Shown here piece by piece: positions 1 through 64,000 of a DNA stretch of 64,000 bases; the stretch's first letter is position 1; the number at the start of each line of letters is the position of its first letter. A program made the position numbers and the translations under genes. Below the pieces are notes generated by a model, which saw only the letters and a list, made by a program, of their open reading frames with translations, was not told the origin of the DNA and made no database searches. Source of the stretch: Amycolatopsis acidiphila (GTDB lineage Bacteria > Actinomycetota > Actinomycetes > Mycobacteriales > Pseudonocardiaceae); assembly GCF_021391495.1 (NCBI RefSeq), contig NZ_CP090063.1, forward strand, positions 4,588,001 through 4,652,000. The letters are read 5' to 3'.

Positions 1-1373
1 GCGGTCGAGGGCAGGGCCGGCACCGAGGTCTCGGTGCGCGAGAAGTCGAACGCCGAGGTCAGGTCGCCGGACACGGTGCGCCGCCACGGCGAGATGTTCG
101 GCTCGTGCACGCCGAAGCGCCGTTCGATGAACCGGATGACCGAGGTGTGGTCGAACACCTCGGAGCAGACCCGGCCACCCTTGCTCCACGGCGACACCAC
201 GAGCATCGGCACCCGTTGGCCCAGCCCGTAGGGCAGGCCGTCGAGCAGCTCGCCCGTGGTGTCCACAGTGGACGCGCCCTGCGCCGGGGACGACGGCGGG
301 TACGGCGGCACGACGTGGTCGAAGAATCCGTCGTTCTCGTCGTAGGTGATCAGCAGCGCGGTCTTGCTCCACACCTCGGGCACGCTGGTCAGCGCGTCGA
401 GGACCTGCGAGACGTACCAGGCGCCGTAGTTGGCGGGCCAGTTCGGGTGCTCGGTGAACGCCTCCGGGGCCACGACCCACGACACCTGCGGCAGCTGCCC
501 GGCGCGGACGTCGGACTTGAGGATGTCGAAGAACCCGTCGCCGTTCTTGGCGTCGGTGCCCGTGCGCGCCTTGTCGTAGAGCGGGTCGCCGGGCTGGGCG
601 TTGCGGTAGTTGTCGAAGTACAGCAACGAGTTGTCGCCGTAGTTGCCGCGGTAGGCGTCGTCGATCCAGCCCCAGCCGTGCGCGCCGTCGAGTCCGTCCC
701 CGATGTCCTGGTAGATCTTCCACGACACCCCGGCCCGCTCGAGCCGTTCCGGATAGGTGGTCCAGCTGTAGCCGCGTTCGTCGTTGCCGGTCACCGGGCC
801 GCCGCCCGTGCCGTCGTTGCCCGTGTAGCCGGTCCAGAGGTAGTAGCGGTTCGGGTCGGTGGAGCCCAGGAACGAGCAGTGGTAGGCGTCGCAGATCGTG
901 AAGGCGTCCGCGAGCGCGTAGTGGAACGGGATGTCTTCACGGGTCAGGTACGCCATCGTGGTGGTTCCCTTGGCGGGCACCCACTTGTCGTAGCCGCCCT
1001 GGTTCCACGCCGCGTGGGTGTCGGCCCAGCTGTGCGGGAGGTCCTGGACGAACTGCAGGCCCAGATCGTCCACCTGCGGCCGGAAGGGCAGCAGGTCCCT
1101 GGTGCCGTCCGGCTGGTACCACACCGGCTTGCCGCTCGGCAGCGTCACCGGCCGGGGGTCGCCGAAACCGCGGACCCCGCGCAGCGACCCGAAGTAGTGG
1201 TCGAAGGAGCGGTTTTCCTGCATCAGCACCACGATGTGCTCGACGTCGCGCAGACTGCCCGTGCGGTGACTGGCCGGGATGGCCGCCGCGCGCGCGATGC
1301 TCGACGACAGCATCGACGCGGCGGCCGTGCCACCGGCCACCTGCAGGAACCGGCGGCGGTTGAGGTCGGTCAT
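1..1373 (-). CDS. Secreted phospholipase C (phosphoesterase family), 3' end off window
   Basis: Putative extracellular phospholipase C that hydrolyses phosphodiester bonds of phospholipids; it resembles the phosphocholine-specific actinobacterial type. The protein starts MTDLNRRRFLQVAGG, a twin-arginine signal with RRR at residues 6-8, followed by a hydrophobic Ala-rich stretch. The family hallmark ENRSFDHYFG lies at residues 53-62, and later blocks such as HSWADTHAAW and DPNRYYLWTG fit the same family. About 457 codons are present and the C-terminus runs off the left edge. The start was chosen because the Tat signal begins there. No gene lies immediately upstream in the same operon: the 132-bp gap holds only a small hairpin. 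Family assignment is firm; substrate preference is inferred. Confidence 0.88.
   Translation of the reverse strand, partial: MTDLNRRRFLQVAGGTAAASMLSSSIARAAAIPASHRTGSLRDVEHIVVLMQENRSFDHYFGSLRGVRGFGDPRPVTLPSGKPVWYQPDGTRDLLPFRPQVDDLGLQFVQDLPHSWADTHAAWNQGGYDKWVPAKGTTTMAYLTREDIPFHYALADAFTICDAYHCSFLGSTDPNRYYLWTGYTGNDGTGGGPVTGNDERGYSWTTYPERLERAGVSWKIYQDIGDGLDGAHGWGWIDDAYRGNYGDNSLLYFDNYRNAQPGDPLYDKARTGTDAKNGDGFFDILKSDVRAGQLPQVSWVVAPEAFTEHPNWPANYGAWYVSQVLDALTSVPEVWSKTALLITYDENDGFFDHVVPPYPPSSPAQGASTVDTTGELLDGLPYGLGQRVPMLVVSPWSKGGRVCSEVFDHTSVIRFIERRFGVHEPNISPWRRTVSGDLTSAFDFSRTETSVPALPST
261..273. repeat. Palindromic 13-mer GTCCACAGTGGAC, copy 1
   Basis: Exact near-palindrome with arms GTCCAC/GTGGAC around one base, inside the phospholipase C gene. 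One of four copies of the TCCACAGTGGA core in this window. Confidence 0.6.
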
Positions 1374-1472
1374 GAACTCGTCTCTTTCCGGGATCGGTGA
1401 AGCGTCCGCTGCCCCCTCGCCGGACCAGTCTGGTGATCCAGGACGGCGCGGAGACGTCCGGACGGCGAAGCT

Positions 1473-1493
1473 CCGGGAAACATTCGCTCCCGG
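1473..1493. terminator. Small hairpin downstream of the GH31 gene
   Basis: CCGGGA and TCCCGG form a 6-bp perfect stem around a 9-nt loop, starting 13 bp past the stop codon of the glycosidase gene (minus strand). There is no U-tract, as is usual for actinomycetes. A weak terminator candidate. Confidence 0.3.
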
Positions 1494-1505
1494 CGCCCGC
1501 CGACC

Positions 1506-4256
1506 TCAGCCCGCGGTGCCGGACAGTCCGACCGTGTGCGCCTGGTTCACCGGCAGGCTCGCGGTGGTGACGGTGACCGTGCGGCTGCCGGCGTCGTAGG
1601 ACCAGCCGGTGCGCGGCAGCCGGACTCCGTCCACGGACACCGCGGCGGGCTCGGCGGCGTTGGTCAGCCGCAAGGTGTACGCCCGCGCGGCCACCGCCCC
1701 CGGGTAGGTTCCGGCGCTCGCGCCGACGGTCAGCGTCCGGCTCGCGTCGTGCCAGCCGATCGCCGTGGTGGTGGACCGGCCGGACCGGTACCCGCTGCCC
1801 TCCCCCGCGTCCTGGTACAGCGCGAAGCTGCCGTCGGCTCCCGCGCCGACGGTCAGCGTGAGCTGCGTCAGCGGGCGCTGCTGCTGGTTGTCGACGTAGT
1901 CGGTGCGGGTGGGCAGGATGCCGCCCGCCTTGACCAGCACCGGCATCCGCGACAGCGGCGCGGTGAGCGTGACGCTGCGCGGGCCCTGGTACGTGGCGCC
2001 GGTGAAGTAGTCGGTCCAGGTGCCGGGCGGGATCCACGCGCCGACCGAGCCGGTGCCGGCCGCGTCGTCCGGGGTGGTGATCGGCGCGACGAGCACGTCG
2101 TCGCCGTAGAGGTACTCCTGCGGATGGGTGTAGGCGTCGTCCTGGGCCGGATAGTCCAGGTACAGCGGCCGCGTGATCGGCACACCGGTCCGGTTCGCCT
2201 GCTGTGCCAACGTGTAGGTGTAGGGCACGAGTGCCTCGCGCAGGCGCAGGAACTGCTCGGCGCTCGCGGCGGCGTCCCCGGTGTAGTTCCAGGGCAGCCG
2301 GTCGCCGTGGTCGGAGTGCAGCCGGTCGACGGGCTGGAACGCGCCCAGCTGCACCCAGCGGGCGTACAGGTCGTCCGGCAGGTGGCCGCCGTGGAAGCTG
2401 CCGATGTCGTGGCTGACGTTGCTCAGCCCCGCCGCCGCCTCGTCCGGGGTGAACCGCGCCTCGAACGCGAGCATGTCCCACGTCGCCGGGGTGTCGCCGG
2501 TGAACTGCAGGGTGTTGCGCCGTTCCGACCACGGCCCGGTGGCGTAGTTGCTGTGGATGCCGCCCTGCTCCGCGCCGCCGATCCGGGCGAAGGAGAAGCC
2601 GCGCAGGCCGCGGGCGGTCGCGTCGGCGGCGTAGGCCTGGTTGATGAAGTTGTCCGCGCCGATGTGCGGGTCGCCCGCCCGCGAGGCGCCGCAGCCGGTG
2701 CAGTAGTCCAGCCACCACTCGCGCACGCCCTGCTGCTCGAACGGATCCTGCAGGCCGAGGTAGGACTTCAGGTGCGCGGGATCGGTCCAGTTCCAGGCGT
2801 ACTGGTTGCCGCCCTCGGCGACGAGCCCGCCCGCCTGCTGGTTCGTCGCGGCGAAGCGCGGGTCGTCGCCGGCGATGGACGGGTGGACGTTGAGCGAGAC
2901 GGCCAGCCCCTGCTGTCCGGCCCAATCCAGGAAGGCCTGCGGATCCGGGAAGAGTGCGGGGTTCCAGTTCCAGCCGTTCCACTGCGACGGGGACTTCCAG
3001 TCGGTGTCCACGACGAGCCAGTCGAGCGGGGTCCGGCCGGCGCGGAAGGCCGGCAGGAGGGAGTTCTGGTAGTCGCTCGTGGTGTAGGCGTAGTAGCGGG
3101 AGTACCAGACGCCGTAGGCGGACTGCGGCAGCAGTGCCGCGGCGCCGGTGAGCGCGTTGAGGTCCGCCAGCCCCTGCTTGTAGTCCTGGCCGTAGCCGAA
3201 CAGGTAGCCGTCCTGGTAGGGCTGCGCGCCGTGGGACGGGCGGTCCGCGATGGTGCCGCCGGGGCCCGCCAACGGGGTGCGGGTGTCGTCGAGCAGGTAC
3301 CAGCCGTCGCGGTCGAGCAGGCCCGGATGTTCCGCCGTCGGCACGGCTTCCGGGTTGTCCAGCGACCGGTCCCAGCCGCCGAGCACGTTGGCCGGGCCCG
3401 CGCCGTAGGCCGTGCTCAGCAAGGTCGTGTCCGCGGCGGGATAGGGCGCGGAGACCGGCGTCAGCGCGACGCTGTCGAGGTTGACGTTGCCGGACTTCCC
3501 GGCGTCCTGCCCGATCCGGAGCGTGTGGGTGCCGGGGCGCACGTCGAGGGTGACCGACGCGGTGGACCAGGTGTCCCAGGAACCGGTGACCGGCAGGGAG
3601 AGGTCGGGCCCGGCCGCGCCGTCGACCGACGTGGCGAGCGTCCTGGTGACCGACTGGCCGTCGCCGCCCTGGGCGTTGGCGTAGCGCACGGAAAGCCGGT
3701 AGGTCCCCGCCTCGGGCACGTCGGACACGTCCTGGATCAGGCTCGCGCCGGTGCCGGTGAAGCCCGCCAGGAAACCGGAGCCGGTGTAGCCCTGGTGGTC
3801 GTAGGCGGCCGAGGCGGAACCGCCGAAGAGCCCGTTTTCGGCCTGGCACGCGGTGCCGAAGGCGCAGTAGGACGGGAAGGCCGGGGCGCCGGTCACGTTC
3901 GTCCCGGTCAGCTGGACGCTGGTGTTGGCCGGGGTGAACGGGCCGCTGCGGAGGCGGTAGCGCAGGGTCATCCCGCTCGTGCGGATCTCGCGGTAGCCGT
4001 GGGCGACGCTCGTCGTGAACGGCGGCGGCGGGAACTTCCGGGTGGTGGCGTTGAAGGTGGGAGCATCGGAGAACGCGTCGTCCCCGGCGTACTCCAGGCG
4101 GATCAGCGTCGGCGTCAGCACCTCGAACCGGGCGTGCCCGTCGATGACGACGCCGGGGTGGGCAGCCGCGGCCGCGGCCGGAAGACCGGCCACGGTGGCG
4201 GCGAGGAGCACGAGTGCGGCGCCGAGGGACCGGCACAACGGGACGGAGCGCGACAT
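1506..4256 (-). CDS. Secreted GH31 alpha-glycosidase with an inserted carbohydrate-binding module
   Basis: Glycoside hydrolase family 31 enzyme (916 aa; alpha-glucosidase/alpha-xylosidase type) predicted to be exported and to act on alpha-linked oligosaccharides. A Sec signal peptide spans about residues 1-32. The N-terminal GH31 beta-sandwich (GHARFEVLTPTLIRLEY) is interrupted at about residues 150-260 by a CBM35/CBM6-like module (EAGTYRLSVRYAN ... GTHTLRIGQDAGKSGNVNLDSV). The catalytic barrel follows, with the nucleophile Asp in WWLDYCTG (about residue 516) and the likely acid/base Asp in HDIGSFHG (about 615). A C-terminal DUF5110-like beta domain ends the protein. The start MSRSVPLCRS was chosen because the signal peptide begins there; an open reading frame extends upstream but encodes nothing plausible. 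Exact sugar specificity cannot be read. Confidence 0.9.
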   Translation of the reverse strand: MSRSVPLCRSLGAALVLLAATVAGLPAAAAAAHPGVVIDGHARFEVLTPTLIRLEYAGDDAFSDAPTFNATTRKFPPPPFTTSVAHGYREIRTSGMTLRYRLRSGPFTPANTSVQLTGTNVTGAPAFPSYCAFGTACQAENGLFGGSASAAYDHQGYTGSGFLAGFTGTGASLIQDVSDVPEAGTYRLSVRYANAQGGDGQSVTRTLATSVDGAAGPDLSLPVTGSWDTWSTASVTLDVRPGTHTLRIGQDAGKSGNVNLDSVALTPVSAPYPAADTTLLSTAYGAGPANVLGGWDRSLDNPEAVPTAEHPGLLDRDGWYLLDDTRTPLAGPGGTIADRPSHGAQPYQDGYLFGYGQDYKQGLADLNALTGAAALLPQSAYGVWYSRYYAYTTSDYQNSLLPAFRAGRTPLDWLVVDTDWKSPSQWNGWNWNPALFPDPQAFLDWAGQQGLAVSLNVHPSIAGDDPRFAATNQQAGGLVAEGGNQYAWNWTDPAHLKSYLGLQDPFEQQGVREWWLDYCTGCGASRAGDPHIGADNFINQAYAADATARGLRGFSFARIGGAEQGGIHSNYATGPWSERRNTLQFTGDTPATWDMLAFEARFTPDEAAAGLSNVSHDIGSFHGGHLPDDLYARWVQLGAFQPVDRLHSDHGDRLPWNYTGDAAASAEQFLRLREALVPYTYTLAQQANRTGVPITRPLYLDYPAQDDAYTHPQEYLYGDDVLVAPITTPDDAAGTGSVGAWIPPGTWTDYFTGATYQGPRSVTLTAPLSRMPVLVKAGGILPTRTDYVDNQQQRPLTQLTLTVGAGADGSFALYQDAGEGSGYRSGRSTTTAIGWHDASRTLTVGASAGTYPGAVAARAYTLRLTNAAEPAAVSVDGVRLPRTGWSYDAGSRTVTVTTASLPVNQAHTVGLSGTAG

Positions 4257-4366
4257 GGTCCAAACCTGCTCGTTGTCCACCGGACATTTCATCCGCCAAA
4301 AGCAGGAATGCCCCAGGTGCCGGCAGTCAGTCCATTGAGGACGCTCGCGCTCCGCCCGCGCCGGGG

Positions 4367-4780
4367 TCAGCCGACGGCGACCATGTCCGCCTGGGTGGGC
4401 ATGGGTTCCGCCGGGACGTCGCTGTCGAAGCGGGTGAACTCGAAGTGCACCTCGTCCCGGTCCGGCCCGCACACCCGTGGCGTGACGACGCCCGTGGCGC
4501 CGACCGCGGCCAGCCGGGCGAGCAGCCGGGCCAGCTCCTCCGGCGCCTGCCGGGCTTCGCGGTCGCTCTGCACGAGGGTGCGGTGCAGGCTCGTCAGGTC
4601 CCAGCTCTCCGCGCTCCCGCTGCCCGCCGGCACGGCGAGGGACACGGTGAGCAGCCAGCGCGCGGGCTTGCCGGACAGGCTGGGCGTCCGGTGGTTGGCG
4701 ATGCCGATCACCTGATCGGCACGGATCAGGCCGTCGCCGAGGGTACGGATCCAGATGCCGGCCATTCCCATGTCGCTCAT
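4367..4780 (-). CDS. Conserved hypothetical protein coupled to a MerR regulator
   Basis: A 137-aa soluble protein ([17 protein letters not shown]...) with no family I can name. It is predicted to be mostly beta/alpha, without signal peptide or membrane segment. Its ATG overlaps the TGA of the upstream MerR-like gene in an ATGA arrangement, so the two are almost certainly translationally coupled. The middle contains a helical block rich in Arg and Glu ([20 protein letters not shown]). I recall similar proteins beside small MerR genes in actinomycetes, but no biochemical role is known to me. The partner regulator suggests a joint regulatory function (inference). Confidence 0.65.
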
Positions 4781-5124
4781 CCTTCCTGTTCGCCGTCCGT
4801 TGCCGAAGGTCCGGCCGCCCGGTTGCCGAGCCGCCGCAGCAGCTTCGCGTTCTCCGCCCGTGACTCGGCGAGCTCGTCCTCCAGCCGCACGATGCGGTCG
4901 GCCGCCGACAACGGCATGCCGCTGTCGAACAGCCGCCGCATCCGCGCGGCCAGCCGGAGCTGGCGCCGCGTGTAGCGCCGGTGCCCGCCGGTGGAGCGGT
5001 GCGGCTGGACGACGTCGGCCGCGTCGAGGCTGCGCAGGAACGCGGGTTGCACGCCCAGCACGTCGGCGGCCTGCCCCATGGTCCACGCGGGGTAGTCCTC
5101 GTCGTCCAGCTTGTCTGAAGCCAC
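4777..5124 (-). CDS. MerR-family transcriptional regulator (HspR-like, short)
   Basis: A 115-aa MerR-type DNA-binding protein. The winged helix-turn-helix lies at about residues 14-75 ([21 protein letters not shown], then the wing motif [11 protein letters not shown]). A coiled-coil dimerisation helix follows ([23 protein letters not shown]). No cysteine-based effector domain is present, so it is closer to HspR or short MerR-like proteins than to metal or oxidant sensors. It is the first gene of a two-gene unit whose second gene overlaps its stop codon. The target is unknown; autoregulation would be usual for the family. Confidence 0.85.
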
Positions 5125-5180
5125 GGCAGTATTTTATCTCTGGCGGCAGCTGCACACAATCTCTAGTCACGACTGCAGTT

Positions 5181-6296
5181 TCAGCCCTCGTGCAGGATGA
5201 TGCCCCGGATGTTGGTGCCGGCGTGCATGTCGGCGTAGGCCTGGTTGACCTCGTCGAGCCGGTAGGTCCTGGTGATCAGCTCGTCGAGCTTGAGCCGCCC
5301 CGCCTTGTACAGCGCCGCGAGCCGGGTGATCTCGAACGACGGGGTGCCCATACCGAAGATGACGCCCTGGATGCGCTTCTGCATCATCGAGAGCAGCCAC
5401 AGGTTGATCGGCAGGCCCTCGGCCTTGATGTCGCCGATGCCGGTGACCGCGACCGTGCCGAACTTGCCGACGGCGTTGACCGCCTGCGCCACGTGCTCGC
5501 CGGTGGTCACGCCGACGGTGACGATCACCGAGTTCGCACCCTGCCCGTTGGTGACCGAGCGGGCGAAGTCGGCGGCCTGGTCGATGTCGGCGAAGGTGTG
5601 CGTGGCGCCGAAGGTGCTCGCCTGCTCGCGTTTGAACGCGGCCGGGTCCACCGCGATGACGTGCGCCGCGCCGCGAACGGCGGCCGCCTGGACGGCGTTC
5701 ATCCCCACGCCGCCGGTGCCCATCACGATCACCGTGTCGCCCGCCTTGACCTCGGCGGCGTACTCGGCCGAGCCCCAGCCGGTCGGCACCCCGCAGGAGA
5801 GCAGAGCGGCGACGGGGAACGGGAGGTCTTCGTCGACCTTCGTGACGGAGTACTCCGAGACGACGGCGTGCTGGGCGAAGGTGCCCACCATGGTCATCTG
5901 CCCGACGTCCGCGCCGTCGAGGTGGGCGCGGTAGGTGCCGTCGGCCTGGGAGCCGGCGAGGGCGTAGATGCCCAGGTCGCACAGGTTCCCGCGGCCGGAC
6001 GAGCACGGCTGGCAGCGCCCGCAGGAGGGGACGAACTGGGCGACCACGTGGTCGCCGACCGCGAGCGAGCGCACCCCGGGGCCCACGGACTCGACGACGC
6101 CCGCGCCCTCGTGGCCGCCGATCAGCGGCAGCCGCCCGACGGGCATGTCGCCGGTCGCGGCGTGGTCGTCGGAGTGGCACAGGCCGGCGGCCACGAACCG
6201 GACCAGCACCTCGTTCGCCCGGGGTTCGTCCAGCTCGACGTCGACGAGCTGCCACTTGCCAGGCTGCTCGAGCAGCGCCGCCGCACGGGTTCGCAT
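5181..6296 (-). CDS. NDMA-dependent-type zinc alcohol dehydrogenase
   Basis: Medium-chain zinc alcohol dehydrogenase (371 aa) of the actinobacterial NDMA-dependent type, oxidising primary alcohols with tightly bound nicotinamide cofactor. Visible are the catalytic zinc region [13 protein letters not shown] and [13 protein letters not shown], the structural zinc cysteines in [20 protein letters not shown], and the Rossmann motif GTGGVGMNA near residue 190. Full length for the family. The start has a good ribosome binding site (AGGAGG upstream of ATG). The 114-bp upstream region carries two TnnAACnnGTTnnA-like palindromes, which suggests control by a KstR-type TetR regulator. The substrate is unknown; the upstream SnoaL-like gene and the palindromes hint at steroid or lipid side-chain catabolism (inference). 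Confidence 0.9.
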
Positions 6297-6313
6297 CGTT
6301 GCCCACCTCCTGT

Positions 6314-6327
6314 TAGAACAAGTTCTA
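6314..6327. promoter_or_regulatory. KstR-type operator palindrome
   Basis: TAGAACAAGTTCTA has perfect arms TAGAAC/GTTCTA and fits the published mycobacterial KstR consensus TnnAACnnGTTnnA at every fixed position. It lies 18 bp upstream of the alcohol dehydrogenase start, where a repressor would block its promoter. Confidence 0.6.
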
Positions 6328-6390
6328 TCAGGAGTAGAGCACAGCGGAACCGCTCCGACAAGGCTCTTCCAGCGCAGGTTTCAAAGGAGG

Positions 6391-6404
6391 GGGAACACGT
6401 TCTA
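6391..6404. promoter_or_regulatory. Second KstR-like half-degenerate palindrome
   Basis: GGGAACACGTTCTA matches the TnnAACnnGTTnnA pattern except for the first T. It lies 63 bp further upstream of the alcohol dehydrogenase than the first site and just past the stop codon of the SnoaL-like gene. Confidence 0.45.
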
Positions 6405-6410
6405 TGCGCA

Positions 6411-6833
6411 TCAGCGGCCGGGTGCCGGGACCAGCCCGTCGGCGACGAGCCCGGCCAGCACCGCCTCGCTGAGCGCCTGCACCGCCGAGAGCGGGCGGAC
6501 CATGACGGTGAACTCGGCGATGCGCCCGTCGTCGTCGAACTGGAGCAGGTCGATGCCGTGGATCTGCTTGCCGTTGACCGTGGCCCGGAAGACCAGCACT
6601 GCCGAGGGGGCGTCGTGCCCGCCGGTTTCGGCGGTGCCGTCGAGCGCGCCGACGTACCGGAAGTCCTCGAACGTCCGCAGCAGGACCCCGAACAGGCCCA
6701 GCACCATCGGCTTGCCCTCGAAGGGGGTGAACTTGACCGGGCTGTAGAAGCGGACGTCCTCGGTGAACAGGTCCTCGAGGGCGCTGCCGTCGCGAGCGTC
6801 GACGGCGGCGCGGAAGCGTGCGGTGGTGTCCAT
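6411..6833 (-). CDS. SnoaL-like / NTF2-fold protein
   Basis: A 140-aa protein with the cone-shaped alpha+beta fold of SnoaL and ketosteroid-isomerase-like proteins. It starts [23 protein letters not shown], the usual first helix, followed by [19 protein letters not shown] and a C-terminal sheet with [24 protein letters not shown]. The latter is the typical DGRI motif for SnoaL-like proteins binding small ligands. It sits upstream of the alcohol dehydrogenase on the same strand, separated by the two palindromes. It may be an isomerase or simply a ligand-binding protein; catalytic residues cannot be assigned from sequence alone. Confidence 0.8.
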
Positions 6834-6947
6834 CGCCCTCCTCGTCGGGTTGCGGCCGAGACTACTCACGCGGTGTCGTTTCGTCCCCCGTCCTGTGGTC
6901 GTCGGGCGGGTAAACTGGGCACGGTCCCGGAAGAAGGAGTGACGACT

Positions 6948-7460
6948 ATGACAGCGCCCACGGAGAAGGCCGTCCTCGCCGGCGGATGCTTCTGGGGGAT
7001 GCAGGACCTGATCCGCAAGTACGACGGCGTCGTCGCCACCCGCGTCGGCTACACCGGCGGGGACGTGCCCAACGCGACCTACCGCAACCACGGCACGCAC
7101 GCCGAGGCCATCGAGATCGGGTACGACCCGTCGAAGATCAGCTACCGGCAGTTGCTGGAGTTCTTCTTCCAGATCCACGACCCGACGACCAAGAATCGTC
7201 AGGGCAACGATGTGGGACTGAGCTACCGGTCGGCGATCTTCTACACCAGCGACGAGCAGAAGCGCGTCGCCGAGGACACGATCGCGGACGTCGAGGCCTC
7301 CGGGCTCTGGCCGGGCAAGGTCGTGACGGAGGTCGTGCCGGCGGGGCCGTTCTGGGAGGCCGAGCCGGAGCACCAGGACTACCTGGAGCGCTACCCCAAC
7401 GGGTACACCTGCCACTTCATCCGGCCGGGCTGGAAGCTCCCGGCGCGCTCCGCCGGCTGA
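6948..7460 (+). CDS. msrA: Peptide-methionine (S)-S-oxide reductase MsrA
   Basis: Reduces methionine-S-sulfoxide in proteins using thioredoxin-type reductants; a cytoplasmic repair enzyme for oxidative damage. The protein is 170 aa, normal for a stand-alone MsrA. The catalytic motif GGCFWGMQ places the nucleophilic cysteine at residue 14. Further family blocks are [24 protein letters not shown] and [16 protein letters not shown], the latter covering the substrate-binding region. Start ATG follows AAGGAG. A promoter-like TAAACT lies about 35 bp upstream. It is transcribed away from the SnoaL-like gene, so it probably has its own promoter. Confidence 0.96.
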
Positions 7461-7534
7461 TCTGTCCACGGCGGACGGTCTTTGAGACGGGCCGGGCTGA
7501 CAACGGTCCGGCCCGACCTCTCGCGAAAATGCCC

Positions 7535-9019
7535 TCCGGTGACCAAGGCTCCGTCAGGCATGTTCGCGAACAGCCCTTTGAGCTTGTTGTTCAAGGACCG
7601 GATCGCAGGCGTGCACCCCAGTTGCTCACGAGTGCAGCCCTTGGGTTGTTCGAGCTGGCGGACGCGGTGCTGTGCACCGAGGCGCCGGTCCGATCGTTGG
7701 TCGGGTTGTCCCTTGGTCGGGTTGTCCCTGGCGTCTGAGCATCGGCGCGGTCATGGCGGTCTGCACGACGCGATCGACAACGGCCGGATCGGCGGTGACC
7801 GGCCGCGGACCGCGTTGTGCGGTTTCCGCTTCCCCGCGCTGCCGGCGGTCGGCTGGTGCTGGCGGCGGATGCCTCCCCGTGGCCGCGGCTCGACGGCGCG
7901 ACCTGTCCGGACCGCTCGTTCTGCCACACCTTCGGGCGGGGCAAGGACGAGCACCGGATGATCCCTGGCTGGCCGTATTCCATCGTCACGCCCCTGGAGA
8001 CCGGCAAATCTCGTGGACGGCCATGCTCGACGCGATCCGGCTATTACCCGGCGCCGACGCACCGCGGTGACCACCAGGCAGATCCGCGACGTCGTCGAGC
8101 GGCTCATCGTCGCAGGCCAGTGGCGAGAAGGTGATCCGGAGATCCTGGTGGTCCCCGACGCGGGCTACGACGCCCCGCGCATCGCCCACCTGCTCGCCGA
8201 TCTGCCGGTGCAGATCCTCGGCCGGATGCGCTCGGACCGCGTGCTGCGCCGCCCAGCCCCACCCGGGACGCCTGGCACCAACGGCCGGCCCCCAAACATG
8301 GCGGCGAGTTTGTGTTCGGTGGCCCGGCAACTTGGGGCGCTGAACACGCGGCGACCAGCACCGGCATGTGCCTCTGCGAGACAGCGACCGCACAGGCGTG
8401 GAATCGGTTGCATCCCAGGCTGACCAGCAGAGCCGCGTGGGCGATCACGACGGGCCGTTGCCGATCCGGCACCGCGTCGAGCGCCTACCCGACGGCGGAG
8501 TCAACAAGCCGGTGCGGCTGTGGTTCTGCGGCCTCGACGCCACCCAGCCGAGGTCGGCCACTGCTGGCATATGTTCCTGCGTCGGTTCGACATCGGGCAT
8601 ACGTTCCGACTGAAGCAGACGCTCGGCTGGACACGGCCCCGACTGCGCAGCCCCGAAGCCGCCTACCGCTGGACCTGGTTGGCGATCGCCGTCTACGCCC
8701 AGCTTCGGGTGGCCCGCTCGTTGGTTGCCGATCTGCGCCGCCCGTGGGAACGTCCCGCCGACCGGACCAGGCTGACCCCGGCCCGGCTCCGGCGCGGGTT
8801 CCGCGTGGGTTCCGCGACATCCACACGAAGACCGCACGTCCAGCGGCGGCACCGAAACCGACCCGGCCGGGACCAGGCCGCCCCGCCGGCCCGAAGAACT
8901 CCGTTGCCGTGCAACGCTTCGACGTCGGACGCGCCCTGGCAACCGGCCAGGCGCACACCCGATCAGCACACCACAGGAAGAGCACCAAACCCCGGCGGCA
9001 CCACTTGGCAACAAGCTTG
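7535..9019 (+). pseudogene. Degenerate transposase (IS701/DDE-like, NF041680-type)
   Basis: Six or more frame changes are needed to follow one protein across this stretch. Recognisable blocks in order are LFELADAVLCTEAPVRSLVG (about 7650), LASEHRRGHGGLHDAIDNG, PLPRAAGGRLVLAADASPWP and DRSFCHTFGRGKDEHRMIPG (about 7820-7990), TAMLDAIRLLPGAD, RQIRDVVERLIVAGQWREGD with LVVPDAGYDAPRIAHLLADL (about 8080-8210), LRRFDIGHTFRLKQTLGWT (about 8580), and a C-terminal GPGRPAGPKN block. I recognise these as a large DDE transposase common in Streptomyces and relatives. No terminal inverted repeats or target duplication could be found. It is inactive, and it marks the start of the decayed zone that runs to about 10.5 kb. 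Confidence 0.75.
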
Positions 9020-9108
9020 AGGTAGCGCGACGACGTCGACTGGCCGCGTGGTTTCGCCGGCGCAGAGCCAGGTTCCGCGTCTGAGGATCAGCACCGGTAA
9101 ACACCCCG

Positions 9109-9476
9109 CTAACCGTGCTGGGTGCGTTCGCGGGCTTCGAGGATTTCGGTGACGTGGGTTTCCGCCCATTCGCGTACGGCGCGCAGCGGGATCAGCAGGG
9201 ACTGGCCGAGGTCGGTGAGCCCGTATTCGACGCGAGGTGGCTGTTCTGCGTAGTCGACTCTGCGTAGTCGACGCGGACAAGCAGGCCGTCTTCCTCCATC
9301 GCCCGCAGCGTTTCGGTCAGGACTTTCGGGGTGACGCCTTGGATTTTCACCACCAAGGCGGTGAAGCGCAGCGGGCCGTGCTCCAGCGCGTTGACCACGA
9401 ACACCGTCCATCGCGCCCCGATGCGATGCAGCACCACCCGGGACGGGCAGGTGACGGACATGACGTTGTAGCCCAC
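9109..9476 (-). pseudogene. HxlR-family regulator broken by a 14-bp tandem duplication
   Basis: Encodes an HxlR-type winged-helix repressor: MSVTCPSRVVLHRIGARWTV, then LRFTALVVKIQGVTPKVLTE and LRAMEEDGLLVRVDYAE. At that point TCTGCGTAGTCGAC is present twice in tandem (9245-9272). The extra 14 nt shifts the frame and the protein ends after 94 aa in unrelated residues. Removing one copy restores the expected wing and C-terminus PPRVEYGLTDLGQSL ... AVREWAETHVTEI. The intact gene would encode roughly 117 aa, normal for the family. The truncated product keeps the recognition helix but lacks the dimerisation helix. It is divergent from the SDR/DUF1772 remnant at 9569. Confidence 0.8.
9245..9272. 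repeat. Exact 14-bp tandem duplication TCTGCGTAGTCGAC x2
   Basis: Two adjacent perfect copies (9245-9258 and 9259-9272) within the HxlR gene. Fourteen is not a multiple of three, so the duplication causes the frameshift; deleting one copy rejoins the two reading frames exactly. Confidence 0.9.
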
Positions 9477-9568
9477 GGCGATTGCTCCGGCTCCGGTTAC
9501 GTTGAAGTACCCAGTTACTTTTCCATAGCCTAAGTCGGCAACGACAATCGGCGGAACGGAGAAGCACC

Positions 9569-9945
9569 ATGGGCAACCGGCTGGCCGGTCAATCAGTGCT
9601 CGTGCTGGGCGGACGGCACCTGGGTACGGCGATCGGCGGTTTCCGATCCCCGGCGCCCTCAGCGTCGTCGCGACGGTTCTTGCCGCGGTGGCGTCGGGAC
9701 TCGCCGGGCGCTGGGCGGCGGCAGCCGCGGCGGTAATCGCCGCGCTCGCGCTCGTGATTTGGCTGGGGATCTACCGCAGGGTCAACGCGCCCGTCAACCG
9801 AGAGCTGACCGCCGCAGCCCAAGACGGACGGGTGCCGGAGAACGCGCGGGCCCTGCAGACCCGGTGGGACAGCGTGATCACCGCACGCTTCACCCTGCAG
9901 GGCATCGCACTCGCCGCATTGTGTGGCGTGCTCGCCCTGCCGTGA
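9569..9945 (+). pseudogene. Chimeric remnant: SDR N-terminus joined to DUF1772 C-terminus
   Basis: The ATG at 9569 begins MGNRLAGQSVLVLGG, the start of an SDR-like nucleotide-binding protein, but the similarity stops within about 25 codons. In another frame the sequence becomes the C-terminal part of a DUF1772 (anthrone-oxygenase-like) membrane protein: a hydrophobic helix WAAAAAAVIAALALVIWLG, the polar VNAPVNRELTAAA block, then ALQTRWDSVITARFTLQGIA and a last helix. GTG at 9688 could start the fragment. This looks like a deletion that removed the body of one gene and the 5' end of the next. Neither part should be functional. It is divergent from the broken HxlR gene, so it may be the former target of that repressor. 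Confidence 0.55.
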
Positions 9946-10009
9946 GCCGCGGCGCGAGAGACCACGCAGGGGCGTGGGGTCGCTCCGGCTGGGGGCACCG
10001 CTCAGGCCC

Positions 10010-10330
10010 GGGCTACAGCGAACCGCCACAGCGACCACCGCCACGGCGAGCGACCCGCCACAGCCCAACCACCCCAGCGACCTACTCACGGCGGGCACCC
10101 CCACGCGAGAGCGAACCAACCGCCATACGCGCCCCCAAGCGCCGCAACGAACCACCTGCCATAACGCCCCAGCCGCCACAGCGACCCCACCGCCACAGCA
10201 ACTCGCCCGCCACAGCGATCCCAGTGCCACAGCGACCCCACCGCCACACCGACTCGCCTGCCACAATGACCCATCGGCCGCAATGCCCCATGCGCCACAG
10301 CACACACAGCACCCCTACCCCCGGGCCACC
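10010..10330. repeat. Degenerate minisatellite based on CCGCCACAGCGACC
   Basis: About 300 bp dominated by imperfect copies of a 13-15-mer near CCGCCACAGCGACC, with GCCACA recurring roughly every 12-30 bp (for example around 10024, 10061, 10171, 10192, 10211, 10230, 10247 and 10260). It fills most of the 614-bp gap between the DUF1772 remnant and the LLM oxidoreductase. Reading frames across it on both strands give low-complexity peptides with no recognisable domain, so no gene is called here. Confidence 0.6.
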
Positions 10331-10559
10331 GCCGCGTCGGCGGTCACCGGGTACCCGGGACCACCGCCAGCACCCGCGCCCAATCGCGTTCCGCCGCCCT
10401 TGTTCGGCGGGCGTGGCCGGTTTCAGGCGCACCGGCACGTCCTTCTGGTGCGAGGGTCCCGGCGATCGGCCGAGGGCGTCCGTGATCAGGTTGATCTCAG
10501 CGCGCACACGAAGCGGCCGTCCCGAATGGACAGTCCGCACCCGGTCTTGGGCAAGTCCG

Positions 10560-11612
10560 TCACGACGAGCTCTCCCGGACCAGATCGATCGCGCGCGCCA
10601 GCGTGGTGAGCCGCGCGTCGAGGGTGTCGCCCGCCGGGTACAGGCGCACCGTGTCCACCCCGGCGCCACGCCACACGCGCAGCCGGTCCCGCACCATGGC
10701 CTCGGTGCCGATCAGCGTCGTGCCGAGCACCATGTCGTCGGTGACGAGCGCGGCCGCGCCGTCCCGGTCGCCGGCCTGCCACCGCGCACGAACCTCGGCG
10801 GCGGCCTCGGCCCAGCCTTGGCGACTGTAGGCTTTGTTGTAGAAGTTGGCCGACGACGAGCCCATCCCGCCGAGGCTGAACGCCAGCTCCTTCTTGCGGC
10901 CCGCCACCATCGCGCGCAGCGCGTCCTCGTCCGGGGCGAACGCCACCTCCGCACCTTGGCAGATGTCGAGGTCCGCGCGCGAGCGGCCGCTGCGGGCCAG
11001 GCCCTCGTCCAGATGCGCGAAGTAGGCCCTGGCCGAGCCTTCGGGCACGAAGCTCGTGCCGAGCCAGCCGTCGGCGACCTCCCCGGTCAGCCGCAGCATG
11101 CCAGGCGACAGGGTGGCCAGGTAGATCGGGATCTGGTGGCGGGCGCGCGCCGACAACCGCATCGGCACCGCGTCGCCGCCTGGCAGCGGGATCCGGAACT
11201 CGTTGCCGGCGTAGGAGATCTTGCCGCCGTCGAGGACCCGGCGGACGATCTCGACCGTCTCGCGGGTGCGCGCCAGCGGCCGGTCGAACGGGACGCCGTG
11301 CAGACCCTCGATCACCTGTGGACCGGAGGCGCCGAGGCCGAGCAGGAACCTGCCGTCGGAAAGGTTCGAGAGCGTGATGGCCGTCTGCGCGACGGCCACC
11401 GGCGTGCGCGTGCCGACCTGCATGATGCCCGAGCCGAGCAGGATCCGTTCGGTCCGCGCCGCGTAGAACCCCAGCGCCGACGGGCCGTCGGACCCCCACG
11501 CCTCGGCGACCCAGCAGACGTCCAGGCCCAGCTTTTCGGCCTCCACCACGAAGTCCGCCTGCTCCCGCCAGCGGTCCCCGGCCGAGGCCTCGACGGTCGT
11601 CGCCGTGCGCAT
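10560..11612 (-). CDS. LLM-class F420/flavin-dependent oxidoreductase
   Basis: A 350-aa luciferase-like (alpha/beta barrel) oxidoreductase, probably using F420 given the host group. The start MRTATTVEASAGDRWREQADFV is followed by the family blocks AEKLGLDVCWVAEAW, TERILLGSGIMQVGTRTP, AQTAITLSNLSDGRFLLGLG and ASGPQVIEGLHGVPFDRP, which form the cofactor pocket. Its start codon overlaps the stop of the SRPBCC gene in a TGATG arrangement, so the two are one operon. An inverted repeat upstream of the operon and the next-door HxlR gene suggest regulation by that protein. The substrate is unknown. Confidence 0.9.
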   Translation of the reverse strand: MRTATTVEASAGDRWREQADFVVEAEKLGLDVCWVAEAWGSDGPSALGFYAARTERILLGSGIMQVGTRTPVAVAQTAITLSNLSDGRFLLGLGASGPQVIEGLHGVPFDRPLARTRETVEIVRRVLDGGKISYAGNEFRIPLPGGDAVPMRLSARARHQIPIYLATLSPGMLRLTGEVADGWLGTSFVPEGSARAYFAHLDEGLARSGRSRADLDICQGAEVAFAPDEDALRAMVAGRKKELAFSLGGMGSSSANFYNKAYSRQGWAEAAAEVRARWQAGDRDGAAALVTDDMVLGTTLIGTEAMVRDRLRVWRGAGVDTVRLYPAGDTLDARLTTLARAIDLVRESSS

Positions 11613-12118
11613 CAGCCTTCCGCCAGCGTCTTGAGCCGCTCCAGGGTCGCGGTGATGTTGCGCTCGAACTCGCGCAGGCGCACGAAGACGATCTTCTGTT
11701 CCTTGTCGGGCATCTGGTCGATCGCGAACGACAGGCCCGAGCGGCCGGGACCCAGCTGCACCCACTCCGACAGCCGCGTACCGCCGTCCTCGGGCTCGAC
11801 GCGGAACCGCCACAGGGCGCTCGGACGCTCCGGATCCTCCACCGCCCAGCCGAACACACGGCAGGGCTCGCACTCGACGACGTGCGAGGTGGTCGCCCAC
11901 TCGCCGAGCGCGTCGTGCTTGCTGCGACCGACGAACCTCGCGCCGACCGCGGGTCCGCTCGCGTCGCCGAGCCACTCGACCGACTGCAGCTCGTCGCTGA
12001 GCGTGGGCATCAGCCCGACGTCGGAGACGAGGGCCCAGACCCGCTCCGGCGGCGCCGCGACCCAGGTCGAGACCTCCACCGTGGGCTTGTCCGCATACCG
12101 CGCGCCCGTCCACTCCAT
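11612..12118 (-). CDS. SRPBCC-family (START-like) lipid/ligand-binding protein
   Basis: A 168-aa polyketide-cyclase/dehydrase-type SRPBCC protein with a hydrophobic ligand cavity. It begins with the typical first strand and helix (VEVSTWVAAPPERVWALVSDV), has the central GARFVGRSKHDALGEWATTS block, and ends with a long amphipathic helix (VFVRLREFERNITATLERL). First gene of a two-gene operon with the LLM oxidoreductase, TGATG overlap. The pairing suggests that it binds or channels the hydrophobic substrate of the oxidoreductase (inference). Confidence 0.85.
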   Translation of the reverse strand: MEWTGARYADKPTVEVSTWVAAPPERVWALVSDVGLMPTLSDELQSVEWLGDASGPAVGARFVGRSKHDALGEWATTSHVVECEPCRVFGWAVEDPERPSALWRFRVEPEDGGTRLSEWVQLGPGRSGLSFAIDQMPDKEQKIVFVRLREFERNITATLERLKTLAEG

Positions 12119-12146
12119 GCCGGCACCGGCCTCCCCTCAAGCAGTC

Positions 12147-12165
12147 TGAGCACCAAGGTTGCTCA
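12147..12165. promoter_or_regulatory. Inverted repeat upstream of the SRPBCC-LLM operon
   Basis: TGAGCA and TGCTCA are perfect 6-bp arms around CCAAGGT, 29 bp upstream of the SRPBCC start codon. A probable operator for the neighbouring HxlR regulator (inference). Confidence 0.5.
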
Positions 12166-12199
12166 ATGAGACTCACCGTGTCAAGGACCGCGCGGTGGG

Positions 12200-12700
12200 T
12201 CAGGCGACGGAGAACCGCCGCTGGATGTCAGGGCGCTGCTTGAGCCGCTCCGGGTAGCCGGGGCCCATCCGGATCTTCGTGTCGGCGGCGCGCAGCGGCT
12301 CGCCGCACTGGGCGCAGACGACCTCGGCGTGGGTCTCGTGGCCACAGGTGCGGTGGTGGAACACCACCGGCGCGCCCTCCTCCCCCGCGAGCCACCGGTC
12401 GCCCCAGCGGGTCATCGCGGCGAGCACGCCGAAGAAGTCCTTGCCCTTCTCGGTCAGCACGTAGTCGTGGCGGACGGGGTCGCGCTGGTAGGGCTGCTTC
12501 TCCAGCAGGCCCTCCTCGACCAGCCGCCGCAGCCGGTCGGCGAGCGTGTTGCGGGCGATGCCCAGCGCCTGCTGGAACTCGTCGAACCGGCGGATGCCGT
12601 AGAAGGCCTCGCGCAGCACCAGGGGCGTCCACCAGTCGCCGAGCAGGTCCATGGTCCGGGCGATGGAGCACGGCCAGTTCGCGAACGAAGTCCGTTTCAT
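12200..12700 (-). CDS. HxlR-family transcriptional regulator with C-terminal zinc-ribbon-like tail
   Basis: A 166-aa regulator with a complete HxlR winged-helix domain: CSIARTMDLLGDWWTPLVLRE, RRFDEFQQALGIARNTLADR, LVEEGLLEKQPYQRDPVRHDY and the helix YVLTEKGKDFFGVLAAMTRWG. After it come about 50 residues with CGHETHAEVVCAQCGEPL, where Cys/His spacing could hold a zinc ion. Longer than minimal HxlR proteins (about 110 aa), as in related actinobacterial members with such tails. It lies upstream of the SRPBCC-LLM operon on the same strand, with an inverted repeat between them. Confidence 0.9.
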   Translation of the reverse strand: MKRTSFANWPCSIARTMDLLGDWWTPLVLREAFYGIRRFDEFQQALGIARNTLADRLRRLVEEGLLEKQPYQRDPVRHDYVLTEKGKDFFGVLAAMTRWGDRWLAGEEGAPVVFHHRTCGHETHAEVVCAQCGEPLRAADTKIRMGPGYPERLKQRPDIQRRFSVA

Positions 12701-12750
12701 CAGGCCAGGATAGGCGAGTCCAAGCGAGAAACTCGGCAGGTCGCCCGCCC

Positions 12751-13182
12751 CTAGTTCGGCGATCGGGCCCCCGGTTCGAACGGGCCGAGCACAACCCCGC
12801 CCGGCAGCGCGCCCGGCACCCGGCTCGCGACCAGCGCGACGTCGGCCCAGAACGTGACGCCACGGCGCCACCGCCGGACACCGGAGTCCCGCGCCAGGTG
12901 CCGGACCAGCAGCGCGCCGATGTCCGAGCCCAGCGACCGGGGTACCGCACGCTCGTCGTCGACCTCGATCCGCAGCCGGTTGCCGGTGCGGTAGGACAGC
13001 CGGACCTGCGCGGGCCGCCCGCCGCGGCACACGTGGTTCGCCAGCTCCTCCAGCACGACCACCACGTCGAGCACCGTGTCCTCGGTCCACTCGCCGGTGA
13101 GCACGCTGCGCGCCCACGTGCGCAGCTTCCCTGATGCGGTACCGCGGGTGGTGGTCCTGGCCGGCACCGAGTCGCCCGTCAC
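12751..13182 (-). CDS. RsbW-like ATP-binding anti-sigma factor (HATPase_c_2), divergent
   Basis: A 143-aa protein with the layout of serine-kinase anti-sigma factors: LRTWARSVLTGEWTEDTVLDV, then the N-box helix VLEELANHVCRGG containing the conserved Glu and Asn, strand RLRIEVDDERAVPRS, and a C-terminal VRRWRRGVTFWADVAL that matches the usual W-G-K-x-VWA region. The G1 box is weak (DDERAVPRS rather than DxGxG), so kinase activity is uncertain. It is 3 nt from the STAS gene upstream. Together they look like an RsbV/RsbW switch, but no sigma factor gene is adjacent. Confidence 0.7.
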   Translation of the reverse strand: MTGDSVPARTTTRGTASGKLRTWARSVLTGEWTEDTVLDVVVVLEELANHVCRGGRPAQVRLSYRTGNRLRIEVDDERAVPRSLGSDIGALLVRHLARDSGVRRWRRGVTFWADVALVASRVPGALPGGVVLGPFEPGARSPN

Positions 13183-13185
13183 GGC

Positions 13186-13617
13186 TCAGTCCCGGTCGAC
13201 GCCGAGCCTGGCCAGGGCCGCCTGCTGGCTCTCGTGCGTCGAGAACAGGCCCCACAGCCCGGCCGCCCGCAGCACCCGCCGGACCGGCTCCGGCACGACC
13301 AGTTCCAGCGGCACGCCCGCGACGTCGGTGCGCCGCTGCAGGCTCACCAGCAGATGGAGCCCGCAGGAGGCGCAGAAGGAAACCCGGGACAGATCCACGA
13401 CGAGCGCCGCGGTGTCCGACGCCGGCTCGTGCTCCACGGCGCGGTCGAGGTTGGCGACGCTGGCCCAGTCGATCTCGCCGACCGCCATCACGCGGGTCAC
13501 CGCGGCCGGGCCGCGCACCACCGTGACCGCCAGGCCGTCGCCGTTCGTCGTCTCACCCGGCTCACGCAGGTCACGCTGGAAAACCACGGCACTCCTCCCG
13601 GCAGTCGACTGTCGCAC
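13186..13617 (-). CDS. STAS-domain anti-sigma factor antagonist (RsbV-like), altered phospho-site
   Basis: A 143-aa STAS protein: TRVMAVGEIDWASVANLDRAV is the usual first strand and helix, and AALVVDLSRVSFCASCGLHL contains the functional loop. In RsbV/SpoIIAA this loop reads D-S-S-G with the second Ser phosphorylated by the partner kinase; here it is A-S-C-G, so the usual phospho-acceptor is Cys. The gene lies 3 nt upstream of the RsbW-like gene, clearly co-transcribed. The substitution could make the protein constitutively active or regulated differently (inference). GTG/TTG alternatives exist for the start. Confidence 0.8.
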   Translation of the reverse strand: MRQSTAGRSAVVFQRDLREPGETTNGDGLAVTVVRGPAAVTRVMAVGEIDWASVANLDRAVEHEPASDTAALVVDLSRVSFCASCGLHLLVSLQRRTDVAGVPLELVVPEPVRRVLRAAGLWGLFSTHESQQAALARLGVDRD

Positions 13618-13631
13618 CCGGACTCCCGACG

Positions 13632-14528
13632 CTACGACTCGACCGACAATGAATCAACCGAGCCGGTCGGGGCCTCGTCGTCGCGGTCGTTCGACTGCAA
13701 CAGGGGCGAGCGGGCCAGCAGCACGGTGCTCGCGACGATGGCCGCCACCCCGGCCAGATCGGCGGCGAACCAGGCGCCGCCCCGCACGTGCTCACCGAAC
13801 ACCGCCACGCCCCAGCCGACCGCCGCCAGCGGGTTGGACAGTGTCAGGCCCGGCTGCGACGCGACCAGCCGGCCCGCCCGGAGTGCGTTCTGCAGCAGGA
13901 AGAACCCCGCCGGCCCGGCGACGAGCAAGGCATACGTCTGCCACGCGCGGAACCCGTTGCCCGCGGCGAACTCCGCGGTCAGGCCGGAGACCAGCGCCGC
14001 GGTGAAGCCGAACCAGATCCCCGCCGCGACGCCGAGGCAGGCGGCCCGCCGCTCGCGCCGGAGCCGGTGCCCGGTCAGCACGAGCGCGGCCACGACGGCG
14101 GCCGTCACCCCGCACCCCAGCGCCCACTGCCCGCCCGAGGCGGCGCGCGGGTCGCCGCCGGACGGGGCCAGGGAGACCAGCAGCAACGCCACGCCGCCGC
14201 TCATGCCCAGGATCGCGATCCACTCCCTGGCGTGCAGCTGAGCGTGGAACACGACGCTCGAGAGCAGCAGCGTGAACGCCAGCTCGACGATCAGGATCGG
14301 CTGGATCAGCAGGATCGGCCCGGTCGCGAGCGCCGCGACCTGCAGGGCGAACCCGGTCAGGATCGAGCCGATGCCCCCGAGCCACGCGGGCTGGCGGACC
14401 AGGTCCAGCAGGATCTTCAGCGACAGCGCGCCATCCTCGGGCTCGTTCCGCGCGGCCTTGCGCTGCAGCACCGATGCGGCGGCGTTCGCCATCGCGGCGA
14501 GCACGGCCAGCACCACACTCAGCGCCAT
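13632..14528 (-). CDS. DMT/EamA-like membrane transporter
   Basis: A 298-aa polytopic membrane protein with about nine hydrophobic segments. It begins MALSVVLAVLAAMANAAASVLQRKAAR, a start typical of the DMT/NIPA-like group, followed by TGFALQVAALATGPILLIQP and a late helix AADLAGVAAIVASTVLLARS. Substrate unknown: members export metabolites or transport Mg2+. Its start is 126 bp from the divergent SDR remnant. It shares the strand of the downstream STAS/RsbW genes with only a 14-bp gap, so they may be co-transcribed. Confidence 0.8.
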   Translation of the reverse strand: MALSVVLAVLAAMANAAASVLQRKAARNEPEDGALSLKILLDLVRQPAWLGGIGSILTGFALQVAALATGPILLIQPILIVELAFTLLLSSVVFHAQLHAREWIAILGMSGGVALLLVSLAPSGGDPRAASGGQWALGCGVTAAVVAALVLTGHRLRRERRAACLGVAAGIWFGFTAALVSGLTAEFAAGNGFRAWQTYALLVAGPAGFFLLQNALRAGRLVASQPGLTLSNPLAAVGWGVAVFGEHVRGGAWFAADLAGVAAIVASTVLLARSPLLQSNDRDDEAPTGSVDSLSVES

Positions 14529-14654
14529 CCGGCCACCTTTCCCTCGCGACAGGCCGGGGTTACCCGTCCAGGTGACTCCGTACGCCTGAGCAGCCGGGAT
14601 TAGCCGGACGAGGACCGGGTACGCCCACCCCTCGAACACGAAGGGAGGACCGGC

Positions 14655-15629
14655 GTGGGCGAACGGGTGGTCGTGGTGACGGGCGCGACCGGGGGCATCG
14701 GCCGGGCGACGGCACGGAGGTTCGGTGCGCGCGGGGACCGGGTCGCGGTGCTGGCCCGGGGCGGAGGGGCTCGAGTCCGTGGCCACGGAGATCGAGGAGG
14801 CCGGCGGGCGGGCGCTGCCGGTTCCCGTCGACACCGCGGACTTCGCGGCGGTCGACGCCGCCGCGACCCCGATCGAGGTCTGGGTCAACGACGCCTTCAC
14901 GTCGGTCTTCGCGCGCTTCACCGACATCGCGCCGGAGGAGTTCAAACGCGTCACCGAGGTGACCTACCTCGGCTTCGTGCACGGCACCCGGGCGGCGCTG
15001 GACCGGATGCTGCCGCGCGGGCGCGGGACGATCGTGCAGATCGGCTCCGCCATGGCCTACCGCGGCATCCCGCTGCAGACCGCCCACAGCGGCGCGAAGC
15101 ACGCGATCCAGGGCATGCACGAGGCGCTGCGCGCAGAACTGTTGCACGACAAGGCAAACGTGCACGTGACGATGGTGCAGCTGCCGGCGGTGGACACCCC
15201 CCAGTTCGACTGGGTCACCTCGCGCCTGCCGCACCGCGCCCAGCCGGTGCCGCCGATCTACCAGCCCGAGGTCGCGGCGAAGGCGATCGTCCACGCCGCG
15301 GACCACCCGCAGCGGCGTGAGTACTGGGTCGGCGCGAGCACCGTGGGCACCCTGCTCGGCGACAAGATCGCGCCGGGGCTGCTGGACCGCTACCTCGCCC
15401 GCCCGGCTTCAGGTCGCAGCAGACGGGGCAACAGCGCGACCCCGGGCAGCCGGAGAACCTCTGGCATCCGGCCGACCGCGCCCGCGACTTCGGCGCCCAC
15501 GGCCGGTTCGACGAGCGGGCCCACCCGCGCAGCCCGCAGGTGTGGGCGTCGCAGCACCACGGCCTGCTCGCCGCGCTGGGCACGAGCGCGCTGACCGGCG
15601 GCCTGCTGGCGTGGCTGCGGCGCCGCTGA
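14655..15629 (+). pseudogene. SDR-family oxidoreductase with two frameshifts
   Basis: A GTG start after GGAGG begins VVVVTGATGGIGRATARRF, the Rossmann TGxxxGIG motif. The frame shifts at about 14765 in a G-rich run (GGCGGAGGGG), after which LESVATEIEEAGGRALPVPVD continues. The catalytic region is intact: IVQIGSAMAYRGIPLQTAHSGAKHA carries the Ser and a motif-degenerate Y/K region (the usual YxxxK Tyr is His). A second shift near 15405 restores a tail, FRSQQTGQQRDPGQPENLWH ... GLLAALGTSALTGG, known from this long SDR subgroup. Both shifts are single-base and the protein is otherwise well conserved, so assembly error is as likely as real inactivation. Confidence 0.8.
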
Positions 15630-15740
15630 CCGGAAGCCGGGCGGCGTTTTCCTCGGTGCCCGCGGCGGCCTTCACGACTGCGGCCCTTACCCGGACCGGT
15701 GGTGGCACACTGGGCCGCACAGGCCAGGGAAGGAACGCGG

Positions 15741-16001
15741 ATGAGCGACGACCCGACGCAGTCCAGGGAACCCGCGGTGATCGAGGGAGAGCTGGTGCAG
15801 CCGATCCCGGCCGACTACACCGAAGCCGGGGTGCCGACCTTGGACTTCGTTCGCGACCGCATCGAGCGCCGGGCCGCCACCGCCGACGGTGCGACCGAAC
15901 TCGCGGGCGAGCCGACCTCGATCGACGAGCAGATCGCGGAGCGCGACCGCGCGGCCCGCGAGAAGCTCGAGCAGATCCGCCGCTCGGTGCGCGGCGACTG
16001 A
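15741..16001 (+). CDS. Conserved small acidic actinobacterial protein
   Basis: An 86-aa soluble protein, MSDDPTQSREPAVIEGELVQ..., with a recognisable core YTEAGVPTLDFVRDRIERR and a C-terminal amphipathic helix rich in Glu and Arg (EQIAERDRAAREKLEQIRRS). I recall similar short proteins in many actinobacteria, but no function. The start at ATG 15741 follows AAGGAA and avoids an upstream extension with no conserved character. It is followed by two strong hairpins and a convergent gene. Confidence 0.65.
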   Translation: MSDDPTQSREPAVIEGELVQPIPADYTEAGVPTLDFVRDRIERRAATADGATELAGEPTSIDEQIAERDRAAREKLEQIRRSVRGD

Positions 16002-16020
16002 GTTCCCCGCGGGGAAGGTG

Positions 16021-16060
16021 GACGAGCGGCGGGCATGGGGGGCGGTGCCCGCCGCTCGTC
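16021..16060. terminator. Strong 15-bp hairpin between convergent genes
   Basis: A perfect 15-bp stem (arms at 16021-16035 and 16046-16060) around a 10-nt G-rich loop, 20 bp past the small-protein gene. A probable bidirectional terminator. Confidence 0.75.
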
Positions 16061-16065
16061 CGGTA

Positions 16066-16105
16066 GCGGCGGCTCCCACTGGAAGAAGGGCCGGGGAGCC
16101 GCCGC
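16066..16105. terminator. Second tandem hairpin before the convergent gene
   Basis: GCGGCGGCTCCC (16066-16077) pairs perfectly with GGGAGCCGCCGC (16094-16105) around a 16-nt loop. It lies 16 bp from the stop of the minus-strand gene, completing a two-hairpin convergent terminator. Confidence 0.65.
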
Positions 16106-16120
16106 CGCTGGGGGGCGCTG

Positions 16121-16726
16121 TCAGTGGCCGGGCGGGCCACCGGGATGCGCCGGATGGTTCTTGTCGGAGTGCTTGCCGGTCGAGGGCTTGTCCGGGTGCT
16201 CGGGCTTGGCGGGCTTGCCCTCCTTGCCCGCAGGGGAGGGATCCGCAGGGGTGAGCGGGGCCGCGCTGGTGCTGCTGCCCACGCCGGCCGCCCCGACCGT
16301 CCCCTGCCCGGCCGGGGCGGCCGTGGTGGCTGTGGCGCCCGGCGTGCCGACGGACGCCTGACTGGTGGGAGGCGGCGCGGGCGCCTCGTTACCCGGGCGC
16401 AAGGGCGGAACGCCCGTCACGGCGGCGAGCGCGACCCCGCCCACCGCCACGGCGCCGACGGCGACGGCCGCGATCTTCACCGTCAGCACCTGTGCCACCA
16501 CGGTTCTGAGCGAGCCTCGCCGGGCCTGCGCGACCGGTGCCAGCCGGGTGGCCCGGAACGCCGCGACGGCGGCCGCCTCGCCTGCCAGCTCCCGTTCGGC
16601 AGCGGGAGCGGCCGCCACCGACAGCAGTTCGCCCAGTGCGTCCGGCACCCCCACAGGCTTCGGCCCGCCGCGGAGCAACTGCTCGGCGGCGTGCCGGTCG
16701 ACGTGACGGGGTGGGTGCGCGCTCAT
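16121..16726 (-). CDS. Putative membrane anti-sigma factor
   Basis: A 201-aa single-pass membrane protein. The cytoplasmic N-terminal half (HAAEQLLRGGPKPVGVPDAL ... EAAAVAAFRATRLAPVAQARR) is helical and resembles sigma-binding tails. One transmembrane segment lies at about 79-104 (VKIAAVAVGAVAVGGVALAA). The outside part is low-complexity Pro/Ala/Thr, then Lys/His/Pro (KPEHPDKPSTGKHSDKNH). It lacks the HxxxCxxC zinc motif of ZAS anti-sigma factors. It lies 79 bp downstream of an ECF sigma factor gene on the same strand, which is the main reason for the call. Confidence 0.65.
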   Translation of the reverse strand: MSAHPPRHVDRHAAEQLLRGGPKPVGVPDALGELLSVAAAPAAERELAGEAAAVAAFRATRLAPVAQARRGSLRTVVAQVLTVKIAAVAVGAVAVGGVALAAVTGVPPLRPGNEAPAPPPTSQASVGTPGATATTAAPAGQGTVGAAGVGSSTSAAPLTPADPSPAGKEGKPAKPEHPDKPSTGKHSDKNHPAHPGGPPGH

Positions 16727-16805
16727 CTCAAATCCTTCAGCGTCGCGGGCCGCGAAAGTGTCACTTCCGGCGGCAGGTTTTTTCCCGATCCGGCATCGGC
16801 GCAGG

Positions 16806-17417
16806 TCAGTGGCCCTGTTCGAGCTGCTCGGCGAGCTTGCGCAGACCGCGGTGGGCCGCCATGCGCACCGCGCCGGGTCGTTTGCCGAGCACCCGGGCGG
16901 CGCCTGCGGCGTCGAGCCCCACGACCACCCTCAGCAGCACGGCCTCGGCCTGGTCGCGGGGCAGTCGGGCGATCAGCGCGAGCGCGGCGCCGGTGGTGAG
17001 CGCGTCGACGGCGGAACCCGCGGTGTCGTCGGGCGCCCGAAGCCGGGCCAGCTCCTCGGTGGCGCCCTCCGCGACGGGTGCCCGGCGCCTGCGGCGCAGG
17101 TGGTCCATGGCCCGGTTGCGGGCGATCGTCGCGGTCCAGCCGCGGAACCCGTCGGCATCGCCCCGGAACGCCCGGATCCCCTTCGCGATCTGCAGCCACG
17201 CCTCGGACGCGACGTCCTCGGCGTCGTCGCCCACCAGCACCCGCAGGTACCGCAGGAGGCCGGGCTGCAGGCTGCGGTAGAGGCTCCGGAACGCGTCCTC
17301 GTCGCCGTGCTGCGCCGCGGCCAGCGCGGCACGCAGGTCCGGTTCGCCGGGCTCCCGCCGGAGCGGATCGTCGCCGGAGCCATCGCTGAAAGCGGCCACG
17401 CTGTGCACCCGCGACAT
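16806..17417 (-). CDS. ECF-family RNA polymerase sigma factor
   Basis: A 203-aa extracytoplasmic-function sigma factor. Region 2 is visible as DEDAFRSLYRSLQPGLLRYLR, GDDAEDVASEAWLQIAKGIR and RGWTATIARNRAMDHLRRRR. Region 4 is seen as LIARLPRDQAEAVLLRVVVG, LDAAGAARVLGKRPGAVRMA and HRGLRKLAEQLEQ. There is no extra C-terminal domain. It is followed by a putative membrane anti-sigma factor, the classical arrangement for signal-responsive ECF pairs. Its regulon and signal are unknown; autoregulation from the 45-bp gap upstream is likely. Confidence 0.93.
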   Translation of the reverse strand: MSRVHSVAAFSDGSGDDPLRREPGEPDLRAALAAAQHGDEDAFRSLYRSLQPGLLRYLRVLVGDDAEDVASEAWLQIAKGIRAFRGDADGFRGWTATIARNRAMDHLRRRRRAPVAEGATEELARLRAPDDTAGSAVDALTTGAALALIARLPRDQAEAVLLRVVVGLDAAGAARVLGKRPGAVRMAAHRGLRKLAEQLEQGH

Positions 17418-17462
17418 CCTGAGCCATCACCCTGGCGAGCGGAAGCCCGCCCCGCCGGAGCG

Positions 17463-17780
17463 TCAGGCCGCGGGCGAACCGGTCAGGATGTCGTCGGGCA
17501 GCGCGAGCAGCTCGTCGAGCACGTCGCCGGCGGCGCCGCGACAGTGCCAGAGGGTCTTGCTGGGCGCGAGGAGGTCCTGCTCGTCGGCCGGCACGCGCAG
17601 GGCGGTCGCGTCGTTCTCGGCGTCGAGGCGCAGAATGTCGATGACGGTGCCGTGCGGGCGGACCCCCACCACAGCGACGATGGCGCCGTCGGAGTCACGA
17701 GGATGGATGAAGCGGTACCCGCGCCCGATGAGGTCCATCAGCCGGGTTTCGACCGAACCGGTTTCGTCCGTGGAGCACAT
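17463..17780 (-). CDS. Conserved hypothetical protein divergent from the reverse transcriptase
   Basis: A 105-aa soluble alpha/beta protein, MCSTDETGSVETRLMDLIGR..., with a pattern RFIHPRDSDGAIVAVVGVRPHG, then VIDILRLDAENDATALRVPA and an acidic C-terminal helix (GDVLDELLALPDDIL). No domain is recognised, and there is no signal or membrane segment. It has its own upstream region shared with the reverse transcriptase, with TGCACGTGCA palindromes 69-143 bp from its start. It could be a partner of the reverse transcriptase or an unrelated housekeeping-type protein; nothing in the sequence decides. Confidence 0.65.
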   Translation of the reverse strand: MCSTDETGSVETRLMDLIGRGYRFIHPRDSDGAIVAVVGVRPHGTVIDILRLDAENDATALRVPADEQDLLAPSKTLWHCRGAAGDVLDELLALPDDILTGSPAA

Positions 17781-17848
17781 CGTCGAATTCGCCGTCCTTC
17801 GTGCCCGCGAGGTCCGCGGTGGTGCGCTGGTTCCCGGAGTGACTGAAG

Positions 17849-17923
17849 TGCACGTGCATCTTGCAGCCAGCAAGCTACCACCGGCGACTGCACGGGTAAA
17901 TGCACGTGCTGGGTGCACGTGCA
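17849..17923. promoter_or_regulatory. Cluster of TGCACGTGCA palindromes
   Basis: Perfect 10-bp palindromes TGCACGTGCA at 17849-17858 and 17914-17923, with a near-copy TGCACGTGCT at 17901-17910 and a half-site TGCACGGGTA at 17889-17898. Both perfect copies are followed by TCT. They sit in the divergent region between the 105-aa protein and the reverse transcriptase, so they are probably operators for a repressor or activator. Confidence 0.6.
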
Positions 17924-17994
17924 TCTCGGGTAGAAAACTCCGGTTCCGTTTTCCTCGAAGGAGCGGTTTCCACCCTGCCGAGATGCCGAAAGTG

Positions 17995-18214
17995 GTAACG
18001 GAACGTGATACAACGGGCGAAAGTCGCCCGTTACAGGAGCTAAGGGTGAGCTTTCTGGTCCGATCGGGTGGTTGCCGGGACCGCCCTGCCGGCTTCACCC
18101 GAACCGCCGCGGGATGCTCGGAAGTTCCGTAAGGTGGCGTCGGCGACGCGGAGGTGAGCAGGTGGATCACCACCCCCTCCGGGGCAACCCCGGGGAGCTT
18201 CAGGACACGCAGGT
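17995..18214 (+). ncRNA. Hairpin-rich leader before the reverse transcriptase; possible structured RNA
   Basis: Five inverted repeats lie within about 200 bp directly upstream of the reverse transcriptase: AACGGGCGA/TCGCCCGTT at 18012-18032 with a 3-nt loop; a two-part stem TCGGGTG/CACCCGA with inner GCCGG/CCGGC at 18064-18102; GCGTC/GACGC at 18138-18150; GGTG/CACC at 18161-18171; and CCGGGG/CCCCGG at 18179-18193. No convincing reading frame occupies the stretch. Retron reverse transcriptases are normally preceded by a structured msr-msd RNA, so this is the natural place for one. No a1/a2 repeat pair or priming guanosine could be identified with confidence. Confidence 0.28.
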
Positions 18215-19336
18215 ATGGCGCCCCACGCGAACGCGGCACGCTTCGCGTACAGAACCGCGCGGATGAACGGAGAAAAGGTCACCTCCGTGTCGCCCCTCGG
18301 GCCGAGGCCGGTCTGGCGCTCGCCCGTCCCGCGCTGGACCACGTTCGACGACTGTGCCGCCGCGCTCGACCTCACCCCGGGCGAGCTCGCCTGGTTCGCC
18401 GACGCCCGGTCCTGGAACCGCCGCGCGGGCACCGCGCTGCGGCACTACCGCTACCGCTGGCTGGCGACCGCGGGTGCCGGGATCCGCCTGCTGGAACAGC
18501 CCAAGCCGCGGCTCGCCGAACTGCAGCGGCGGGTGTGCCGGCACGTCGTCGGCGCGCTGCCGGTCCACGAAGCCGCGCACGGGTTCCGCCGGGGCCGCTC
18601 GGCCATCACGTGCGCGGCGCCGCACGCGGGCCGCGCACTCGTGGTCCGGATGGATCTCGAAGGATTCTTTCCCGCGGTGTCCGCGCGGCGGGTCCGGTCC
18701 CTGCTCGAACTCGCCGGATATCCCGCCGCGGTGGCGGCCGCGCTCGCCGGCATCCTCACCACCGCGGCGCCGGTGGACGTGCTGGCCGCCGCCCCGGACG
18801 GACGGCGCGACCCGGCCCGCACGCGGCTGCTGAACAACCTCGCCTCGACCCATCTGCCGCAGGGCTCGCCGTCGGCACCGGCCGTGGCGAACGCCGTCAC
18901 CCATCATCTCGACCGCCGGCTGGCAGGCCTCGCCCGGACGCTCGGCGTGCGCTACACCCGCTACGCCGACGACCTCGCGTTCTCCGGCGACGCGACGTTG
19001 CCGTTGCACCGGTTGCTTCCCGGGGTGCGGCTGATCGTGCGGGACGAGGGCTTCCGGCTGCGCGAATCGAAGACGTCCGTGACCGGCACGCACCAGCGGC
19101 AGCGGATCGCGGGGCTCGTGGTCAACAGCTCCCCCGCCGCCGCCCGGCCCGACTACGACGCGCTCAAGGCCCTGCTGCACAACCGCGTCCGCACCGGGCC
19201 GCAGCCGCAGAACCGCCTGTGCCACCCGGACTTCCGCGCGTACCTGCTGGGCCGCATCGGCTGGATCGCGGCCTCCCACCCGCGCCGCGGCGAGAAGCTG
19301 CGGGCATTGTTCGACCGGATCAGCTGGCAAGGCTGA
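18215..19336 (+). CDS. Retron-like reverse transcriptase (RNA-directed DNA polymerase)
   Basis: A 373-aa stand-alone reverse transcriptase. Visible motifs: RHYRYRWLATAGAGIRLLEQ (RT1), AAHGFRRGRSAITCA (RT2), VVRMDLEGFFPAVS with the first catalytic Asp at 147 (RT3/A), LPQGSPSAPA at 214-223 (RT4/B), YADDLAFSG with catalytic Asps 252-253 (RT5/C), ESKTSVTG at 284-291 (RT6) and IAGLVVN at 298-304 (RT7). There is no group II intron maturase or HNH domain and no integrase, so it is not a standard intron or retroelement; length and RT7 are like retron enzymes. ATG 18215 is the first start after an in-frame stop at 18155; ATG 18263 or GTG 18287 are alternatives. The neighbouring genes are a 105-aa unknown and a convergent secreted protein; no obvious effector. 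Confidence 0.9.
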   Translation: MAPHANAARFAYRTARMNGEKVTSVSPLGPRPVWRSPVPRWTTFDDCAAALDLTPGELAWFADARSWNRRAGTALRHYRYRWLATAGAGIRLLEQPKPRLAELQRRVCRHVVGALPVHEAAHGFRRGRSAITCAAPHAGRALVVRMDLEGFFPAVSARRVRSLLELAGYPAAVAAALAGILTTAAPVDVLAAAPDGRRDPARTRLLNNLASTHLPQGSPSAPAVANAVTHHLDRRLAGLARTLGVRYTRYADDLAFSGDATLPLHRLLPGVRLIVRDEGFRLRESKTSVTGTHQRQRIAGLVVNSSPAAARPDYDALKALLHNRVRTGPQPQNRLCHPDFRAYLLGRIGWIAASHPRRGEKLRALFDRISWQG

Positions 19337-19363
19337 CCCGGCCGGACAACACCTCGAGAGCCG

Positions 19364-20461
19364 CTACGACCGGATGCGCACGACGCTGCCGAGACCTGCG
19401 GGGCAGGCGCCGCAGTTCGACACGTACGCGTCACCGCCACGGAAGGTCAGGCCGCCCGGCAGGATCAGGTTCTGCGACACGATCTGCCGCGAACCGTGCT
19501 CGCCCACCCGGATGAGGGCACCGGACGGGTCCTGGTCCGCCGTCAGCAGACCGTTCTGCGCGATCTCGAGGACATACAGCTTCCCGTCGTGGAAACCGAT
19601 GTCGATGATGTTCGTGAATCCCTGTGCGTACACCTGGGGCGCGTGTCCCGGCACCACGCGGTACACCCGCGCCGCGCCCTTCGGGAACGGGAAGCCCGTC
19701 AGCTCGCCGACGTAGAACGCGCCGTCGGGGCCACGCACGACCGAGGTCGGAACCGCCTGCATCGGGACTTTCATGCCCGGCGCCGTGCCGGGCATCGGCG
19801 GGGCGTCGACCATGCGCAGCGGGAAGACCGCCAGCGTGGAGATCTTTCCCTCGTCGGAAACCCAGAGCAGTGAGTTTCCGCCCGCATCCGCGACCGCCTG
19901 GCCGCCCGGCAGCGCGAGCACCGAGTTCGGGTTGCTGTTGATCTCGATCTTGTCCGGGTCGGCCTTCGCCTCGTAGCCGGCGACGTCGGTGGCCGGTCTG
20001 CCGTCACGCAGCAACCAGCCCATCTTCTGCCCGGTCGCGGGCAGGCCGGGGCGGATGGCGCCGGGGTCACCGCCGAGGCCGAGCGTGACGTACATGTTTC
20101 CCTTGCCCTGGAAGGAAATGTCCGAGGGCCCGATCGCCTGCGCGCCACCCGGGGCGGCCAGCGACGGCAACCCGGTCAGCACGCGGGTCTGGTGCCCGCG
20201 GTCGATCTTCGTCACCGATCCGCTGGTACCGAAGCAAACCGTGTCGCCTTCGGGGCCTCGGATGCAGGGTGCGGTGCCGCCGCTGCCCGACTCGGCCACG
20301 TAAAGCGCGCCGTCAGGCGAGAAAGCGAGCCCTCTGGGCTCGTTCAGTCCACTGGCGACCGTCGTCTGCTGTGCGCCACCGGCCGCCGCGGTCGCCGGCA
20401 CCAGGGCCACCGCGAGCGCGGCGGCGACTGTCAGCAAGATCCGGGTTGTTCTCATGGGCAC
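19364..20461 (-). CDS. Secreted NHL/ScyD-ScyE-type beta-propeller protein
   Basis: A 365-aa exported protein. A Sec signal peptide spans about residues 1-28 (RTTRILLTVAAALAVALVPA). The mature part has beta-propeller repeats of the ScyD/ScyE type: GLNEPRGLAFSPDGALYVAE, GPSDISFQGKGNMYVTLGLG, ALPGGQAVADAGGNSLLWVS, PTSVVRGPDGAFYVGELTGF and IIDIGFHDGKLYVLEIAQNG. A C-terminal CGACPAG pair of cysteines may form a disulfide. Function in actinobacteria is unknown; the name comes from cyanobacterial scytonemin genes. An alternative start is ATG 20455. It is convergent with the reverse transcriptase and divergent from the ABC exporter. Confidence 0.85.
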   Translation of the reverse strand: MPMRTTRILLTVAAALAVALVPATAAAGGAQQTTVASGLNEPRGLAFSPDGALYVAESGSGGTAPCIRGPEGDTVCFGTSGSVTKIDRGHQTRVLTGLPSLAAPGGAQAIGPSDISFQGKGNMYVTLGLGGDPGAIRPGLPATGQKMGWLLRDGRPATDVAGYEAKADPDKIEINSNPNSVLALPGGQAVADAGGNSLLWVSDEGKISTLAVFPLRMVDAPPMPGTAPGMKVPMQAVPTSVVRGPDGAFYVGELTGFPFPKGAARVYRVVPGHAPQVYAQGFTNIIDIGFHDGKLYVLEIAQNGLLTADQDPSGALIRVGEHGSRQIVSQNLILPGGLTFRGGDAYVSNCGACPAGLGSVVRIRS

Positions 20462-20647
20462 GTCCTTTCACGACGTTGTGCCCCCTGGGAAAAGACGAGT
20501 CGATAAAGGTCCGCGTTACGAGAACTACTCCGGGTCGTGATCCGGGCGCGCCCCGCGGGCGAGACGCAAGTCGGGGAAAAACCCTGACGTTTTTGTCGGT
20601 GCCTGGTCCTATGTTGTCCTCACCACCGAAGCAAGGGGGAAACCACC

Positions 20648-21616
20648 ATGACGCAGCCGGAGCCGGGCATCGCCGTCCGGGCACGCGCGCTGGTCAAGAG
20701 ATACGGGCAGACGCGCGCGCTCGACGGGGTGGACCTGGACGTCCCGGCCGGGCAGGTCCTCGGCCTGCTCGGCCCGAACGGCGCCGGGAAGACCACCACC
20801 GTGCGCATCCTGACCACACTGCTGCGCCCGGACTCGGGCGCCGCCTGGGTCGCCGGGCACGACGTGCTCGCCGACCCGGACGCCGTCCGCCGCGAGATCG
20901 GCCTGTCGGGCCAGTACGCGGCGGTCGACGAGAGCCTCACGGGGTTCGAGAACCTGTACATGGTCGGCAGGCTCTACGGCCGCCGCAAGGCCGCCGCCCG
21001 TTCGCGGGCACGGGAGCTGCTCGCGCGGTTCCAGCTGGAGGAGGCCGCGGACCGGCCGGCGAAGGGCTATTCCGGCGGGATGCGCCGGCGCCTCGACCTG
21101 GCCGGCGCGCTCGTCGGCGAGCCTGCCGTGATCATCCTCGACGAGCCCACGACCGGTCTCGACCCCGGCGGGCGCCTCGACACCTGGCAGGTCATCAAGG
21201 AGCTCGTCGCGGACGGCACGACGGTGCTGCTCACCACGCAGTACCTGGAGGAGGCCGACCAGCTCGCGGACATCATCGTGGTGATCGACAAGGGGAAGGT
21301 GATCGCGCGCGGCACGGCCGATGAGCTCAAGGCGCAGAGCGGTGGCGAACGGCTGGAGCTGGTGGTCGCCTCGGCCGCGGATCTGCCGGTCACGCTGCAG
21401 GTGCTCCGCGAGGTCGGGTCGGGCGAGCCGAGCGGGGACGAGCACACGCGTCACGCCGAGATCCTCGTCGACACCGGCCCGAAGGCACTCATCGAAGCGT
21501 TGCGCAGGCTGGACGCGGAACAGATCACGGTGCAGGACGTGGGCCTGCACCGGCCCACCCTCGACGACGTGTTCCTGTCGCTGACCGGGCACGGGGCGAG
21601 CGAGGAGGCACGGTGA
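20648..21616 (+). CDS. Daunorubicin-resistance-type ABC transporter ATP-binding protein
   Basis: A 322-aa ATPase of a DrrAB-like exporter. Walker A GPNGAGKTT at 42-50, signature YSGGMRRRLDLAG, Walker B VIILDEPTTGLDP, and the DrrA-type C-terminal domain (LRRLDAEQITVQDVGLHRPTLDDVFLSLTG). ATG follows AAGGGGG. It overlaps the permease gene by 4 nt (GTGA), so the two form a tight operon. Related pairs export drugs, lipids or glycolipids. No biosynthetic cluster is adjacent, so the cargo is unknown. Confidence 0.95.
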   Translation: MTQPEPGIAVRARALVKRYGQTRALDGVDLDVPAGQVLGLLGPNGAGKTTTVRILTTLLRPDSGAAWVAGHDVLADPDAVRREIGLSGQYAAVDESLTGFENLYMVGRLYGRRKAAARSRARELLARFQLEEAADRPAKGYSGGMRRRLDLAGALVGEPAVIILDEPTTGLDPGGRLDTWQVIKELVADGTTVLLTTQYLEEADQLADIIVVIDKGKVIARGTADELKAQSGGERLELVVASAADLPVTLQVLREVGSGEPSGDEHTRHAEILVDTGPKALIEALRRLDAEQITVQDVGLHRPTLDDVFLSLTGHGASEEAR

Positions 21617-22416
21617 ACGCGATCACCAAAGGGCTTTCCGACGGGGGCGTCATCACCTGGCGCAACCTGATGAACGTGCGGCGCAACCCGGACTGGCTCA
21701 TGGCCGCGACGCTGCAGCCGATCATGTTCGTGCTGCTGTTCGCGTACGTCTTCGGCAACGCGATCGGCGGGGACGCCGGTGGCGCGGCGTACCGCGAGTT
21801 CCTCATCGCGGGGATCTTCGCGCAGACGGTCGCGTTCAACTCGGCGTTCACCGTGCTGGGCTTCGCCAACGACCTGCAGAAGGGCATCATCGACAGGTTC
21901 CGCTCGCTGCCGATGTCGCGGCTCGCGGTGATTCTCGGCCGCACGACGTCGGATCTCGTGGTGAGTGTCGTCGCGCTGATCGTGATGTCGCTGTGCGGGC
22001 TGCTCGTCGGCTGGCGCATCCGCGGCAGCGTGCTCGACGCGGTGCTCGGGTACCTGGTGATGCTGATGTTCGCGTGGGCCCTGTCGTGGGTCGGCGCGCT
22101 CATCGGGCTGGCGGCGCGCAGCGTCGAGGTGGCGCAGAGCGCGGGGCTGATCTGGATGTTCCCGCTGAGCTTCATCTCCTCGGCGTTCGTCCCGCTGGAC
22201 AAGCTGCCCGGGGTCCTGCGGGTGCTCGCCGAGTGGAACCCGTTCACCGCGGTCATCAACGCGACGCGGGACCTGTTCGGCAACCGGTTCGGCGCCCCAC
22301 TCACCGGCTGGCCCGCGCAGCACGCGGCGCTCTACTCGGTGCTGTGCTGCGTGGTGATCATCGCGGTGTTCGCCCCCTTGACGACGGCGCGCTACCGCCG
22401 GGTGGCGAGCAAGTAG
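21613..22416 (+). CDS. ABC-2 type membrane permease (DrrB-like)
   Basis: A 267-aa permease with six membrane segments, partner of the ATPase upstream. Blocks include MNVRRNPDWLMAATLQPIMF, the ABC-2 motif VDSLRSLPMSRL-like region (here IDRFRSLPMSRLAVILGRTT), and FPLSFISSAFVPLDKLPG. GTG start overlapping the ATPase stop codon shows translational coupling. Forms a homodimeric or 2+2 exporter with the ATPase (family knowledge). Confidence 0.93.
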   Translation: MNAITKGLSDGGVITWRNLMNVRRNPDWLMAATLQPIMFVLLFAYVFGNAIGGDAGGAAYREFLIAGIFAQTVAFNSAFTVLGFANDLQKGIIDRFRSLPMSRLAVILGRTTSDLVVSVVALIVMSLCGLLVGWRIRGSVLDAVLGYLVMLMFAWALSWVGALIGLAARSVEVAQSAGLIWMFPLSFISSAFVPLDKLPGVLRVLAEWNPFTAVINATRDLFGNRFGAPLTGWPAQHAALYSVLCCVVIIAVFAPLTTARYRRVASK

Positions 22417-22889
22417 GGGATTCGAGGGCAGGGAGGGGTGGTGCTTTTCGGGGCCTCGGGTGGCGGTCGGTCGGTCGGGTCGGTCGGGGGGTCAGGGGCA
22501 GGGCTGCGTGGCGGCGGGCCGGGTGACCAGGTGGCAGCCGTGGGGGCAGCCCCCTGCGCCGCCTCCACGACCACCCCACCCGGCCAGCCGGGCTCGCGGC
22601 GGCCACCGCTCGCCCCACCCGGCCGCGGGCACACCCGGCGGCCATCGCCCGCACGGCCGCCGCCCGCCCCGCACGGCCGACCCCGCCGCCGCGGGCACAC
22701 CACCCGCTCAAGCGCCCGCCCGCCCGGCTGCCACCGTCCGCCCGGGCACGCCGCCCGCACGGCCACCGCTCGCCCCGCACAACGCCCGCACACCACCCGC
22801 CCGCACGCCACCCGCCCGCACGCCACCCGCCCGGCCGCCCGGCCCACCCACGACCCGGCCCGGCCGCGACCGGGCCCGTCCGGCGCCGG
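22417..22889. repeat. C-rich low-complexity intergenic tract with 15-bp tandem repeat
   Basis: About 470 bp of very C-rich plus strand made of imperfect CCGCCCGCAC/CGGCCACCG-type repeats. Three tandem 15-bp copies of CGCCACCCGCCCGCA (first with one mismatch, last with a changed end) lie at 22791-22835. The open frames across it give Pro/Arg/Thr-rich or Gly/Arg-rich peptides without domains, so no gene is called. It separates two convergent genes. Confidence 0.65.
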
Positions 22890-22913
22890 CCGGCGGCCGG
22901 GCCCGGCCGCCGG
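22890..22913. terminator. 24-bp perfect GC palindrome between convergent genes
   Basis: A perfect palindrome centred on GGGCCC (core GGCCGGGCCCGGCC), 4 bp from the stop of the minus-strand dehydrogenase. It would fold into a strong stem in RNA of either strand; a likely bidirectional terminator. Confidence 0.55.
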
Positions 22914-22916
22914 GCC

Positions 22917-23963
22917 TCAGCCCGGCGTGATGACCACCTTCAGCGCCTGGTGGTCCGCCGCGTTGTGAAAGACCTCGTAGGCCTCGTCGATCCCGGCGAA
23001 GGTGAACCTGTGCGTCCCCATCTTCTCGGCCGGGATGCGGCCGCTCGCGACCATCTTCAGCAGCGTCGGGATGGACACCGTGTCCACCAGCCCCATCGTG
23101 AGCGTCACGTTGTGGATCCACAGGTCCTGCATCGGCAGCGCCACCGGCGCCCCGTGCACGCCGATGTTCGCGACGTGCCCGCCCGGGCGGACGACGGCCG
23201 CCGCGGTCAGCAGGGTCTCGGGGTAGCCGACGGCCTCGATCGCGACGTCCACGCCGAGCCCGTCGGTCAGCGCGAGCACCTCGCCGACCGCGCCGGGCCC
23301 GGCCTCCACCGTGTCGGTCGCGCCGAACTCGCGGGCCTTCTCGAGCCGGAACTTGTTGGAGTCCAAAGCGATCACCCGCGAAGCGCCCCACAGCCCGGTG
23401 GTCAGGATCGCCGCGAGACCGACCGCCCCGGACCCGACGACCGCGACGGTGTCGCCCGGGCGCACCTGCCCCGCCAGCACCCCCACCTCGTACCCGGTGG
23501 GCAGCGAGTCGGCCAGGAAGATCGCCTGCTCGTTCGTCACGTCCTCCGGCACCTTGTAGAGCGACGTGTCGGCGTAGGGGACCCGCACGTACTCCGCCTG
23601 CGTGCCGTCGATGAGGTGCCCGAAGATCCAGCCGATCCCGCCGACGGTCTGGCAGTGCGAGGGCATGTTCCGCTGGCAGTACGCGCACCGCCCGCACTTG
23701 GTCACCGCCGGCACGAGGACCCGGTCCCCCACCGCGAAGCCCTTCACCGCCTCACCGGTCGCGGTCACCGTGCCGACCGCCTCGTGCCCGAGGATCCGCC
23801 CGTCGGTCACCGCCGCGACGTCGCCCTGCAGGATGTGCAGGTCGGTGCCGCAGATCGTCGTCGTGTCGACCTTGACCACGACGTCCGTGGCCTCCTGCAC
23901 ACGCGCGTCGGGAACGTCCTCCCAGGCCTTCTCACCAGGGCCGTGGTACACGAGCGCCTTCAT
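22917..23963 (-). CDS. Zinc-dependent alcohol dehydrogenase (MDR family)
   Basis: A 348-aa medium-chain dehydrogenase. Catalytic zinc residues are in TTTICGTDLHILQGD and GHEAVGTVT; structural zinc cysteines are in KCGRCAYCQRNMPSHCQ; the Rossmann motif is VVGSGAVGLAA. Later blocks MGLVDTVSIPTLLKMVASG and HRFTFAGIDEAYEVFHNAAD are typical of the class that acts on secondary alcohols. ATG 23963 has GGAGG just upstream and matches family starts; an in-frame ATG 12 nt earlier is possible. It is divergent from the molybdopterin oxidoreductase remnant. Confidence 0.92.
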   Translation of the reverse strand: MKALVYHGPGEKAWEDVPDARVQEATDVVVKVDTTTICGTDLHILQGDVAAVTDGRILGHEAVGTVTATGEAVKGFAVGDRVLVPAVTKCGRCAYCQRNMPSHCQTVGGIGWIFGHLIDGTQAEYVRVPYADTSLYKVPEDVTNEQAIFLADSLPTGYEVGVLAGQVRPGDTVAVVGSGAVGLAAILTTGLWGASRVIALDSNKFRLEKAREFGATDTVEAGPGAVGEVLALTDGLGVDVAIEAVGYPETLLTAAAVVRPGGHVANIGVHGAPVALPMQDLWIHNVTLTMGLVDTVSIPTLLKMVASGRIPAEKMGTHRFTFAGIDEAYEVFHNAADHQALKVVITPG

Positions 23964-24094
23964 CGCCACCTCCACGTTTTCCCCAGAACGCTAGGGGCGG
24001 GCGGCGCGGGCGCGGGTCGCAAAAAGAGACACCCCGGTCCTGCCCCGGTTTCGCGCGCCGACCTGCGGGTAGCCCGGGCGCAGGAGGTGGCCCG

Positions 24095-26482
24095 GTGGCA
24101 CGACGGGACGGGATCACGCAACCATGGGGATCGCGCACCCCCTACGGCCCGGGCGAGGACTGGCCGGCGCGGGTCGACAGCAGGCTCGCCGAGGGCGTGG
24201 ATCCGGGGGAAGTGGACCGCTGGGTGCGCACGGCCGCCGTGCTGCATTCGAACGGCGACGGGCTGGACCTGGCCGTCAAGGACGGGCGCATCGTCGGCGT
24301 CCGCGGCCGCACGGACGACCGGGTGAACCGCGGGCGGCTCGATCCCAAGGACCTGTTCGGCTGGCAGGCCAACCACTCCGCCGACCGCCTGGGCACCCCG
24401 CTGGTCCGCGACAACGGCAGGCTGGTGGAGTCCACCTGGGACGAGGCGATGGGCCGGATCGTGCCCCGCAGCAAGGAACTTCTCGCCGAGCAGGGGCCGA
24501 GCGCACTGGGCTTCTACACCAGCGGACAGCTTTTCGCCGAGGAGTACTACACGCTCGGCGCCATCGCGCGCGGGGCGATCGGCACCAACCATCTCGACGG
24601 CAACACCCGGTTGTGCACCGCGACCGCGGCGCGGCGCTGAAGGAGTCCTTCGGCTGCGACGGGCAGCCCGCCTCCTACTCCGATGTGGACCACGCGGACG
24701 TGATCGCCCTGTTCGGGCACAACGTCGCCGAAACACAGGCCGTGCTGTGGGACCGGATGCTCGACCGGCTCGCCGGACCGCGGCCGCCGACGCTGCTGTG
24801 CGTCGATCCGCGCGAGACCCCGGGTGGCGCGCGCCGCGACGCTGCATCTCGCACCGCTGCCGGGCACCAACGTCGCGCTGATGAACGGCATCCTGCACGA
24901 GATCATCGCCCAGGACCGGGTCGACCACGACTACGTGCGCCGCTGCACGGTCGGCTACGACACGCTGGCCGCGATGGTGGCGGACTACCCGCCCGAGCGG
25001 GTCGCGCCGGTCTGCGGGCTCGAAGCGGAGGAAATCCGTGCCGCGGCGAGGCTTCTGGGTTCGGCGGAACGGCTGCTGTGCACGGTCCTGCCGGGTTTCT
25101 ACCAGTCCCACCAGGCCACCGCGGCGTCCGTGCAGGTGAACAACCTCGTCCTGCTGCGCGGCATGCTCGGCCGGCCGGGCTGCGGCGTGCTGCAGATGAA
25201 CGGCCAGCCCACGGCGGAGAACACCCGCGAATGCGGTGCCGACGGCGATCTCACCGGTTTCCGCAACTGGGCCAACGACAGCCACGTCGCCGAGCTGGCC
25301 CGGTTGTGGAATGTCGACCCGCTGCAGATCCCGCACCACTCCCCGCCCACGCACCTGATGCAGATGCTGCGGTACGCCGAGAACGGGACGCTGCGGTTCT
25401 GGTGGATCTCCGCCACCAACCCCGCGGTTTCGCTGCCGGAGCTGCACCGGGTGCGCTCGATCCTCGCGCAGGAGCGGCTTTTCGTCGTGGTCCAGGACGG
25501 CTTCCGCACCGAGACCGCGGAGTTCGCCGATGTGGTGCTGCCCGCCGCGATCTGGGGCGAGAAGACCGGCACCTTCACCAACGCCGACCGCACCGTGCAC
25601 CTGTCCGAGAAAGCCGTGGAGCCACCGGTCAGGCGAAGGCTGACCTGGACATCTTCCTCGACTACGCGCGGCGGATGGACTTCCGCGACCGCGACGGCAA
25701 CGCCTTCCCGCCGTGGCACGACGCGGAATCCGCCTTCGAGGCCTGGAAACGCGCGTCCGCCGGGCGCCCGTGCGACTACACGGGACTGAGCTACGCCAAG
25801 CTGCGCGAAACCAGCGGCGTGCAGTGGCCTTGCGACGCCGAACACCCCGACGGCACCGAACGGCTCTACACCGCCGGGCGGTTCTTCGCACAGCCGGACT
25901 ACTGCGAGGACTACGGCCGCGACCTGGTCACCGGGGCGCCGACCGAACCGCAGCGGTACCGGGCGATGAACCCGGACGGCAAGGCCATGCTCAAGGCCGC
26001 CGAACACCTGCCACCGCACGAGCCACCCGGCGGGGAACACCCGTTCGCCCTGATCACCGGCCGCACCCTCTACCACTTCCACACCCGCACCAAGACCGGC
26101 CGCACCCCGCAGCTGCAGGAGGCGGCGCCGGAGGTCTGGGTCGAGATGTCCGCGCGCGACGCCGAACGCCACGGCCTCGCCGAAGGGGACCTCGCCGAGA
26201 TCAGTACCCCCCGCGGCTCGGTCCACGCCCGCGTCCGGGTGGGCGGCATCCGCGACGGCGTGCTGTTCCTGCCCTTCCACTACGGCTACTGGGACACCCG
26301 GGGACCCGGCCGGGGACAAGGGCGGGCGGGCCGCGAACGAGCTGACGATCACCGGCTGGGACCCGGTCTCCAAGCAACCCCTGTTCAAGAGCGGCGCCGC
26401 CGCGATCGCCAGGGCGGGCACCGCGGAGCCGCCACCGGAGGCGAGCGCGCCGACCGCCGTCGAGGAGGCGCTGCCCCGATGA
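24095..26482 (+). pseudogene. Molybdopterin oxidoreductase (formate dehydrogenase/nitrate reductase-like), frameshifted
   Basis: The full-length family sequence can be followed from GTG 24095 (MARRDGITQPWGSRTPYGPG) to the TGA at 26480-26482, but only with four frame changes, near 24630, 24825, 25630 and 26305-26330. Each is one base in a G/C run. Conserved blocks include GWQANHSADRLGTPLVRDNG, DGNTRLCTATA, NGQPTAENTRECGADGDLTG, SATNPAVSLPELHRV, LWGEKTGTFTNAD-like (IWGEKTGTFTNAD) and ALITGRTLYHFHTRTKTG. In family members I recall, the N-terminal cluster reads CVLCSNGCGLD; here it reads AVLHSNGDGLD, so the Fe-S ligands are lost. The end overlaps the next gene (ATGA). Real pseudogene or a divergent enzyme with assembly errors. 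Confidence 0.75.
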
Positions 26483-26961
26483 AGATCGGACTCGCCCTGC
26501 GCGAACTGCACCGCGCCGAGACCGCCCTGACGCGCGAGCTGCTCCGGCTCTCCGACCGGCACCACGCCGAACACGAGATCCACCACGTGGCGCGCGACCT
26601 CGCCGGCTGGTCGCAGTGCCACGCCGCCCGGCTCGCCGACGCCGCCCGCGGCTACGACGTGCACCTGCGGTCCGAAGCCCCGCAGACCTCGGGCCTGCTC
26701 GGGCCGCTGCGCACCACGCTCAGCGACCTCACGCGCGGGCGCGACGAGCCCGGACTGCTGTTGCTGGCCGACCTCCGGCGGCTGCACCGGCGGATCGCCG
26801 GTGTCCCACTGGACTGGGAGCTGCTGGCGCAGGGCGCGCAGGCCGTCAAGGACGGGGAGCTGCTCGACCTGGCCACCGCCTGCCACCCGCGGACCCTGCG
26901 TCACCTGGCCTGGTCCAACGCGATGCTCAAGACCCTCTCGCCGCAGGTCCTGACGAGCTGA
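26479..26961 (+). CDS. Helical accessory protein coupled to the molybdopterin oxidoreductase
   Basis: A 160-aa, mostly helical soluble protein (MKIGLALRELHRAETALTRE ...) with repeated His/Glu-rich helices (RHHAEHEIHHVARDLAGWSQ). Its ATG overlaps the oxidoreductase stop codon. In related actinomycetes I recall a similar helical segment as the C-terminal part of the oxidoreductase itself, so this may be a split-off domain or small subunit. The His-rich first helices could bind metal or iron (inference). No known function. Confidence 0.6.
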   Translation: MKIGLALRELHRAETALTRELLRLSDRHHAEHEIHHVARDLAGWSQCHAARLADAARGYDVHLRSEAPQTSGLLGPLRTTLSDLTRGRDEPGLLLLADLRRLHRRIAGVPLDWELLAQGAQAVKDGELLDLATACHPRTLRHLAWSNAMLKTLSPQVLTS

Positions 26962-26964
26962 CGC

Positions 26965-27190
26965 TCAGCCGGCCGGGGCGGCGGTCACCCGTGGTTCGGT
27001 GGAGCCGCCCGCGGGGCCGCGCCCGCGAACAGCAGCGCGACGCCCGCGCCGATGCCCAGCACCAACCGGAAGCGGCACCAGCGTCAGCACCAGCCCGATC
27101 GCGCCGAGGCCCGCCGCCGTCCGGAACAGCACGTGCCGGTCGGCGCGTTCGGCGAGGAACGCGACGGGGGCGCGCCGCCCAAGCTGGGCG
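26965..27190 (-). pseudogene. C-terminal remnant of a membrane transporter
   Basis: On the minus strand this reads PVAFLAERADRHVLFRTAAG, GAIGLVLTLVPLP and, after a one-base shift, a last hydrophobic stretch GIGAGVALLFAG. The pattern looks like the last helices of an MFS-type transporter. No start or N-terminal part exists; it abuts the P450 remnant. Weak call. Confidence 0.3.
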
Positions 27191-27437
27191 ACGCGCTCGT
27201 CAGGGCGGTCGCCGAGCCGAGCCGCCGCGCGGACATCGAGATCGCCGGGCAGACGATCCGCGCGGGCGAAGGCCTGATCCTGGCCAACGACTCGCGAACC
27301 CGGACGCGGCGGTCTTCCCCGAGCCCGACCGCCTCGACCTGCCCCGCGACGCGCACCGGCGGGTGGCGTTCGGGTTCGGCGTGCACCAGTGCCTCGGCCA
27401 GCCGCCGGCCCGGCTCGAGCTGCCGGTCACCTGGTGA
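27175..27437 (+). pseudogene. Cytochrome P450 C-terminal fragment
   Basis: Only the last quarter of a P450 is present: VRAVAEPSRRADIEIAGQTI-RAGEGLILAN, then after a one-base shift at about 27293 ANPDAAVFPEPDRLDLPRDA and the heme-binding motif FGFGVHQCLG with its cysteine ligand. The I-helix, ExxR and N-terminal two-thirds are missing. A non-functional remnant in a 580-bp stretch without intact genes. Confidence 0.75.
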
Positions 27438-27462
27438 TGCGGTGCCGAATCCACCACCGCGC

Positions 27463-27473
27463 TCCACAGTGGA
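27463..27473. repeat. TCCACAGTGGA palindrome, copy 2
   Basis: Exact 11-bp copy of the recurrent palindrome, intergenic, 83 bp upstream of the ThDP-enzyme gene. Confidence 0.6.
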
Positions 27474-27545
27474 CGATGCGGGCCCGTGCCGGACCGGGGG
27501 ACTAGGCTGGGCGGTGGCGCGCACGGACAGCGGAGGGAGCGGCGG

Positions 27546-29213
27546 ATGGGCGGCGAAGGGGATCCCGGGCGGAGTGCGGCCGAGCTGATCGTGGCCTGCC
27601 TGCGCACCGAGGGCGTCGAGTTCGTCTTCGGCATCCCCGGCGAGGAGAACATCCACCTCACCAACGCCCTCGACGCCTCGCCGATCCGGTACGTGCTGAC
27701 CCGGCACGAACAGGCCGCGTCGTTCATGGCGGAGATGTACGGCAGGGTCACCGGCAAGGCCGGGGTGGTGTCCGCGACGCTGGGCCCTGGCGCGATCAAC
27801 CTCCAGCTCGGCGTCGCCGACGCGACGACGAACTCCACCCCGCTGGTCGCCCTGTCCGCACAGGTCGGGCGGCACCGGGAGTACAAGGAGTCCCACCAGT
27901 TCGTCGACCTGGTGCGGATGTTCGCGCCCATCACGCAGTTCGCCGCGACAGTGCCCTTGGCCGCGGCGATCCCCGAGATGGTGCGGCGGGCGTTCAAGAC
28001 GGCGCAGACGGAACGGCCGGGTGCGGTGTACCTCGCGGTGCCCGAGGACGTGGAGGACGCACCCGTCCCGCCGGAGGCCAAGCCGATGCCCCTCAACGTC
28101 GTGCGCCCCGAAGCGCCCTCGGCCGCACAGGTCGAGCGGGCCGCGACGATCCTGCGCTCGGCGGTGCGGCCGGTCCTGCTCGCCGGCCACGGCGCGGCCC
28201 GGGCCGGCGCCGGCCCCGCGCTGGCCAAGTTCGCCGAGCACACCGGCATCCCGGTGGCGACCACCTTCCACGGCAAGGGCGTGCTGCCCGACGACCACCC
28301 CTGCTCGCTGGGCACGATCGGCTTCATGCGCCACGACTACGCCAACTTCGGCTTCGACGAGGCGGACGTGGTCATCGCCGTCGGCTACGAGCTGCAGGAG
28401 TTCGACCCGGTCAAGATCAACCCGCGGGCGGACAAGGCCATCATCCACATCCACCGCTTCCCCGCCGAGGTCGACGCCCACTACCCCATCGCCGTCGGCA
28501 TCGAAGGCGACATCTCCGCGTCGCTCGACGAACTGCGCGCGGCGGTCCCGCCGCCGACCGAGCCCACACCCGTGCCGCAGCGGGTGCGCGCGCTGCTGGC
28601 GGACGAGCTGGCCCGGGGCGCGGCCGACGACCGCTGGCCGCTGTCCCCGCAACGGATCGTCGCCGACACCCGGGAAGCCCTCGGGCGCGCCGACATCGCC
28701 CTGGTGGACACCGGCGCGGTGAAGATGTGGATGGCGCGGCTGTACCCGACGTACGAGGCGAACACCTGCCTGATCTCCAACGGCCTGTCCACCATGGGGT
28801 TCGCGCTGCCCGGTGCGATCGGGGTACACCTGGCCGCACCCGGGCGGAAGGTCCTCGCCGTCACCGGCGACGGTGCGTTCCTCATGCACTCCCAGGAGAT
28901 CGAGACCGCCGTCCGCGAGCGCATCCCGCTCACCGTCCTGGTGTGGGAGGACAACGGCTACGGGCTGATCGAGTGGAAGATGCGCCTAGAGACCGGAAAA
29001 ACCTCCAACGTCTCCTTCGGCAACCCGGAGATCACCGCCTACGCCGCGAGCTTCGGCGCGAAGGGCTACCGGGTCGAACGCGCCGCTGACCTGCTGCCGA
29101 CACTGCGCGAGGCACTGGCCGACGACGGCGTGTCCATCGTCGTGGTGCCCGTCGACTACTCGGAGAACCTGCGGCTGACCGACCGGCTCGGCCAGCTGAC
29201 CGACCCGCTCTGA
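27546..29213 (+). CDS. Acetolactate-synthase-like thiamine-diphosphate enzyme
   Basis: A 555-aa ThDP-dependent enzyme of the acetolactate synthase large-subunit type. The N-terminal pyrimidine-binding domain shows FGIPGEENIHLTNALD with the catalytic Glu in TRHEQAASFMAEMYGR. A middle domain follows, then the pyrophosphate domain with GDGAFLMHSQEIETAVRERI and the Mg-binding GDG...N motif (VWEDNGYGLIEWKM). Similar to catabolic or detoxifying AlsS-type enzymes rather than the biosynthetic IlvB: no small regulatory subunit gene is present. It could also act as a pyruvate or oxalyl decarboxylase. ATG 27546 chosen with GGAGGGAGCGG upstream. Confidence 0.88.
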   Translation: MGGEGDPGRSAAELIVACLRTEGVEFVFGIPGEENIHLTNALDASPIRYVLTRHEQAASFMAEMYGRVTGKAGVVSATLGPGAINLQLGVADATTNSTPLVALSAQVGRHREYKESHQFVDLVRMFAPITQFAATVPLAAAIPEMVRRAFKTAQTERPGAVYLAVPEDVEDAPVPPEAKPMPLNVVRPEAPSAAQVERAATILRSAVRPVLLAGHGAARAGAGPALAKFAEHTGIPVATTFHGKGVLPDDHPCSLGTIGFMRHDYANFGFDEADVVIAVGYELQEFDPVKINPRADKAIIHIHRFPAEVDAHYPIAVGIEGDISASLDELRAAVPPPTEPTPVPQRVRALLADELARGAADDRWPLSPQRIVADTREALGRADIALVDTGAVKMWMARLYPTYEANTCLISNGLSTMGFALPGAIGVHLAAPGRKVLAVTGDGAFLMHSQEIETAVRERIPLTVLVWEDNGYGLIEWKMRLETGKTSNVSFGNPEITAYAASFGAKGYRVERAADLLPTLREALADDGVSIVVVPVDYSENLRLTDRLGQLTDPL

Positions 29214-29407
29214 CCCGGATCGTGAAGTTCCGGGCACAGCGTCGGCGTCCGGCTGCCGATGCCGGTCACGGCCGCCCCGCTGCGGAGGGCGACTGCTCGA
29301 ATCGCCTTCGCTGACCGGAAAACCGGATCACTGGGCCGAACGGAGCAGTAACCCGGCACGTCTCGCTCGCCCGGGCGAAACTCAGGGTGACTCGAGGAGG
29401 CGGTCCG

Positions 29408-30259
29408 ATGGCGAACGGCACCAAGCCAGAGCAGGCGTCGCGCAAAGCGTCCCGCGGCGCGTCGCGGCTGGAGGGGAGCCGGACGGCGCAGGTGGCCGGG
29501 CGGCTGGGCATGGCGTGCTGGGGTGTGGTCCACCTCGTTGTCGCCTACCTCGCGGTCCGCGTCGCCTTCGGGGCCGGCGGGCAGCCCGACCAGAAGGGCG
29601 CGCTGCAGGAGATCGGCTCGACGTCGGTCGGCCAGGCGCTGCTGTGGGTCCTCGCGGTCGGGCTGTTCGCGTTCGGCCTGTGGCAGTTCGTGATGGCCGC
29701 CACCGGCTACTCCTGGGTGGCCAAGAAGGGCAAGCGCGTCCGCAAGCGGATCGGCTCCGGCGTGCGGGGCGTCGTGGTGCTCGGCCTCGCCTACACCGCG
29801 ATACGGCTCGCGACCGGCAGCGGTTCGGCGGGCGGCTCGGGTGACCAGACGCAACAGGAGTTCACCGCGCGCCTGCTCGCGCTGCCCGCGGGACCGTTCC
29901 TGGTGGCCGTGGCGGCCGCCGTCGTGCTCGGGGCCGCGATCGCCGCGCTGGTGAAGGGGTTCAAGCAGAGCTTCCTCGACGACCTCGACACCGGCGACCT
30001 GCCGGCCGGCACCCGCAGCTGGGTCAAGTGGCTCGGGACGGCCGGCTACGCCGCGAAAGGCGTCGTGTACGCGATCATCGCCGTGCTGCTCGGGTACGCT
30101 GCGCTTCGCTCCGACGCACGCGAAGCCGGTGGGCTCGACAAAGCGTTGCTGACCCTGGCGGCCCAGCCCTTCGGCGTCGTCCTGCTCGTGATCGTCGCAC
30201 TCGGGCTCGCCGCCTTCGGCGTGTACTGCTTCGCCGCCGCCCGTGCCCACAAGAGCTGA
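29408..30259 (+). CDS. DUF1206-family membrane protein
   Basis: A 283-aa integral membrane protein with six helices arranged as three repeated pairs, the DUF1206 pattern: GRLGMACWGVVHLVVAYLAV, GSGVRGVVVLGLAYTAIRLA and GTAGYAAKGVVYAIIAVLLG start the repeats. A basic N-terminal tail (KASRKASRGASRLEGSR-like) faces the cytoplasm. Function unknown; widespread in actinobacteria and some cyanobacteria. ATG follows AGGAGG. It is convergent with an MFS pump 6 bp away. Confidence 0.9.
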   Translation: MANGTKPEQASRKASRGASRLEGSRTAQVAGRLGMACWGVVHLVVAYLAVRVAFGAGGQPDQKGALQEIGSTSVGQALLWVLAVGLFAFGLWQFVMAATGYSWVAKKGKRVRKRIGSGVRGVVVLGLAYTAIRLATGSGSAGGSGDQTQQEFTARLLALPAGPFLVAVAAAVVLGAAIAALVKGFKQSFLDDLDTGDLPAGTRSWVKWLGTAGYAAKGVVYAIIAVLLGYAALRSDAREAGGLDKALLTLAAQPFGVVLLVIVALGLAAFGVYCFAAARAHKS

Positions 30260-30265
30260 CGACCG

Positions 30266-31633
30266 TCAGGGCACGGGGACGGAGCTGCGCCGCCTGACGA
30301 TGGCGAGCGAGACGCACGCGGAGGCGAGCGCCGCTACCACGAGGAAGACCCAGCCGCGCCGGAACGACTCCATCGTCGGCACGGGTCCATAAAGGACGAC
30401 CAGGATCGCCGTGCCCAGCACCGCGCCCACCTGACGGGCGGTGTTGATCATCGACGAGCCCGCGCCCCACCGCGCGGCCGGCAGCGCCGCTCCCACCACG
30501 CCGGAGAGGCTCGGCATCACCAGGCCCACCCCGGCGCCGGTGCACAGCTGCCCCGGCAGCAACGTGCCCGGGTAGTCGGGCACCGGCCCGGCCCGGCACA
30601 GCCAGATCGCCGCCCCGAGCGCGAACAGCAGCCCGCCCGCGGCGGCGATCGGGCCAGGGCCGAAGCGGTGCGTCAGCCTGCCGCCGACCGTGAGCGAGAC
30701 CAGGACGACCATCGCCGGCCCCGGCGACAGCGACAACCCCGCGGCGACGACCGGCTCGTGCCACTGCCCGGTCAGGAACAGCACGTTGCCCACCAGCATG
30801 CTGCCGAACCCGGCGGTGAACAGCAGCATCGCGAGGCACGCCCGCCACATCGCCGGCACCCGCAGCGAGGCCAGGTCCAGCACCGGCACCGGATGCCGCG
30901 CCGAGCGCGCCGCCACCCAGACCAGGCTCAGCAGCGCGAGCGCGAACCCGCCCAGCACGCCGGCACTCGTCCAGCCGTGGTCTGGCCCCTCGACCAGCGC
31001 CCAAGCCAGGGCGCCGACGCCGGCCACCAGCCCCGTCGCGCCCAGCAGGTCCGGCACCCCGGAGCCGCTCTCCTTCGTCTCACTCAGCACCCGCAGGCCG
31101 AACAGCAGCGCGAGCACGCCGACCGGGACGTTGACCAGGAACACCCACCGCCACGACACCTGCACCAGCAGCCCGCCGAGCGGCGGTCCGAGTGCTCCCG
31201 CGGCGCCACCGACCGCGGCCCACGCGCTCACGGCGACCGCGCGGCGCGCCGCCGGGACCGCGGTCATCAGCAGGGCCAGCGAGGTGGGCGTCACCAGGGC
31301 GGCGCCCGCGGCCTGCAGCACCCGGAACGCGACCAGCATCGGCACCGAGGTCGCGGCCGCGCACGCCGCGGAGCCCGCGGTGAACACGACCACCCCGACG
31401 AGGAAGACCAGCCGCCGCCCGTAGCGGTCGGCGAAGCGCCCGGCCAGCGCCAGCAGCGCCGCGAAGACGACCGTGTACCCGTTGAGCACCCAGGAAGCCG
31501 TGGCCAGGTCGCTGCCGGGGAAGCTCGCGCGGATGTCCGGCAGCGCGATGTTGACGATGAACAGGTCCAGCGTCGCCAGGAACGCCGCCGCGGACACCAC
31601 CAGGAGCACGGCACCGGGCCGGGACGCGGTCAT
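30266..31633 (-). CDS. DHA2-type MFS drug-efflux transporter
   Basis: A 455-aa transporter with about 14 membrane helices, EmrB/QacA type. Visible motifs: LDLFIVNIALPDIRASFPGS (helix 1), the loop motif GRFADRYGRRLVFLVG (motif A), and VLQAAGAALVTPTSLALLMT (motif C region). Likely a proton-driven drug or metabolite exporter. A clean inverted repeat TAAGTTG/CAACTTA lies 19-39 bp upstream of the start, so transcription is probably repressed by a small regulator encoded elsewhere. The next gene upstream is a LysR regulator on the same strand. Confidence 0.93.
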   Translation of the reverse strand: MTASRPGAVLLVVSAAAFLATLDLFIVNIALPDIRASFPGSDLATASWVLNGYTVVFAALLALAGRFADRYGRRLVFLVGVVVFTAGSAACAAATSVPMLVAFRVLQAAGAALVTPTSLALLMTAVPAARRAVAVSAWAAVGGAAGALGPPLGGLLVQVSWRWVFLVNVPVGVLALLFGLRVLSETKESGSGVPDLLGATGLVAGVGALAWALVEGPDHGWTSAGVLGGFALALLSLVWVAARSARHPVPVLDLASLRVPAMWRACLAMLLFTAGFGSMLVGNVLFLTGQWHEPVVAAGLSLSPGPAMVVLVSLTVGGRLTHRFGPGPIAAAGGLLFALGAAIWLCRAGPVPDYPGTLLPGQLCTGAGVGLVMPSLSGVVGAALPAARWGAGSSMINTARQVGAVLGTAILVVLYGPVPTMESFRRGWVFLVVAALASACVSLAIVRRRSSVPVP

Positions 31634-31651
31634 CTGCCCTCACAGGGTCGG

Positions 31652-31672
31652 TAAGTTGTGTTTTCCAACTTA
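31652..31672. promoter_or_regulatory. Operator-like inverted repeat at the MFS promoter
   Basis: TAAGTTG and CAACTTA form perfect 7-bp arms around TGTTTTC; the symmetry extends outward to CGG/CCG with one extra base. It lies 19 bp upstream of the pump's start codon. Type and spacing fit a MarR, PadR or HxlR dimer. Confidence 0.6.
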
Positions 31673-31737
31673 ACCGATCGGGGCGGAGACGCGCCAGGCC
31701 CGTCCCGCTCGCCGGGATATCGGCCGCGGCGAGCCTT

Positions 31738-32649
31738 TCAGTCCACAGTGGACACTGGGCCCGGCCGGTCGAGGGCCGCGACGAGGCGGCCGAGGTCGCG
31801 CCGGTGGGAGTGGGCCGACCAGACCGCCCACGTCCGGCGCACCAGCGGCTGACCGGCCAGTGCAGACCACACCACCGAACCCGGCAGGGGCTGCGCCCAG
31901 TCCGGCGGCGCGAGCGCGAAGGCGCCCCCGGTGGCGACCGCGGCGAGCTTGACCTCGGGGATCAGCTCCTGCCCCTGCGGCGCGTCCGGCCCCAGCTCCA
32001 GCCCGTGGCTGCGCAGGATCGCGGTCAGCTCGTCGTACCAGGCGGGACTGCCCGAGCGCGGGAAGCCGACCCAGCTCAGCCCGGCGAGCGCGGCCAGCGG
32101 GATGCCACCAGGCCCCGCCAGCTTCGCCGTGAGTGTCGCGGTGAGCAACACGCCCAGCCTCTCCTCGACGACCAGCATCGCGTCGAAGTCGGGGCCGACC
32201 GGGTGCTCCCGGACCAGCGCGAGGTCCAGCTCCCCCGCCGTCAGGGCGGCCAGCTGCGCCGCGCTGGACAGGTGCCGCGCCTGCACCCGCGTCTCCGGGT
32301 CGGCGGCGGTGACCTCGGCCAGCGGCCCGGACAGCAGGTCCCCGGGCAGCTCGAGCGGGATCCCGATGCGCAGCACGCTCCCGCCCGCCGCGCCGCGCCG
32401 GGTGACCGCCGCGATCGCCTCGTCGTGCCGGGCGAGCACGGCCCGCGCCCCGGCGAGCAGGGTCATCCCGGCGTCGGTGGCTTCGACCCCGGTACTGCTG
32501 CGCACGAGCAACTGCACACCCAGCCGGCGTTCCAGCGTGGTCATCGTCTGGGACAGCGCGGGCTGGCTCACGTGCAGCCGCCGGGCCGCGGCGGAGAGCC
32601 CGCCCTCCTCCACGACCGCGACGAACGCCCGCATCTCCCGTATCTCCAC
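31738..32649 (-). CDS. LysR-family transcriptional regulator
   Basis: A 303-aa LysR-type regulator: winged-helix N-terminus MRAFVAVVEEGGLSAAARRL-HVSQPALSQTMTTLERRLGV, linker helix, then a periplasmic-binding-like effector domain (VLRIGIPLELPGDLLSGPLA ... GELDLALVREHPVGPDFDAM). GTG 32649 starts VEIREMRAF, the usual distance from the helix-turn-helix; an upstream ATG would add a Gly/Cys-rich extension. It lies downstream of an SDR gene (61-bp gap) and upstream of an MFS pump; either may be its target. Effector unknown. Confidence 0.93.
   Translation of the reverse strand: MEIREMRAFVAVVEEGGLSAAARRLHVSQPALSQTMTTLERRLGVQLLVRSSTGVEATDAGMTLLAGARAVLARHDEAIAAVTRRGAAGGSVLRIGIPLELPGDLLSGPLAEVTAADPETRVQARHLSSAAQLAALTAGELDLALVREHPVGPDFDAMLVVEERLGVLLTATLTAKLAGPGGIPLAALAGLSWVGFPRSGSPAWYDELTAILRSHGLELGPDAPQGQELIPEVKLAAVATGGAFALAPPDWAQPLPGSVVWSALAGQPLVRRTWAVWSAHSHRRDLGRLVAALDRPGPVSTVD
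31741..31753. repeat. GTCCACAGTGGAC palindrome, copy 3
   Basis: Exact 13-bp copy, covering the last codons of the LysR gene on the minus strand. Confidence 0.6.
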
Positions 32650-32710
32650 GTGTTCATGACAGCACGCCCCTCCGGGCCCGCCCATGCGGACGGGCCCGGA
32701 GGGCCAGGCG

Positions 32711-33454
32711 TCACACCGCGATCCGGCCGCCGTCGACGGGGACGATCGCGCCGTGGACGAAGCTCGCCCGCCCGGCCGCGAGGAACGTGATCACCTCGGC
32801 GATCTCCTCCGGGGACGCGGGCCTGCCCGCCGGGCCCGCCGCGGCGAGCTGGTCGAGCGCCTCGCCCATGACCGCGGTGCCCTCGGTGCGCGTCGGCCCG
32901 GGGCTGACGGCGTTCACCCGCACCCCGCGCGGACCGTACTCGGCGGCCCACGACTTGGTCAGCAGCCCGAGCGCGGCCTTGCTCGACCCGTACAGCCCCA
33001 TCCCCGCGGCGCCGAACTCGGCGACCATCGTGGTCACGTTCACGATCGCCCCGTGCCCGCGCCCGGCCATCGCCGACGCGAGCGCGGCCACCAGGAAGTA
33101 CGGCACCTTGACGTTGACCTCGAACACCGCGTCGAAGTCGGCTTCGGTGGTGTGCTCGGTGGGGCCGAAGGGGAACAGCCCCGCGTTGTTGACCAGCACG
33201 TCGACCTGGCCGAGCCGTTCGGTGGCCCGCTGCGCGAGCGCCCGCGCGGAGGCCTCGTCCCGCAGGTCGCCGGGCAGGAACTCCGCCTGCCCGCCCGCCG
33301 CCACGATCTCCTTGACGGCCTGCTCGCCGCGCTCGGCGTTGCGTCCCGACAGCGCCACGTGCGCACCGGCGCGGGCGAGCGCGACCGCCGTCGCCCGGCC
33401 GATCCCGCTCGTGCCGCCGGTCACCAGCGCCGAGGTCCCTGACAGTTCCGACAT
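32711..33454 (-). CDS. SDR-family oxidoreductase (3-oxoacyl reductase-like)
   Basis: A 247-aa classical SDR. Cofactor motif TGGTSGIGRA near residue 12, NNAGLFPFG (NNAG), catalytic Ser/Thr region VNVTTMVAEFG, YGSSKAALG with the YxxxK Tyr and Lys, and the C-terminal GAIVPVDGG. The usual catalytic Ser is replaced by Thr in NVTTM. An Arg after the first strand (SGRNAER) predicts NADPH preference. Followed by a LysR gene on the same strand. The substrate is unknown. Confidence 0.92.
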   Translation of the reverse strand: MSELSGTSALVTGGTSGIGRATAVALARAGAHVALSGRNAERGEQAVKEIVAAGGQAEFLPGDLRDEASARALAQRATERLGQVDVLVNNAGLFPFGPTEHTTEADFDAVFEVNVKVPYFLVAALASAMAGRGHGAIVNVTTMVAEFGAAGMGLYGSSKAALGLLTKSWAAEYGPRGVRVNAVSPGPTRTEGTAVMGEALDQLAAAGPAGRPASPEEIAEVITFLAAGRASFVHGAIVPVDGGRIAV

Positions 33455-33670
33455 CTCTTCCCACCGTCCGTCGAATCCAGGCGGTCTGCCCGCCCGGCGA
33501 GTCGTTGCTCGCCTGTCGCGGTACAAGTCCGCGGCGGGGGCGAGACTTCCCGCTGCGCTATCGGCCTCGCCTATGGCGGCCATCAGCGGGGGCGAAGCGA
33601 CCACCGCGTCCGAAGTGGACAGTCAGGGCCGTCGCCCGCCGCCACCGTCGCGCCGGCCCCGGCAGCCGCT

Positions 33671-34234
33671 GTGAAGCGCCAGGCCGTCTTGCCCCGCCGC
33701 GGATTTCTCCGTACCGTCGGCAGGGACGGCTCTAGTCAACTGGTCGTCGTACTTCGCTCGAAACCCGGACCTGGCAGCGTCCATCCGCGCCGACCCCGTC
33801 CGAGCGACACCCTCGATGACCGGAGCCTCTCCTTGCCCTTCTTCCCCGAACCCGACGCGAACCGGTGGCCGCCGCCGCTGGACACGCCCGGTGTGACGGT
33901 GACCGTCACCCGTGACCGCGCCTCGCTCGCGCAGGTCGTGGTCGTCGGCGAACTCGACCTCGCCACCGTGGGCGAGCTCGAGGCCGCGACCGGGGGCATC
34001 TCCCGCGACAGCGTCGGCGTGCTGCTGGACCTCTCGCGGGTCGACTTCTGCGCGGCCACGGCCGCCCGTTTCCTGGTCAGCCTGCGCGAACGCCTCGCCG
34101 ACGCCGGCGTTCCGCTCGCGCTCGTGGTCGGCAAGGGCGCTGTCCAGCGCTGCCTCGACGTGACCGGCGCCGCCGCGCGCCTGCCGATCCACCACAGCCG
34201 TGCCGCGGCGATCGCCGAGCTCGAGCACACCTGA
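33671..34234 (+). CDS. STAS-domain protein (orphan anti-sigma antagonist-like)
   Basis: A STAS-domain protein of up to 187 aa; the conserved part starts near 33890 with VTVTVTRDRASLAQVVVVGE. The loop that normally reads DSSG reads CAATAA (DLSRVDFCAATAARFLVSLR), so the phosphorylatable Ser is missing. The same FCA start of the loop occurs in the STAS protein at 13.4 kb. The first 50 codons are Arg/Pro-rich and probably not translated; a TTG or GTG start nearer 33830 is more likely. There is no adjacent kinase gene, so it is an orphan. Confidence 0.7.
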   Translation: MKRQAVLPRRGFLRTVGRDGSSQLVVVLRSKPGPGSVHPRRPRPSDTLDDRSLSLPFFPEPDANRWPPPLDTPGVTVTVTRDRASLAQVVVVGELDLATVGELEAATGGISRDSVGVLLDLSRVDFCAATAARFLVSLRERLADAGVPLALVVGKGAVQRCLDVTGAAARLPIHHSRAAAIAELEHT

Positions 34235-34239
34235 CGCGG

Positions 34240-34839
34240 TCAGCCGCGCAGCGCCGCCTGGACGACGGCCCGCCCGGCCGCGACGAGTGAACGCGACCGC
34301 GCCTGCGTCACGGTCCCCAGGTAGCCGCCGACCATCGCACCGTCGCGCAGCATCATCAGGTGCTCGACCGCGGGCGCCGGGGCGGCGACCCCGAGCTCGG
34401 CGAGCAACTCGGTGAGCAGGCCGGCGAACCAGGCCCGGTGCGCCGCGACCGTCCGCCGGACCGGGTGCCCGGGGTCGGCGTACTCGGCGGCGGCGTTGAT
34501 GAAGGGACAACCGCGGAATCCCGCCGCACAGCTGGTTTCCGCGATCGCCTCCGCGAGCAGGGTCAGCGCGGCCGCCGGATCCCCGGGACGGGCGGCGCGC
34601 GCCTGCTCGACGACGCTGCGCTCCCACTCCGCGCGGCCCTGCAGGTAGGCCAGCACGAGATCGTCCTTCGCCGGGAAGTGCCGGTAGAAGGTCACCTTGC
34701 TGACCTGGGCCTCGGCGATGATCCGGTCGGCACTGACGGCCCGGATCCCCTCGGCGTAGAACAGCGCGTCGGCGGCCGCGAGGATGCGCTCGCGCACCGG
34801 CGAAGGGCGCTGCCCCGTCTCGGCCTGTGCCCGCACCAT
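34240..34839 (-). CDS. TetR-family regulator, divergent from the Ohr gene
   Basis: A 199-aa TetR regulator: RILAAADALFYAEGIRAVSA-DRIIAEAQVSKVTFYRHFPAKDD forms the helix-turn-helix; the ligand domain has a Cys pair context SCAAGFRGCPFINAAAEYAD typical of TetR proteins with redox or small-molecule sensing. It is divergent from an organic hydroperoxide resistance gene. The shared 103-bp region contains GTAGACG-n8-CGTCTAC, a clear TetR-type operator. The two cysteines might sense peroxide (inference); Ohr is normally controlled by MarR-type OhrR. Confidence 0.92.
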   Translation of the reverse strand: MVRAQAETGQRPSPVRERILAAADALFYAEGIRAVSADRIIAEAQVSKVTFYRHFPAKDDLVLAYLQGRAEWERSVVEQARAARPGDPAAALTLLAEAIAETSCAAGFRGCPFINAAAEYADPGHPVRRTVAAHRAWFAGLLTELLAELGVAAPAPAVEHLMMLRDGAMVGGYLGTVTQARSRSLVAAGRAVVQAALRG

Positions 34840-34906
34840 CGGTCCTCCTTCCCCGCCGCTCCAGGCTAGCGGCCTGCTGTCGCGCCCCGACGATCGATGC
34901 TACCTT

Positions 34907-34928
34907 GTAGACGTACTAGTTCGTCTAC
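34907..34928. promoter_or_regulatory. TetR-type operator between tetR and ohr
   Basis: GTAGACG and CGTCTAC are perfect 7-bp arms separated by TACTAGTT. The site is 68 bp upstream of the TetR start and 14 bp upstream of the Ohr start, so it would repress both. Confidence 0.75.
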
Positions 34929-34942
34929 CTAGAGGGACCACC

Positions 34943-35371
34943 ATGACCGACACGCTGTACACGGGCATCGCCACTTCCACCGGCGATGGGCGCGCGGGAG
35001 GCCGCGCCGCCACGGACGACGGGCTTCTCGACGTGACGCTGGCCATTCCGCGCGAGATGGGCGGGCCCGGCGGCGCGACGAACCCGGAGCAGCTGTTCGC
35101 CGCGGGCTGGGCGTCGTGCTTCCACTCGGCGCTCAAGGCCGTCGCGGCCCAACAGAAGGTCGCGGTCGCCGACTCGGCCGTCGTCGCCGAGGTGAGCGTG
35201 CATCCCAACGGCCAGGGCGGGTTCACCCTGAGCACCGCGCTGCACGTGGAGCTGACCGGCGTCGACCAGGCGACGGCCGACAAGCTGGCCGAAGGCGCGC
35301 ACGCGATCTGCCCCTACTCCAACGCGACCCGCGGCAACATCCCGGTCACCGTGGACGCGACCGTCGCCTGA
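34943..35371 (+). CDS. ohr: Organic hydroperoxide resistance protein (Ohr/OsmC family)
   Basis: A 142-aa Ohr subfamily protein, a thiol peroxidase that reduces organic hydroperoxides using lipoylated partners. The peroxidatic Cys is in AAGWASCFHSALKAVAAQQ and the resolving Cys in AHAICPYSNATRGNIPVTVD; both are the Ohr-type motifs rather than OsmC-type. Starts MTDTLYTGIATSTGDGR, the family N-terminus with the conserved Arg in the GGRAAT block. ATG follows AGAGGGA. Controlled by the divergent TetR gene through the shared operator (inference from position). Confidence 0.95.
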   Translation: MTDTLYTGIATSTGDGRAGGRAATDDGLLDVTLAIPREMGGPGGATNPEQLFAAGWASCFHSALKAVAAQQKVAVADSAVVAEVSVHPNGQGGFTLSTALHVELTGVDQATADKLAEGAHAICPYSNATRGNIPVTVDATVA

Positions 35372-35404
35372 GCGCCGCTGCGCCGCCGGGATCCCGGGTC
35401 GCGG

Positions 35405-35569
35405 TCATTCCTCCGACGCGACGAACAGGAACCCGGCGGCGATGACCCCGAGCAGGAACCACCACGCGTCGGCGTTGACGGCGGCGGCCAGGATGCCCGA
35501 AGCCAGCGCCGCGATGCCGAGCACGCGGGCCGGGCCCAGTTCCGCCCGGCGTTTGGCAGGTGTGTCCAT
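35405..35569 (-). CDS. Small two-helix membrane protein
   Basis: A 54-aa protein, MDTPAKRRAELGPARVLGIA..., with two hydrophobic segments (VLGIAALASGILAAAVNA and WWFLLGVIAAGFLFVASEE-like end) and a short basic N-terminus. Its size and layout fit small actinobacterial inner membrane proteins of unknown function. ATG 35569 has weak Shine-Dalgarno support; the reading frame continues upstream without conserved character. Confidence 0.5.
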   Translation of the reverse strand: MDTPAKRRAELGPARVLGIAALASGILAAAVNADAWWFLLGVIAAGFLFVASEE

Positions 35570-35685
35570 CTGCTCAGTGTGGCCCTGCCGGGGCGCCATG
35601 GCACCCGGAATCCGGGTGAGGATTCCAGTGCGGCCACTCGCGCGGCCGGCCCGGCGCACAAGGCGCCGGGCCGGGTGGGGCGATG

Positions 35686-36366
35686 TCACTTGTTGGTGCC
35701 CGGGGTCAGCACGGTGTCGATCACGAACACGGTCGCGTTCTTCGTCGGAATGTTGCCGCACAGGACCTTCGCCCCGTTGACGGTCATGTCGTCGCCCGAA
35801 CCGGAGATCTTGACCGGGCCGCCGTCGGTGTTCAGCGTCTGCACGGTGCCCGCCGCCTCGAGACCCTTGGCGTCGTAGCGCTGCGGCAGCACGTGGTACT
35901 GCAGGATCGGCGCCAGCTGCGACGGGTTCTGCGCCAGCTGGGTGAACTTCGCGTCACCGAGGGCGTTGAAGGCGCTGTCCGCCGGAGCGAACACGGTGAT
36001 CGCCTGCTGGCTGTTGAGCGTGTCCACGAGGTTCGTCGCCTTCACGGCCGCGACGAGCTTGGTCAGCAACGGGTTCGTCGACGCGGCGCTCGCCACCGGC
36101 TGCGGGCCCATCGAGTCCAGGCTCCCCGGCGCACTCCCCTGCGGCAGCTGGCCGCACGCCGGGCCGAACACGTCGGAGTTCGTGGTCACCCCGGTGCCCA
36201 TGGCTGCCGAGGCAGGCGCGGGCATTGAGCTCGGCGGCATCTGCGCGCTGCTGCTGCCTCCGCTCGAGGCGCTGTCACTGCTACCGCCACCACACGCGGC
36301 CAGCGACAGGGCGGCCACGGCGGCGAACCCGGCACCGGCGATCCGAACAGTCTTCACGAAAACCAC
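35686..36366 (-). CDS. Fasciclin-domain lipoprotein (MPT70/MPT83-like)
   Basis: A 226-aa lipoprotein. The lipobox LSLAACGG puts the lipidated Cys near residue 25, followed by a Ser/Pro/Ala-rich linker. One fasciclin (FAS1) domain follows: LLTKLVAAVKATNLVDTLNS, QAITVFAPADSAFNAL, LQYHVLPQRYDAKGLEAAGT and VFVIDTVLTPG. This is the MPT70/MPT83 pattern of mycobacteria. It lies 60 bp downstream of the membrane sulfite-oxidase-like gene, a pairing that I recall as conserved in actinobacteria. Role: surface or redox-linked adhesion protein, unknown in detail. Confidence 0.93.
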   Translation of the reverse strand: MVFVKTVRIAGAGFAAVAALSLAACGGGSSDSASSGGSSSAQMPPSSMPAPASAAMGTGVTTNSDVFGPACGQLPQGSAPGSLDSMGPQPVASAASTNPLLTKLVAAVKATNLVDTLNSQQAITVFAPADSAFNALGDAKFTQLAQNPSQLAPILQYHVLPQRYDAKGLEAAGTVQTLNTDGGPVKISGSGDDMTVNGAKVLCGNIPTKNATVFVIDTVLTPGTNK

Positions 36367-36426
36367 TCCATTCCAGATTTTCCTGCTGTCATCGGGTATT
36401 CGGTGCCGACCGCGCGGCGGATTGGC

Positions 36427-37968
36427 TCATTTCGCGGTGAATGTGACGGTGGGCCGGCCGGTCGCGCCGTCGGGCACCGTCCCGGCCCGGTCCCCGGTCT
36501 GCGTGTAGCCGCTGTTGTCCGTGGCACGACACGAGATCTGGTGCGTTCCGGCCGGTACCCCCACCTCGGCCCACCACATCCGCCAGGTGTCGTCGTTGAC
36601 CTTTGTGGACAACGTCGTCGGTTGCCACGGGCCGTTGTCCACGCGCACCTCGACCTTGGCGATCCCGGTGTGCTGCGCCCAGGCGATCCCCGCGACGCGC
36701 ACCGTGCCGGCGGTGACCGTGGCGAACCCCTTGGGCGTGTCGATACGCGACTCGGTCTTGATCGGCGCCTGTTCGCCCCAGCCGCGCTTGAGCCAGTACG
36801 CCTGCCGCGCACGCCACGTCGTCACCTCCAGGTCGGTGACCCACTTCGTCGCCGACACGTAGCCGTAGAGGCCGGGAACGACCAGGCGGGCGGGAAAACC
36901 GTGCTCCACGGGCAGCGGCTCGCCGTTCATGCCGAGCGCGAGCATCGCGCCCCGGGCAGGATCGAGCGCGGTGGCCACGGGGGTGCCGGAGGTCCAACCG
37001 TCCACACTGGTCGAGAACAGCTGTTCGGCGCCGGGGCGGACACCGGCCTCCCGCAACAGCTCGGCCAGGTCCACGCCGACGAAGTTCGCCGTGGAGACGT
37101 AGGGCCCACCGACCTCATTGGACACACACGTCATCGTGATCGTGCGCTCGACGAGCGGCCGGTTCCGGATTTCCTCGTAGCCGTACCGTTTCTCCCGGTC
37201 CACCATGCCGTGCAGGCGCAGGCTCCAGTCCTCGGCGCGCACCTGCGGCACGCTCAAGGCCGTGTCCACCCGGTAGAACTCCGGGTTCGGGGTGAGGAAA
37301 GGCGGCGTGCCGAGCTTCGCGAAGTCGGCGTCCGCCGGGATCGCGGGCGCTGTCCGCGCGGGCACGAGACGCCCGACCGCACGCCGCGACGCCGCAGCGT
37401 CCCTCGTCGAGCCGAGCAGCTGCCCGCCCGCTCCCGCGATCGCCGACCCCGCCAGCACGCCGATCCCGGTGAGCAGGAACGCGCGCCGCGAGGCGACCGG
37501 CGCCCTGCCCCGGCGTGCCGCGCGGTGCAGCAGCCGGAAGACGGCGACCCCGGCGAGGAGACTGACCAGCGGTGCCAGCAGCGCCACCGCCCCGAGGTCC
37601 GGCCGCTGGTACACCGCGACCAGCCCGACGAGCCCGAACACCGCGATCACGACCGTGCCGGGCCACGGCGAGCGCCGCGACGCGACCCCGGCCAGCGCGG
37701 CGAGCACGACCAGCGCCACCGCCATCCCGGACAGCAGCACCAGCTTGTCGTGCGTGCCGAACGTGCGGACCGCGAAGTCCTTGAGCGACACCGGCGTCAG
37801 GTCGATCGCCCCGTTGCCGACGGCCAGGTACGGCGAGGCGTTGACGCTGATGAACCCCGCCACCAGATGGCCCGCGGCCAGTGCGGCGAGCAATGCCAGC
37901 ACACCGCACGCGGCCGAAGCGAGCACGCCGAGCCGGGCCGGGGAAGGTGCTGGGGAAGTCGTCGTCAT
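36427..37968 (-). CDS. Membrane-anchored sulfite-oxidase-like molybdopterin enzyme
   Basis: A 513-aa protein with about four N-terminal membrane helices (1-150), then RRAFLLTGIGVLAGSAIAG resembling an internal Tat-like anchor, then the sulfite oxidase/YedY molybdopterin domain. The Mo-binding cysteine is in ERTITMTCVSNEVGGPYVST; substrate-pocket residues lie in EQLFSTSVDGWTSGTPV and HGFPARLVVPGLYGYVSATKW. A C-terminal Ig-like dimerisation domain (VEVRVDNGPWQPTTLS ... WAEVGVPAGTHQISCRATDN) completes the family layout. Likely oxidises or reduces a sulfur compound, possibly methionine sulfoxide in exported proteins (inference). First gene of the operon with the fasciclin lipoprotein. Confidence 0.92.
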   Translation of the reverse strand: MTTTSPAPSPARLGVLASAACGVLALLAALAAGHLVAGFISVNASPYLAVGNGAIDLTPVSLKDFAVRTFGTHDKLVLLSGMAVALVVLAALAGVASRRSPWPGTVVIAVFGLVGLVAVYQRPDLGAVALLAPLVSLLAGVAVFRLLHRAARRGRAPVASRRAFLLTGIGVLAGSAIAGAGGQLLGSTRDAAASRRAVGRLVPARTAPAIPADADFAKLGTPPFLTPNPEFYRVDTALSVPQVRAEDWSLRLHGMVDREKRYGYEEIRNRPLVERTITMTCVSNEVGGPYVSTANFVGVDLAELLREAGVRPGAEQLFSTSVDGWTSGTPVATALDPARGAMLALGMNGEPLPVEHGFPARLVVPGLYGYVSATKWVTDLEVTTWRARQAYWLKRGWGEQAPIKTESRIDTPKGFATVTAGTVRVAGIAWAQHTGIAKVEVRVDNGPWQPTTLSTKVNDDTWRMWWAEVGVPAGTHQISCRATDNSGYTQTGDRAGTVPDGATGRPTVTFTAK

Positions 37969-38049
37969 ACCGGGTGTTCGGAGCCCGCGCCGCCCGGTAT
38001 TGGTCCCGTTCCCGTTCGATCGGCGGGCGTGCCGGGGAACCGGCGGCCG

Positions 38050-40008
38050 CTACGGCCGCGCGCGGGCGGTGTGGCCGCGTTCCGGCTGGGCAGCCGGCAG
38101 AACCAGCAGCGGGTCGTGCCGGGTGCGCCGGCCCTCGACGCGGACCGGGCTCGCCGTGGGCGCGTATCCGGTCGTGACCACGGTGTACTCGCCGGGACGC
38201 AGGCCGTCGATGCGGTAGTGGCCGCGCTCGTCGGTGACCGCCACCTGCGCCACCTCACCGCCCGCGTCCAGCAGCGCGACGCTGGCCCGGGCGACCGGGC
38301 CGCCCGCGGCCTCCACGACCCCGGACAGCCGGGCGACCCGCGGGAACGCGAAGTCCGCCGTCACCGCCGCGTCGCCCACCCGCAGCTCCCGCGCCAGGGT
38401 GTCCTGGCCGCGCGCGGCCGCGAGCAGCAGGTACGGGCCCGGCTCCGCGGGCAGCTCGAACCGCCCGTCCGCGTCCGTGGTGACCCGCTGCGCCCGGTTC
38501 GTCCGCAGCGAGGTCAGCGTCAAGGTCGCGGGCGCGCCGGTCACCGTGCCCCGGACCACTGGGGCGGCCGGGGCGGCCGGGGCCTTGCGACGGCGGCGCC
38601 GCGCCGAGAGTGCGATGTCGCCGACGCCGACGACCAGCGCGAGCGTCACGAGGGCGACCGAGCCGATCAGCCCGTGCGCGGCGGAGGAGTGGTAGTCGCC
38701 GTGGGACCGGGCCAGCTGCGCGAAGAACAGCGAGCCGCCCAGTGCGGTGCCGATCGCGGCGCCGACCCGCTGCGCGGTCTGCAGCACCCCGGCCGCGGTA
38801 CCCCCCTCCGCGGGCGGCACCTCCTCCAGCGACAGCGTCTGGTTGGGCGCGATCACCAGCCCGCTGCCGAACCCCGCCACGAACAGCGGGCCGCCGAGCA
38901 CCAGCGCCGCGTTCGCGCCGGTGTACTCCCCCACCAGCCAGGCCGTCACCCCGAGGCCGACGACGACCAGCAGGATGCCCAGCACCACCATCGGCCTGCC
39001 GAAACGGTGCACGATCCGGCCGCCGATGGCCGGGGAGATCGCCGAGCCGATCGCGAACGCCAGCGTCGCCGCGCCTGCCTCCAGCGGCGAATAGCCCAGC
39101 CCCTGCTGGAAGAACAACGTCGTGACCAGGAAGATCCCGGTGAACCCGGCGAAGTACACCAGCCCGAGCAGCGCGCCCATGGCGTAGCTGCGCACGGTCA
39201 GCAGCCGCAGGTTGACCAGGGGGTGGCGGGCCCGGCGCTCCCACAGCACGAACACCACGAGCAGCACCGCGCCGACCCCCATCAGCCACCACCGCGGTGC
39301 CGAGGTCGCCTCCTCGGCTTCGACGAGCGGCAGCATCACCGAGACGACGGCGAGGCCGAGCAGCAGCGTGCCGAGCAGGTCCGGGGCGCGCCGCGGCCCG
39401 GTGCGGGTGTCGCGCGGCAGCAGCCGGGCGCCGAAGACGATGGCGAGCAGGCCGATCGGGAGGTTGACGTAGAAGACGTAACGCCAGCCCTCGTCGATGC
39501 CCAGTCCCTGGATGAGCAGGCCACCCAGCACCGGGCCGACCGCGGTGGAGAGCCCCACGGTGGCGCCGAACAGGCCGAAGGCGCGACCGCGTTCCCGGCC
39601 CGAGAACAGCTGCTGGATCATGCCGATGACCTGCGGGTTGAGCAGGCCGCCCGCGATGCCCTGGCACAGCCGCGCGACCACGAGCCAGGTCGCGTTCTGC
39701 GCCGCCCCGCACAGCGCGCTCGTCGCGACGAACAGCAGCAGGCCCAGCAGGAACATCTTCCGGCGCCCGTAGTCGTCGCCGAGGCGCCCGGCCGGGACCA
39801 GCGCGAGCCCGAAGGTCAGCGCGTAGCCGGAGACCACCCACGACACGTCCGCCGGGGTGGCGCCGATGCCGTGCTCCATCGACGGCAGCGCCACGTTGAC
39901 GATGCTCACGTCGAGCAGCGTCATGAAGCCCGCCACGAGGCAGATCCACAACGCGCGCCAGCGGCGCGGGTCCGCTTCTCCCGCGGCGTTTCCGGTTGAG
40001 TTCACCAC
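38050..40008 (-). CDS. DHA2 MFS transporter fused to carboxypeptidase-regulatory-like domains
   Basis: A 652-aa protein. Residues 1-490 are a 14-helix EmrB/QacA MFS pump (LDVSIVNVALPSMEHGIGAT; motif A GRLGDDYGRRKMFLLG). After the last helix and a basic stretch (ARRRRRKAPAAPAAP) come two beta-sandwich modules of the CarboxypepD_reg type: TLTSLRTNRAQRVTTDADGR-FELPAEPGPYLLLAAARG and VARASVALLDAGGEVAQVAV-TDERGHYRIDGLRPGEYTVV. GTG 40008 (or 40005) starts the transporter. The divergent MarR gene and the ACCAGT/ACTGGT repeat between them predict repression by MarR. The role of the C-terminal modules is unknown. Confidence 0.93.
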   Translation of the reverse strand: MVNSTGNAAGEADPRRWRALWICLVAGFMTLLDVSIVNVALPSMEHGIGATPADVSWVVSGYALTFGLALVPAGRLGDDYGRRKMFLLGLLLFVATSALCGAAQNATWLVVARLCQGIAGGLLNPQVIGMIQQLFSGRERGRAFGLFGATVGLSTAVGPVLGGLLIQGLGIDEGWRYVFYVNLPIGLLAIVFGARLLPRDTRTGPRRAPDLLGTLLLGLAVVSVMLPLVEAEEATSAPRWWLMGVGAVLLVVFVLWERRARHPLVNLRLLTVRSYAMGALLGLVYFAGFTGIFLVTTLFFQQGLGYSPLEAGAATLAFAIGSAISPAIGGRIVHRFGRPMVVLGILLVVVGLGVTAWLVGEYTGANAALVLGGPLFVAGFGSGLVIAPNQTLSLEEVPPAEGGTAAGVLQTAQRVGAAIGTALGGSLFFAQLARSHGDYHSSAAHGLIGSVALVTLALVVGVGDIALSARRRRRKAPAAPAAPVVRGTVTGAPATLTLTSLRTNRAQRVTTDADGRFELPAEPGPYLLLAAARGQDTLARELRVGDAAVTADFAFPRVARLSGVVEAAGGPVARASVALLDAGGEVAQVAVTDERGHYRIDGLRPGEYTVVTTGYAPTASPVRVEGRRTRHDPLLVLPAAQPERGHTARARP

Positions 40009-40029
40009 GTCATCCACAGTAGATTCGAG

Positions 40030-40050
40030 ACCAGTAAGAAAACGACTGGT
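40030..40050. promoter_or_regulatory. MarR operator-like repeat between the MFS fusion gene and marR
   Basis: ACCAGT and ACTGGT, perfect 6-bp arms 9 bp apart, in the 57-bp divergent promoter region: 22 bp from the MFS start and 16 bp from the MarR start. Confidence 0.6.
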
Positions 40051-40065
40051 GTAAGGATACCTGCG

Positions 40066-40578
40066 ATGGCGGGTCCCGAACGGCGCGACCGGGTCGACGT
40101 GCTGATGGAACAGATCACCACGCGCACCGAGGACGAGTTCACGGCCAAGTCCCTGAGCTTCCGGCTGCGCCGGGTGGCGCACCGCCTGGAGACCGAGCTG
40201 CGCCGCGAGCTGTCGGCGTTCGGGATCGAGCTGTGGGAGCTCGAGCTGCTCGGCGCGCTCAAGCGGGCCGGCCCGCCCTACCGGCTCTCGGCCGGGGCCC
40301 TGCTCGACACGATGCGGGTGACCTCGGGCGGGGTCACCAAGCGTGTCGCCGGGCTCGAGCGCAAGGGCTGGGTGCGCCGCGACGTCGACCCGCGGGACCG
40401 CAGGCAGATCCTGGTGAGCCTGACCGAGACCGGCCTGCGGCGGGCGCGCGAGGTCTTCGACACCAAGACCGACACCGAGACGAAGCTTCTCTCGGGGCTG
40501 GCGCCGGCCGCGCAGCGCCGCCTGAACGAGGACCTGCGCCGGCTGCTCGTCCACTTCGAAGGCGGCGCGGACGACTGA
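40066..40578 (+). CDS. MarR-family transcriptional regulator
   Basis: A 170-aa MarR regulator. Helical N-terminal dimerisation part (SLSFRLRRVAHRLETELRRE), winged helix YRLSAGALLDTMRVTSGGVTKR-VAGLERKGWVRRDVDPRDRRQ with the characteristic wing DPRDRR, and C-terminal helices (AQRRLNEDLRRLLVHFEG). Divergent from the MFS fusion gene, with a shared inverted repeat, so it likely represses that pump and itself. Ligand unknown. Confidence 0.94.
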   Translation: MAGPERRDRVDVLMEQITTRTEDEFTAKSLSFRLRRVAHRLETELRRELSAFGIELWELELLGALKRAGPPYRLSAGALLDTMRVTSGGVTKRVAGLERKGWVRRDVDPRDRRQILVSLTETGLRRAREVFDTKTDTETKLLSGLAPAAQRRLNEDLRRLLVHFEGGADD

Positions 40579-40599
40579 GCGAGCGGCAGGGCCGGCGCC

Positions 40600-40902
40600 G
40601 TGGCGGTGAGCGGTGACCTCGGGGTGCGGCTGAAGTTCGCGCTCGCGGTGGTGCTGCCCGCCCTCTTCCTCGCACTGCCCGCCGTCACCGGCGCCGGGCC
40701 CGCCGAGCTGGCGACCGCGCCGGCCGCACTCGCCACGGCCGGGATCTGCGTCCGGCTCGAGGCCGCCGCCGCACCGGCCCACGTGCACGCGGTCCGCCTG
40801 CGCGAGCGCGCCGAACTCGTCGACTGCGTCCGGTTCCGCGACCAGGGCGCCCCGGGCCGCGCCCGGCCACGAGCTCCGTCCACGGGCGGCCTGGCCGCCT
40901 GA
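40600..40902 (+). CDS. DUF6412-like small membrane protein
   Basis: A 100-aa protein (GTG start) with two hydrophobic segments (LKFALAVVLPALFLALPAVT and LATAPAALATAGICVRL) and an Arg-rich tail RERAELVDCVRFRDQGAPGR-ARPRAPS. The tail matches the DUF6412 pattern, in which such proteins sit directly beside a YidC/Oxa1 insertase gene in Streptomyces and relatives. Here only the end of a YidC gene follows, supporting the assignment and showing that the partner was lost. Confidence 0.6.
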   Translation: MAVSGDLGVRLKFALAVVLPALFLALPAVTGAGPAELATAPAALATAGICVRLEAAAAPAHVHAVRLRERAELVDCVRFRDQGAPGRARPRAPSTGGLAA

Positions 40903-40964
40903 CCTCTCCGTTCGAGCACGGCAGCCGCTCCCGCCTGCCCGATCCCTGCTCGATCCCACGGAGT

Positions 40965-41142
40965 CAGCCGGCAGCCCGATCGCGGTGGGCCTGCCGCTGA
41001 TGCTGCTGGCCGGGCTCGCGACCTTCCGCTGCTGGTGTACTACCTGGTCGGCAACGTCTGGACGCTCGCCCAGCAGCACCTGCTCACCGGTTGGGTGGAC
41101 CGCGAGCCGGATCACCGCCCGGCGGCGCCCGGCACGGCATAG
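40965..41142 (+). pseudogene. C-terminal remnant of a YidC/Oxa1-family membrane insertase
   Basis: Reading GLPLMLLAGLATF and, after a one-base change near 41025, LLVYYLVGNVWTLAQQHLLT gives the last transmembrane segment and the conserved NxWTLxQQ end of YidC, then GWVDREPDHRPAAPGTA and a stop. The first 200 or more residues are missing. It lies in the usual position after the DUF6412 gene. Confidence 0.65.
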
Positions 41143-41190
41143 GATGACTGACCGGGTCGGGTAGCGACGGTGGGAAGTGGACGGAGTCGG

Positions 41191-41784
41191 ATGGAACAGG
41201 TCGTCCTGCTGACGGAGTCGGGTGAGGCGAAAGGCGTGCTGGACAAGGCCGAGGTCCATCACACGCGGACCCCGTTGCACCTGGCCTTCTCCTGCTACCT
41301 GTTCGGCGCGGACGGCAGACTGCTGCTGACCACCCGGGCGCGGACGAAGAAGACGTTTCCCGGCCTGCTCACCAACAGCTGCTGCGGGCATCCGGCTCCC
41401 GGCGAGGACATGGTGTCGGGCGTGGGGCGCCGGATCCGCCAGGAGCTGGGGGTGGACGTGTCCGACGTCACGCTCGTGCTGCCGCGCTTCCGCTACCGCG
41501 CGGTGATGCCCGGCGGTCTCGTGGAGAACGAGATGTGCCCGGTGTTCCGCGCCCGCACCAGCGCCGAGCCGGTGCCGGATCCGTCCGAAGTGGACAGTTA
41601 CGAGTGGGTGGACTGGCCCGGGTTCGCCGACGACGTGCGCACCGGCCGCCGCGCCGTCTCGCCATGGTGCGCCGAGCAGGTCGCGCAGCTGGTCGCGCTC
41701 GGGCCCGACCCGCTGCGCTGGGCCGCGGCAGACGAGCAGCTGCTGCCCCCGGCGGCACGGAACGGCGGACTTCCCAAGGGGTAA
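41191..41784 (+). CDS. idi: Isopentenyl-diphosphate delta-isomerase, type I
   Basis: Interconverts isopentenyl and dimethylallyl diphosphate. The protein (197 aa) has the Nudix-like type I fold: HHTRTPLHLAFSCYLFG, TTRARTKKTFPGLLTNSCCGHP with the catalytic Cys at 64 or 65, the Nudix-like GEDMVSGVGRRIRQELGVD, and ENEMCPVF with the catalytic Glu (112/114). ATG 41191 matches family starts. It is upstream of an indole prenyltransferase and a tryptophanase, so it likely feeds DMAPP to that prenyltransferase (inference). Confidence 0.96.
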   Translation: MEQVVLLTESGEAKGVLDKAEVHHTRTPLHLAFSCYLFGADGRLLLTTRARTKKTFPGLLTNSCCGHPAPGEDMVSGVGRRIRQELGVDVSDVTLVLPRFRYRAVMPGGLVENEMCPVFRARTSAEPVPDPSEVDSYEWVDWPGFADDVRTGRRAVSPWCAEQVAQLVALGPDPLRWAAADEQLLPPAARNGGLPKG

Positions 41785-41954
41785 GGAAATGCGAGTGCGG
41801 CCCCCGGGCGTCTCACAGCGTCACCGCACACTCCTGGTGATCACTCTCTCAGCGTAATGCCGTTTGTCCGATCTTGGGTTACGTTGATTGATGGTTTGCC
41901 AACGACTTCCCAGAGGGCAACCGTTTCCGCCTTCGTTCGAGTGCCGGAGCCAGT

Positions 41955-43085
41955 GTGAACGCCGCCGATGTGACGTTGTTCGACCATGCCCGAAAACAGT
42001 TGCGGAGCCTCTGTGACGTGGCCGGATTCGAAGCCACCGACCAGAATCCGGTGTTACTGCTCGAGGATCTCCTCGGTCCAGCCGGGCGCTTGCCGCTGCG
42101 CGAGCGGCCGCGGTACCCCTCCGATGTGGCCGACGACGGCACGCCCGTGGAGTTCTCCGTCGCCTTCGACGACGACGGCGCCCTCGCGGTGCGCCTGCTC
42201 GGCGAGGCAGGCGGGGAAAACCCTGGGCACAGCCCCGATATCGCCGCTGGAAAGCGCTTTCTGCAAGCGGCGGGCAAGCGCTTCCGGTTTCCCGTCGAGC
42301 GGTTCGCCGCGGTGGCCGACCTGTTCCTGCCCGAACAGCCGCGGGGAAGGTTCGCGGTCTGGTTCTCCGTCATCCTGCGCCCACGCGAACGGCCACGGCT
42401 CAAGGCGTACTTCAACCCCGGGGTACAGGGGAGACACCGCGCGCCCGCGCTCGTCGCCGAGGGCCTGCGCCGCCTGGGCCTGGGCGACGCGTACGAGATC
42501 GCGCGCAGGCACGCGCTGACCCGCGGCCCGCGGGACCAGTTGTCGTTCTTCGCCGTCGACCTCGACGACAGCCCGCTCTCCCGGGTGAAGCTGTACATCT
42601 CCCACGAGAACGCGGGGCCGGCCGACGCCGAGCGCGCCGCCGCGGCGGTGGAGGGCGCCGATCCCTTGCGGATACGCGAGTTCTGCGAGGTGGTGGGCGG
42701 TGGCACGACCCGGTTCACCGGGCGGCCACTGGTGTCGAGCTACTCGTTCGTCGAGGCCGAACCGGCGGGGCCGGGCACCTACAGCCTGTACCTGCCGGTG
42801 CGCGACTACGTGCCCGACGACGAGGTGGCTCGCGAGCGGGTCGCGACTTTCCTTGCCGCGCACGGGATCGGCCCCGACCGGCTGGACGGTGCGCTCGCCG
42901 CGGTGGCGAGACGGCCGCTGCGCGCCGGGGTCGGCCTGCTGGCGCACGTGTCCCTGCGGCTGGGCCCGTTCGGCGCCGGTACCACGGTCTACCTGTCCTC
43001 GGAAGCCTACGGTGTGTGCCCGCCGCGCGAGCGGGCCGATACGGTCCTCGGCACCGGTGCCGTCGACTCGGCGATGACCCCGTGA
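41955..43085 (+). CDS. Indole prenyltransferase (DMATS-type ABBA fold)
   Basis: A 376-aa aromatic prenyltransferase of the tryptophan dimethylallyltransferase superfamily, which attaches a dimethylallyl group to an indole ring without needing Mg2+. The diphosphate-binding residues lie on the repeated ABBA strands: PVEFSVAFDDDG, RPRLKAYFNPGVQGRH, SRVKLYISHENAG, VSSYSFVEAE and GTTVYLSSEAYG. Length fits bacterial members (IptA and related SCO7467-like enzymes). It overlaps or abuts the tryptophanase gene: a GTG start for the latter overlaps its TGA. Prenylation position (C5, C6 or C7) cannot be read. Confidence 0.9.
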   Translation: MNAADVTLFDHARKQLRSLCDVAGFEATDQNPVLLLEDLLGPAGRLPLRERPRYPSDVADDGTPVEFSVAFDDDGALAVRLLGEAGGENPGHSPDIAAGKRFLQAAGKRFRFPVERFAAVADLFLPEQPRGRFAVWFSVILRPRERPRLKAYFNPGVQGRHRAPALVAEGLRRLGLGDAYEIARRHALTRGPRDQLSFFAVDLDDSPLSRVKLYISHENAGPADAERAAAAVEGADPLRIREFCEVVGGGTTRFTGRPLVSSYSFVEAEPAGPGTYSLYLPVRDYVPDDEVARERVATFLAAHGIGPDRLDGALAAVARRPLRAGVGLLAHVSLRLGPFGAGTTVYLSSEAYGVCPPRERADTVLGTGAVDSAMTP

Positions 43086-43102
43086 GCACGAAAGAGGGCA
43101 GC

Positions 43103-44476
43103 ATGAAATCCTTTCCGCCGTACCGGATCCAGGTCGTCAAGGAGATCCCGGTCACGACCCGCGCCGAGCGCGAGGAAGCGCTTTCGGCCGCTGCCTACAA
43201 CATGTTCGACGTGCCGGCAGGCAAGGTCACGATCGACCTGCTGACCGACTCGGGCACCGGCGCAGTGTCGGCGGCGCAGGAGGCCGCCGCGGCGGGCGCC
43301 GACCGCTCCTACGCCGGATCCGACTCCTACTACCGGTTCCGGGCCGCGCTCGACGAGCTGACGGCCTATCCGCACATCTTCCCGGTGCACCAGGGCCGGG
43401 CGGCGGAACGCGTGCTGTTCTCCTCGGCGCTGGAACCGGGCCGGATCTCGCTGTCCAACACGCACTTCGACACCACCCGCGCCAACGTGGAGCTGCTCGG
43501 CTGCGAAGCGAGGGACCTGCCGTGCGCCGAGGCCCGTGACCTCGACAGCCAGGAGCCGTTCAAGGGGAACATCCACCTCGGCGAGCTGGAGCGCACGCTC
43601 AGCGGGCCGGACGGCCCGCGGGTGGGCCAGGTCCTCGTCACGATCACCAACAACGGCGGCGGCGGGCAGCCGGTGTCGATGGCCAACCTGCACGCCGTTC
43701 GCGAGCTGTGCCACCGCTTTCGCGTGCCGTTCTTCCTCGACGCAGCCCGGTTCGCCGAGAACGCGTGGCTGGTCACCCAACGCGAGCCCGGGTACCGCCA
43801 CCAGAGCCCGCGAGAGGTCGCGCAGCAGGCCTTCGCCCTCGCGGACGGCTGCGTGGCGAGCCTGAAGAAGGACGCCATCTCCCCGATGGGCGCGTTCATC
43901 GGCCTGCGCGACCCGGAGCTGGCGAAACGGTGCGAGGTCAACCTGATCGCCACCGAGGGCTTCCGCACCTACGGCGGGCTCGCGAGCCACGACCTCGAAC
44001 GCGTCGCCCAGGGGCTGCGGGAGGTGCTCGAACCGGACTACCTGCGCTCGCGTGCGGCGGAGACCGCGCACCTGGCGCGGCTGGTCAACGAGGCCGGCGT
44101 CGACATCGTGCAGCCGGCCGGGATCCACGCGCTCTACCTCAACGCGGGACGGCTCCTGCCGCACATCCCGCCGCGCGGGTTCCCCGGGCACGCGCTGGCC
44201 TGCCAGCTCTACCTAGCGGGCGGGATCCGGTGCGTGGAGCTGGGTTCGCTCTACCTCGGCACGTTCGACGCCGAGCACAACCTGGTCGAGCCGGCGCCGT
44301 TCGAGCTGGTCCGGGTCGCGATCCCGCGCCGCACCTACACCCAGGCGCACCTGGAGTACGTGGCCGACGTCCTCGCCGGGATCGCGAAGAACCCCGAGAC
44401 GGTGCCGGCGTACCGGGTCGTCGACGCGCCGCCGTTGCTGCGGCACTTCAACCTGAAGATGGCGCAGGTCCGCTGA
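43103..44476 (+). CDS. tnaA: Tryptophanase / beta-eliminating lyase
   Basis: A 457-aa PLP enzyme of the tryptophanase and tyrosine phenol-lyase family: cleaves L-tryptophan to indole, pyruvate and ammonia. Family blocks: PYRIQVVKEIPVTTRAEREE, NMFDVPAGKVTIDLLTDSGT, YPHIFPVHQGRAAERVLFSS, and the PLP lysine near residue 254 in CVASLKKDAISPMGAF. It may act on prenyl-tryptophan to give prenyl-indole, as proposed for the Streptomyces iptA/iptB pair. ATG 43103 follows GAGGGCAGC; GTG 43082 would overlap the upstream stop codon. Co-transcribed with the prenyltransferase. Confidence 0.95.
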   Translation: MKSFPPYRIQVVKEIPVTTRAEREEALSAAAYNMFDVPAGKVTIDLLTDSGTGAVSAAQEAAAAGADRSYAGSDSYYRFRAALDELTAYPHIFPVHQGRAAERVLFSSALEPGRISLSNTHFDTTRANVELLGCEARDLPCAEARDLDSQEPFKGNIHLGELERTLSGPDGPRVGQVLVTITNNGGGGQPVSMANLHAVRELCHRFRVPFFLDAARFAENAWLVTQREPGYRHQSPREVAQQAFALADGCVASLKKDAISPMGAFIGLRDPELAKRCEVNLIATEGFRTYGGLASHDLERVAQGLREVLEPDYLRSRAAETAHLARLVNEAGVDIVQPAGIHALYLNAGRLLPHIPPRGFPGHALACQLYLAGGIRCVELGSLYLGTFDAEHNLVEPAPFELVRVAIPRRTYTQAHLEYVADVLAGIAKNPETVPAYRVVDAPPLLRHFNLKMAQVR

Positions 44477-44519
44477 ATGCGCCCGCCACCCCGGCCCGCG
44501 GGGTGGCGGCCCACCCGCG

Positions 44520-45137
44520 TCAGCCGCCCGCGCCGACCAGCTGTGCGGGCTCGGGCGGCAGCTTGTCCATCGCGTACCGGACGAGCCGGATCAGCGCGAG
44601 CTTGCTCGACTCGCGCTGGCGCGCGTCGAAGAACATCACCGGCACCCCCGGCGCGAGCGCGAGCGCGCGGCGGATCTCCGGCTCCTCGTAGTCGTCCGCG
44701 CCGTCGAAGCGGTTGACCGCGACGATGAACGGGATCTTGCGCCGCTCGAAGAAGTCGATCGCCGCGAAGCTGCTGTTGAGCCGCCGGGTGTCGACGAGCA
44801 CGACGGTGCCGATCGCGCCGCGCGCCAGCTCGTCCCACATGAACCAGAACCGGTCCTGGCCCGGGGTGCCGAACAGGTACAGCACGGTGTGCGGCGAGAT
44901 GGTGATGCGCCCGAAGTCCAGCGCGACGGTGGTGGTGGTCTTGCGCTCGACCCCGGTCAGGTCGTCGATCCCGTCGCTCGCCTGCGTCATCACCTCCTCG
45001 GTGGACAGTGGCACGATCTCGCTCACCGAGGCGACCATCGTGGTCTTCCCCGCGCCGAACCCGCCGGCGACGACGATCTTGACGGGGGTCGGGATCACGG
45101 CACCCGACGTGCGGCCGCTAGAGCTGGTTGAGTCCAT
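44520..45137 (-). CDS. Conservon small GTPase (CvnD-like ATP/GTP-binding protein)
   Basis: A 205-aa G-protein-like component of the conservon. P-loop VVAGGFGAGKTTMVASVSE, switch region TTTTVALDFGRITI, GTPGQDRFWFMWDEL (DTxGQ-like), VAVNRFDGAD (NKxD variant). Probably membrane-associated in a complex with the upstream kinase, roadblock and DUF742 proteins. Its first codons overlap the 3' end of the DUF742 gene by 20 nt. Last gene of the four-gene conservon. Confidence 0.93.
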   Translation of the reverse strand: MDSTSSSGRTSGAVIPTPVKIVVAGGFGAGKTTMVASVSEIVPLSTEEVMTQASDGIDDLTGVERKTTTTVALDFGRITISPHTVLYLFGTPGQDRFWFMWDELARGAIGTVVLVDTRRLNSSFAAIDFFERRKIPFIVAVNRFDGADDYEEPEIRRALALAPGVPVMFFDARQRESSKLALIRLVRYAMDKLPPEPAQLVGAGG

Positions 45138-45480
45138 GGAGCACCGCCTGAAGTAGTTGACGATCGGGCGCCTTCGTCGGCTGCGACGGCGACCGGACGA
45201 TGACGTCCCCGCGCTCGACGAGGTCGGTGCACAGCACCCGCACCACCGCGAGGGGCACCTTGACGTACGCGGCGATCTCGGCCACCGACAGCGGCCGCTG
45301 GCACAGCTCGAGGATCGCCAGGTGTTCGGGGGCGAGCCCGACCGGGTCCTGGGTGTCGCGGATGGCCATCACCTGGGTGGCCACGTCCATCGCGGCGTCG
45401 GTCGGGATGCGGCCGCGGGTGATCGCGTACGGCCGGACGAGCGGTCCTGCCGCCTCGTCGTACCACTCCTCCTCGGCCAT
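45118..45480 (-). CDS. DUF742 conservon protein (CvnC-like)
   Basis: A 120-aa DUF742 protein with a winged-helix-like core: GPLVRPYAITRGRIPTDAAM, LAPEHLAILELCQRPLSVAE and IAAYVKVPLAVVRVLCTDLV. It starts at ATG 45480, which overlaps the roadblock gene's stop (ATGA). In known conservons it links the kinase-roadblock module to the GTPase. Confidence 0.94.
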   Translation of the reverse strand: MAEEEWYDEAAGPLVRPYAITRGRIPTDAAMDVATQVMAIRDTQDPVGLAPEHLAILELCQRPLSVAEIAAYVKVPLAVVRVLCTDLVERGDVIVRSPSQPTKAPDRQLLQAVLHGLNQL

Positions 45481-45905
45481 CACCTGCGCTCCGGTCCGGA
45501 CCTCACGGTCTCGCGGGGGGCCGAGGTCATGTAGTCGCCGACCCGCTTGACGAGCCGGTTCATCTCGTACGCGATCATCTCGACGTCGACGCTGCCCTCG
45601 GCGAGGATCGCCAGGCAGGTGCCCTGCCCGGCCGCGGAGACGAACAGGTACCCCTCGGCCATCTCGATGAGGGTCTGCAGCACGGGGCCGCGGGAGAAGT
45701 GCCTGCTGGCGCCCTTCGCGAGGCTCTGCAGGCTCGACGCGATCGCCGACAGCTGGTCCGAGTCGTCCTTGGACAGTGTGCCGGACTTGCCCATCAGCAA
45801 CCCGTCCGCGCTCAGCACGACGGCGTGCTGGGCCCCGACGACGCGGTCCACCATGTCGTCGAGCAGCCAGTTCAGGTCGATCTTGGCGCCTTCGTTCTCG
45901 TTCAT
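45480..45905 (-). CDS. Roadblock/LC7-domain conservon protein (CvnB-like)
   Basis: A 141-aa roadblock/LC7 protein: LNWLLDDMVDRVVGAQHAVV-LSADGLLMGKSGTLSKDDSD is the characteristic helix-strand start, and FVSAAGQGTCLAILAEGSVD the central sheet. Such proteins regulate the partner GTPase. Preceded by the sensor kinase gene (25-bp gap) and overlapping DUF742 at the ATGA. Confidence 0.95.
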   Translation of the reverse strand: MNENEGAKIDLNWLLDDMVDRVVGAQHAVVLSADGLLMGKSGTLSKDDSDQLSAIASSLQSLAKGASRHFSRGPVLQTLIEMAEGYLFVSAAGQGTCLAILAEGSVDVEMIAYEMNRLVKRVGDYMTSAPRETVRSGPERR

Positions 45906-45930
45906 CGCTGAGATCCGACTTCCCTCTCAC

Positions 45931-48312
45931 TCAGTGGTTGCCAGGACGCTGGTCCGGCCCGTCCGCGTCCCGTCCCCGGCGGGTGCCGCGGTGGAACGCC
46001 GAGATCGTGCCGAGGGTCCGGGGGGCGAGCTCCTGGTAGTCGGTCGCCTCCCATTCCGGGTCGTCGCGAAGCTGGGCGACGAGGTTCTGCTGCGGCTCGC
46101 GCTGCGGCAGCGGCGCCCGTTCCTTCCGCTCCGCGGGCTCCGGGCGGGCCTCGGGCTCCTGCGGCAGCACGGTGCGTGCACGGATCGGCTCTTCGCGCTG
46201 CGGCGGTTCGGGCTCGGGCACGACGGGCGCGGGACGCCGCGGCTCCGGCGAGGGCGGCTCCCGCCGTTCCCGCACGGGCGCGGGGTTCCGCGGCTCGGCC
46301 TGCTCGTCGAGGGCGGCGAGCTGGGCCGCACCGCGGAACTCGGAGTCGGCGCTGTCGGCCACCTCGTCTCCCGTCGCCAGCAGTTCCGTCGGAATCAGCA
46401 CGGTAGCGCGGGTACCGCCGTAGCGGGACGTGTCGAACATGACCTTGATATTGAGCCGGGAAGCCAGTCGCGCCACCACGAACAGGCCCAGGCTCGCGTC
46501 CGCCTTGAGCGCCATCGCGTCGAACTCGGGCGGCTCGGACATCATCCGGTTCGCCCACTCGCGGACCTCGTCCTTCATGCCCAGCCCCTGGTCGGCCACG
46601 TCGACGACGACGCCGCGCGCGACCCGGGTGCTGGTCATGTGCACCTGCGACCCCGGCGGGGAGAACGTGGTCGCGTTGTCGACCAGCTCCGCGACGAGGT
46701 GGATCGCGTCGGCGACGGCGGAGCCGATGATCGCGACCTGCGGCACCGTCTCGACCTCTACGCGGGCGAAGTGCTCGGTCTCCGAGACCGCCGCGCGCAG
46801 CACGTCCATCAGCCACACCGGCTTGCGCCAGCGCCTGCCCGGCTGCTTGCCGCCGAGGATGATCAGGTTCTCCGTCGTGCGGCGGGCGCGGGTGGCGAGG
46901 TGGTCGAGCTGGAACAGTCCCTTGAGCTGGCCGGCGTTCTCCTCCTGGCTCTCCATCCGGTCGAGGATCTGCAGCTGCCGGTGCACCAGGCCCTGGTTGC
47001 GGTGCGCGATGCCGAGGAACACGTTGTTCACGCCGCTGCGGGCCTTCGCCTCGCTCGCCGCGGCCGAGACCGCCGTCAGCTGCGCCATGTTGAACGCCTC
47101 GGCCACCTGCCCGATCTCGTCCCGGCCGTGGTCGAGCCGCGGCAGCTCGGCGTTGACGTCCACCGACTCGCCGACCTTGAGCCGCCCGACGATGCTCGGC
47201 AGCCGCGTCTGGGCCAGTTCGAGCGAGTCGTCCCGCAGCCGTTCCAGCCGGGTGACCAGGGTGCGGTCGACCAGTGTCCGCGACACCCGCACGGCGACGT
47301 AGATCGACGCGACCGCGGCCAGCAGCGCGGCCACACTGCCGAGGATCGCGTTGCGCAGGTTGGCGTTGCCGTCGGCGAGAGCCTGGGTGGAGACCCGGTC
47401 GGCCTGGTCGATGGTCAGCCCGACCAGGCCGGTGGAGACCTGCCCGGACAGGTCGCGCCAGTCGCTCTCGCGCACCGGCAGGCCGCCGGCGTTCTGCCGG
47501 AAGGCGCCGGGGCCGTGGGTGATGATCGCGTCCTCGTCCTGCGCGAGGCGGGTCCAGACGTCGCTCGCGACGAGCTGCTGGTAGCGGGTGGCGACCTCGG
47601 GCTCCATGAACGGGGCGAGCTTCGCCAGCGCCGTGCGGTAGGACCCGACGAGCTGCGCGAACTGCAGGTGGTCGGCGGGGGTGAGCACGCCGGTCGCGAA
47701 GGCGCTGGAGACCAGCGAGGCCGCGCGCGACATCTGGTCCGAGGCGCGGAAGATCTCGGTCGCGCCGATCGCGCCCTGGGTCGCGGTCACGTCCGGCACC
47801 ATCCGGGCCTGGGCGTCGAACAGCTCGGCCGAGGTGTCGATGAGGTGGTTGTAGAAGTCGTTGACCTGCGGCTTGGTCGCCGAGCGCAGGTCGATCTGCG
47901 CCCGGATGACCTGCAGCTGGTCCAGGCTGGACTCGAGGTTGCGCATCCGCTGGGCGATCTCGTCGGGCACCATCCCGAGCACCGAGTCCATCGCCGAGCG
48001 CAGGCTCGTGAGGTTCCGGTCGATCGCCTGCTGCTGGTTCTGCAGCTCGGGCAGGCCGACCGAGGAGCCCTCGAGGTAGACCAGGCTCAGCTGCCGTTCC
48101 TGTTGCAGGGCACCGAGTGCGGTGACGGCCGGGATCGACACGTCCTGCACGCTCGAGGCCACGGTGCGGACGTAGATGCCGTCCACGACGAAGTACGCGG
48201 AGACCGCGATCCACATCACCAGCAGTGCGATACTGGGAATGAGGACGGTTCCCGTCAGCCGCTTTCGGATCGACTTGTGGCGCTCGTCACCTGACTGCTG
48301 TTTGTTCTTCAC
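45931..48312 (-). CDS. Conservon sensor histidine kinase with nitrate/nitrite-sensing domain (CvnA-like)
   Basis: A 793-aa membrane kinase-like protein. First TM at about 20-45 (GTVLIPSIALLVMWIAVSAY); extracellular NIT (nitrate- and nitrite-sensing) domain to about 310; second TM at about 325-350 (AILGSVAALLAAVASIYVAV); a HAMP-like linker; then NNVFLGIAHRNQGLVHRQLQ in place of the DHp helix; and the ATPase domain with ELVDNATTFSPPGS (N box) and DQGLGM (G1 box). The C-terminal 120 residues are Pro/Glu/Arg-rich and disordered. GTG 48312 begins KNKQQSGDERHKSIRKRLTG. First gene of the conservon; the signal is unknown. Confidence 0.94.
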   Translation of the reverse strand: MKNKQQSGDERHKSIRKRLTGTVLIPSIALLVMWIAVSAYFVVDGIYVRTVASSVQDVSIPAVTALGALQQERQLSLVYLEGSSVGLPELQNQQQAIDRNLTSLRSAMDSVLGMVPDEIAQRMRNLESSLDQLQVIRAQIDLRSATKPQVNDFYNHLIDTSAELFDAQARMVPDVTATQGAIGATEIFRASDQMSRAASLVSSAFATGVLTPADHLQFAQLVGSYRTALAKLAPFMEPEVATRYQQLVASDVWTRLAQDEDAIITHGPGAFRQNAGGLPVRESDWRDLSGQVSTGLVGLTIDQADRVSTQALADGNANLRNAILGSVAALLAAVASIYVAVRVSRTLVDRTLVTRLERLRDDSLELAQTRLPSIVGRLKVGESVDVNAELPRLDHGRDEIGQVAEAFNMAQLTAVSAAASEAKARSGVNNVFLGIAHRNQGLVHRQLQILDRMESQEENAGQLKGLFQLDHLATRARRTTENLIILGGKQPGRRWRKPVWLMDVLRAAVSETEHFARVEVETVPQVAIIGSAVADAIHLVAELVDNATTFSPPGSQVHMTSTRVARGVVVDVADQGLGMKDEVREWANRMMSEPPEFDAMALKADASLGLFVVARLASRLNIKVMFDTSRYGGTRATVLIPTELLATGDEVADSADSEFRGAAQLAALDEQAEPRNPAPVRERREPPSPEPRRPAPVVPEPEPPQREEPIRARTVLPQEPEARPEPAERKERAPLPQREPQQNLVAQLRDDPEWEATDYQELAPRTLGTISAFHRGTRRGRDADGPDQRPGNH

Positions 48313-48707
48313 GACGCTCCACGAGAGACTGGAACCGCTTCCGGCGAACCCACTACGGGGCTGTAGTGAATCACCCTTGTCAAGCTCTTTGTCGACAAGG
48401 AAAAAAGTGACTCGAACGATTCCGGCACCGGCCGTGCGGCAGACATCCGCCGTTCCCCGTTCCGGGACGGCACACCGTTTCGCGCCAAGGGTCACCGACC
48501 GTTCGACTGTCATCCTGTCAGCGATGATCATTGCGCACCGTGAGCACCCGACCGCTCGCGGCCCCCCTTTTCGCGCTGCGCCGACACTCCACAGTGTTCT
48601 GACCTCAGCGAACACGCCACTGGGTAACCGCCGGTCCCGCGATGTGGGCGGTCGGCGGGACGGCCGCCGGCGGGACGGGCAGCGAAACGGTTACCGGGAA
48701 TTTTCCG
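48313..48707. other. Intergenic stretch upstream of the conservon
   Basis: No gene is seen between the kinase start and the first GAAAGCGCTTTC site. The open frames across it are low-complexity and unlike any family. The conservon promoter should lie at its left end. One partial copy of the TCCACAGTG motif occurs near 48589. Confidence 0.5.
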
Positions 48708-48719
48708 GAAAGCGCTTTC
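48708..48719. promoter_or_regulatory. LacI-type operator palindrome, first copy
   Basis: GAAAGCGCTTTC, perfect 12-bp palindrome with the central CG typical of LacI/GalR operators. Confidence 0.5.
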
Positions 48720-48810
48720 GCGGTGATTTACCCGCTCCCCGCGCCGTCCCCCTCGGTGCGTTTCCCCAGCTGGATGAAACCGATTCAGATTCGGTTGGCG
48801 TGCGGTTTCA

Positions 48811-48822
48811 GAAAGCGCTTTC
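48811..48822. promoter_or_regulatory. LacI-type operator palindrome, second copy
   Basis: A second exact GAAAGCGCTTTC, 103 bp from the first. No LacI gene or sugar-uptake gene lies nearby. Confidence 0.5.
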
Positions 48823-49160
48823 AACCGCGGCCCGTCCGCGGCATGCCCGAGGTGGGCGACACCGCCGGGCCAGGGTGTCAGCTCCTTCACGCCGGGCCGC
48901 CGGGTCAGGGCGTCAGCGCGGTGAGGAGCTCCCGGGTACTGCGCTCCAGCTCCTTCAGACCGGGCCCGGGTCAGGCGTCAGCGCCGCCAGGAACTCCCCC
49001 GGTGCCGCGCTCCAGCTCCTTCAATCGCGGCCCGCCCGCGGCATCCCCGAGGTGGGCGACACCGCCGGGCCAGGGCCTCAGCTCCTTCAGCCCCCGGTCA
49101 GGGCGTCAGCGCCGCCAGGAACTCCCGGGTACTGCGCTCCAGCTCCTTGAGACCGGGCCG
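48821..49160. repeat. 200-bp tandem duplication carrying extra copies of a tetR 3' end
   Basis: The segment from 48821 to 49020 is repeated, imperfectly, from 49021 onward (for example TCAACCGCGGCCCGTCCGCG versus TCAATCGCGGCCCGCCCGCG, exactly 200 bp apart). Within it the last 55 bp of the TetR-like gene occurs three times, starting at about 48910, 48975 and 49103. On the minus strand copy 1 reads LKELERSTRELLTALTP followed by stop, nearly the true C-terminus LKELERSTREFLAALTP; copy 2 is frameshifted. Confidence 0.75.
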
Positions 49161-49577
49161 CCGGGCCGCACCCGCACCCGCCACCGAGTCGAACAGGATG
49201 CCGTCGCACCAGGCGATGAGCATCCGGGCGTGCCGGGGCGGGTCGGCCGACCCGGCGTCCGCGAGCAGGGCCGCGCACGTCTCGCGGAAGCGCAGGCCCG
49301 AGCGGTCGTAGATCTCCCGCAGCTCGGGGCGGCGGGTCGCCTCGAGCGCGAACTCGTAGCGCGCGATGAGCTGGGAGCGACCCTTCGTCATCGTCGTGTG
49401 CAGGAACCGGGCCAGGTAGCCGGCGAGCCGGCCGCTCTCCCCCGGCGGCGCGGCCTCGGGGTCGTCCAGCTCCGCGATCCGCGCGATCGCCAGCTCCAGC
49501 AGGGCCGAGCGGGTGCGCGCGTAGTACGACGTCGAGCCGGGCTGCAGGGCCGCGGCCCGGTCCACGGCGCAGTGCAT
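49098..49577 (-). pseudogene. TetR-family regulator lacking its N-terminal helix-turn-helix
   Basis: About 160 codons of a TetR regulator. The sequence begins inside the DNA-binding domain (AVDRAAALQPGSTSYYARTR, the recognition helix and turn), so the first 30 or so residues, including helix 1, are gone. The ligand domain follows (LELAIARIAELDD ... RYEFALEATRRPELREIYDR) to the natural C-terminus LKELERSTREFLAALTP. The 5' end abuts a truncated aldo/keto reductase on the other strand, at the CATG of 49575-49578. Confidence 0.75.
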
Positions 49578-50055
49578 GTACTCGATCTTCACCCGCAAGC
49601 CGGAGGCGGCGGTGTTCCCGGCCGTGCGGCGCCACGGCCTCGGTGCGCTGACGTTCGGCCCGCTCAACGGCGGGTGGCTGTCCGGGCGGGCGGACCCGCA
49701 CACCGCGCACCGGGCGACGCGGCGCCCGGCCGCCTACGACTCCTCGACGCCCACCGGCCAGGCGAAGGCGAGCGCGGCGGGCAAGCTCGCCGCGCTCGCG
49801 GGGGAAGCGGGCATGACGCTGCCGCAGCTCGCGACGGCGTTCGTGCTGGCGCACCCCGCCGTGACCGCCGTGCTGATCGGCCCGCGCACCCAGGACCAGC
49901 TCGACGGGCTGCTGGCCGGCGCGGGCACCAGGCTGCCGGACGACCTGCTCGACCGGATCGACGAGATCGTCCCGCCCGGCACGGACCTGGACCCCGCGGA
50001 CAACTACGCGGCCACCCCGCCGTCGATCGAGCACGCCCGGCTCCGGCGCCGCTGA
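49576..50055 (+). pseudogene. Aldo/keto reductase, N-terminal half deleted
   Basis: Codes for the C-terminal half of an aldo/keto reductase: MYSIFTRKPEAAVFPAVRRH-GLGALTFGPLNGGWLSGRAD, LPQLATAFVLAHPAVTAVLI and the NADPH-binding end GPRTQDQLDGLLAGAG. About 190 residues, including the catalytic Tyr/Lys/Asp, are absent. The fragment begins exactly where the truncated TetR gene begins on the other strand. Confidence 0.75.
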
Positions 50056-50158
50056 AACCGCCCGAGCGGGCCGGGTGTGTTGCCGGGCGTCCGGGATGGT
50101 CGTACGGTCGGTTTCCCGGAGACCGGAGTGCCTCTGCCCGAGTAGTGAGGAGCTGCCC

Positions 50159-51316
50159 GTGACCGTCCCGAGTGGACTGGCCGGGGGTCCGGTCTACCTG
50201 GACCACAACGCGACCACCCCCGTCGACCCCCGCGTCGCCGAAGCCGCCCTGCCCTACCTCGCCACCCACTTCGGCAACCCCTCCAGCGGGCACGCCTACG
50301 GCCACGCCGCCAGTGCCGCCGTCGTGGCCGCGCGGGCGCAGGTGGCCGCGTTCCTCGGCTGCGCGGCGGAGGAGATCGTGTTCACCGGCGGCGGTTCCGA
50401 CGCCGACACCCTCGCCGTCCGCGGCGCCGCGCTCGCGCACCCCGGCGACCACGTCATCACCCAGGTCACCGAGCACCCGGCCGTCCTCGCGGTGTGCGAG
50501 AGCCTCGAACGGCTGCACGGCTTCCGGGTCACCCGGCTGCCGGTCGACGAGACCGGCCTCGTGCGCCCGGCGGACCTGCGGGCCGCGCTGACCCCCGGCA
50601 CGGTGCTGGTGTCGGTCATGCACGCCAACAACGAGACCGGCACGATCCAGCCGGTCCGCGAGCTCGCGGCGATCGCGCACGAGGCCGGCGCGCTGTTCCA
50701 CACCGACGCCGCGCAGACCGCCGGGAAGATCCCGGTCTCCGTGCGGGACCTCGGTGTCGACCTGCTGTCGATCACCGGCCACAAGTTCTACGCACCGAAG
50801 GGTGTCGGCGCGCTGTACCTCCGCGCCGGGCTCGGCCTCGAACCGTCGACGTACGGCGGCGGGCAGGAACGCGGCCTGCGCGCGGGGACCGAGAACGTCG
50901 CGCTCATCGCGGCGCTCGGGCGGGCCGCCGAGCTCTGCGACGTCAGCGCGGCCGAGCGCACCCGGCTCCAGGTGCTGCGCGAGCTGCTGCACAGCACCCT
51001 GCGGCAGCGGCTGCCCGGCCGGGTCCGGCTCAACGGGCATCCCGGGCTGCGGCTGCCCAACACGCTCAACGTCAGCGTCGAGGGCGTGCCGGCGGCCGAG
51101 TTGCTGGCCGCCGTGCCGGAGGTGGCCACGTCCACCGGCTCGGCCTGTCACGAGGGCGACGTGCGGCCCTCGCCGGTGCTCACCGCGATGGGGCTGCCGG
51201 CTTCGCGGGCCACGTCGGCGCTGCGCCTGACGCTCGGGCGCTGGACCGGCGAGGACGACGTCCTGCGCGCCGCGCACCAGCTCGCCGACGCGGTGCCGGT
51301 GCCTACTCCCCGGTGA
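50159..51316 (+). CDS. Cysteine desulfurase (NifS/IscS family)
   Basis: A 385-aa PLP enzyme that takes sulfur from cysteine to form an enzyme persulfide. VYLDHNATTPVDPRVAEAAL (N-terminus), FGNPSSGHAYGHAA, SVMHANNETGTIQPVRELAA, PLP lysine near residue 209 in LLSITGHKFYAPKGVGALYL, GGGQERGLRAGTENV and the active-site Cys near 330 in TSTGSACHEGDVRPSPVL. GTG 50159 start. No iscU, thiolation or dnd genes lie nearby, so the sulfur acceptor is unknown. Its 3' end overlaps the convergent DinB gene by 14 nt. Confidence 0.94.
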   Translation: MTVPSGLAGGPVYLDHNATTPVDPRVAEAALPYLATHFGNPSSGHAYGHAASAAVVAARAQVAAFLGCAAEEIVFTGGGSDADTLAVRGAALAHPGDHVITQVTEHPAVLAVCESLERLHGFRVTRLPVDETGLVRPADLRAALTPGTVLVSVMHANNETGTIQPVRELAAIAHEAGALFHTDAAQTAGKIPVSVRDLGVDLLSITGHKFYAPKGVGALYLRAGLGLEPSTYGGGQERGLRAGTENVALIAALGRAAELCDVSAAERTRLQVLRELLHSTLRQRLPGRVRLNGHPGLRLPNTLNVSVEGVPAAELLAAVPEVATSTGSACHEGDVRPSPVLTAMGLPASRATSALRLTLGRWTGEDDVLRAAHQLADAVPVPTPR

Positions 51317-51842
51317 GCCCATCCACCGCCTCGCGGATGAGGTCGGCGTGACCGTTGTGCCGCGCGTACTCCTCGATCAGGTGGCACAGCATCCAGCGCA
51401 GGCTGGGCGCCCTGCCGTCGGCCCAGGTGCGCCGGGCGAGCCTGCCGGGCCCGCCGTCGGCCAGCGCGTCGGCGACCTGTGCCCGCGAGCGCGCCACGGT
51501 GTCGCGCCAGAGCACGCGCAGCTGCTCCGGGGTGTCCCCGGCAGCCGAGTGCCACTCCCAGTCCGGGTCGGCGTCCCAGTCCACAGTGGACCACGGCGGG
51601 CGCGGGCCGTGTCCGTGCAGCCACCGCGAGAACCAGTGGTCCTCGACGTAGGCGAGATGCTTGAGCATGCCGCCGAGCGTCATCGTCGAGACGCCGACGG
51701 TCGCCCGGAGGCCGGCCGCGTCCAGCCCCGCGCACTTCCACTCGAAGGTCGCGCGCAGGAAGTCCAGGAATCCCAGCAGCGTCTCGACCTCACCGGCCGC
51801 GAGGGGTGGTTCCGGGCGGCCCTGCTCGTCCACGTCGGTCAT
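51303..51842 (-). CDS. DinB-like (DUF664) four-helix metal-binding protein
   Basis: A 179-aa DinB-superfamily protein, the group that includes mycothiol S-transferases of actinomycetes. Three histidines typical of the metal site lie in GGMLKHLAYVEDHWFSRWLH and CHLIEEYARHNGHADLIREA. The first helix is EVETLLGFLDFLRATFEWKC. It likely conjugates mycothiol or acts on a small electrophile (inference). Overlaps the convergent cysteine desulfurase gene end. Confidence 0.9.
   Translation of the reverse strand: MTDVDEQGRPEPPLAAGEVETLLGFLDFLRATFEWKCAGLDAAGLRATVGVSTMTLGGMLKHLAYVEDHWFSRWLHGHGPRPPWSTVDWDADPDWEWHSAAGDTPEQLRVLWRDTVARSRAQVADALADGGPGRLARRTWADGRAPSLRWMLCHLIEEYARHNGHADLIREAVDGLTGE
51579..51591. 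repeat. GTCCACAGTGGAC palindrome, copy 4
   Basis: Exact 13-bp copy inside the DinB-like gene, where it encodes the Ser-Thr-Val-Asp stretch. Confidence 0.6.
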
Positions 51843-51882
51843 GAGCGCGAAGTCTAGGCGGGCCCACCGACACTGCCGGGCG

Positions 51883-53481
51883 TCACTTGCCGCGCCAGAC
51901 CTGGTCCCACAGCACGCCGGTGTCGACCACCAGCGGCGGGATCTTCGTGGTCAGGCCCGGGCCGGACACGCCCTTGACCGCGAGGTTGGCCGGGGCGAAC
52001 CCGAGTCCGAAGGGCGCGTAGGCCTTGTCGCTGATGTACTGTCCCGCCTGCAGGTACAGCGCGTCCCGCTGCCCGGGGTCGATCGTGGCCGAGGCCTGGT
52101 TGAGCAGGTCGTCGAGGTGCGGGTCGGACACCCCGCTGAACGGCGAGGTCGACGCGAACCGGAACGCCACCCCGACCCCCGACGCCGGGTCCCACGCCCC
52201 CGCGGTCTGCAGCATCGCCTGCCAGCTGCCGGAGTTGAACTGCTGGACCAAACTGGACAGCTGGTAGGTCTCGATGGTGACATCGATGCCCGCGGCCTTC
52301 CACTGCGTCTGCAACGCGGTCACCACCTGCTGGGCCACGTAGCTGCCCAGCGTGCCCAGCTTGACGGTCAGCCCGCCCAGCTGCTGCACCAGCTGCTTGG
52401 CCTTCGCCAGGTCGAAGGTCCGGTAGCCCGGCACGACCGCGTGGTGGAAGAGCCCGCCGCCGGCGGTGAACATCTGGCTGACCGGGTACTTCCCCTTGAA
52501 CAGCCCCCGCGAGATCGCCTCGAAGTCGGTCGCGTAGTAGATCGCCTGGCGGGCGAGCTCGTTGTCGAACGGCGCGGTCTTCGTGTTCAGCTGCACGACG
52601 TAGGGCGAGGTCGGCGGCTGGACGGTGACGGTGAGCCGCGAGTTCGCCTGGGCCTGCTCCAGCAGCGGCACCGTGCTCAGGCCCTCGTACGCCTGCGCCT
52701 GGCCGGCCTGCAGCGCCTGGTAGGCGGGCTGGTCCCCGCCGATCGACTTGAACGTCAGCTTGTCCAGGTAGGGCAGCCCGGCCTTGAAGTAGCCCGGGTT
52801 GCGCTCGAGGACCAGCTCGGAGCTGAGCCGGTCGGAGACGACCTTGAACGGGCCCGCGCCGACCGGGTTGATCTTGAACTGGTCCGGGCCGAGCCGCTGC
52901 AGCGCGGCGGGCGAGACGATCCAGTTGACGTTGGAGATCGGGAAGGCGTTGATCGCCGTCGCGTTGGGCTGGATGAAGTGCAGCACCACTGTGCGCGGAC
53001 CCTCGACGCTGATCCCGTCCTGGGCCAGCCGCCAGGTCGGCGCGCAGGTGCAGGTCGAGGTGACGTCGCGGCGGAAGTTGAACGCGACCGCCTCGGCGTC
53101 CATCGGGGTGCCGTCGGAGAACCTGACGCCGTCCCGGATCGTGATCTTCACCGTGCGGCCGCCGTCGAGCACCTGGTAGCTCTCGGCCTGGTTGGGCTCG
53201 GCCTTCGCGCCCGAGCCGTCGTCGTTCGCCGTGACCAGGAACAGACCCCCGTAGACCGCGCTCATCTGGGAGATGTTCGCGCCGCCGGTGGTGTTGGTGG
53301 CCGGGTCGAGGCCGGAGGGCCAGCCGCCCGCGAACGCACCGTCCTCCAGCACGGTGAGCTCGCCGCCGCGCTGGGGCGGCCCCACGGACGCGGCGCTGCC
53401 GCCGGAGGCACCCGGGCCGCCACAGGCTGCGACGCTCGCGATCGCCACGAGCAGGAGCGCGAACCATCGGGTCCTTCTCAT
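51883..53481 (-). CDS. Peptide/nickel-type ABC solute-binding lipoprotein (family 5)
   Basis: A 532-aa extracellular lipoprotein. Signal peptide with lipobox SVAACGG (Cys near 20), then the SBP_bac_5 layout: KAEPNQAESYQVLDGGRTVK-ITIRDGVRFSDGTPMDAEAV, YLDKLTFKSIGGDQPAYQAL, PPTSPYVVQLNTKTAPFDNE-LARQAIYYATD. Ligands of the family are peptides, nickel or other small molecules. No permease or ATPase genes are next to it, so it is an orphan binding protein. Confidence 0.92.
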   Translation of the reverse strand: MRRTRWFALLLVAIASVAACGGPGASGGSAASVGPPQRGGELTVLEDGAFAGGWPSGLDPATNTTGGANISQMSAVYGGLFLVTANDDGSGAKAEPNQAESYQVLDGGRTVKITIRDGVRFSDGTPMDAEAVAFNFRRDVTSTCTCAPTWRLAQDGISVEGPRTVVLHFIQPNATAINAFPISNVNWIVSPAALQRLGPDQFKINPVGAGPFKVVSDRLSSELVLERNPGYFKAGLPYLDKLTFKSIGGDQPAYQALQAGQAQAYEGLSTVPLLEQAQANSRLTVTVQPPTSPYVVQLNTKTAPFDNELARQAIYYATDFEAISRGLFKGKYPVSQMFTAGGGLFHHAVVPGYRTFDLAKAKQLVQQLGGLTVKLGTLGSYVAQQVVTALQTQWKAAGIDVTIETYQLSSLVQQFNSGSWQAMLQTAGAWDPASGVGVAFRFASTSPFSGVSDPHLDDLLNQASATIDPGQRDALYLQAGQYISDKAYAPFGLGFAPANLAVKGVSGPGLTTKIPPLVVDTGVLWDQVWRGK

Positions 53482-53716
53482 GGGTCCTCCCGCTGTCCAC
53501 CGCCGACGTGGCTCACCAGGGTGCCGTCGCGGCACGCCGGGGGAGGTCGGATTTCGTAGGGCGGAAGGGAACCGGCCGCGCTACGCCGGCGGGAGCAGCG
53601 GGACGCAACATCCGTCGCGGCCGCGGCGCACGGTTCCGGTGCACCAGCCCGTGGGATCGGTGGCGGCGCCCGCACCGCTCGGTCCACTTCGGACAGCGCG
53701 GCCGGGCGACCGGCCG

Positions 53717-54385
53717 TCAGCTCGGGGCGTCGATCAGCCCCTCGCGGATCGCGAACAACGCCGCCTGCGTGCGGGACGGCAGCTGCAGCTTCGTCAGCAC
53801 GTGGCTCACGTGCGTGCGCGCCGTCCGCTCGCTGATCGACAGCTCCGTCGCGATCTGCCGGTTCGACAGGCCGCGCCCCACGAGCGTGAGGATGGTGCGC
53901 TCGCGGGCGGTCAGCGCGGCCAGTCCCATCGGCGGCGACACCAGCTGCCGGGCCAGCCTGCCCGCCACCGCGGGGTCCAGGTGCACCTCGCCCCGCGCGG
54001 CCGCCCGGATCGCCGCCGCCACCTCGTCCGGGTCCGCGTCCTTGAGCAGGTAGCCCGCCGCCCCGGCCTGCAGCGCCGCGTGCACCCGCTCGGTCTCGCC
54101 GAAGCTGGTCAGCACCACGACCCGCACGCCGGGGTACTTCTCGGCCAGCATGCCCAGCGCCGAGATCCCGTCCAGCCGCGGCATGAGCACGTCCATCAGC
54201 ACGACCTGCGGCAACTGCCCCTGCGCCGCCATCCGGGCCAGGCCGGCCAGCGCGTCCTGCCCGTCGGCGGCCTCGGCGACCACCTCGATCCCCTCGGCGC
54301 TCTCCAGGTAGACGGCCAGCCCGCGCCGCACCACGGCGTGGTCGTCGACCACCATCACGCCGATCTGGTCCCGCCCCGTCGTCAT
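53717..54385 (-). CDS. NarL/LuxR-type response regulator
   Basis: A 222-aa two-component regulator. Receiver: MVVDDHAVVRRGLAVYLESA with the acidic pair, phospho-acceptor Asp in VVLMDVLMPRLDGI, VVLTSFGETERVHAALQAGA and GYLLKDADPDE with the conserved Lys. DNA-binding domain: LTARERTILTLVGRGLSNRQ-IATELSISERTARTHVSHVL. ATG 54385 begins 5 bp after the kinase stop codon (GTG 54394 would overlap it). Forms a pair with the upstream kinase. Confidence 0.95.
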   Translation of the reverse strand: MTTGRDQIGVMVVDDHAVVRRGLAVYLESAEGIEVVAEAADGQDALAGLARMAAQGQLPQVVLMDVLMPRLDGISALGMLAEKYPGVRVVVLTSFGETERVHAALQAGAAGYLLKDADPDEVAAAIRAAARGEVHLDPAVAGRLARQLVSPPMGLAALTARERTILTLVGRGLSNRQIATELSISERTARTHVSHVLTKLQLPSRTQAALFAIREGLIDAPS

Positions 54386-54390
54386 CGCGG

Positions 54391-55605
54391 TCACCGGCGG
54401 CCGTCCGCCGGCATCGTCATCCGGACGCTGACCCGGCAGCCGCCGGTGGTGTTGCCGATCTCCATGGTTCCACTCCATCGTTGTGCTCGCTCCCGCATCG
54501 ACACCAGCCCCAGCGCCTGCGGCCGCGGTTCGCCGGCCAGGCCCACCCCGTCGTCGCGCACCTCCACCATGAGCCGCCCGCCGCCGGCACGGAGGGTGAC
54601 GACCGCCGAGGTCGCCTGTGCGTGCTTGACGACGTTGTTCAGCGCCTCCTGCACGACCCGGTACGCGTCGTCCTGCAGCTCGGTGGGCAGGGGCGGCAGC
54701 TCACCGCCGGAGATCTCGATCCGCACGCCCGAAGCGGCCTGCACCGACTCGGCCAGCGTGCGCACCGCGGCGACGAGGTCCCGCCCCGCCAGCTCCAGCG
54801 GATGCAGTTGCAGGACGAGCCCGCGCAGGTCGGCGAGCGCGTTCTGGGCGAGGCCCAGCAGCTCGTCGGCGACCCCGCGGACCTGCTCCGGCGTCGCCGC
54901 GCCGACCTGGGCCCGCAGTGCCTTCGCGTGCATGCGCATCGAGAACACCTGCTGCACCACCGAATCGTGCAGCTCGCGGGCCAGCCTCGCGCGCTCCTCC
55001 AGCTGCGCCTCCAGCCGCGACCGCGCCAGCAGGTCGGCGGAATCGACCGCCGTCGCGGCCTGGTCGGCCATCGCGTCGAGGAACTCCAGGGTCTCGTCGC
55101 CGGGATCCTCACCGGGCGAGTAGTACGCGTTGAGCACGCCGACCGCACGCCCGCGCACGACGAGCGGGACGGCGACGAAGCTGTCCCACTCCGGCGCGCC
55201 CATGATCACGTGCAGCGGCGCCCACCTGGGGTCGGCGAGCACCGCGGCCTTCCGGTGCAGCACGACGATGCGCTCGGTCCGCTCGAAGGCCTCCACGAAA
55301 ACCAGCCGGGCACCCAGCTGCCGGCACTCCTCGAGCCGTTCGGCGAAGTCGTCGGCGTCGGTGAACCCGGCCTTGCCCGCGACCCGCATGCTGCCCTGCT
55401 CGACCCGCAGGATCTGGACGGCCGCGATGTGCGTGGCCTGCATGACCTCCCTGGCGACCACGTCGAGCGTCACGCTCAGTGAGGCCGCGTCCGCCACGCT
55501 CGACGCGGCGCGCGCGATCGCCGCGAGCCGCCGCTGGTGGTGGCGGCCGTCCTCGCCCGGCGACCTGCCGCATCCGGGGCACGCCCCGACCGCGTCCGTC
55601 GTCAT
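54391..55605 (-). CDS. GAF-domain sensor histidine kinase (NarX/LiaS-like)
   Basis: A 404-aa cytoplasmic kinase with no membrane segment. A short N-terminal CPGCGRSPGEDGRHHQRR could bind zinc; the GAF domain spans about 35-190 (LSVTLDVVAREVMQATHIAA ... FVAVPLVVRGRAVGVLNAYY). Dimerisation domain ERARLARELHDSVVQQVFSM with the phospho-His; ATPase domain with VVQEALNNVVKHAQATSA and RDDGVGLAGEPRPQALGLVS. Start ATG 55605 (GTG 55617 possible). Its cognate regulator is the next gene. The GAF ligand is unknown; in this family it may be heme, nitric oxide or a small metabolite. Confidence 0.93.
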   Translation of the reverse strand: MTTDAVGACPGCGRSPGEDGRHHQRRLAAIARAASSVADAASLSVTLDVVAREVMQATHIAAVQILRVEQGSMRVAGKAGFTDADDFAERLEECRQLGARLVFVEAFERTERIVVLHRKAAVLADPRWAPLHVIMGAPEWDSFVAVPLVVRGRAVGVLNAYYSPGEDPGDETLEFLDAMADQAATAVDSADLLARSRLEAQLEERARLARELHDSVVQQVFSMRMHAKALRAQVGAATPEQVRGVADELLGLAQNALADLRGLVLQLHPLELAGRDLVAAVRTLAESVQAASGVRIEISGGELPPLPTELQDDAYRVVQEALNNVVKHAQATSAVVTLRAGGGRLMVEVRDDGVGLAGEPRPQALGLVSMRERAQRWSGTMEIGNTTGGCRVSVRMTMPADGRR

Positions 55606-55745
55606 CACTCCCGTCACGCTGGACCCCTTCGTGCAGCGCCTTCCCTGCCCCGAACGGCACGGGCCGGCGCCCCCCAGTCTGTGCAGCCCGCCGCGACGGC
55701 CGCAAGTGGTTGCCGGATCTTTCGTGGCCGCCCGTGCCTGCTGTC

Positions 55746-55779
55746 CCGGGCATCCGCGACAAATGTCGCGGATGCCCGG
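55746..55779. promoter_or_regulatory. 34-bp palindrome in the kinase/amidohydrolase divergent region
   Basis: Two 16-bp arms (55746-55761 and 55764-55779) are perfectly complementary around two central bases; the inner part is CCGCGACAAATGTCGCGG. It lies 141 bp upstream of the kinase start and 210 bp upstream of the amidohydrolase start, so it is a divergent-promoter element or a hairpin in a leader RNA. Apart from it, nothing else is seen in the 383-bp gap. Confidence 0.6.
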
Positions 55780-55988
55780 CCCGCCGAACCGGGCCTCCTC
55801 GGCAGTGCCGTAGCGGCCGAGCGGGTCACTCCGGCCGGGGGGCGCCACGTATGCGTCCACTTCGGACCCCGCGCGCACGGAAAGGAGATCCTCTTCGAGG
55901 CCGACGAGCGGATTTCTTCGTTGTCAACGATTCCTCTCCCGTGGAATCCTGGCGGAACGCACTTTCCCGGAGAACTCGGAGAACGTAG

Positions 55989-56885
55989 ATGAACGGTCCC
56001 GCACGGAATGCGACACTGGACGTAGCCGCGCTCACCGCGATCGATGTGCACACCCACGTCCACCGCTCCGCTCGCGCCACCTCCGCCACCGAATCCGACG
56101 AGGCGATGGCCTCGATGGCGAAGTACTTCAAGACCGGCGCGAAGAGCTACACCGTCGACGAGCTGGCCGCCTTCTACCGCACGCAGAACATGGCCGCGGT
56201 GACGTTCACCGTCGACGTCAAGGACGCGCCGTCGCGGCCGGACCAGCCGGGCAACGAGGAGATCGCCGAGCGCGCGCACGCGAACTCCGACGTGCTGATT
56301 CCGTTCGCCAGCGTGGATCCCGCGCGCGGCAAGGAGGGCGTGCGGCAGGCGCGGCGGCTGATCGAGGAGTACGGGGTGCGCGGGTTCAAGTTCCACCCGA
56401 CCGCACAGGCGTTCCAGCCCGACGACCGTTCGGCCTACCCGTTGTACGAGGTGATCCAGGAGGCCGGGCTGCCCGCGCTGTTCCACACCGGGCAGACCGG
56501 GGCGGGCGCCGGGCAGCGCGGCGGGGGCGGGCTGCGGCTGCGTTATTCCAACCCGATCCACCTCGACGACGTGGCGGCCGATTTCCCGGACCTGACCATC
56601 ATCATGGCGCACCCGTCGTTCCCGTGGCAGGAGGAGGCCATTTCGGTCGCCCTGCACAAGCCGCTCGTGCACATCGACCTGTCGGGCTGGTCGCCGAAAT
56701 ACTTTCCGCCCGTCCTGGTGCAGTACGCCAACACGCTGCTGAAGGACAAGGTGCTCTTCGGCACCGACTTCCCGATGCTCACCCCCGAACGCTGGCTCGC
56801 GGACCTGGCGAAGACCGAGATCCGGGACGAGGTGAAACCGCGGCTGCTCAAGGACAACGCGGTGCGCGTGCTCGGCCTCGGCTGA
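55989..56885 (+). CDS. Amidohydrolase (COG2159, ACMSD-like TIM barrel)
   Basis: A 298-aa metal-dependent hydrolase/decarboxylase of the 2-amino-3-carboxymuconate semialdehyde decarboxylase-like group. Metal-binding residues: IDVHTHVHRSARATS (HxH), GFKFHPTAQAFQPDD, PALFHTGQTGAG, MAHPSFPWQEEAISV (His) and LFGTDFPMLTPERWL (Asp). Start ATG follows GGAGAAC. Neighbours (CoA transferase, muconolactone-isomerase-like protein, further amidohydrolases) suggest aromatic or CoA-thioester catabolism. Substrate unknown. Confidence 0.9.
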   Translation: MNGPARNATLDVAALTAIDVHTHVHRSARATSATESDEAMASMAKYFKTGAKSYTVDELAAFYRTQNMAAVTFTVDVKDAPSRPDQPGNEEIAERAHANSDVLIPFASVDPARGKEGVRQARRLIEEYGVRGFKFHPTAQAFQPDDRSAYPLYEVIQEAGLPALFHTGQTGAGAGQRGGGGLRLRYSNPIHLDDVAADFPDLTIIMAHPSFPWQEEAISVALHKPLVHIDLSGWSPKYFPPVLVQYANTLLKDKVLFGTDFPMLTPERWLADLAKTEIRDEVKPRLLKDNAVRVLGLG

Positions 56886-57030
56886 CCGGGGCCGTAGCCG
56901 GCGACGATCGCCGGGGTGCCGGGCCACCCGGCGGCCACCAGGCGCGCGGCGGGCATCCCGGATGAGTCCTTTGACGTATTTCCCGCGCCGGGCAGCGGTG
57001 AACCGGACGAGCCGCCCCATACTTGCTCCC

Positions 57031-57331
57031 GTGAAAACAGCGGCTGCGGTTCTGTGGGACCACGGCGAGGACTGGCGGATCGAGGAACTGGAGCTCGACG
57101 AGCCGCGCGAAGGCGAGGTGCTCGTCCGGCTCGCGGCTTCCGGGCTGTGCCACCAATCCGACGAGCACGTCCGCGTCGGCGACCTCCCGCTGGGGGCGCT
57201 GCCCGGCATCGGCGGGCATGCGGGCGGCTGGCCGACTGGTGACCCGGGAGTACACGCAGGAAGGCGTCAACGACGGGTACGCGGACACGCGCGCCCACCG
57301 CGACATCCGCGGGCTGATCCGGTACGAGTGA
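57031..57331 (+). pseudogene. NDMA-type alcohol dehydrogenase with large internal deletion
   Basis: The first 60 codons encode the N-terminus of an NDMA-type alcohol dehydrogenase (VKTAAAVLWDHGEDWRIEEL, VRLAASGLCHQSDEHVRVGD, GIGGHA). In another frame the last 32 codons encode its C-terminus: RLVTREYTQEGVNDGYADTR-AHRDIRGLIRYE. About 280 residues, including the structural zinc and Rossmann domains, are deleted near 57225. It is related to, but distinct from, the intact enzyme at 5-6 kb. Confidence 0.8.
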
Positions 57332-57339
57332 GGGACGAA

Positions 57340-57609
57340 ATGGAATTCCTGGTGCGCCAGCAGAACAACACGCCACCGGAGGAGCGGGAGGCGTTGCGCC
57401 CGAAGGAACGCGCTCGCGCGCAGGAGCTGCGCGAGGCCGGGATCCTGGTGAAGATCTGGCGTGTGCTCGGCTCGACCGACTCGATCGCACTCTACGAGGC
57501 GGCCGACGCGGACGCCCTGCACGAAGCCTTGCTGTCGCTGCCGACGGCCCGCTGGATGAAGTTCCAGGTCGAGCCGCTGGTGACCCATCCGCAGGAGAAG
57601 AAGACCTGA
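57340..57609 (+). CDS. Muconolactone-isomerase-like (ferredoxin-fold) protein
   Basis: An 89-aa protein matching the muconolactone delta-isomerase family pattern: MEFLVRQQNNTPPEEREALR, ELREAGILVKIWRVLGSTDS-IALYEAADADALHEALLSLP and TARWMKFQVEPLVTHP. In the beta-ketoadipate pathway CatC isomerises muconolactone; related proteins without that activity also exist, so a specific reaction is not assigned. ATG 57340 lies 8 bp after the dehydrogenase remnant. Confidence 0.85.
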   Translation: MEFLVRQQNNTPPEEREALRPKERARAQELREAGILVKIWRVLGSTDSIALYEAADADALHEALLSLPTARWMKFQVEPLVTHPQEKKT

Positions 57610-57810
57610 GCGCGGGAAAGCTCCTTCGCCGGGGCCGCCCGGCGATCATGCCGATCGCCCGGGGAGCGACGCATGACTTACTCCCGGGCAACATTCGTCC
57701 ATCGCCCGGGATGCGTGCTGTTCCGTAGTTTGACAGATATGCGAACTCGACCGGTCAGCTGCCATTCGGTCGAGCACCTGCGCACCGGCGTGCGGTGCGG
57801 GCCACCGGGC

Positions 57811-59211
57811 TCACCACCGGTCCTGCATGATCCGCACGTCGTCGGCCACCGTCAGCGGCATCGCGGTCAGCACCCGCACCTCCTCGGCGGTGAACCCGCG
57901 CGCGACCTCGTCGAGCCGGAAGCCACCGCGAGTGCGGCTCAGCAGTGCCAAATCGGTCACGACGGCGTCCACGCAGGCGGGCGCGGTCAGCTCGAACTCG
58001 CACCGCTCGACGAGCTTGGCCTGCCCGGCCGAGCCGGTGTGCTCCAGCAGTGCGATCACCTTCTTCGCGCCCACGGCGAGATCCATCGCGCCGCCGATGC
58101 CGCCGCCGGTCATCGTGGGCAGCGTCCAGTTGGCCAGGTCCCCGCGCGCGGAGACCTGGTAGGCGCCGAGCACCACGGCGTCCAGCCGGCCGGATCGGGC
58201 GATCTCGAACGACGTCACACTGTCGAAGAAGGACGCTCCCGGCCGCAGCCCGACGAAGTAGCCGCCCGCGTCGTGCACGTCCGGGTCGAACGAGTCGTCC
58301 CGGATGATCGGGCCGTAGTTCAGCATGCCGTTCTCGCTGTGCAGGGTGACCGGGCGGTCGCCGACGAAGTCGGAGACCAGGGTCGGCAGCCCGGCACCGA
58401 GGTTGACCGTCGCGCCGTCGGGCAGCAGTGCGGCCGTGCGGCGCGCCATCTCCGCCCGGGTCAGACCGGGCTTGCCGCCGTACTCCCGGGCGCTGCCGGC
58501 CGACCGGCTGGGCCGCATCGGCAGGTTCTGCACGTCCAGCTGCACGGTGCTGCGCACGACCCGGCTCACGAACACGCCCGGCAGGTCGACCTCCTCCGGC
58601 GGGATCCCGCCCACGGGCACGATCTCGTCCACCTCCGCGATCGTGACGGCCGCGGCCTTGGCGAAGCTCACGTTGAAGTTCCGGCTGCCCCCGCGCAGCT
58701 GCAGGTTTCCGCGCGCGTCGGCGCGGTGGGCGCGGACGAACGCGAAGTCCGTCGTGATCGCGCGCTCGAGCACGAAGGGCCTGCCGTCGAAGTAACGCAC
58801 GTCCTTCCCCCCGGCGATGGCGGTGCCCACCCCGGCCGGGGTGTAGAACGCGGGAATTCCCGCGCCACCGGCGCGCATCCGCTCCATCAGGGTGCCCTGC
58901 GGGACCAGTTCGAGCTCCAGGGTGCCCGCACGGATCTGGCGCTCCGCCTCGGAGACGATGCCCGGGCGCGCCGAGAAGCAGGTGACGAGGCGGGCGATCT
59001 GCTTGTTCTCGGCGAGCAGGTGCGCGGTCGGCGTGCCCGGCTGGCCGAGGCCGTTGCAGTAGACGGTCGGCCCGGACGTGCCCTGCTCGCGCAGCGCGAC
59101 GATCAGACTGGACGGAAACCGGTGCGCGACCCCGAACCCGGCCACCGCGATGCTCGCTCCGGCACGGATGTCACGCACCGTGTCCGCCGGCGAAGCCTTG
59201 ACCTTGTCCAT
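57811..59211 (-). CDS. Succinyl-CoA:3-ketoacid-type CoA-transferase, fused A and B domains
   Basis: A 466-aa CoA-transferase in which both subunits are fused, as in eukaryotic SCOT and some bacterial enzymes. A-domain: AGASIAVAGFGVAHRFPSSL, YCNGLGQPGTPTAHLL, PAFYTPAGVGTAIAGGKD. B-domain after a Ser/Arg linker near 250: RAEMARRTAALLPDGATVNL-GAGLPTLVSDFVGD, and the catalytic Glu in LHSENGMLNYGPIIRD (about 294). It moves CoA from succinyl-CoA or acetyl-CoA onto a ketoacid or other acid, usually in degradation of aromatic or branched acids. Minus strand, divergent from the SDR gene at 59426. ATG follows GGGAGGC. Confidence 0.92.
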   Translation of the reverse strand: MDKVKASPADTVRDIRAGASIAVAGFGVAHRFPSSLIVALREQGTSGPTVYCNGLGQPGTPTAHLLAENKQIARLVTCFSARPGIVSEAERQIRAGTLELELVPQGTLMERMRAGGAGIPAFYTPAGVGTAIAGGKDVRYFDGRPFVLERAITTDFAFVRAHRADARGNLQLRGGSRNFNVSFAKAAAVTIAEVDEIVPVGGIPPEEVDLPGVFVSRVVRSTVQLDVQNLPMRPSRSAGSAREYGGKPGLTRAEMARRTAALLPDGATVNLGAGLPTLVSDFVGDRPVTLHSENGMLNYGPIIRDDSFDPDVHDAGGYFVGLRPGASFFDSVTSFEIARSGRLDAVVLGAYQVSARGDLANWTLPTMTGGGIGGAMDLAVGAKKVIALLEHTGSAGQAKLVERCEFELTAPACVDAVVTDLALLSRTRGGFRLDEVARGFTAEEVRVLTAMPLTVADDVRIMQDRW

Positions 59212-59425
59212 GAAGCCTCCCGGGAAGAATTCGGCAAAAGACAGTTGTACGACGGTCGTTCCCCGGTCCACCACGGGCTTTCCGCGTGACGGACAGCGTG
59301 CCCGACTCCCCTCTGAAGGTGTGCGCGATGAAGCGTGAGAACCAGCTCGTACCGGCGGTGCCGATGAGTCCGCGGTCCTTTGTGGACAAACGGGTCGGCG
59401 GACGTATCCAGCCGGGCAGGGGCCG

Positions 59426-59935
59426 ATGACAGCGTTGCCGGCGGAGATCTTCGACGTGTCCGGCACGGTCGCGCTGGTCACCGGCGCCGGGTCGGGGCTG
59501 GGCCGCGCGATCGCGGAGACCGTGGCCGGCTGCGGCGCCATGGTCGTCGCGGCGGACCTGGACCAGACTCGTCTCGAGGAGCTGGCCGGCGTCGACCCGT
59601 TCGTGCCCTACTCCTACGCGGTGGCCAAGGCCGGCGTCCTGAACCTCGTCCGCCAGGCGGCGCTGGACCTCGCGCGCCGGCAGGTACGGGTCAACGCGAT
59701 CGCGCCCGGACCGTTCCGCACCAACATCGGCGACGGGCCGCCGAGCCCGGAAGCCGAGGCCCGGTGGGGCACGAGCGTGGCACTGGGCCGGATGGGTGAT
59801 CCACGCGAACTGCGTGGCCTGGCCCTCTTCGTCGCCTCCCGGGCATCGAGTTTCGTGACCGGGAGTGTCTACGCTGTGGATGGCGGAGCCCTCCTGCAGT
59901 CGATGGCACTGGACCCCGCGTCGGAAGGAACGTGA
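59426..59935 (+). CDS. SDR oxidoreductase with in-frame deletion of its catalytic core
   Basis: A 169-aa protein with an intact frame and RBS-like GGGGCCG. It starts like a complete SDR: VSGTVALVTGAGSGLGRAIA (TGxxxGxG), VVAADLDQTRLEELAG, then jumps directly to VDPFVPYSYAVAKAGVLNLV with the YxxxK residues, and ends normally (NAIAPGPFRTNIGDG ... GSVYAVDGG). Compared with 247-260 aa homologues, about 85 residues carrying NNAG and the catalytic Ser are missing. It cannot be an active dehydrogenase; a frame-preserving deletion. It is 3 nt from the Rieske gene. Confidence 0.8.
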   Translation: MTALPAEIFDVSGTVALVTGAGSGLGRAIAETVAGCGAMVVAADLDQTRLEELAGVDPFVPYSYAVAKAGVLNLVRQAALDLARRQVRVNAIAPGPFRTNIGDGPPSPEAEARWGTSVALGRMGDPRELRGLALFVASRASSFVTGSVYAVDGGALLQSMALDPASEGT

Positions 59936-59938
59936 TCA

Positions 59939-60394
59939 ATGCGGATCGTGGTGGCCCCTGTCTCGGAGTTCGCGCCGGGAGACCGGCGGATCGTCCGGGT
60001 CGGGAAGCGCTCCATCGGAGTCTTCCGGGTGGGCGAGAAGTTCTACGCGCTCAACAACTACTGCCCTCACCAGGGCGGGCCGCTGTGCCTGGGGCGCACG
60101 GCGCCGACGGCGATCTCGTCCGGTCCCGGGGACTTCGCGGTGAACGAGGACGTGTTCGTGGCGTGCCCCTGGCACGGCTGGGAGTACGACGTCACCACCG
60201 GCCAGTCCTACCTCGGCCCCGGTGAGGCGCCCGTGCGCAGCTACGGCGTCAGCGTCACCCCCGGCGACGCGCTCGGCGACGGGGTGCGGTTCGGCGACCG
60301 GGTGCCCGGGCCGTATGTCGCGGAGACCTACGACGTGCAGGTGGAAGACGACTACGTGGTGGTCGACACGACCGCCCGGCAGACAGGCAGGTGA
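59939..60394 (+). CDS. Rieske [2Fe-2S] protein
   Basis: A 151-aa small Rieske protein. Iron-sulfur ligands in NNYCPHQGGPLCLG (CxH) and VACPWHGWEYDVTTGQS (CxxH) with 46-residue spacing. No membrane segment or oxygenase catalytic domain, so it is a ferredoxin component or a stand-alone Rieske ferredoxin. Starts 4 nt after the SDR stop codon (overlapping ribosome region), and the amidohydrolase gene starts 5 nt after its end, so the three are one operon. Probably delivers electrons to an oxygenase or acts with the amidohydrolases. Confidence 0.93.
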   Translation: MRIVVAPVSEFAPGDRRIVRVGKRSIGVFRVGEKFYALNNYCPHQGGPLCLGRTAPTAISSGPGDFAVNEDVFVACPWHGWEYDVTTGQSYLGPGEAPVRSYGVSVTPGDALGDGVRFGDRVPGPYVAETYDVQVEDDYVVVDTTARQTGR

Positions 60395-60398
60395 GCAG

Positions 60399-61472
60399 AT
60401 GACCACGACCGAACCCCGGCAGCGGACCGCGCTCTTCGACGCCGACATCCATCCGACCGTGCCGGCGGACAGGCTCGCCGAGAAGCTGCCCGAGCCGTGG
60501 CGCACCCGGTTCCAGACCTTCGGCACCCGCATCGCGCCGCCGCCCGCGATGTACCCGCGCGTGCGCAACGGCGGCATGCGCCTGGACTCCTACCCCGCCA
60601 ACGGCATCCCCGGCAGCGACCTGGGCATGCTGCGCGAGCAGGTGCTCGACGAGTACGGCGTGGGCTACGGCGTGCTGATCCCGTTGCAGGCGCACAGCTA
60701 TGGCGCCGAGCAGCCCGACTACGCGCACGCCTTGTGCCACGCGCTCAACGAGTGCCTGCGCGAGGACTTCCTCGACCCCGAGCCGCGGCTGGTGACCAGC
60801 ATCTGCGTCCCGCACGAGGCACCGGAGCAGGCGATCGCCGAGATCGAGCACTACGCCGGCGACCCGCGCTTCGTCCAGGTGCTCTTTCCCGGCGGTGCGG
60901 AAACCTTTCTGGGGCACCAGAAGTACCTGCCGATCTACCGGGCGGCGGCGCGGGCCGGGCTGCCGGTCGCGATCCACCTCGGCGGCATCGAGCAGCACCG
61001 CGGTGACGGCTGGCCGTCGTTCTACCTCGAGCACCACGCGTGGTTCGGCAACGTGATGGCGATGGTCGCGGCGAACCTCATCTGCGAAGGCGTCTTCGAA
61101 GACGTCCCCGACCTGCAGATCGTCCTCGTCGAAGGCGGGATCGCGTGGTCGGCGCCGCTGATGTGGAGCCTCGACGCGGCGTGGCCGAAGCTGCGCGCCG
61201 ACGTGCCGAAGCTGCGGCGCAAGCCCTCGGAGTACTTTCGCGAGCACTTCTGGTTCAGCACCCAGCCCATCGAGGAGCCGCCCGAGCCGCGGCACCTCGC
61301 GACGGCGCTGGCGCACACCGGGATGACCGACCGGATCCTGTTCGCCTCCGACTACCCGCACTGGGACTTCGACTCGCCCGCGACGGCGCTGCGCGACCTG
61401 CCGAAGGAGCTGCGGCAGCCGATCATGACGGACAACGCCTACCGGCTCTACCACCGCCTGGAGCGCCCGTGA
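60399..61472 (+). CDS. Amidohydrolase (COG2159) in catabolic operon, first copy
   Basis: A 357-aa TIM-barrel amidohydrolase. Metal ligands in TALFDADIHPTVP (DxH replacing HxH), PVAIHLGGIEQHRGD, and FASDYPHWDFDSPA (Asp). FREHFWFSTQPIEEPPEPRH is typical for this subgroup, in which salicylate and carboxymuconate decarboxylases occur. Overlaps the next amidohydrolase gene by 4 nt (GTGA). Forms one operon with the Rieske protein. Confidence 0.9.
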   Translation: MTTTEPRQRTALFDADIHPTVPADRLAEKLPEPWRTRFQTFGTRIAPPPAMYPRVRNGGMRLDSYPANGIPGSDLGMLREQVLDEYGVGYGVLIPLQAHSYGAEQPDYAHALCHALNECLREDFLDPEPRLVTSICVPHEAPEQAIAEIEHYAGDPRFVQVLFPGGAETFLGHQKYLPIYRAAARAGLPVAIHLGGIEQHRGDGWPSFYLEHHAWFGNVMAMVAANLICEGVFEDVPDLQIVLVEGGIAWSAPLMWSLDAAWPKLRADVPKLRRKPSEYFREHFWFSTQPIEEPPEPRHLATALAHTGMTDRILFASDYPHWDFDSPATALRDLPKELRQPIMTDNAYRLYHRLERP

Positions 61473-62521
61473 CCGAGCACATCGACACCGACGTCCACTG
61501 CGCGCCGGCGTCCCTGGAAGCCCTGTTCCCCTACTTCGACGGGTACTGGCGCTCCTACATCACCGACGCGAACCTGAAGCTGTCGCCGTCGGCGGCCAAC
61601 GCCTATCCGCCCGGCGCGCCGACGTCGGCCACCCCGCAGGCACGTGCCGCGGGCGCGTTCCCGCCGGACCACGTGGACCTGCTGCGCAAGCAGGTGCTCG
61701 ACCGGGACGGGCTCCGGTGGGCGTTGCTCAACTGCACGACGTCGTTCGACATCAGCCGCAACCCGTACTACGAGGCCGCGCTGACCCGTGCGGTCAACGA
61801 CTGGGTGCGCACGGAATGGCTGGACCAGGACGACCGGCTGCGTGCGAGCATGGTCGTCCCGACGCTGGACGTCGACGCGGCGGTCGCGGAGATCGAGCGG
61901 CTCGGCGCGGACCGCCGGTTCGTGCAGGTCCTGCTCCCGGTGCGCGGGCAGGACGCGCGCTACGGCAACAAGCGGTTCCACCCCCTGCTGGCCGCGGCGG
62001 CGCGGCACGGCCTGGTGGTGGGGCTGCACGCGTGGGGGCGGATCTCCAGCTCGGCCACGCCGACCGGGTTCGCGCACACGTATCTCGAGGACTACGTCAG
62101 CAACGCGCAGATCGTGCAGGCACACGTGGTCAGCCTCATCGCCGAGGGCGTGTTCCGGGATCTCCCGGACCTGCGGATCTGCTTGGCGGAGTGCGGATTC
62201 TCGTGGCTGCCGGCGCTGTTCTGGCGGTTCGACAAGGAATGGCGCGCGGTGTGGCGCGAGGTGCCGTGGATGAAGGAGGCGCCGGCGGAGTACCTCTACC
62301 GCCACTTCCGCGCCACGACGGAGCCGGCGCAGCTGCCCGAGTCCGGCGAGCAGGTGGCACAGCTGCTGGAGATGATGCGGGTGCCGGAGTTCCTCATGCA
62401 CGCCAGCGACTACCCACACGACCACGGCGACGGCGCCGACCGCCTGCTGGCCGCACTGTCCGATTCGGACCGGGTGTCGGTGCTGCACGCGAACGCCGCC
62501 GCGTTCTACCGGCAGCTGTGA
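61469..62521 (+). CDS. Amidohydrolase (COG2159) in catabolic operon, second copy
   Basis: A 350-aa paralogue of the gene before it: TEHIDTDVHCAPASLEALFP (DxH), GLVVGLHAWGRISSSATPTG (His), LAECGFSWLPALFWRFDKEW and HASDYPHDHGDGAD (Asp). GTG start overlapping the previous stop codon. The two paralogues may form a heteromer, or act on successive intermediates. Convergent with the acyl-CoA synthetase gene. Confidence 0.9.
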   Translation: MTEHIDTDVHCAPASLEALFPYFDGYWRSYITDANLKLSPSAANAYPPGAPTSATPQARAAGAFPPDHVDLLRKQVLDRDGLRWALLNCTTSFDISRNPYYEAALTRAVNDWVRTEWLDQDDRLRASMVVPTLDVDAAVAEIERLGADRRFVQVLLPVRGQDARYGNKRFHPLLAAAARHGLVVGLHAWGRISSSATPTGFAHTYLEDYVSNAQIVQAHVVSLIAEGVFRDLPDLRICLAECGFSWLPALFWRFDKEWRAVWREVPWMKEAPAEYLYRHFRATTEPAQLPESGEQVAQLLEMMRVPEFLMHASDYPHDHGDGADRLLAALSDSDRVSVLHANAAAFYRQL

Positions 62522-62560
62522 GGTCACGGTGGCCGCCCGCGGCGACGCGGGCGGCCACCC

Positions 62561-64000
62561 TCAGTCCCGCGGCAGGGCCTCGAGTACCTCCCGCGCCCAG
62601 GCGAGTTCCAGTTTGCCGGTCGGGGTGCGGCGCAGCTGCGGCAGGAACGCGACGCGGCGGGGCACCTTGTACCCGGCGAGGTCGCGGCGCGCCCAGTCCT
62701 GGATCTCCCGTTCCGTCAGCGTTCCCGCCGTCGCGACCACCGCCGCCACGCGCTCGCCCCAGATCTCGTCGCGCATGCCGAGCACGACGCAGTCCGTGAC
62801 GTCCGGATGCGCCAGCAGCACGTCCTCGACCTCCTGCGGATGCACCTTCTCGCCCCCGGTGTTGATCGCGCCCGACCCCCGCCCGAGGAACCGCAGCGCA
62901 CCGTCGGGGGCGACCTGTGCCAGGTCACCGGGCACCGTGTAGCGGACACCGTCGAGGACACGGAACGTGGTCGAGGTCCTGGCCGCGTCCTTGTAATAGC
63001 CCAGCGGCATCGGCCCGGCGTAGGCCAGCACCCCGGTCCGCCCGCTGCCCGGCACGACCTCCTCGCCCTCGTCCGTGAGCACCTTCGTCACCGGCACCGG
63101 GAAGAACCGGGCCGGCAGGTCGCCGGCCGACGAGGTGACCGCGAAGGCGAACGGGCCGCCTTCGGTCGAGGCGATCGCGTCCACGACCGTCACCGCGGCC
63201 CGTTCGTGCAGCGCCCGCTTGAGGTCGTCGCTCAACGCCGTGCCCGAGCTGATGACCGACCGCAGCGAGCCGAGGCCGTGCGGCCTGCCCGCCTGCTCGG
63301 CGGCGACCAGCTCGTCGACGAGCGGGCGGCACACCGCGTTGCCCGCCACGATCATCGTGCCGACGCGTCGTTCGGCGACGGTCTCCCAGACGTGGCGCGG
63401 ATCGAGGGCACCCCGCCGGGTGGTGACGACCTGCCCGCCGGTCAGCAGGGCACCCATCGAGTTGAACAGGCCCGTGCCGTGCATGAGCGGGACGACCGGC
63501 ATCGTCACCGGCGCGAGACCGGTGTTGTGCGCGGAAACGGCGATCTCGACCGCTTCGTCCAGCGTGCCGGGAAGCGCCTCGGCGCCCAGCGGCCGGAAGA
63601 TCGGCACGAGCAGCGAGTGCAGCAGGTCGGCGTGGCGCCAGATCACGCCCTTCGGCCTTCCGGTGGTGCCGCCGGTGTACATGAACAGCTGGTCCGAACC
63701 AGGGCGTGGCCGCGCCGGCCGCGGGGCCACCGAGCGCAGCACCTCTTCGAGCTCGGCGGCAGCGGGCCCTGCCGACGCCGGACCCACCCGGACGAGCAGG
63801 CGCAGGGTCGGTACGTGCCGCGCCGCGTCGCTGACGTTCCCGGCCAGCTCACCGCTGAAGACGAGCGCCGCGGCGTCCGCGTCCCGCAGCAGCGACGACA
63901 GCTCGTCCCGGGTGTAGCGGTAGTTCGCGTTGACCGGCACCGCCCCGAGCTTGAACGCGGCGAACACCGTTTCCAGGTACGCGGCGCCGTTGTAGAGGTA
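62561..64000 (-). CDS. AMP-forming acyl-CoA synthetase, 5' end off window
   Basis: At least 480 codons of a class I adenylate-forming enzyme. AMP-binding P-loop LFMYTGGTTGRPKGVIWRHA, VVDAIASTEGGPFAF, GDLAQVAPDGALRFLGRGSG (hinge and A8 region), INTGGEKVHPQEVEDVLLAH, and the C-terminal RRTPTGKLELAW with the catalytic Lys (A10). The N-terminus continues beyond the right edge. It likely activates an aromatic or medium-chain acid for the adjoining catabolic operon (inference). Confidence 0.93.
   Translation of the reverse strand, partial: YLYNGAAYLETVFAAFKLGAVPVNANYRYTRDELSSLLRDADAAALVFSGELAGNVSDAARHVPTLRLLVRVGPASAGPAAAELEEVLRSVAPRPARPRPGSDQLFMYTGGTTGRPKGVIWRHADLLHSLLVPIFRPLGAEALPGTLDEAVEIAVSAHNTGLAPVTMPVVPLMHGTGLFNSMGALLTGGQVVTTRRGALDPRHVWETVAERRVGTMIVAGNAVCRPLVDELVAAEQAGRPHGLGSLRSVISSGTALSDDLKRALHERAAVTVVDAIASTEGGPFAFAVTSSAGDLPARFFPVPVTKVLTDEGEEVVPGSGRTGVLAYAGPMPLGYYKDAARTSTTFRVLDGVRYTVPGDLAQVAPDGALRFLGRGSGAINTGGEKVHPQEVEDVLLAHPDVTDCVVLGMRDEIWGERVAAVVATAGTLTEREIQDWARRDLAGYKVPRRVAFLPQLRRTPTGKLELAWAREVLEALPRD

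Follow-up and report, generated by a model that had tools for sequence, protein, structure and literature searches.

The window, a stretch of 64,000 nt from Amycolatopsis acidiphila (NZ_CP090063.1, 4,588,001-4,652,000) on which the positions below are counted, belongs to an 8.18-Mb genome in one contig. It carries a gene for a reverse transcriptase (RT), whose closest named relatives are from Amycolatopsis, adjoining a structured RNA (Table 1). The open frame ends at 19336, and the YADD, LPQGSPSAPA and IAGLVVN motifs listed in the initial annotation were all found in its translation. RVT_1 was the sole Pfam domain detected at E <=0.001, hence the RT lacks a maturase, HNH or integrase domain, as had also been stated.

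Table 1. Features of the retron locus, in window positions (A1 and A2 are the RNA alignments described in the text)
Feature	Position	Strand	Basis
-10-like hexamer, TAAGGT	18130..18135	+	leader alignment; TAGGGT in most close relatives
msr-msd RNA of retron	18142..18294	+	leader alignment, fold, covariance models, covariation
a1 arm, pairs with a2	18142..18157	+	16 nt, 94% complementary; covariation
Candidate branching guanosine	18158	+	third base of GAGC (18156-18159), just after a1; predicted from sequence
msr hairpin 1	18161..18174	+	fold; 5 of 5 pairs changed on both sides (A2)
msr hairpin 2, CTCCGGGG-CAA-CCCCGGGG	18177..18195	+	fold; 8 pairs, 99.3% of cells paired (A1)
msd stem-loop	18225..18248	+	fold; 10 pairs, 86.1% of cells paired (A1), weakest helix
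a2 arm	18279..18294	+	inverted repeat, covariation; overlaps probable RT start
Retron RT	18287..19336	+	predicted 349 aa from GTG; alternative starts ATG 18263 and ATG 18215
YADD active-site codons	18962..18973	+	sequence/translation

When the leaders of 18 close relatives were aligned, the shared sequence was found to have a sharp 5' boundary, formed by a TAGGGT-like hexamer and a GCGACGCGGAGGTGAGC block, and the complement of this block falls within the first codons of the 373-aa ORF originally reported. The region 18142-18294 folds with a z-score of -3.7 (0 of 200 shuffles as low), and in the folds of 27 single members, judged by eye, a long terminal stem closes each RNA, including that of Corallococcus (L051). 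In the RNA of Amycolatopsis sp. GM8 (L003:5941-6067), the segment separating hairpin 2 from the msd stem is shorter by ~26 nt, suggesting that the missing stretch is dispensable. A consensus promoter scan detected none at the retron leader, and the promoter at 18130-18135 is thus a putative one. No retron family of Rfam was matched by the stretches of the window and relatives that were searched.

The msr-msd had initially been placed further upstream, in a leader at 17900-18140, but the RNA found here lies partly inside the ORF as then drawn. The upstream region also folds well (z-score -3.1, 1 of 100 shuffles as low) but aligns with L003 alone among 18 loci, and it belongs to a flank found also in the same-genus genomes G003 and G009. 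The leader length of 220 bp was likewise mistaken, 17781-18214 measuring 434 bp. Five inverted repeats had been noted, and five pairs were indeed recovered in 17781-18310, but four lie in 17781-17924, a flank shared with genomes of the genus that lack an intact retron, and the sole pair belonging to the retron is a1/a2. At 17846-17926, in the interval separating the retron from the divergent 105-aa gene, a palindromic repeat of the TGCACGTGC type occurs three times, and L003 has it too; it may serve the flanking genes as an operator or terminator.

Compensated changes were counted in two alignments. In A1 (18 rows, MAFFT, made independently of structure, with pairs taken from the window fold), both sides have changed at 7 of 38 pairs, a count that 0 of 500 shuffles equalled; shuffles gave 2.0 and slid controls 0-1. 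The further pair types in A1 were not above shuffles (92 of 500 as high). At the level of sequence, GAGC follows a1 in 18 of 18 rows. In A2 (42 rows fitted to the covariance model, one being a reverse-strand echo of L004), 32 of 43 pairs have changed on both sides, against 17.7 in shuffles and 10-19 in slid controls, and all 15 a1/a2 pairs have changed on both sides yet still pair. A helix drawn by RNAalifold at columns 96-99/242-245 of A2 is 76.6% paired and probably wrong. The leaders thus share a conserved structure, a point on which the initial annotation had let its proposal depend.

A covariance model built from the window and 17 loci (R1) was run on the window and 80 related loci, and matched 51 loci at E <=0.006, each time on the strand of the RT and ahead of it, and 17 of these loci were model builders; L055 was matched likewise at E 0.023. 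The E-values, which are rough, reached 1.2e-22 (L027), 2.8e-19 (L019) and 6.1e-15 (L021) in loci that had no part in the model. A second model (R2), built from 42 R1 matches, was run on the remaining 28 loci and on L152, L153 and L160; the last three gave no match, whereas 25 of the 28, none a builder, were added, 12 at E <=0.01 and 13 at 0.013-0.49, the weakest of these being weak alone though each lies upstream of an RT. Together, the models placed the RNA upstream of the RT on its strand in 77 of 80 loci; of the others, L036 and L064 end at a contig edge by the RT and L067 had a minus-strand match only. The loci reached include records titled Myxococcota, Planctomycetota, Acidobacteria and Pseudomonadota, so the recognisable RNA now extends from Amycolatopsis to four further record groups, in which the stretches searched had no Rfam retron match. 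In the Singulisphaera retron (L068), the RNA lies 1.27 kb ahead of the RT, and between them is a 398-aa ORF (L068:4477-5673) that by eye resembles a TnpB-type transposon protein.

The RT was not upheld at 373 aa, as the conserved RNA extends to 18294, into the N-terminus of that ORF, making a start near 18287 more likely. Among 43 longer relatives whose frame could be read past the RNA by script, the first possible in-frame start is at most 52 nt past a2 in 38. In the window, GTG 18287 is the sole possible start near a2, and the predicted length of 349 aa is therefore preferred; the database copy of the protein is of 357 aa, corresponding to ATG 18263. Longer members of the family carry an extra N-terminal region, which opens with five helices in the model of the M. 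xanthus relative P0130, whereas the window RT and the aligned Amycolatopsis members (349-357 aa) lack most of it.

Among the PADLOC models, the window RT was matched best by RT_other (526 bits, 2.1e-158) and then by RT_outgroup, which is labelled 'retron' (493 bits, 1.6e-148), both over nearly the full length. The M. xanthus and Corallococcus relatives likewise scored highest with these two models. Assignment to retron type XIII was rejected, RT_XIII scoring 284 bits (5.9e-85) against the 526 of RT_other. A sequence search of solved structures gave the retron Ec86 RT as the top match (1.2e-26). An AlphaFold2 model of the window RT (pLDDT 92.9) was compared with the PDB using Foldseek, and the 18 best matches were retron RTs, again led by Ec86 (5.5e-18; 23% identity in the fold alignment), while RTs of DGRs first turned up at rank 26. 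In a tree of 39 rows, which omits L112 and L116 (wrongly cut) and the long-branched viral L222 and retains five long end branches, a branch supported at 100/99 separates the 24 family rows from the rest, which are a type-XIII-like RT, 12 RTs from viral contigs and two further RTs encoded by the window's genome. The RT belongs to the retron RT clade. At the aligned positions, CAAPH takes the place of NAXXH and IAG that of VTG; the available part of PMC6868368 describes two validated retrons without the N of NAXXH and two that vary at VTG.

The site was examined in other genomes of the genus. In Amycolatopsis sp. GM8 (genome G012; L003 coordinates are those of the match there), the retron occupies the same site as in the window, with matching flanks, and no more than 6 bases separate the RT stop codon from the flank preceding an ABC transporter gene. 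In G009 (L153), both L003 flanks adjoin with 8 bases between them and without a ~1.2-kb insert, which sets the L003 unit at ~5908-7108. The site in G003 (L152) has retained a relic, consisting of an a1 block and short fragments of the RT. Both the 105-aa gene and the ABC transporter gene are present in L003, G003 and G009. As G009 has no insert, G003 has a relic and both keep the 105-aa gene, the retron is a bare unit holding no effector gene. The G009 site may equally be the state before insertion or a clean loss.

The RT was found in 2 of 19 genomes of the genus, with one full copy each in the window's own genome (G000) and G012. Of 390 Pseudonocardiaceae genomes, 90 had a match at E <=1e-3, fragments included. 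Run over the 19 genus genomes with 150 candidates scored in each, R1 identified the RNA in G000 and G012 and gave a weak match in G008 (G008:C1:4733981-4734117, L163; E 0.065), a genome without an RT match, where it may be due to chance or be an RNA relic. No match was found in 50,697 phage records, and 5 of 72,556 plasmid records were matched at E <=1e-20, each with <47% identity. The top identity to relatives on viral contigs was 36% among the best 80 of 349. The RT is under purifying selection, with dN/dS of 0.14 to GM8 and ~0.22 to three others (Nei-Gojobori script).

In 40 of 78 retron-bearing Pseudonocardiaceae genomes, covering 10 genus codes, the retron lies 0.4-10 kb downstream of a dnaE2-like gene on the same strand; the 78 were picked for strong matches and the linkage was counted by reading tables, in which draft contigs may hide links. 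The gene encodes a DNA polymerase III alpha of the 1111-aa type, which we take to be DnaE2, as there is a second copy with 33-34% identity at another locus. Downstream of the retron, 15 of 80 loci carry one family of convergent genes, and a TNT domain was found in 5 of 5 members tested; in L006, L016, L019, L021 and L023 the convergent gene is large and ends in this domain. A conserved gene of ~172 aa, for which no Pfam match was found, lies between the TNT gene and the retron at several loci, and the two are perhaps a toxin with its immunity gene. In G000, G012 and G009, dnaE2, the 172-aa gene and the TNT gene are kept in order, and no RT match was found in the 14 kb read of that block; the window retron is thus ~3.9 Mb from the usual berth of the family. 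Relocation and loss followed by re-acquisition both fit. The TNT gene is a doubtful effector, being convergent to the RT and staying in these three genomes without an adjoining RT, and was treated as synteny. As for dnaE2 as a candidate functional partner, none of the papers searched combines 'retron' and 'dnaE2'.

The long stay downstream of dnaE2, over 10 genus codes and on the same strand, suggests a retron domesticated for host DNA metabolism, either repair or mutagenesis, and both the purifying selection and the lack of phage matches are consistent with this. However, inherited gene order also explains the linkage, since conservation extends to the TNT-type gene that flanks the retron opposite dnaE2, and no link was seen in 38 of the 78 genomes, window included (some on draft contigs). 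With matches of any kind in no more than 90 of 390 family genomes, a role of this type is considered unlikely.

A near-neutral or selfish retroelement that rarely moves and is decaying has about the same standing and is likewise improbable. The patchy presence, the G003 relic, the G009 site without an insert, the fragments that several Pseudonocardiaceae genomes contain and the new site in the window's genus are as expected for such an element, but the low dN/dS (0.14-0.22), the compensated RNA stems and the single full copy in G000 and in G012 argue against it.

It is most unlikely that this is a three-part defence retron whose effector is encoded by a neighbour, namely the divergent 105-aa gene, the gene at 19364-20461 or the ABC transporter gene (20648), as adjacency, in the window only, would suggest. 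The 105-aa protein, named as the only candidate partner in the initial annotation, did not hold up, as a tblastn search of 80 other retron loci detected it at L003, which shares the site of the window, and not at the other 79, and its gene, like the ABC transporter gene, persists in G009, which has no retron there, and next to the relic of G003. The gene at 19364-20461, directly 3' of the RT, encodes an NHL/ScyD-like, secreted-looking protein; it is absent from the L003 site, is found elsewhere in G012 and has matches in 10 of 19 genus genomes at E <1e-140, and therefore arrived independently. A survey of 4 kb around 81 RTs, restricted to ORFs >=90 aa so that smaller or very divergent effectors would escape, found that neighbour families common to most loci are lineage synteny blocks (among the 40 largest families listed), and neither it nor the empty and relic sites revealed a linked effector gene.

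A group II-derived or DRT-type RT that is not a retron, to which the weak scores shared across the RT domain might point, is hardly conceivable given 43.9 bits with the NCBIfam group II model (cut-off 300), 23.7 with Drt2 (cut-off 390), no group II placement by HMM, tree or fold, and the msr-msd itself.

By structural definition, the window element is a retron, and the HMMs, the tree, the predicted fold and the covarying msr-msd agree with the early proposal of an actinobacterial retron with no described effector. Counting against this reading are the scores of all three NCBIfam retron models, which fall below their own cut-offs for the window RT, the variant motifs and the lack of a promoter or Rfam match. 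A lone retron that makes msDNA is nevertheless the probable explanation, though msDNA production is proposed by analogy. As in known retrons, the RT would bind the folded RNA held shut by a1/a2, prime from the 2'-OH of G18158 and copy the msd into a short ssDNA, very roughly 65-80 nt, that would stay joined to the msr. The RT-msDNA complex might then guard or control a host protein whose gene lies at another place, quite possibly as part of phage defence, rather than belong to a three-part cassette with an effector of its own. Such a partner in trans is put forward tentatively, somewhat short of an even chance, but ranks ahead of the host DNA metabolism and near-neutral readings.

More speculatively, and on balance doubtfully, the family could be a cross-phylum clade of effector-free, long chromosome-resident retrons that perform a host function through a partner encoded in trans and move as bare promoter-RNA-RT units without a mobility gene, for which the ancestral berth in Pseudonocardiaceae would be between dnaE2 and the TNT gene, 3.9 Mb from the window retron. 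The RT class is already represented in PADLOC, and the covarying RNA, the evidence for a bare unit and the history of the site are added here. The 1.2-kb unit has a sharply defined RNA and relatives in cultured actinomycetes, and a single genus offers the site in occupied, relic and empty form, which provides clean alleles for assays of msDNA synthesis, phage resistance and effects on the host.

The RNA layout of Ec86 (Eco1), the closest solved relative, is of the same kind as that in the window. However, Ec86 has an NAD-hydrolysing partner, according to a title cited in PMC12548924, whereas none is linked to the window retron. Going by the published description in the part of PMC6868368 available, Mx65 shares with the window retron the GAGC branch motif and a replaced asparagine in NAXXH, and the myxobacterial retrons Mx162, Mx65 and Sa163 have an extended N-terminus like the longer members of this family. 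A 442-aa RT of M. xanthus is 48% identical to the window RT. A second Corallococcus RT, of 481 aa, is 36% identical and scores 510 bits with type XIII against 288, the reverse of the window RT. From its size, we take this 481-aa RT to be Mx162-like.

Two family members are filed under unexpected names, L056 as Vibrio cholerae and L021 as Rhodococcus rhodnii. As the layout of L021 is close to that of L020 from Kibdelosporangium, mislabelled or contaminated records are likely. The window's own genome also contains six further, weaker RT matches (for example G000:C1:7818684-7821807), and the two that were read have YADD in frames of 566-569 aa and are probably group II intron RTs.
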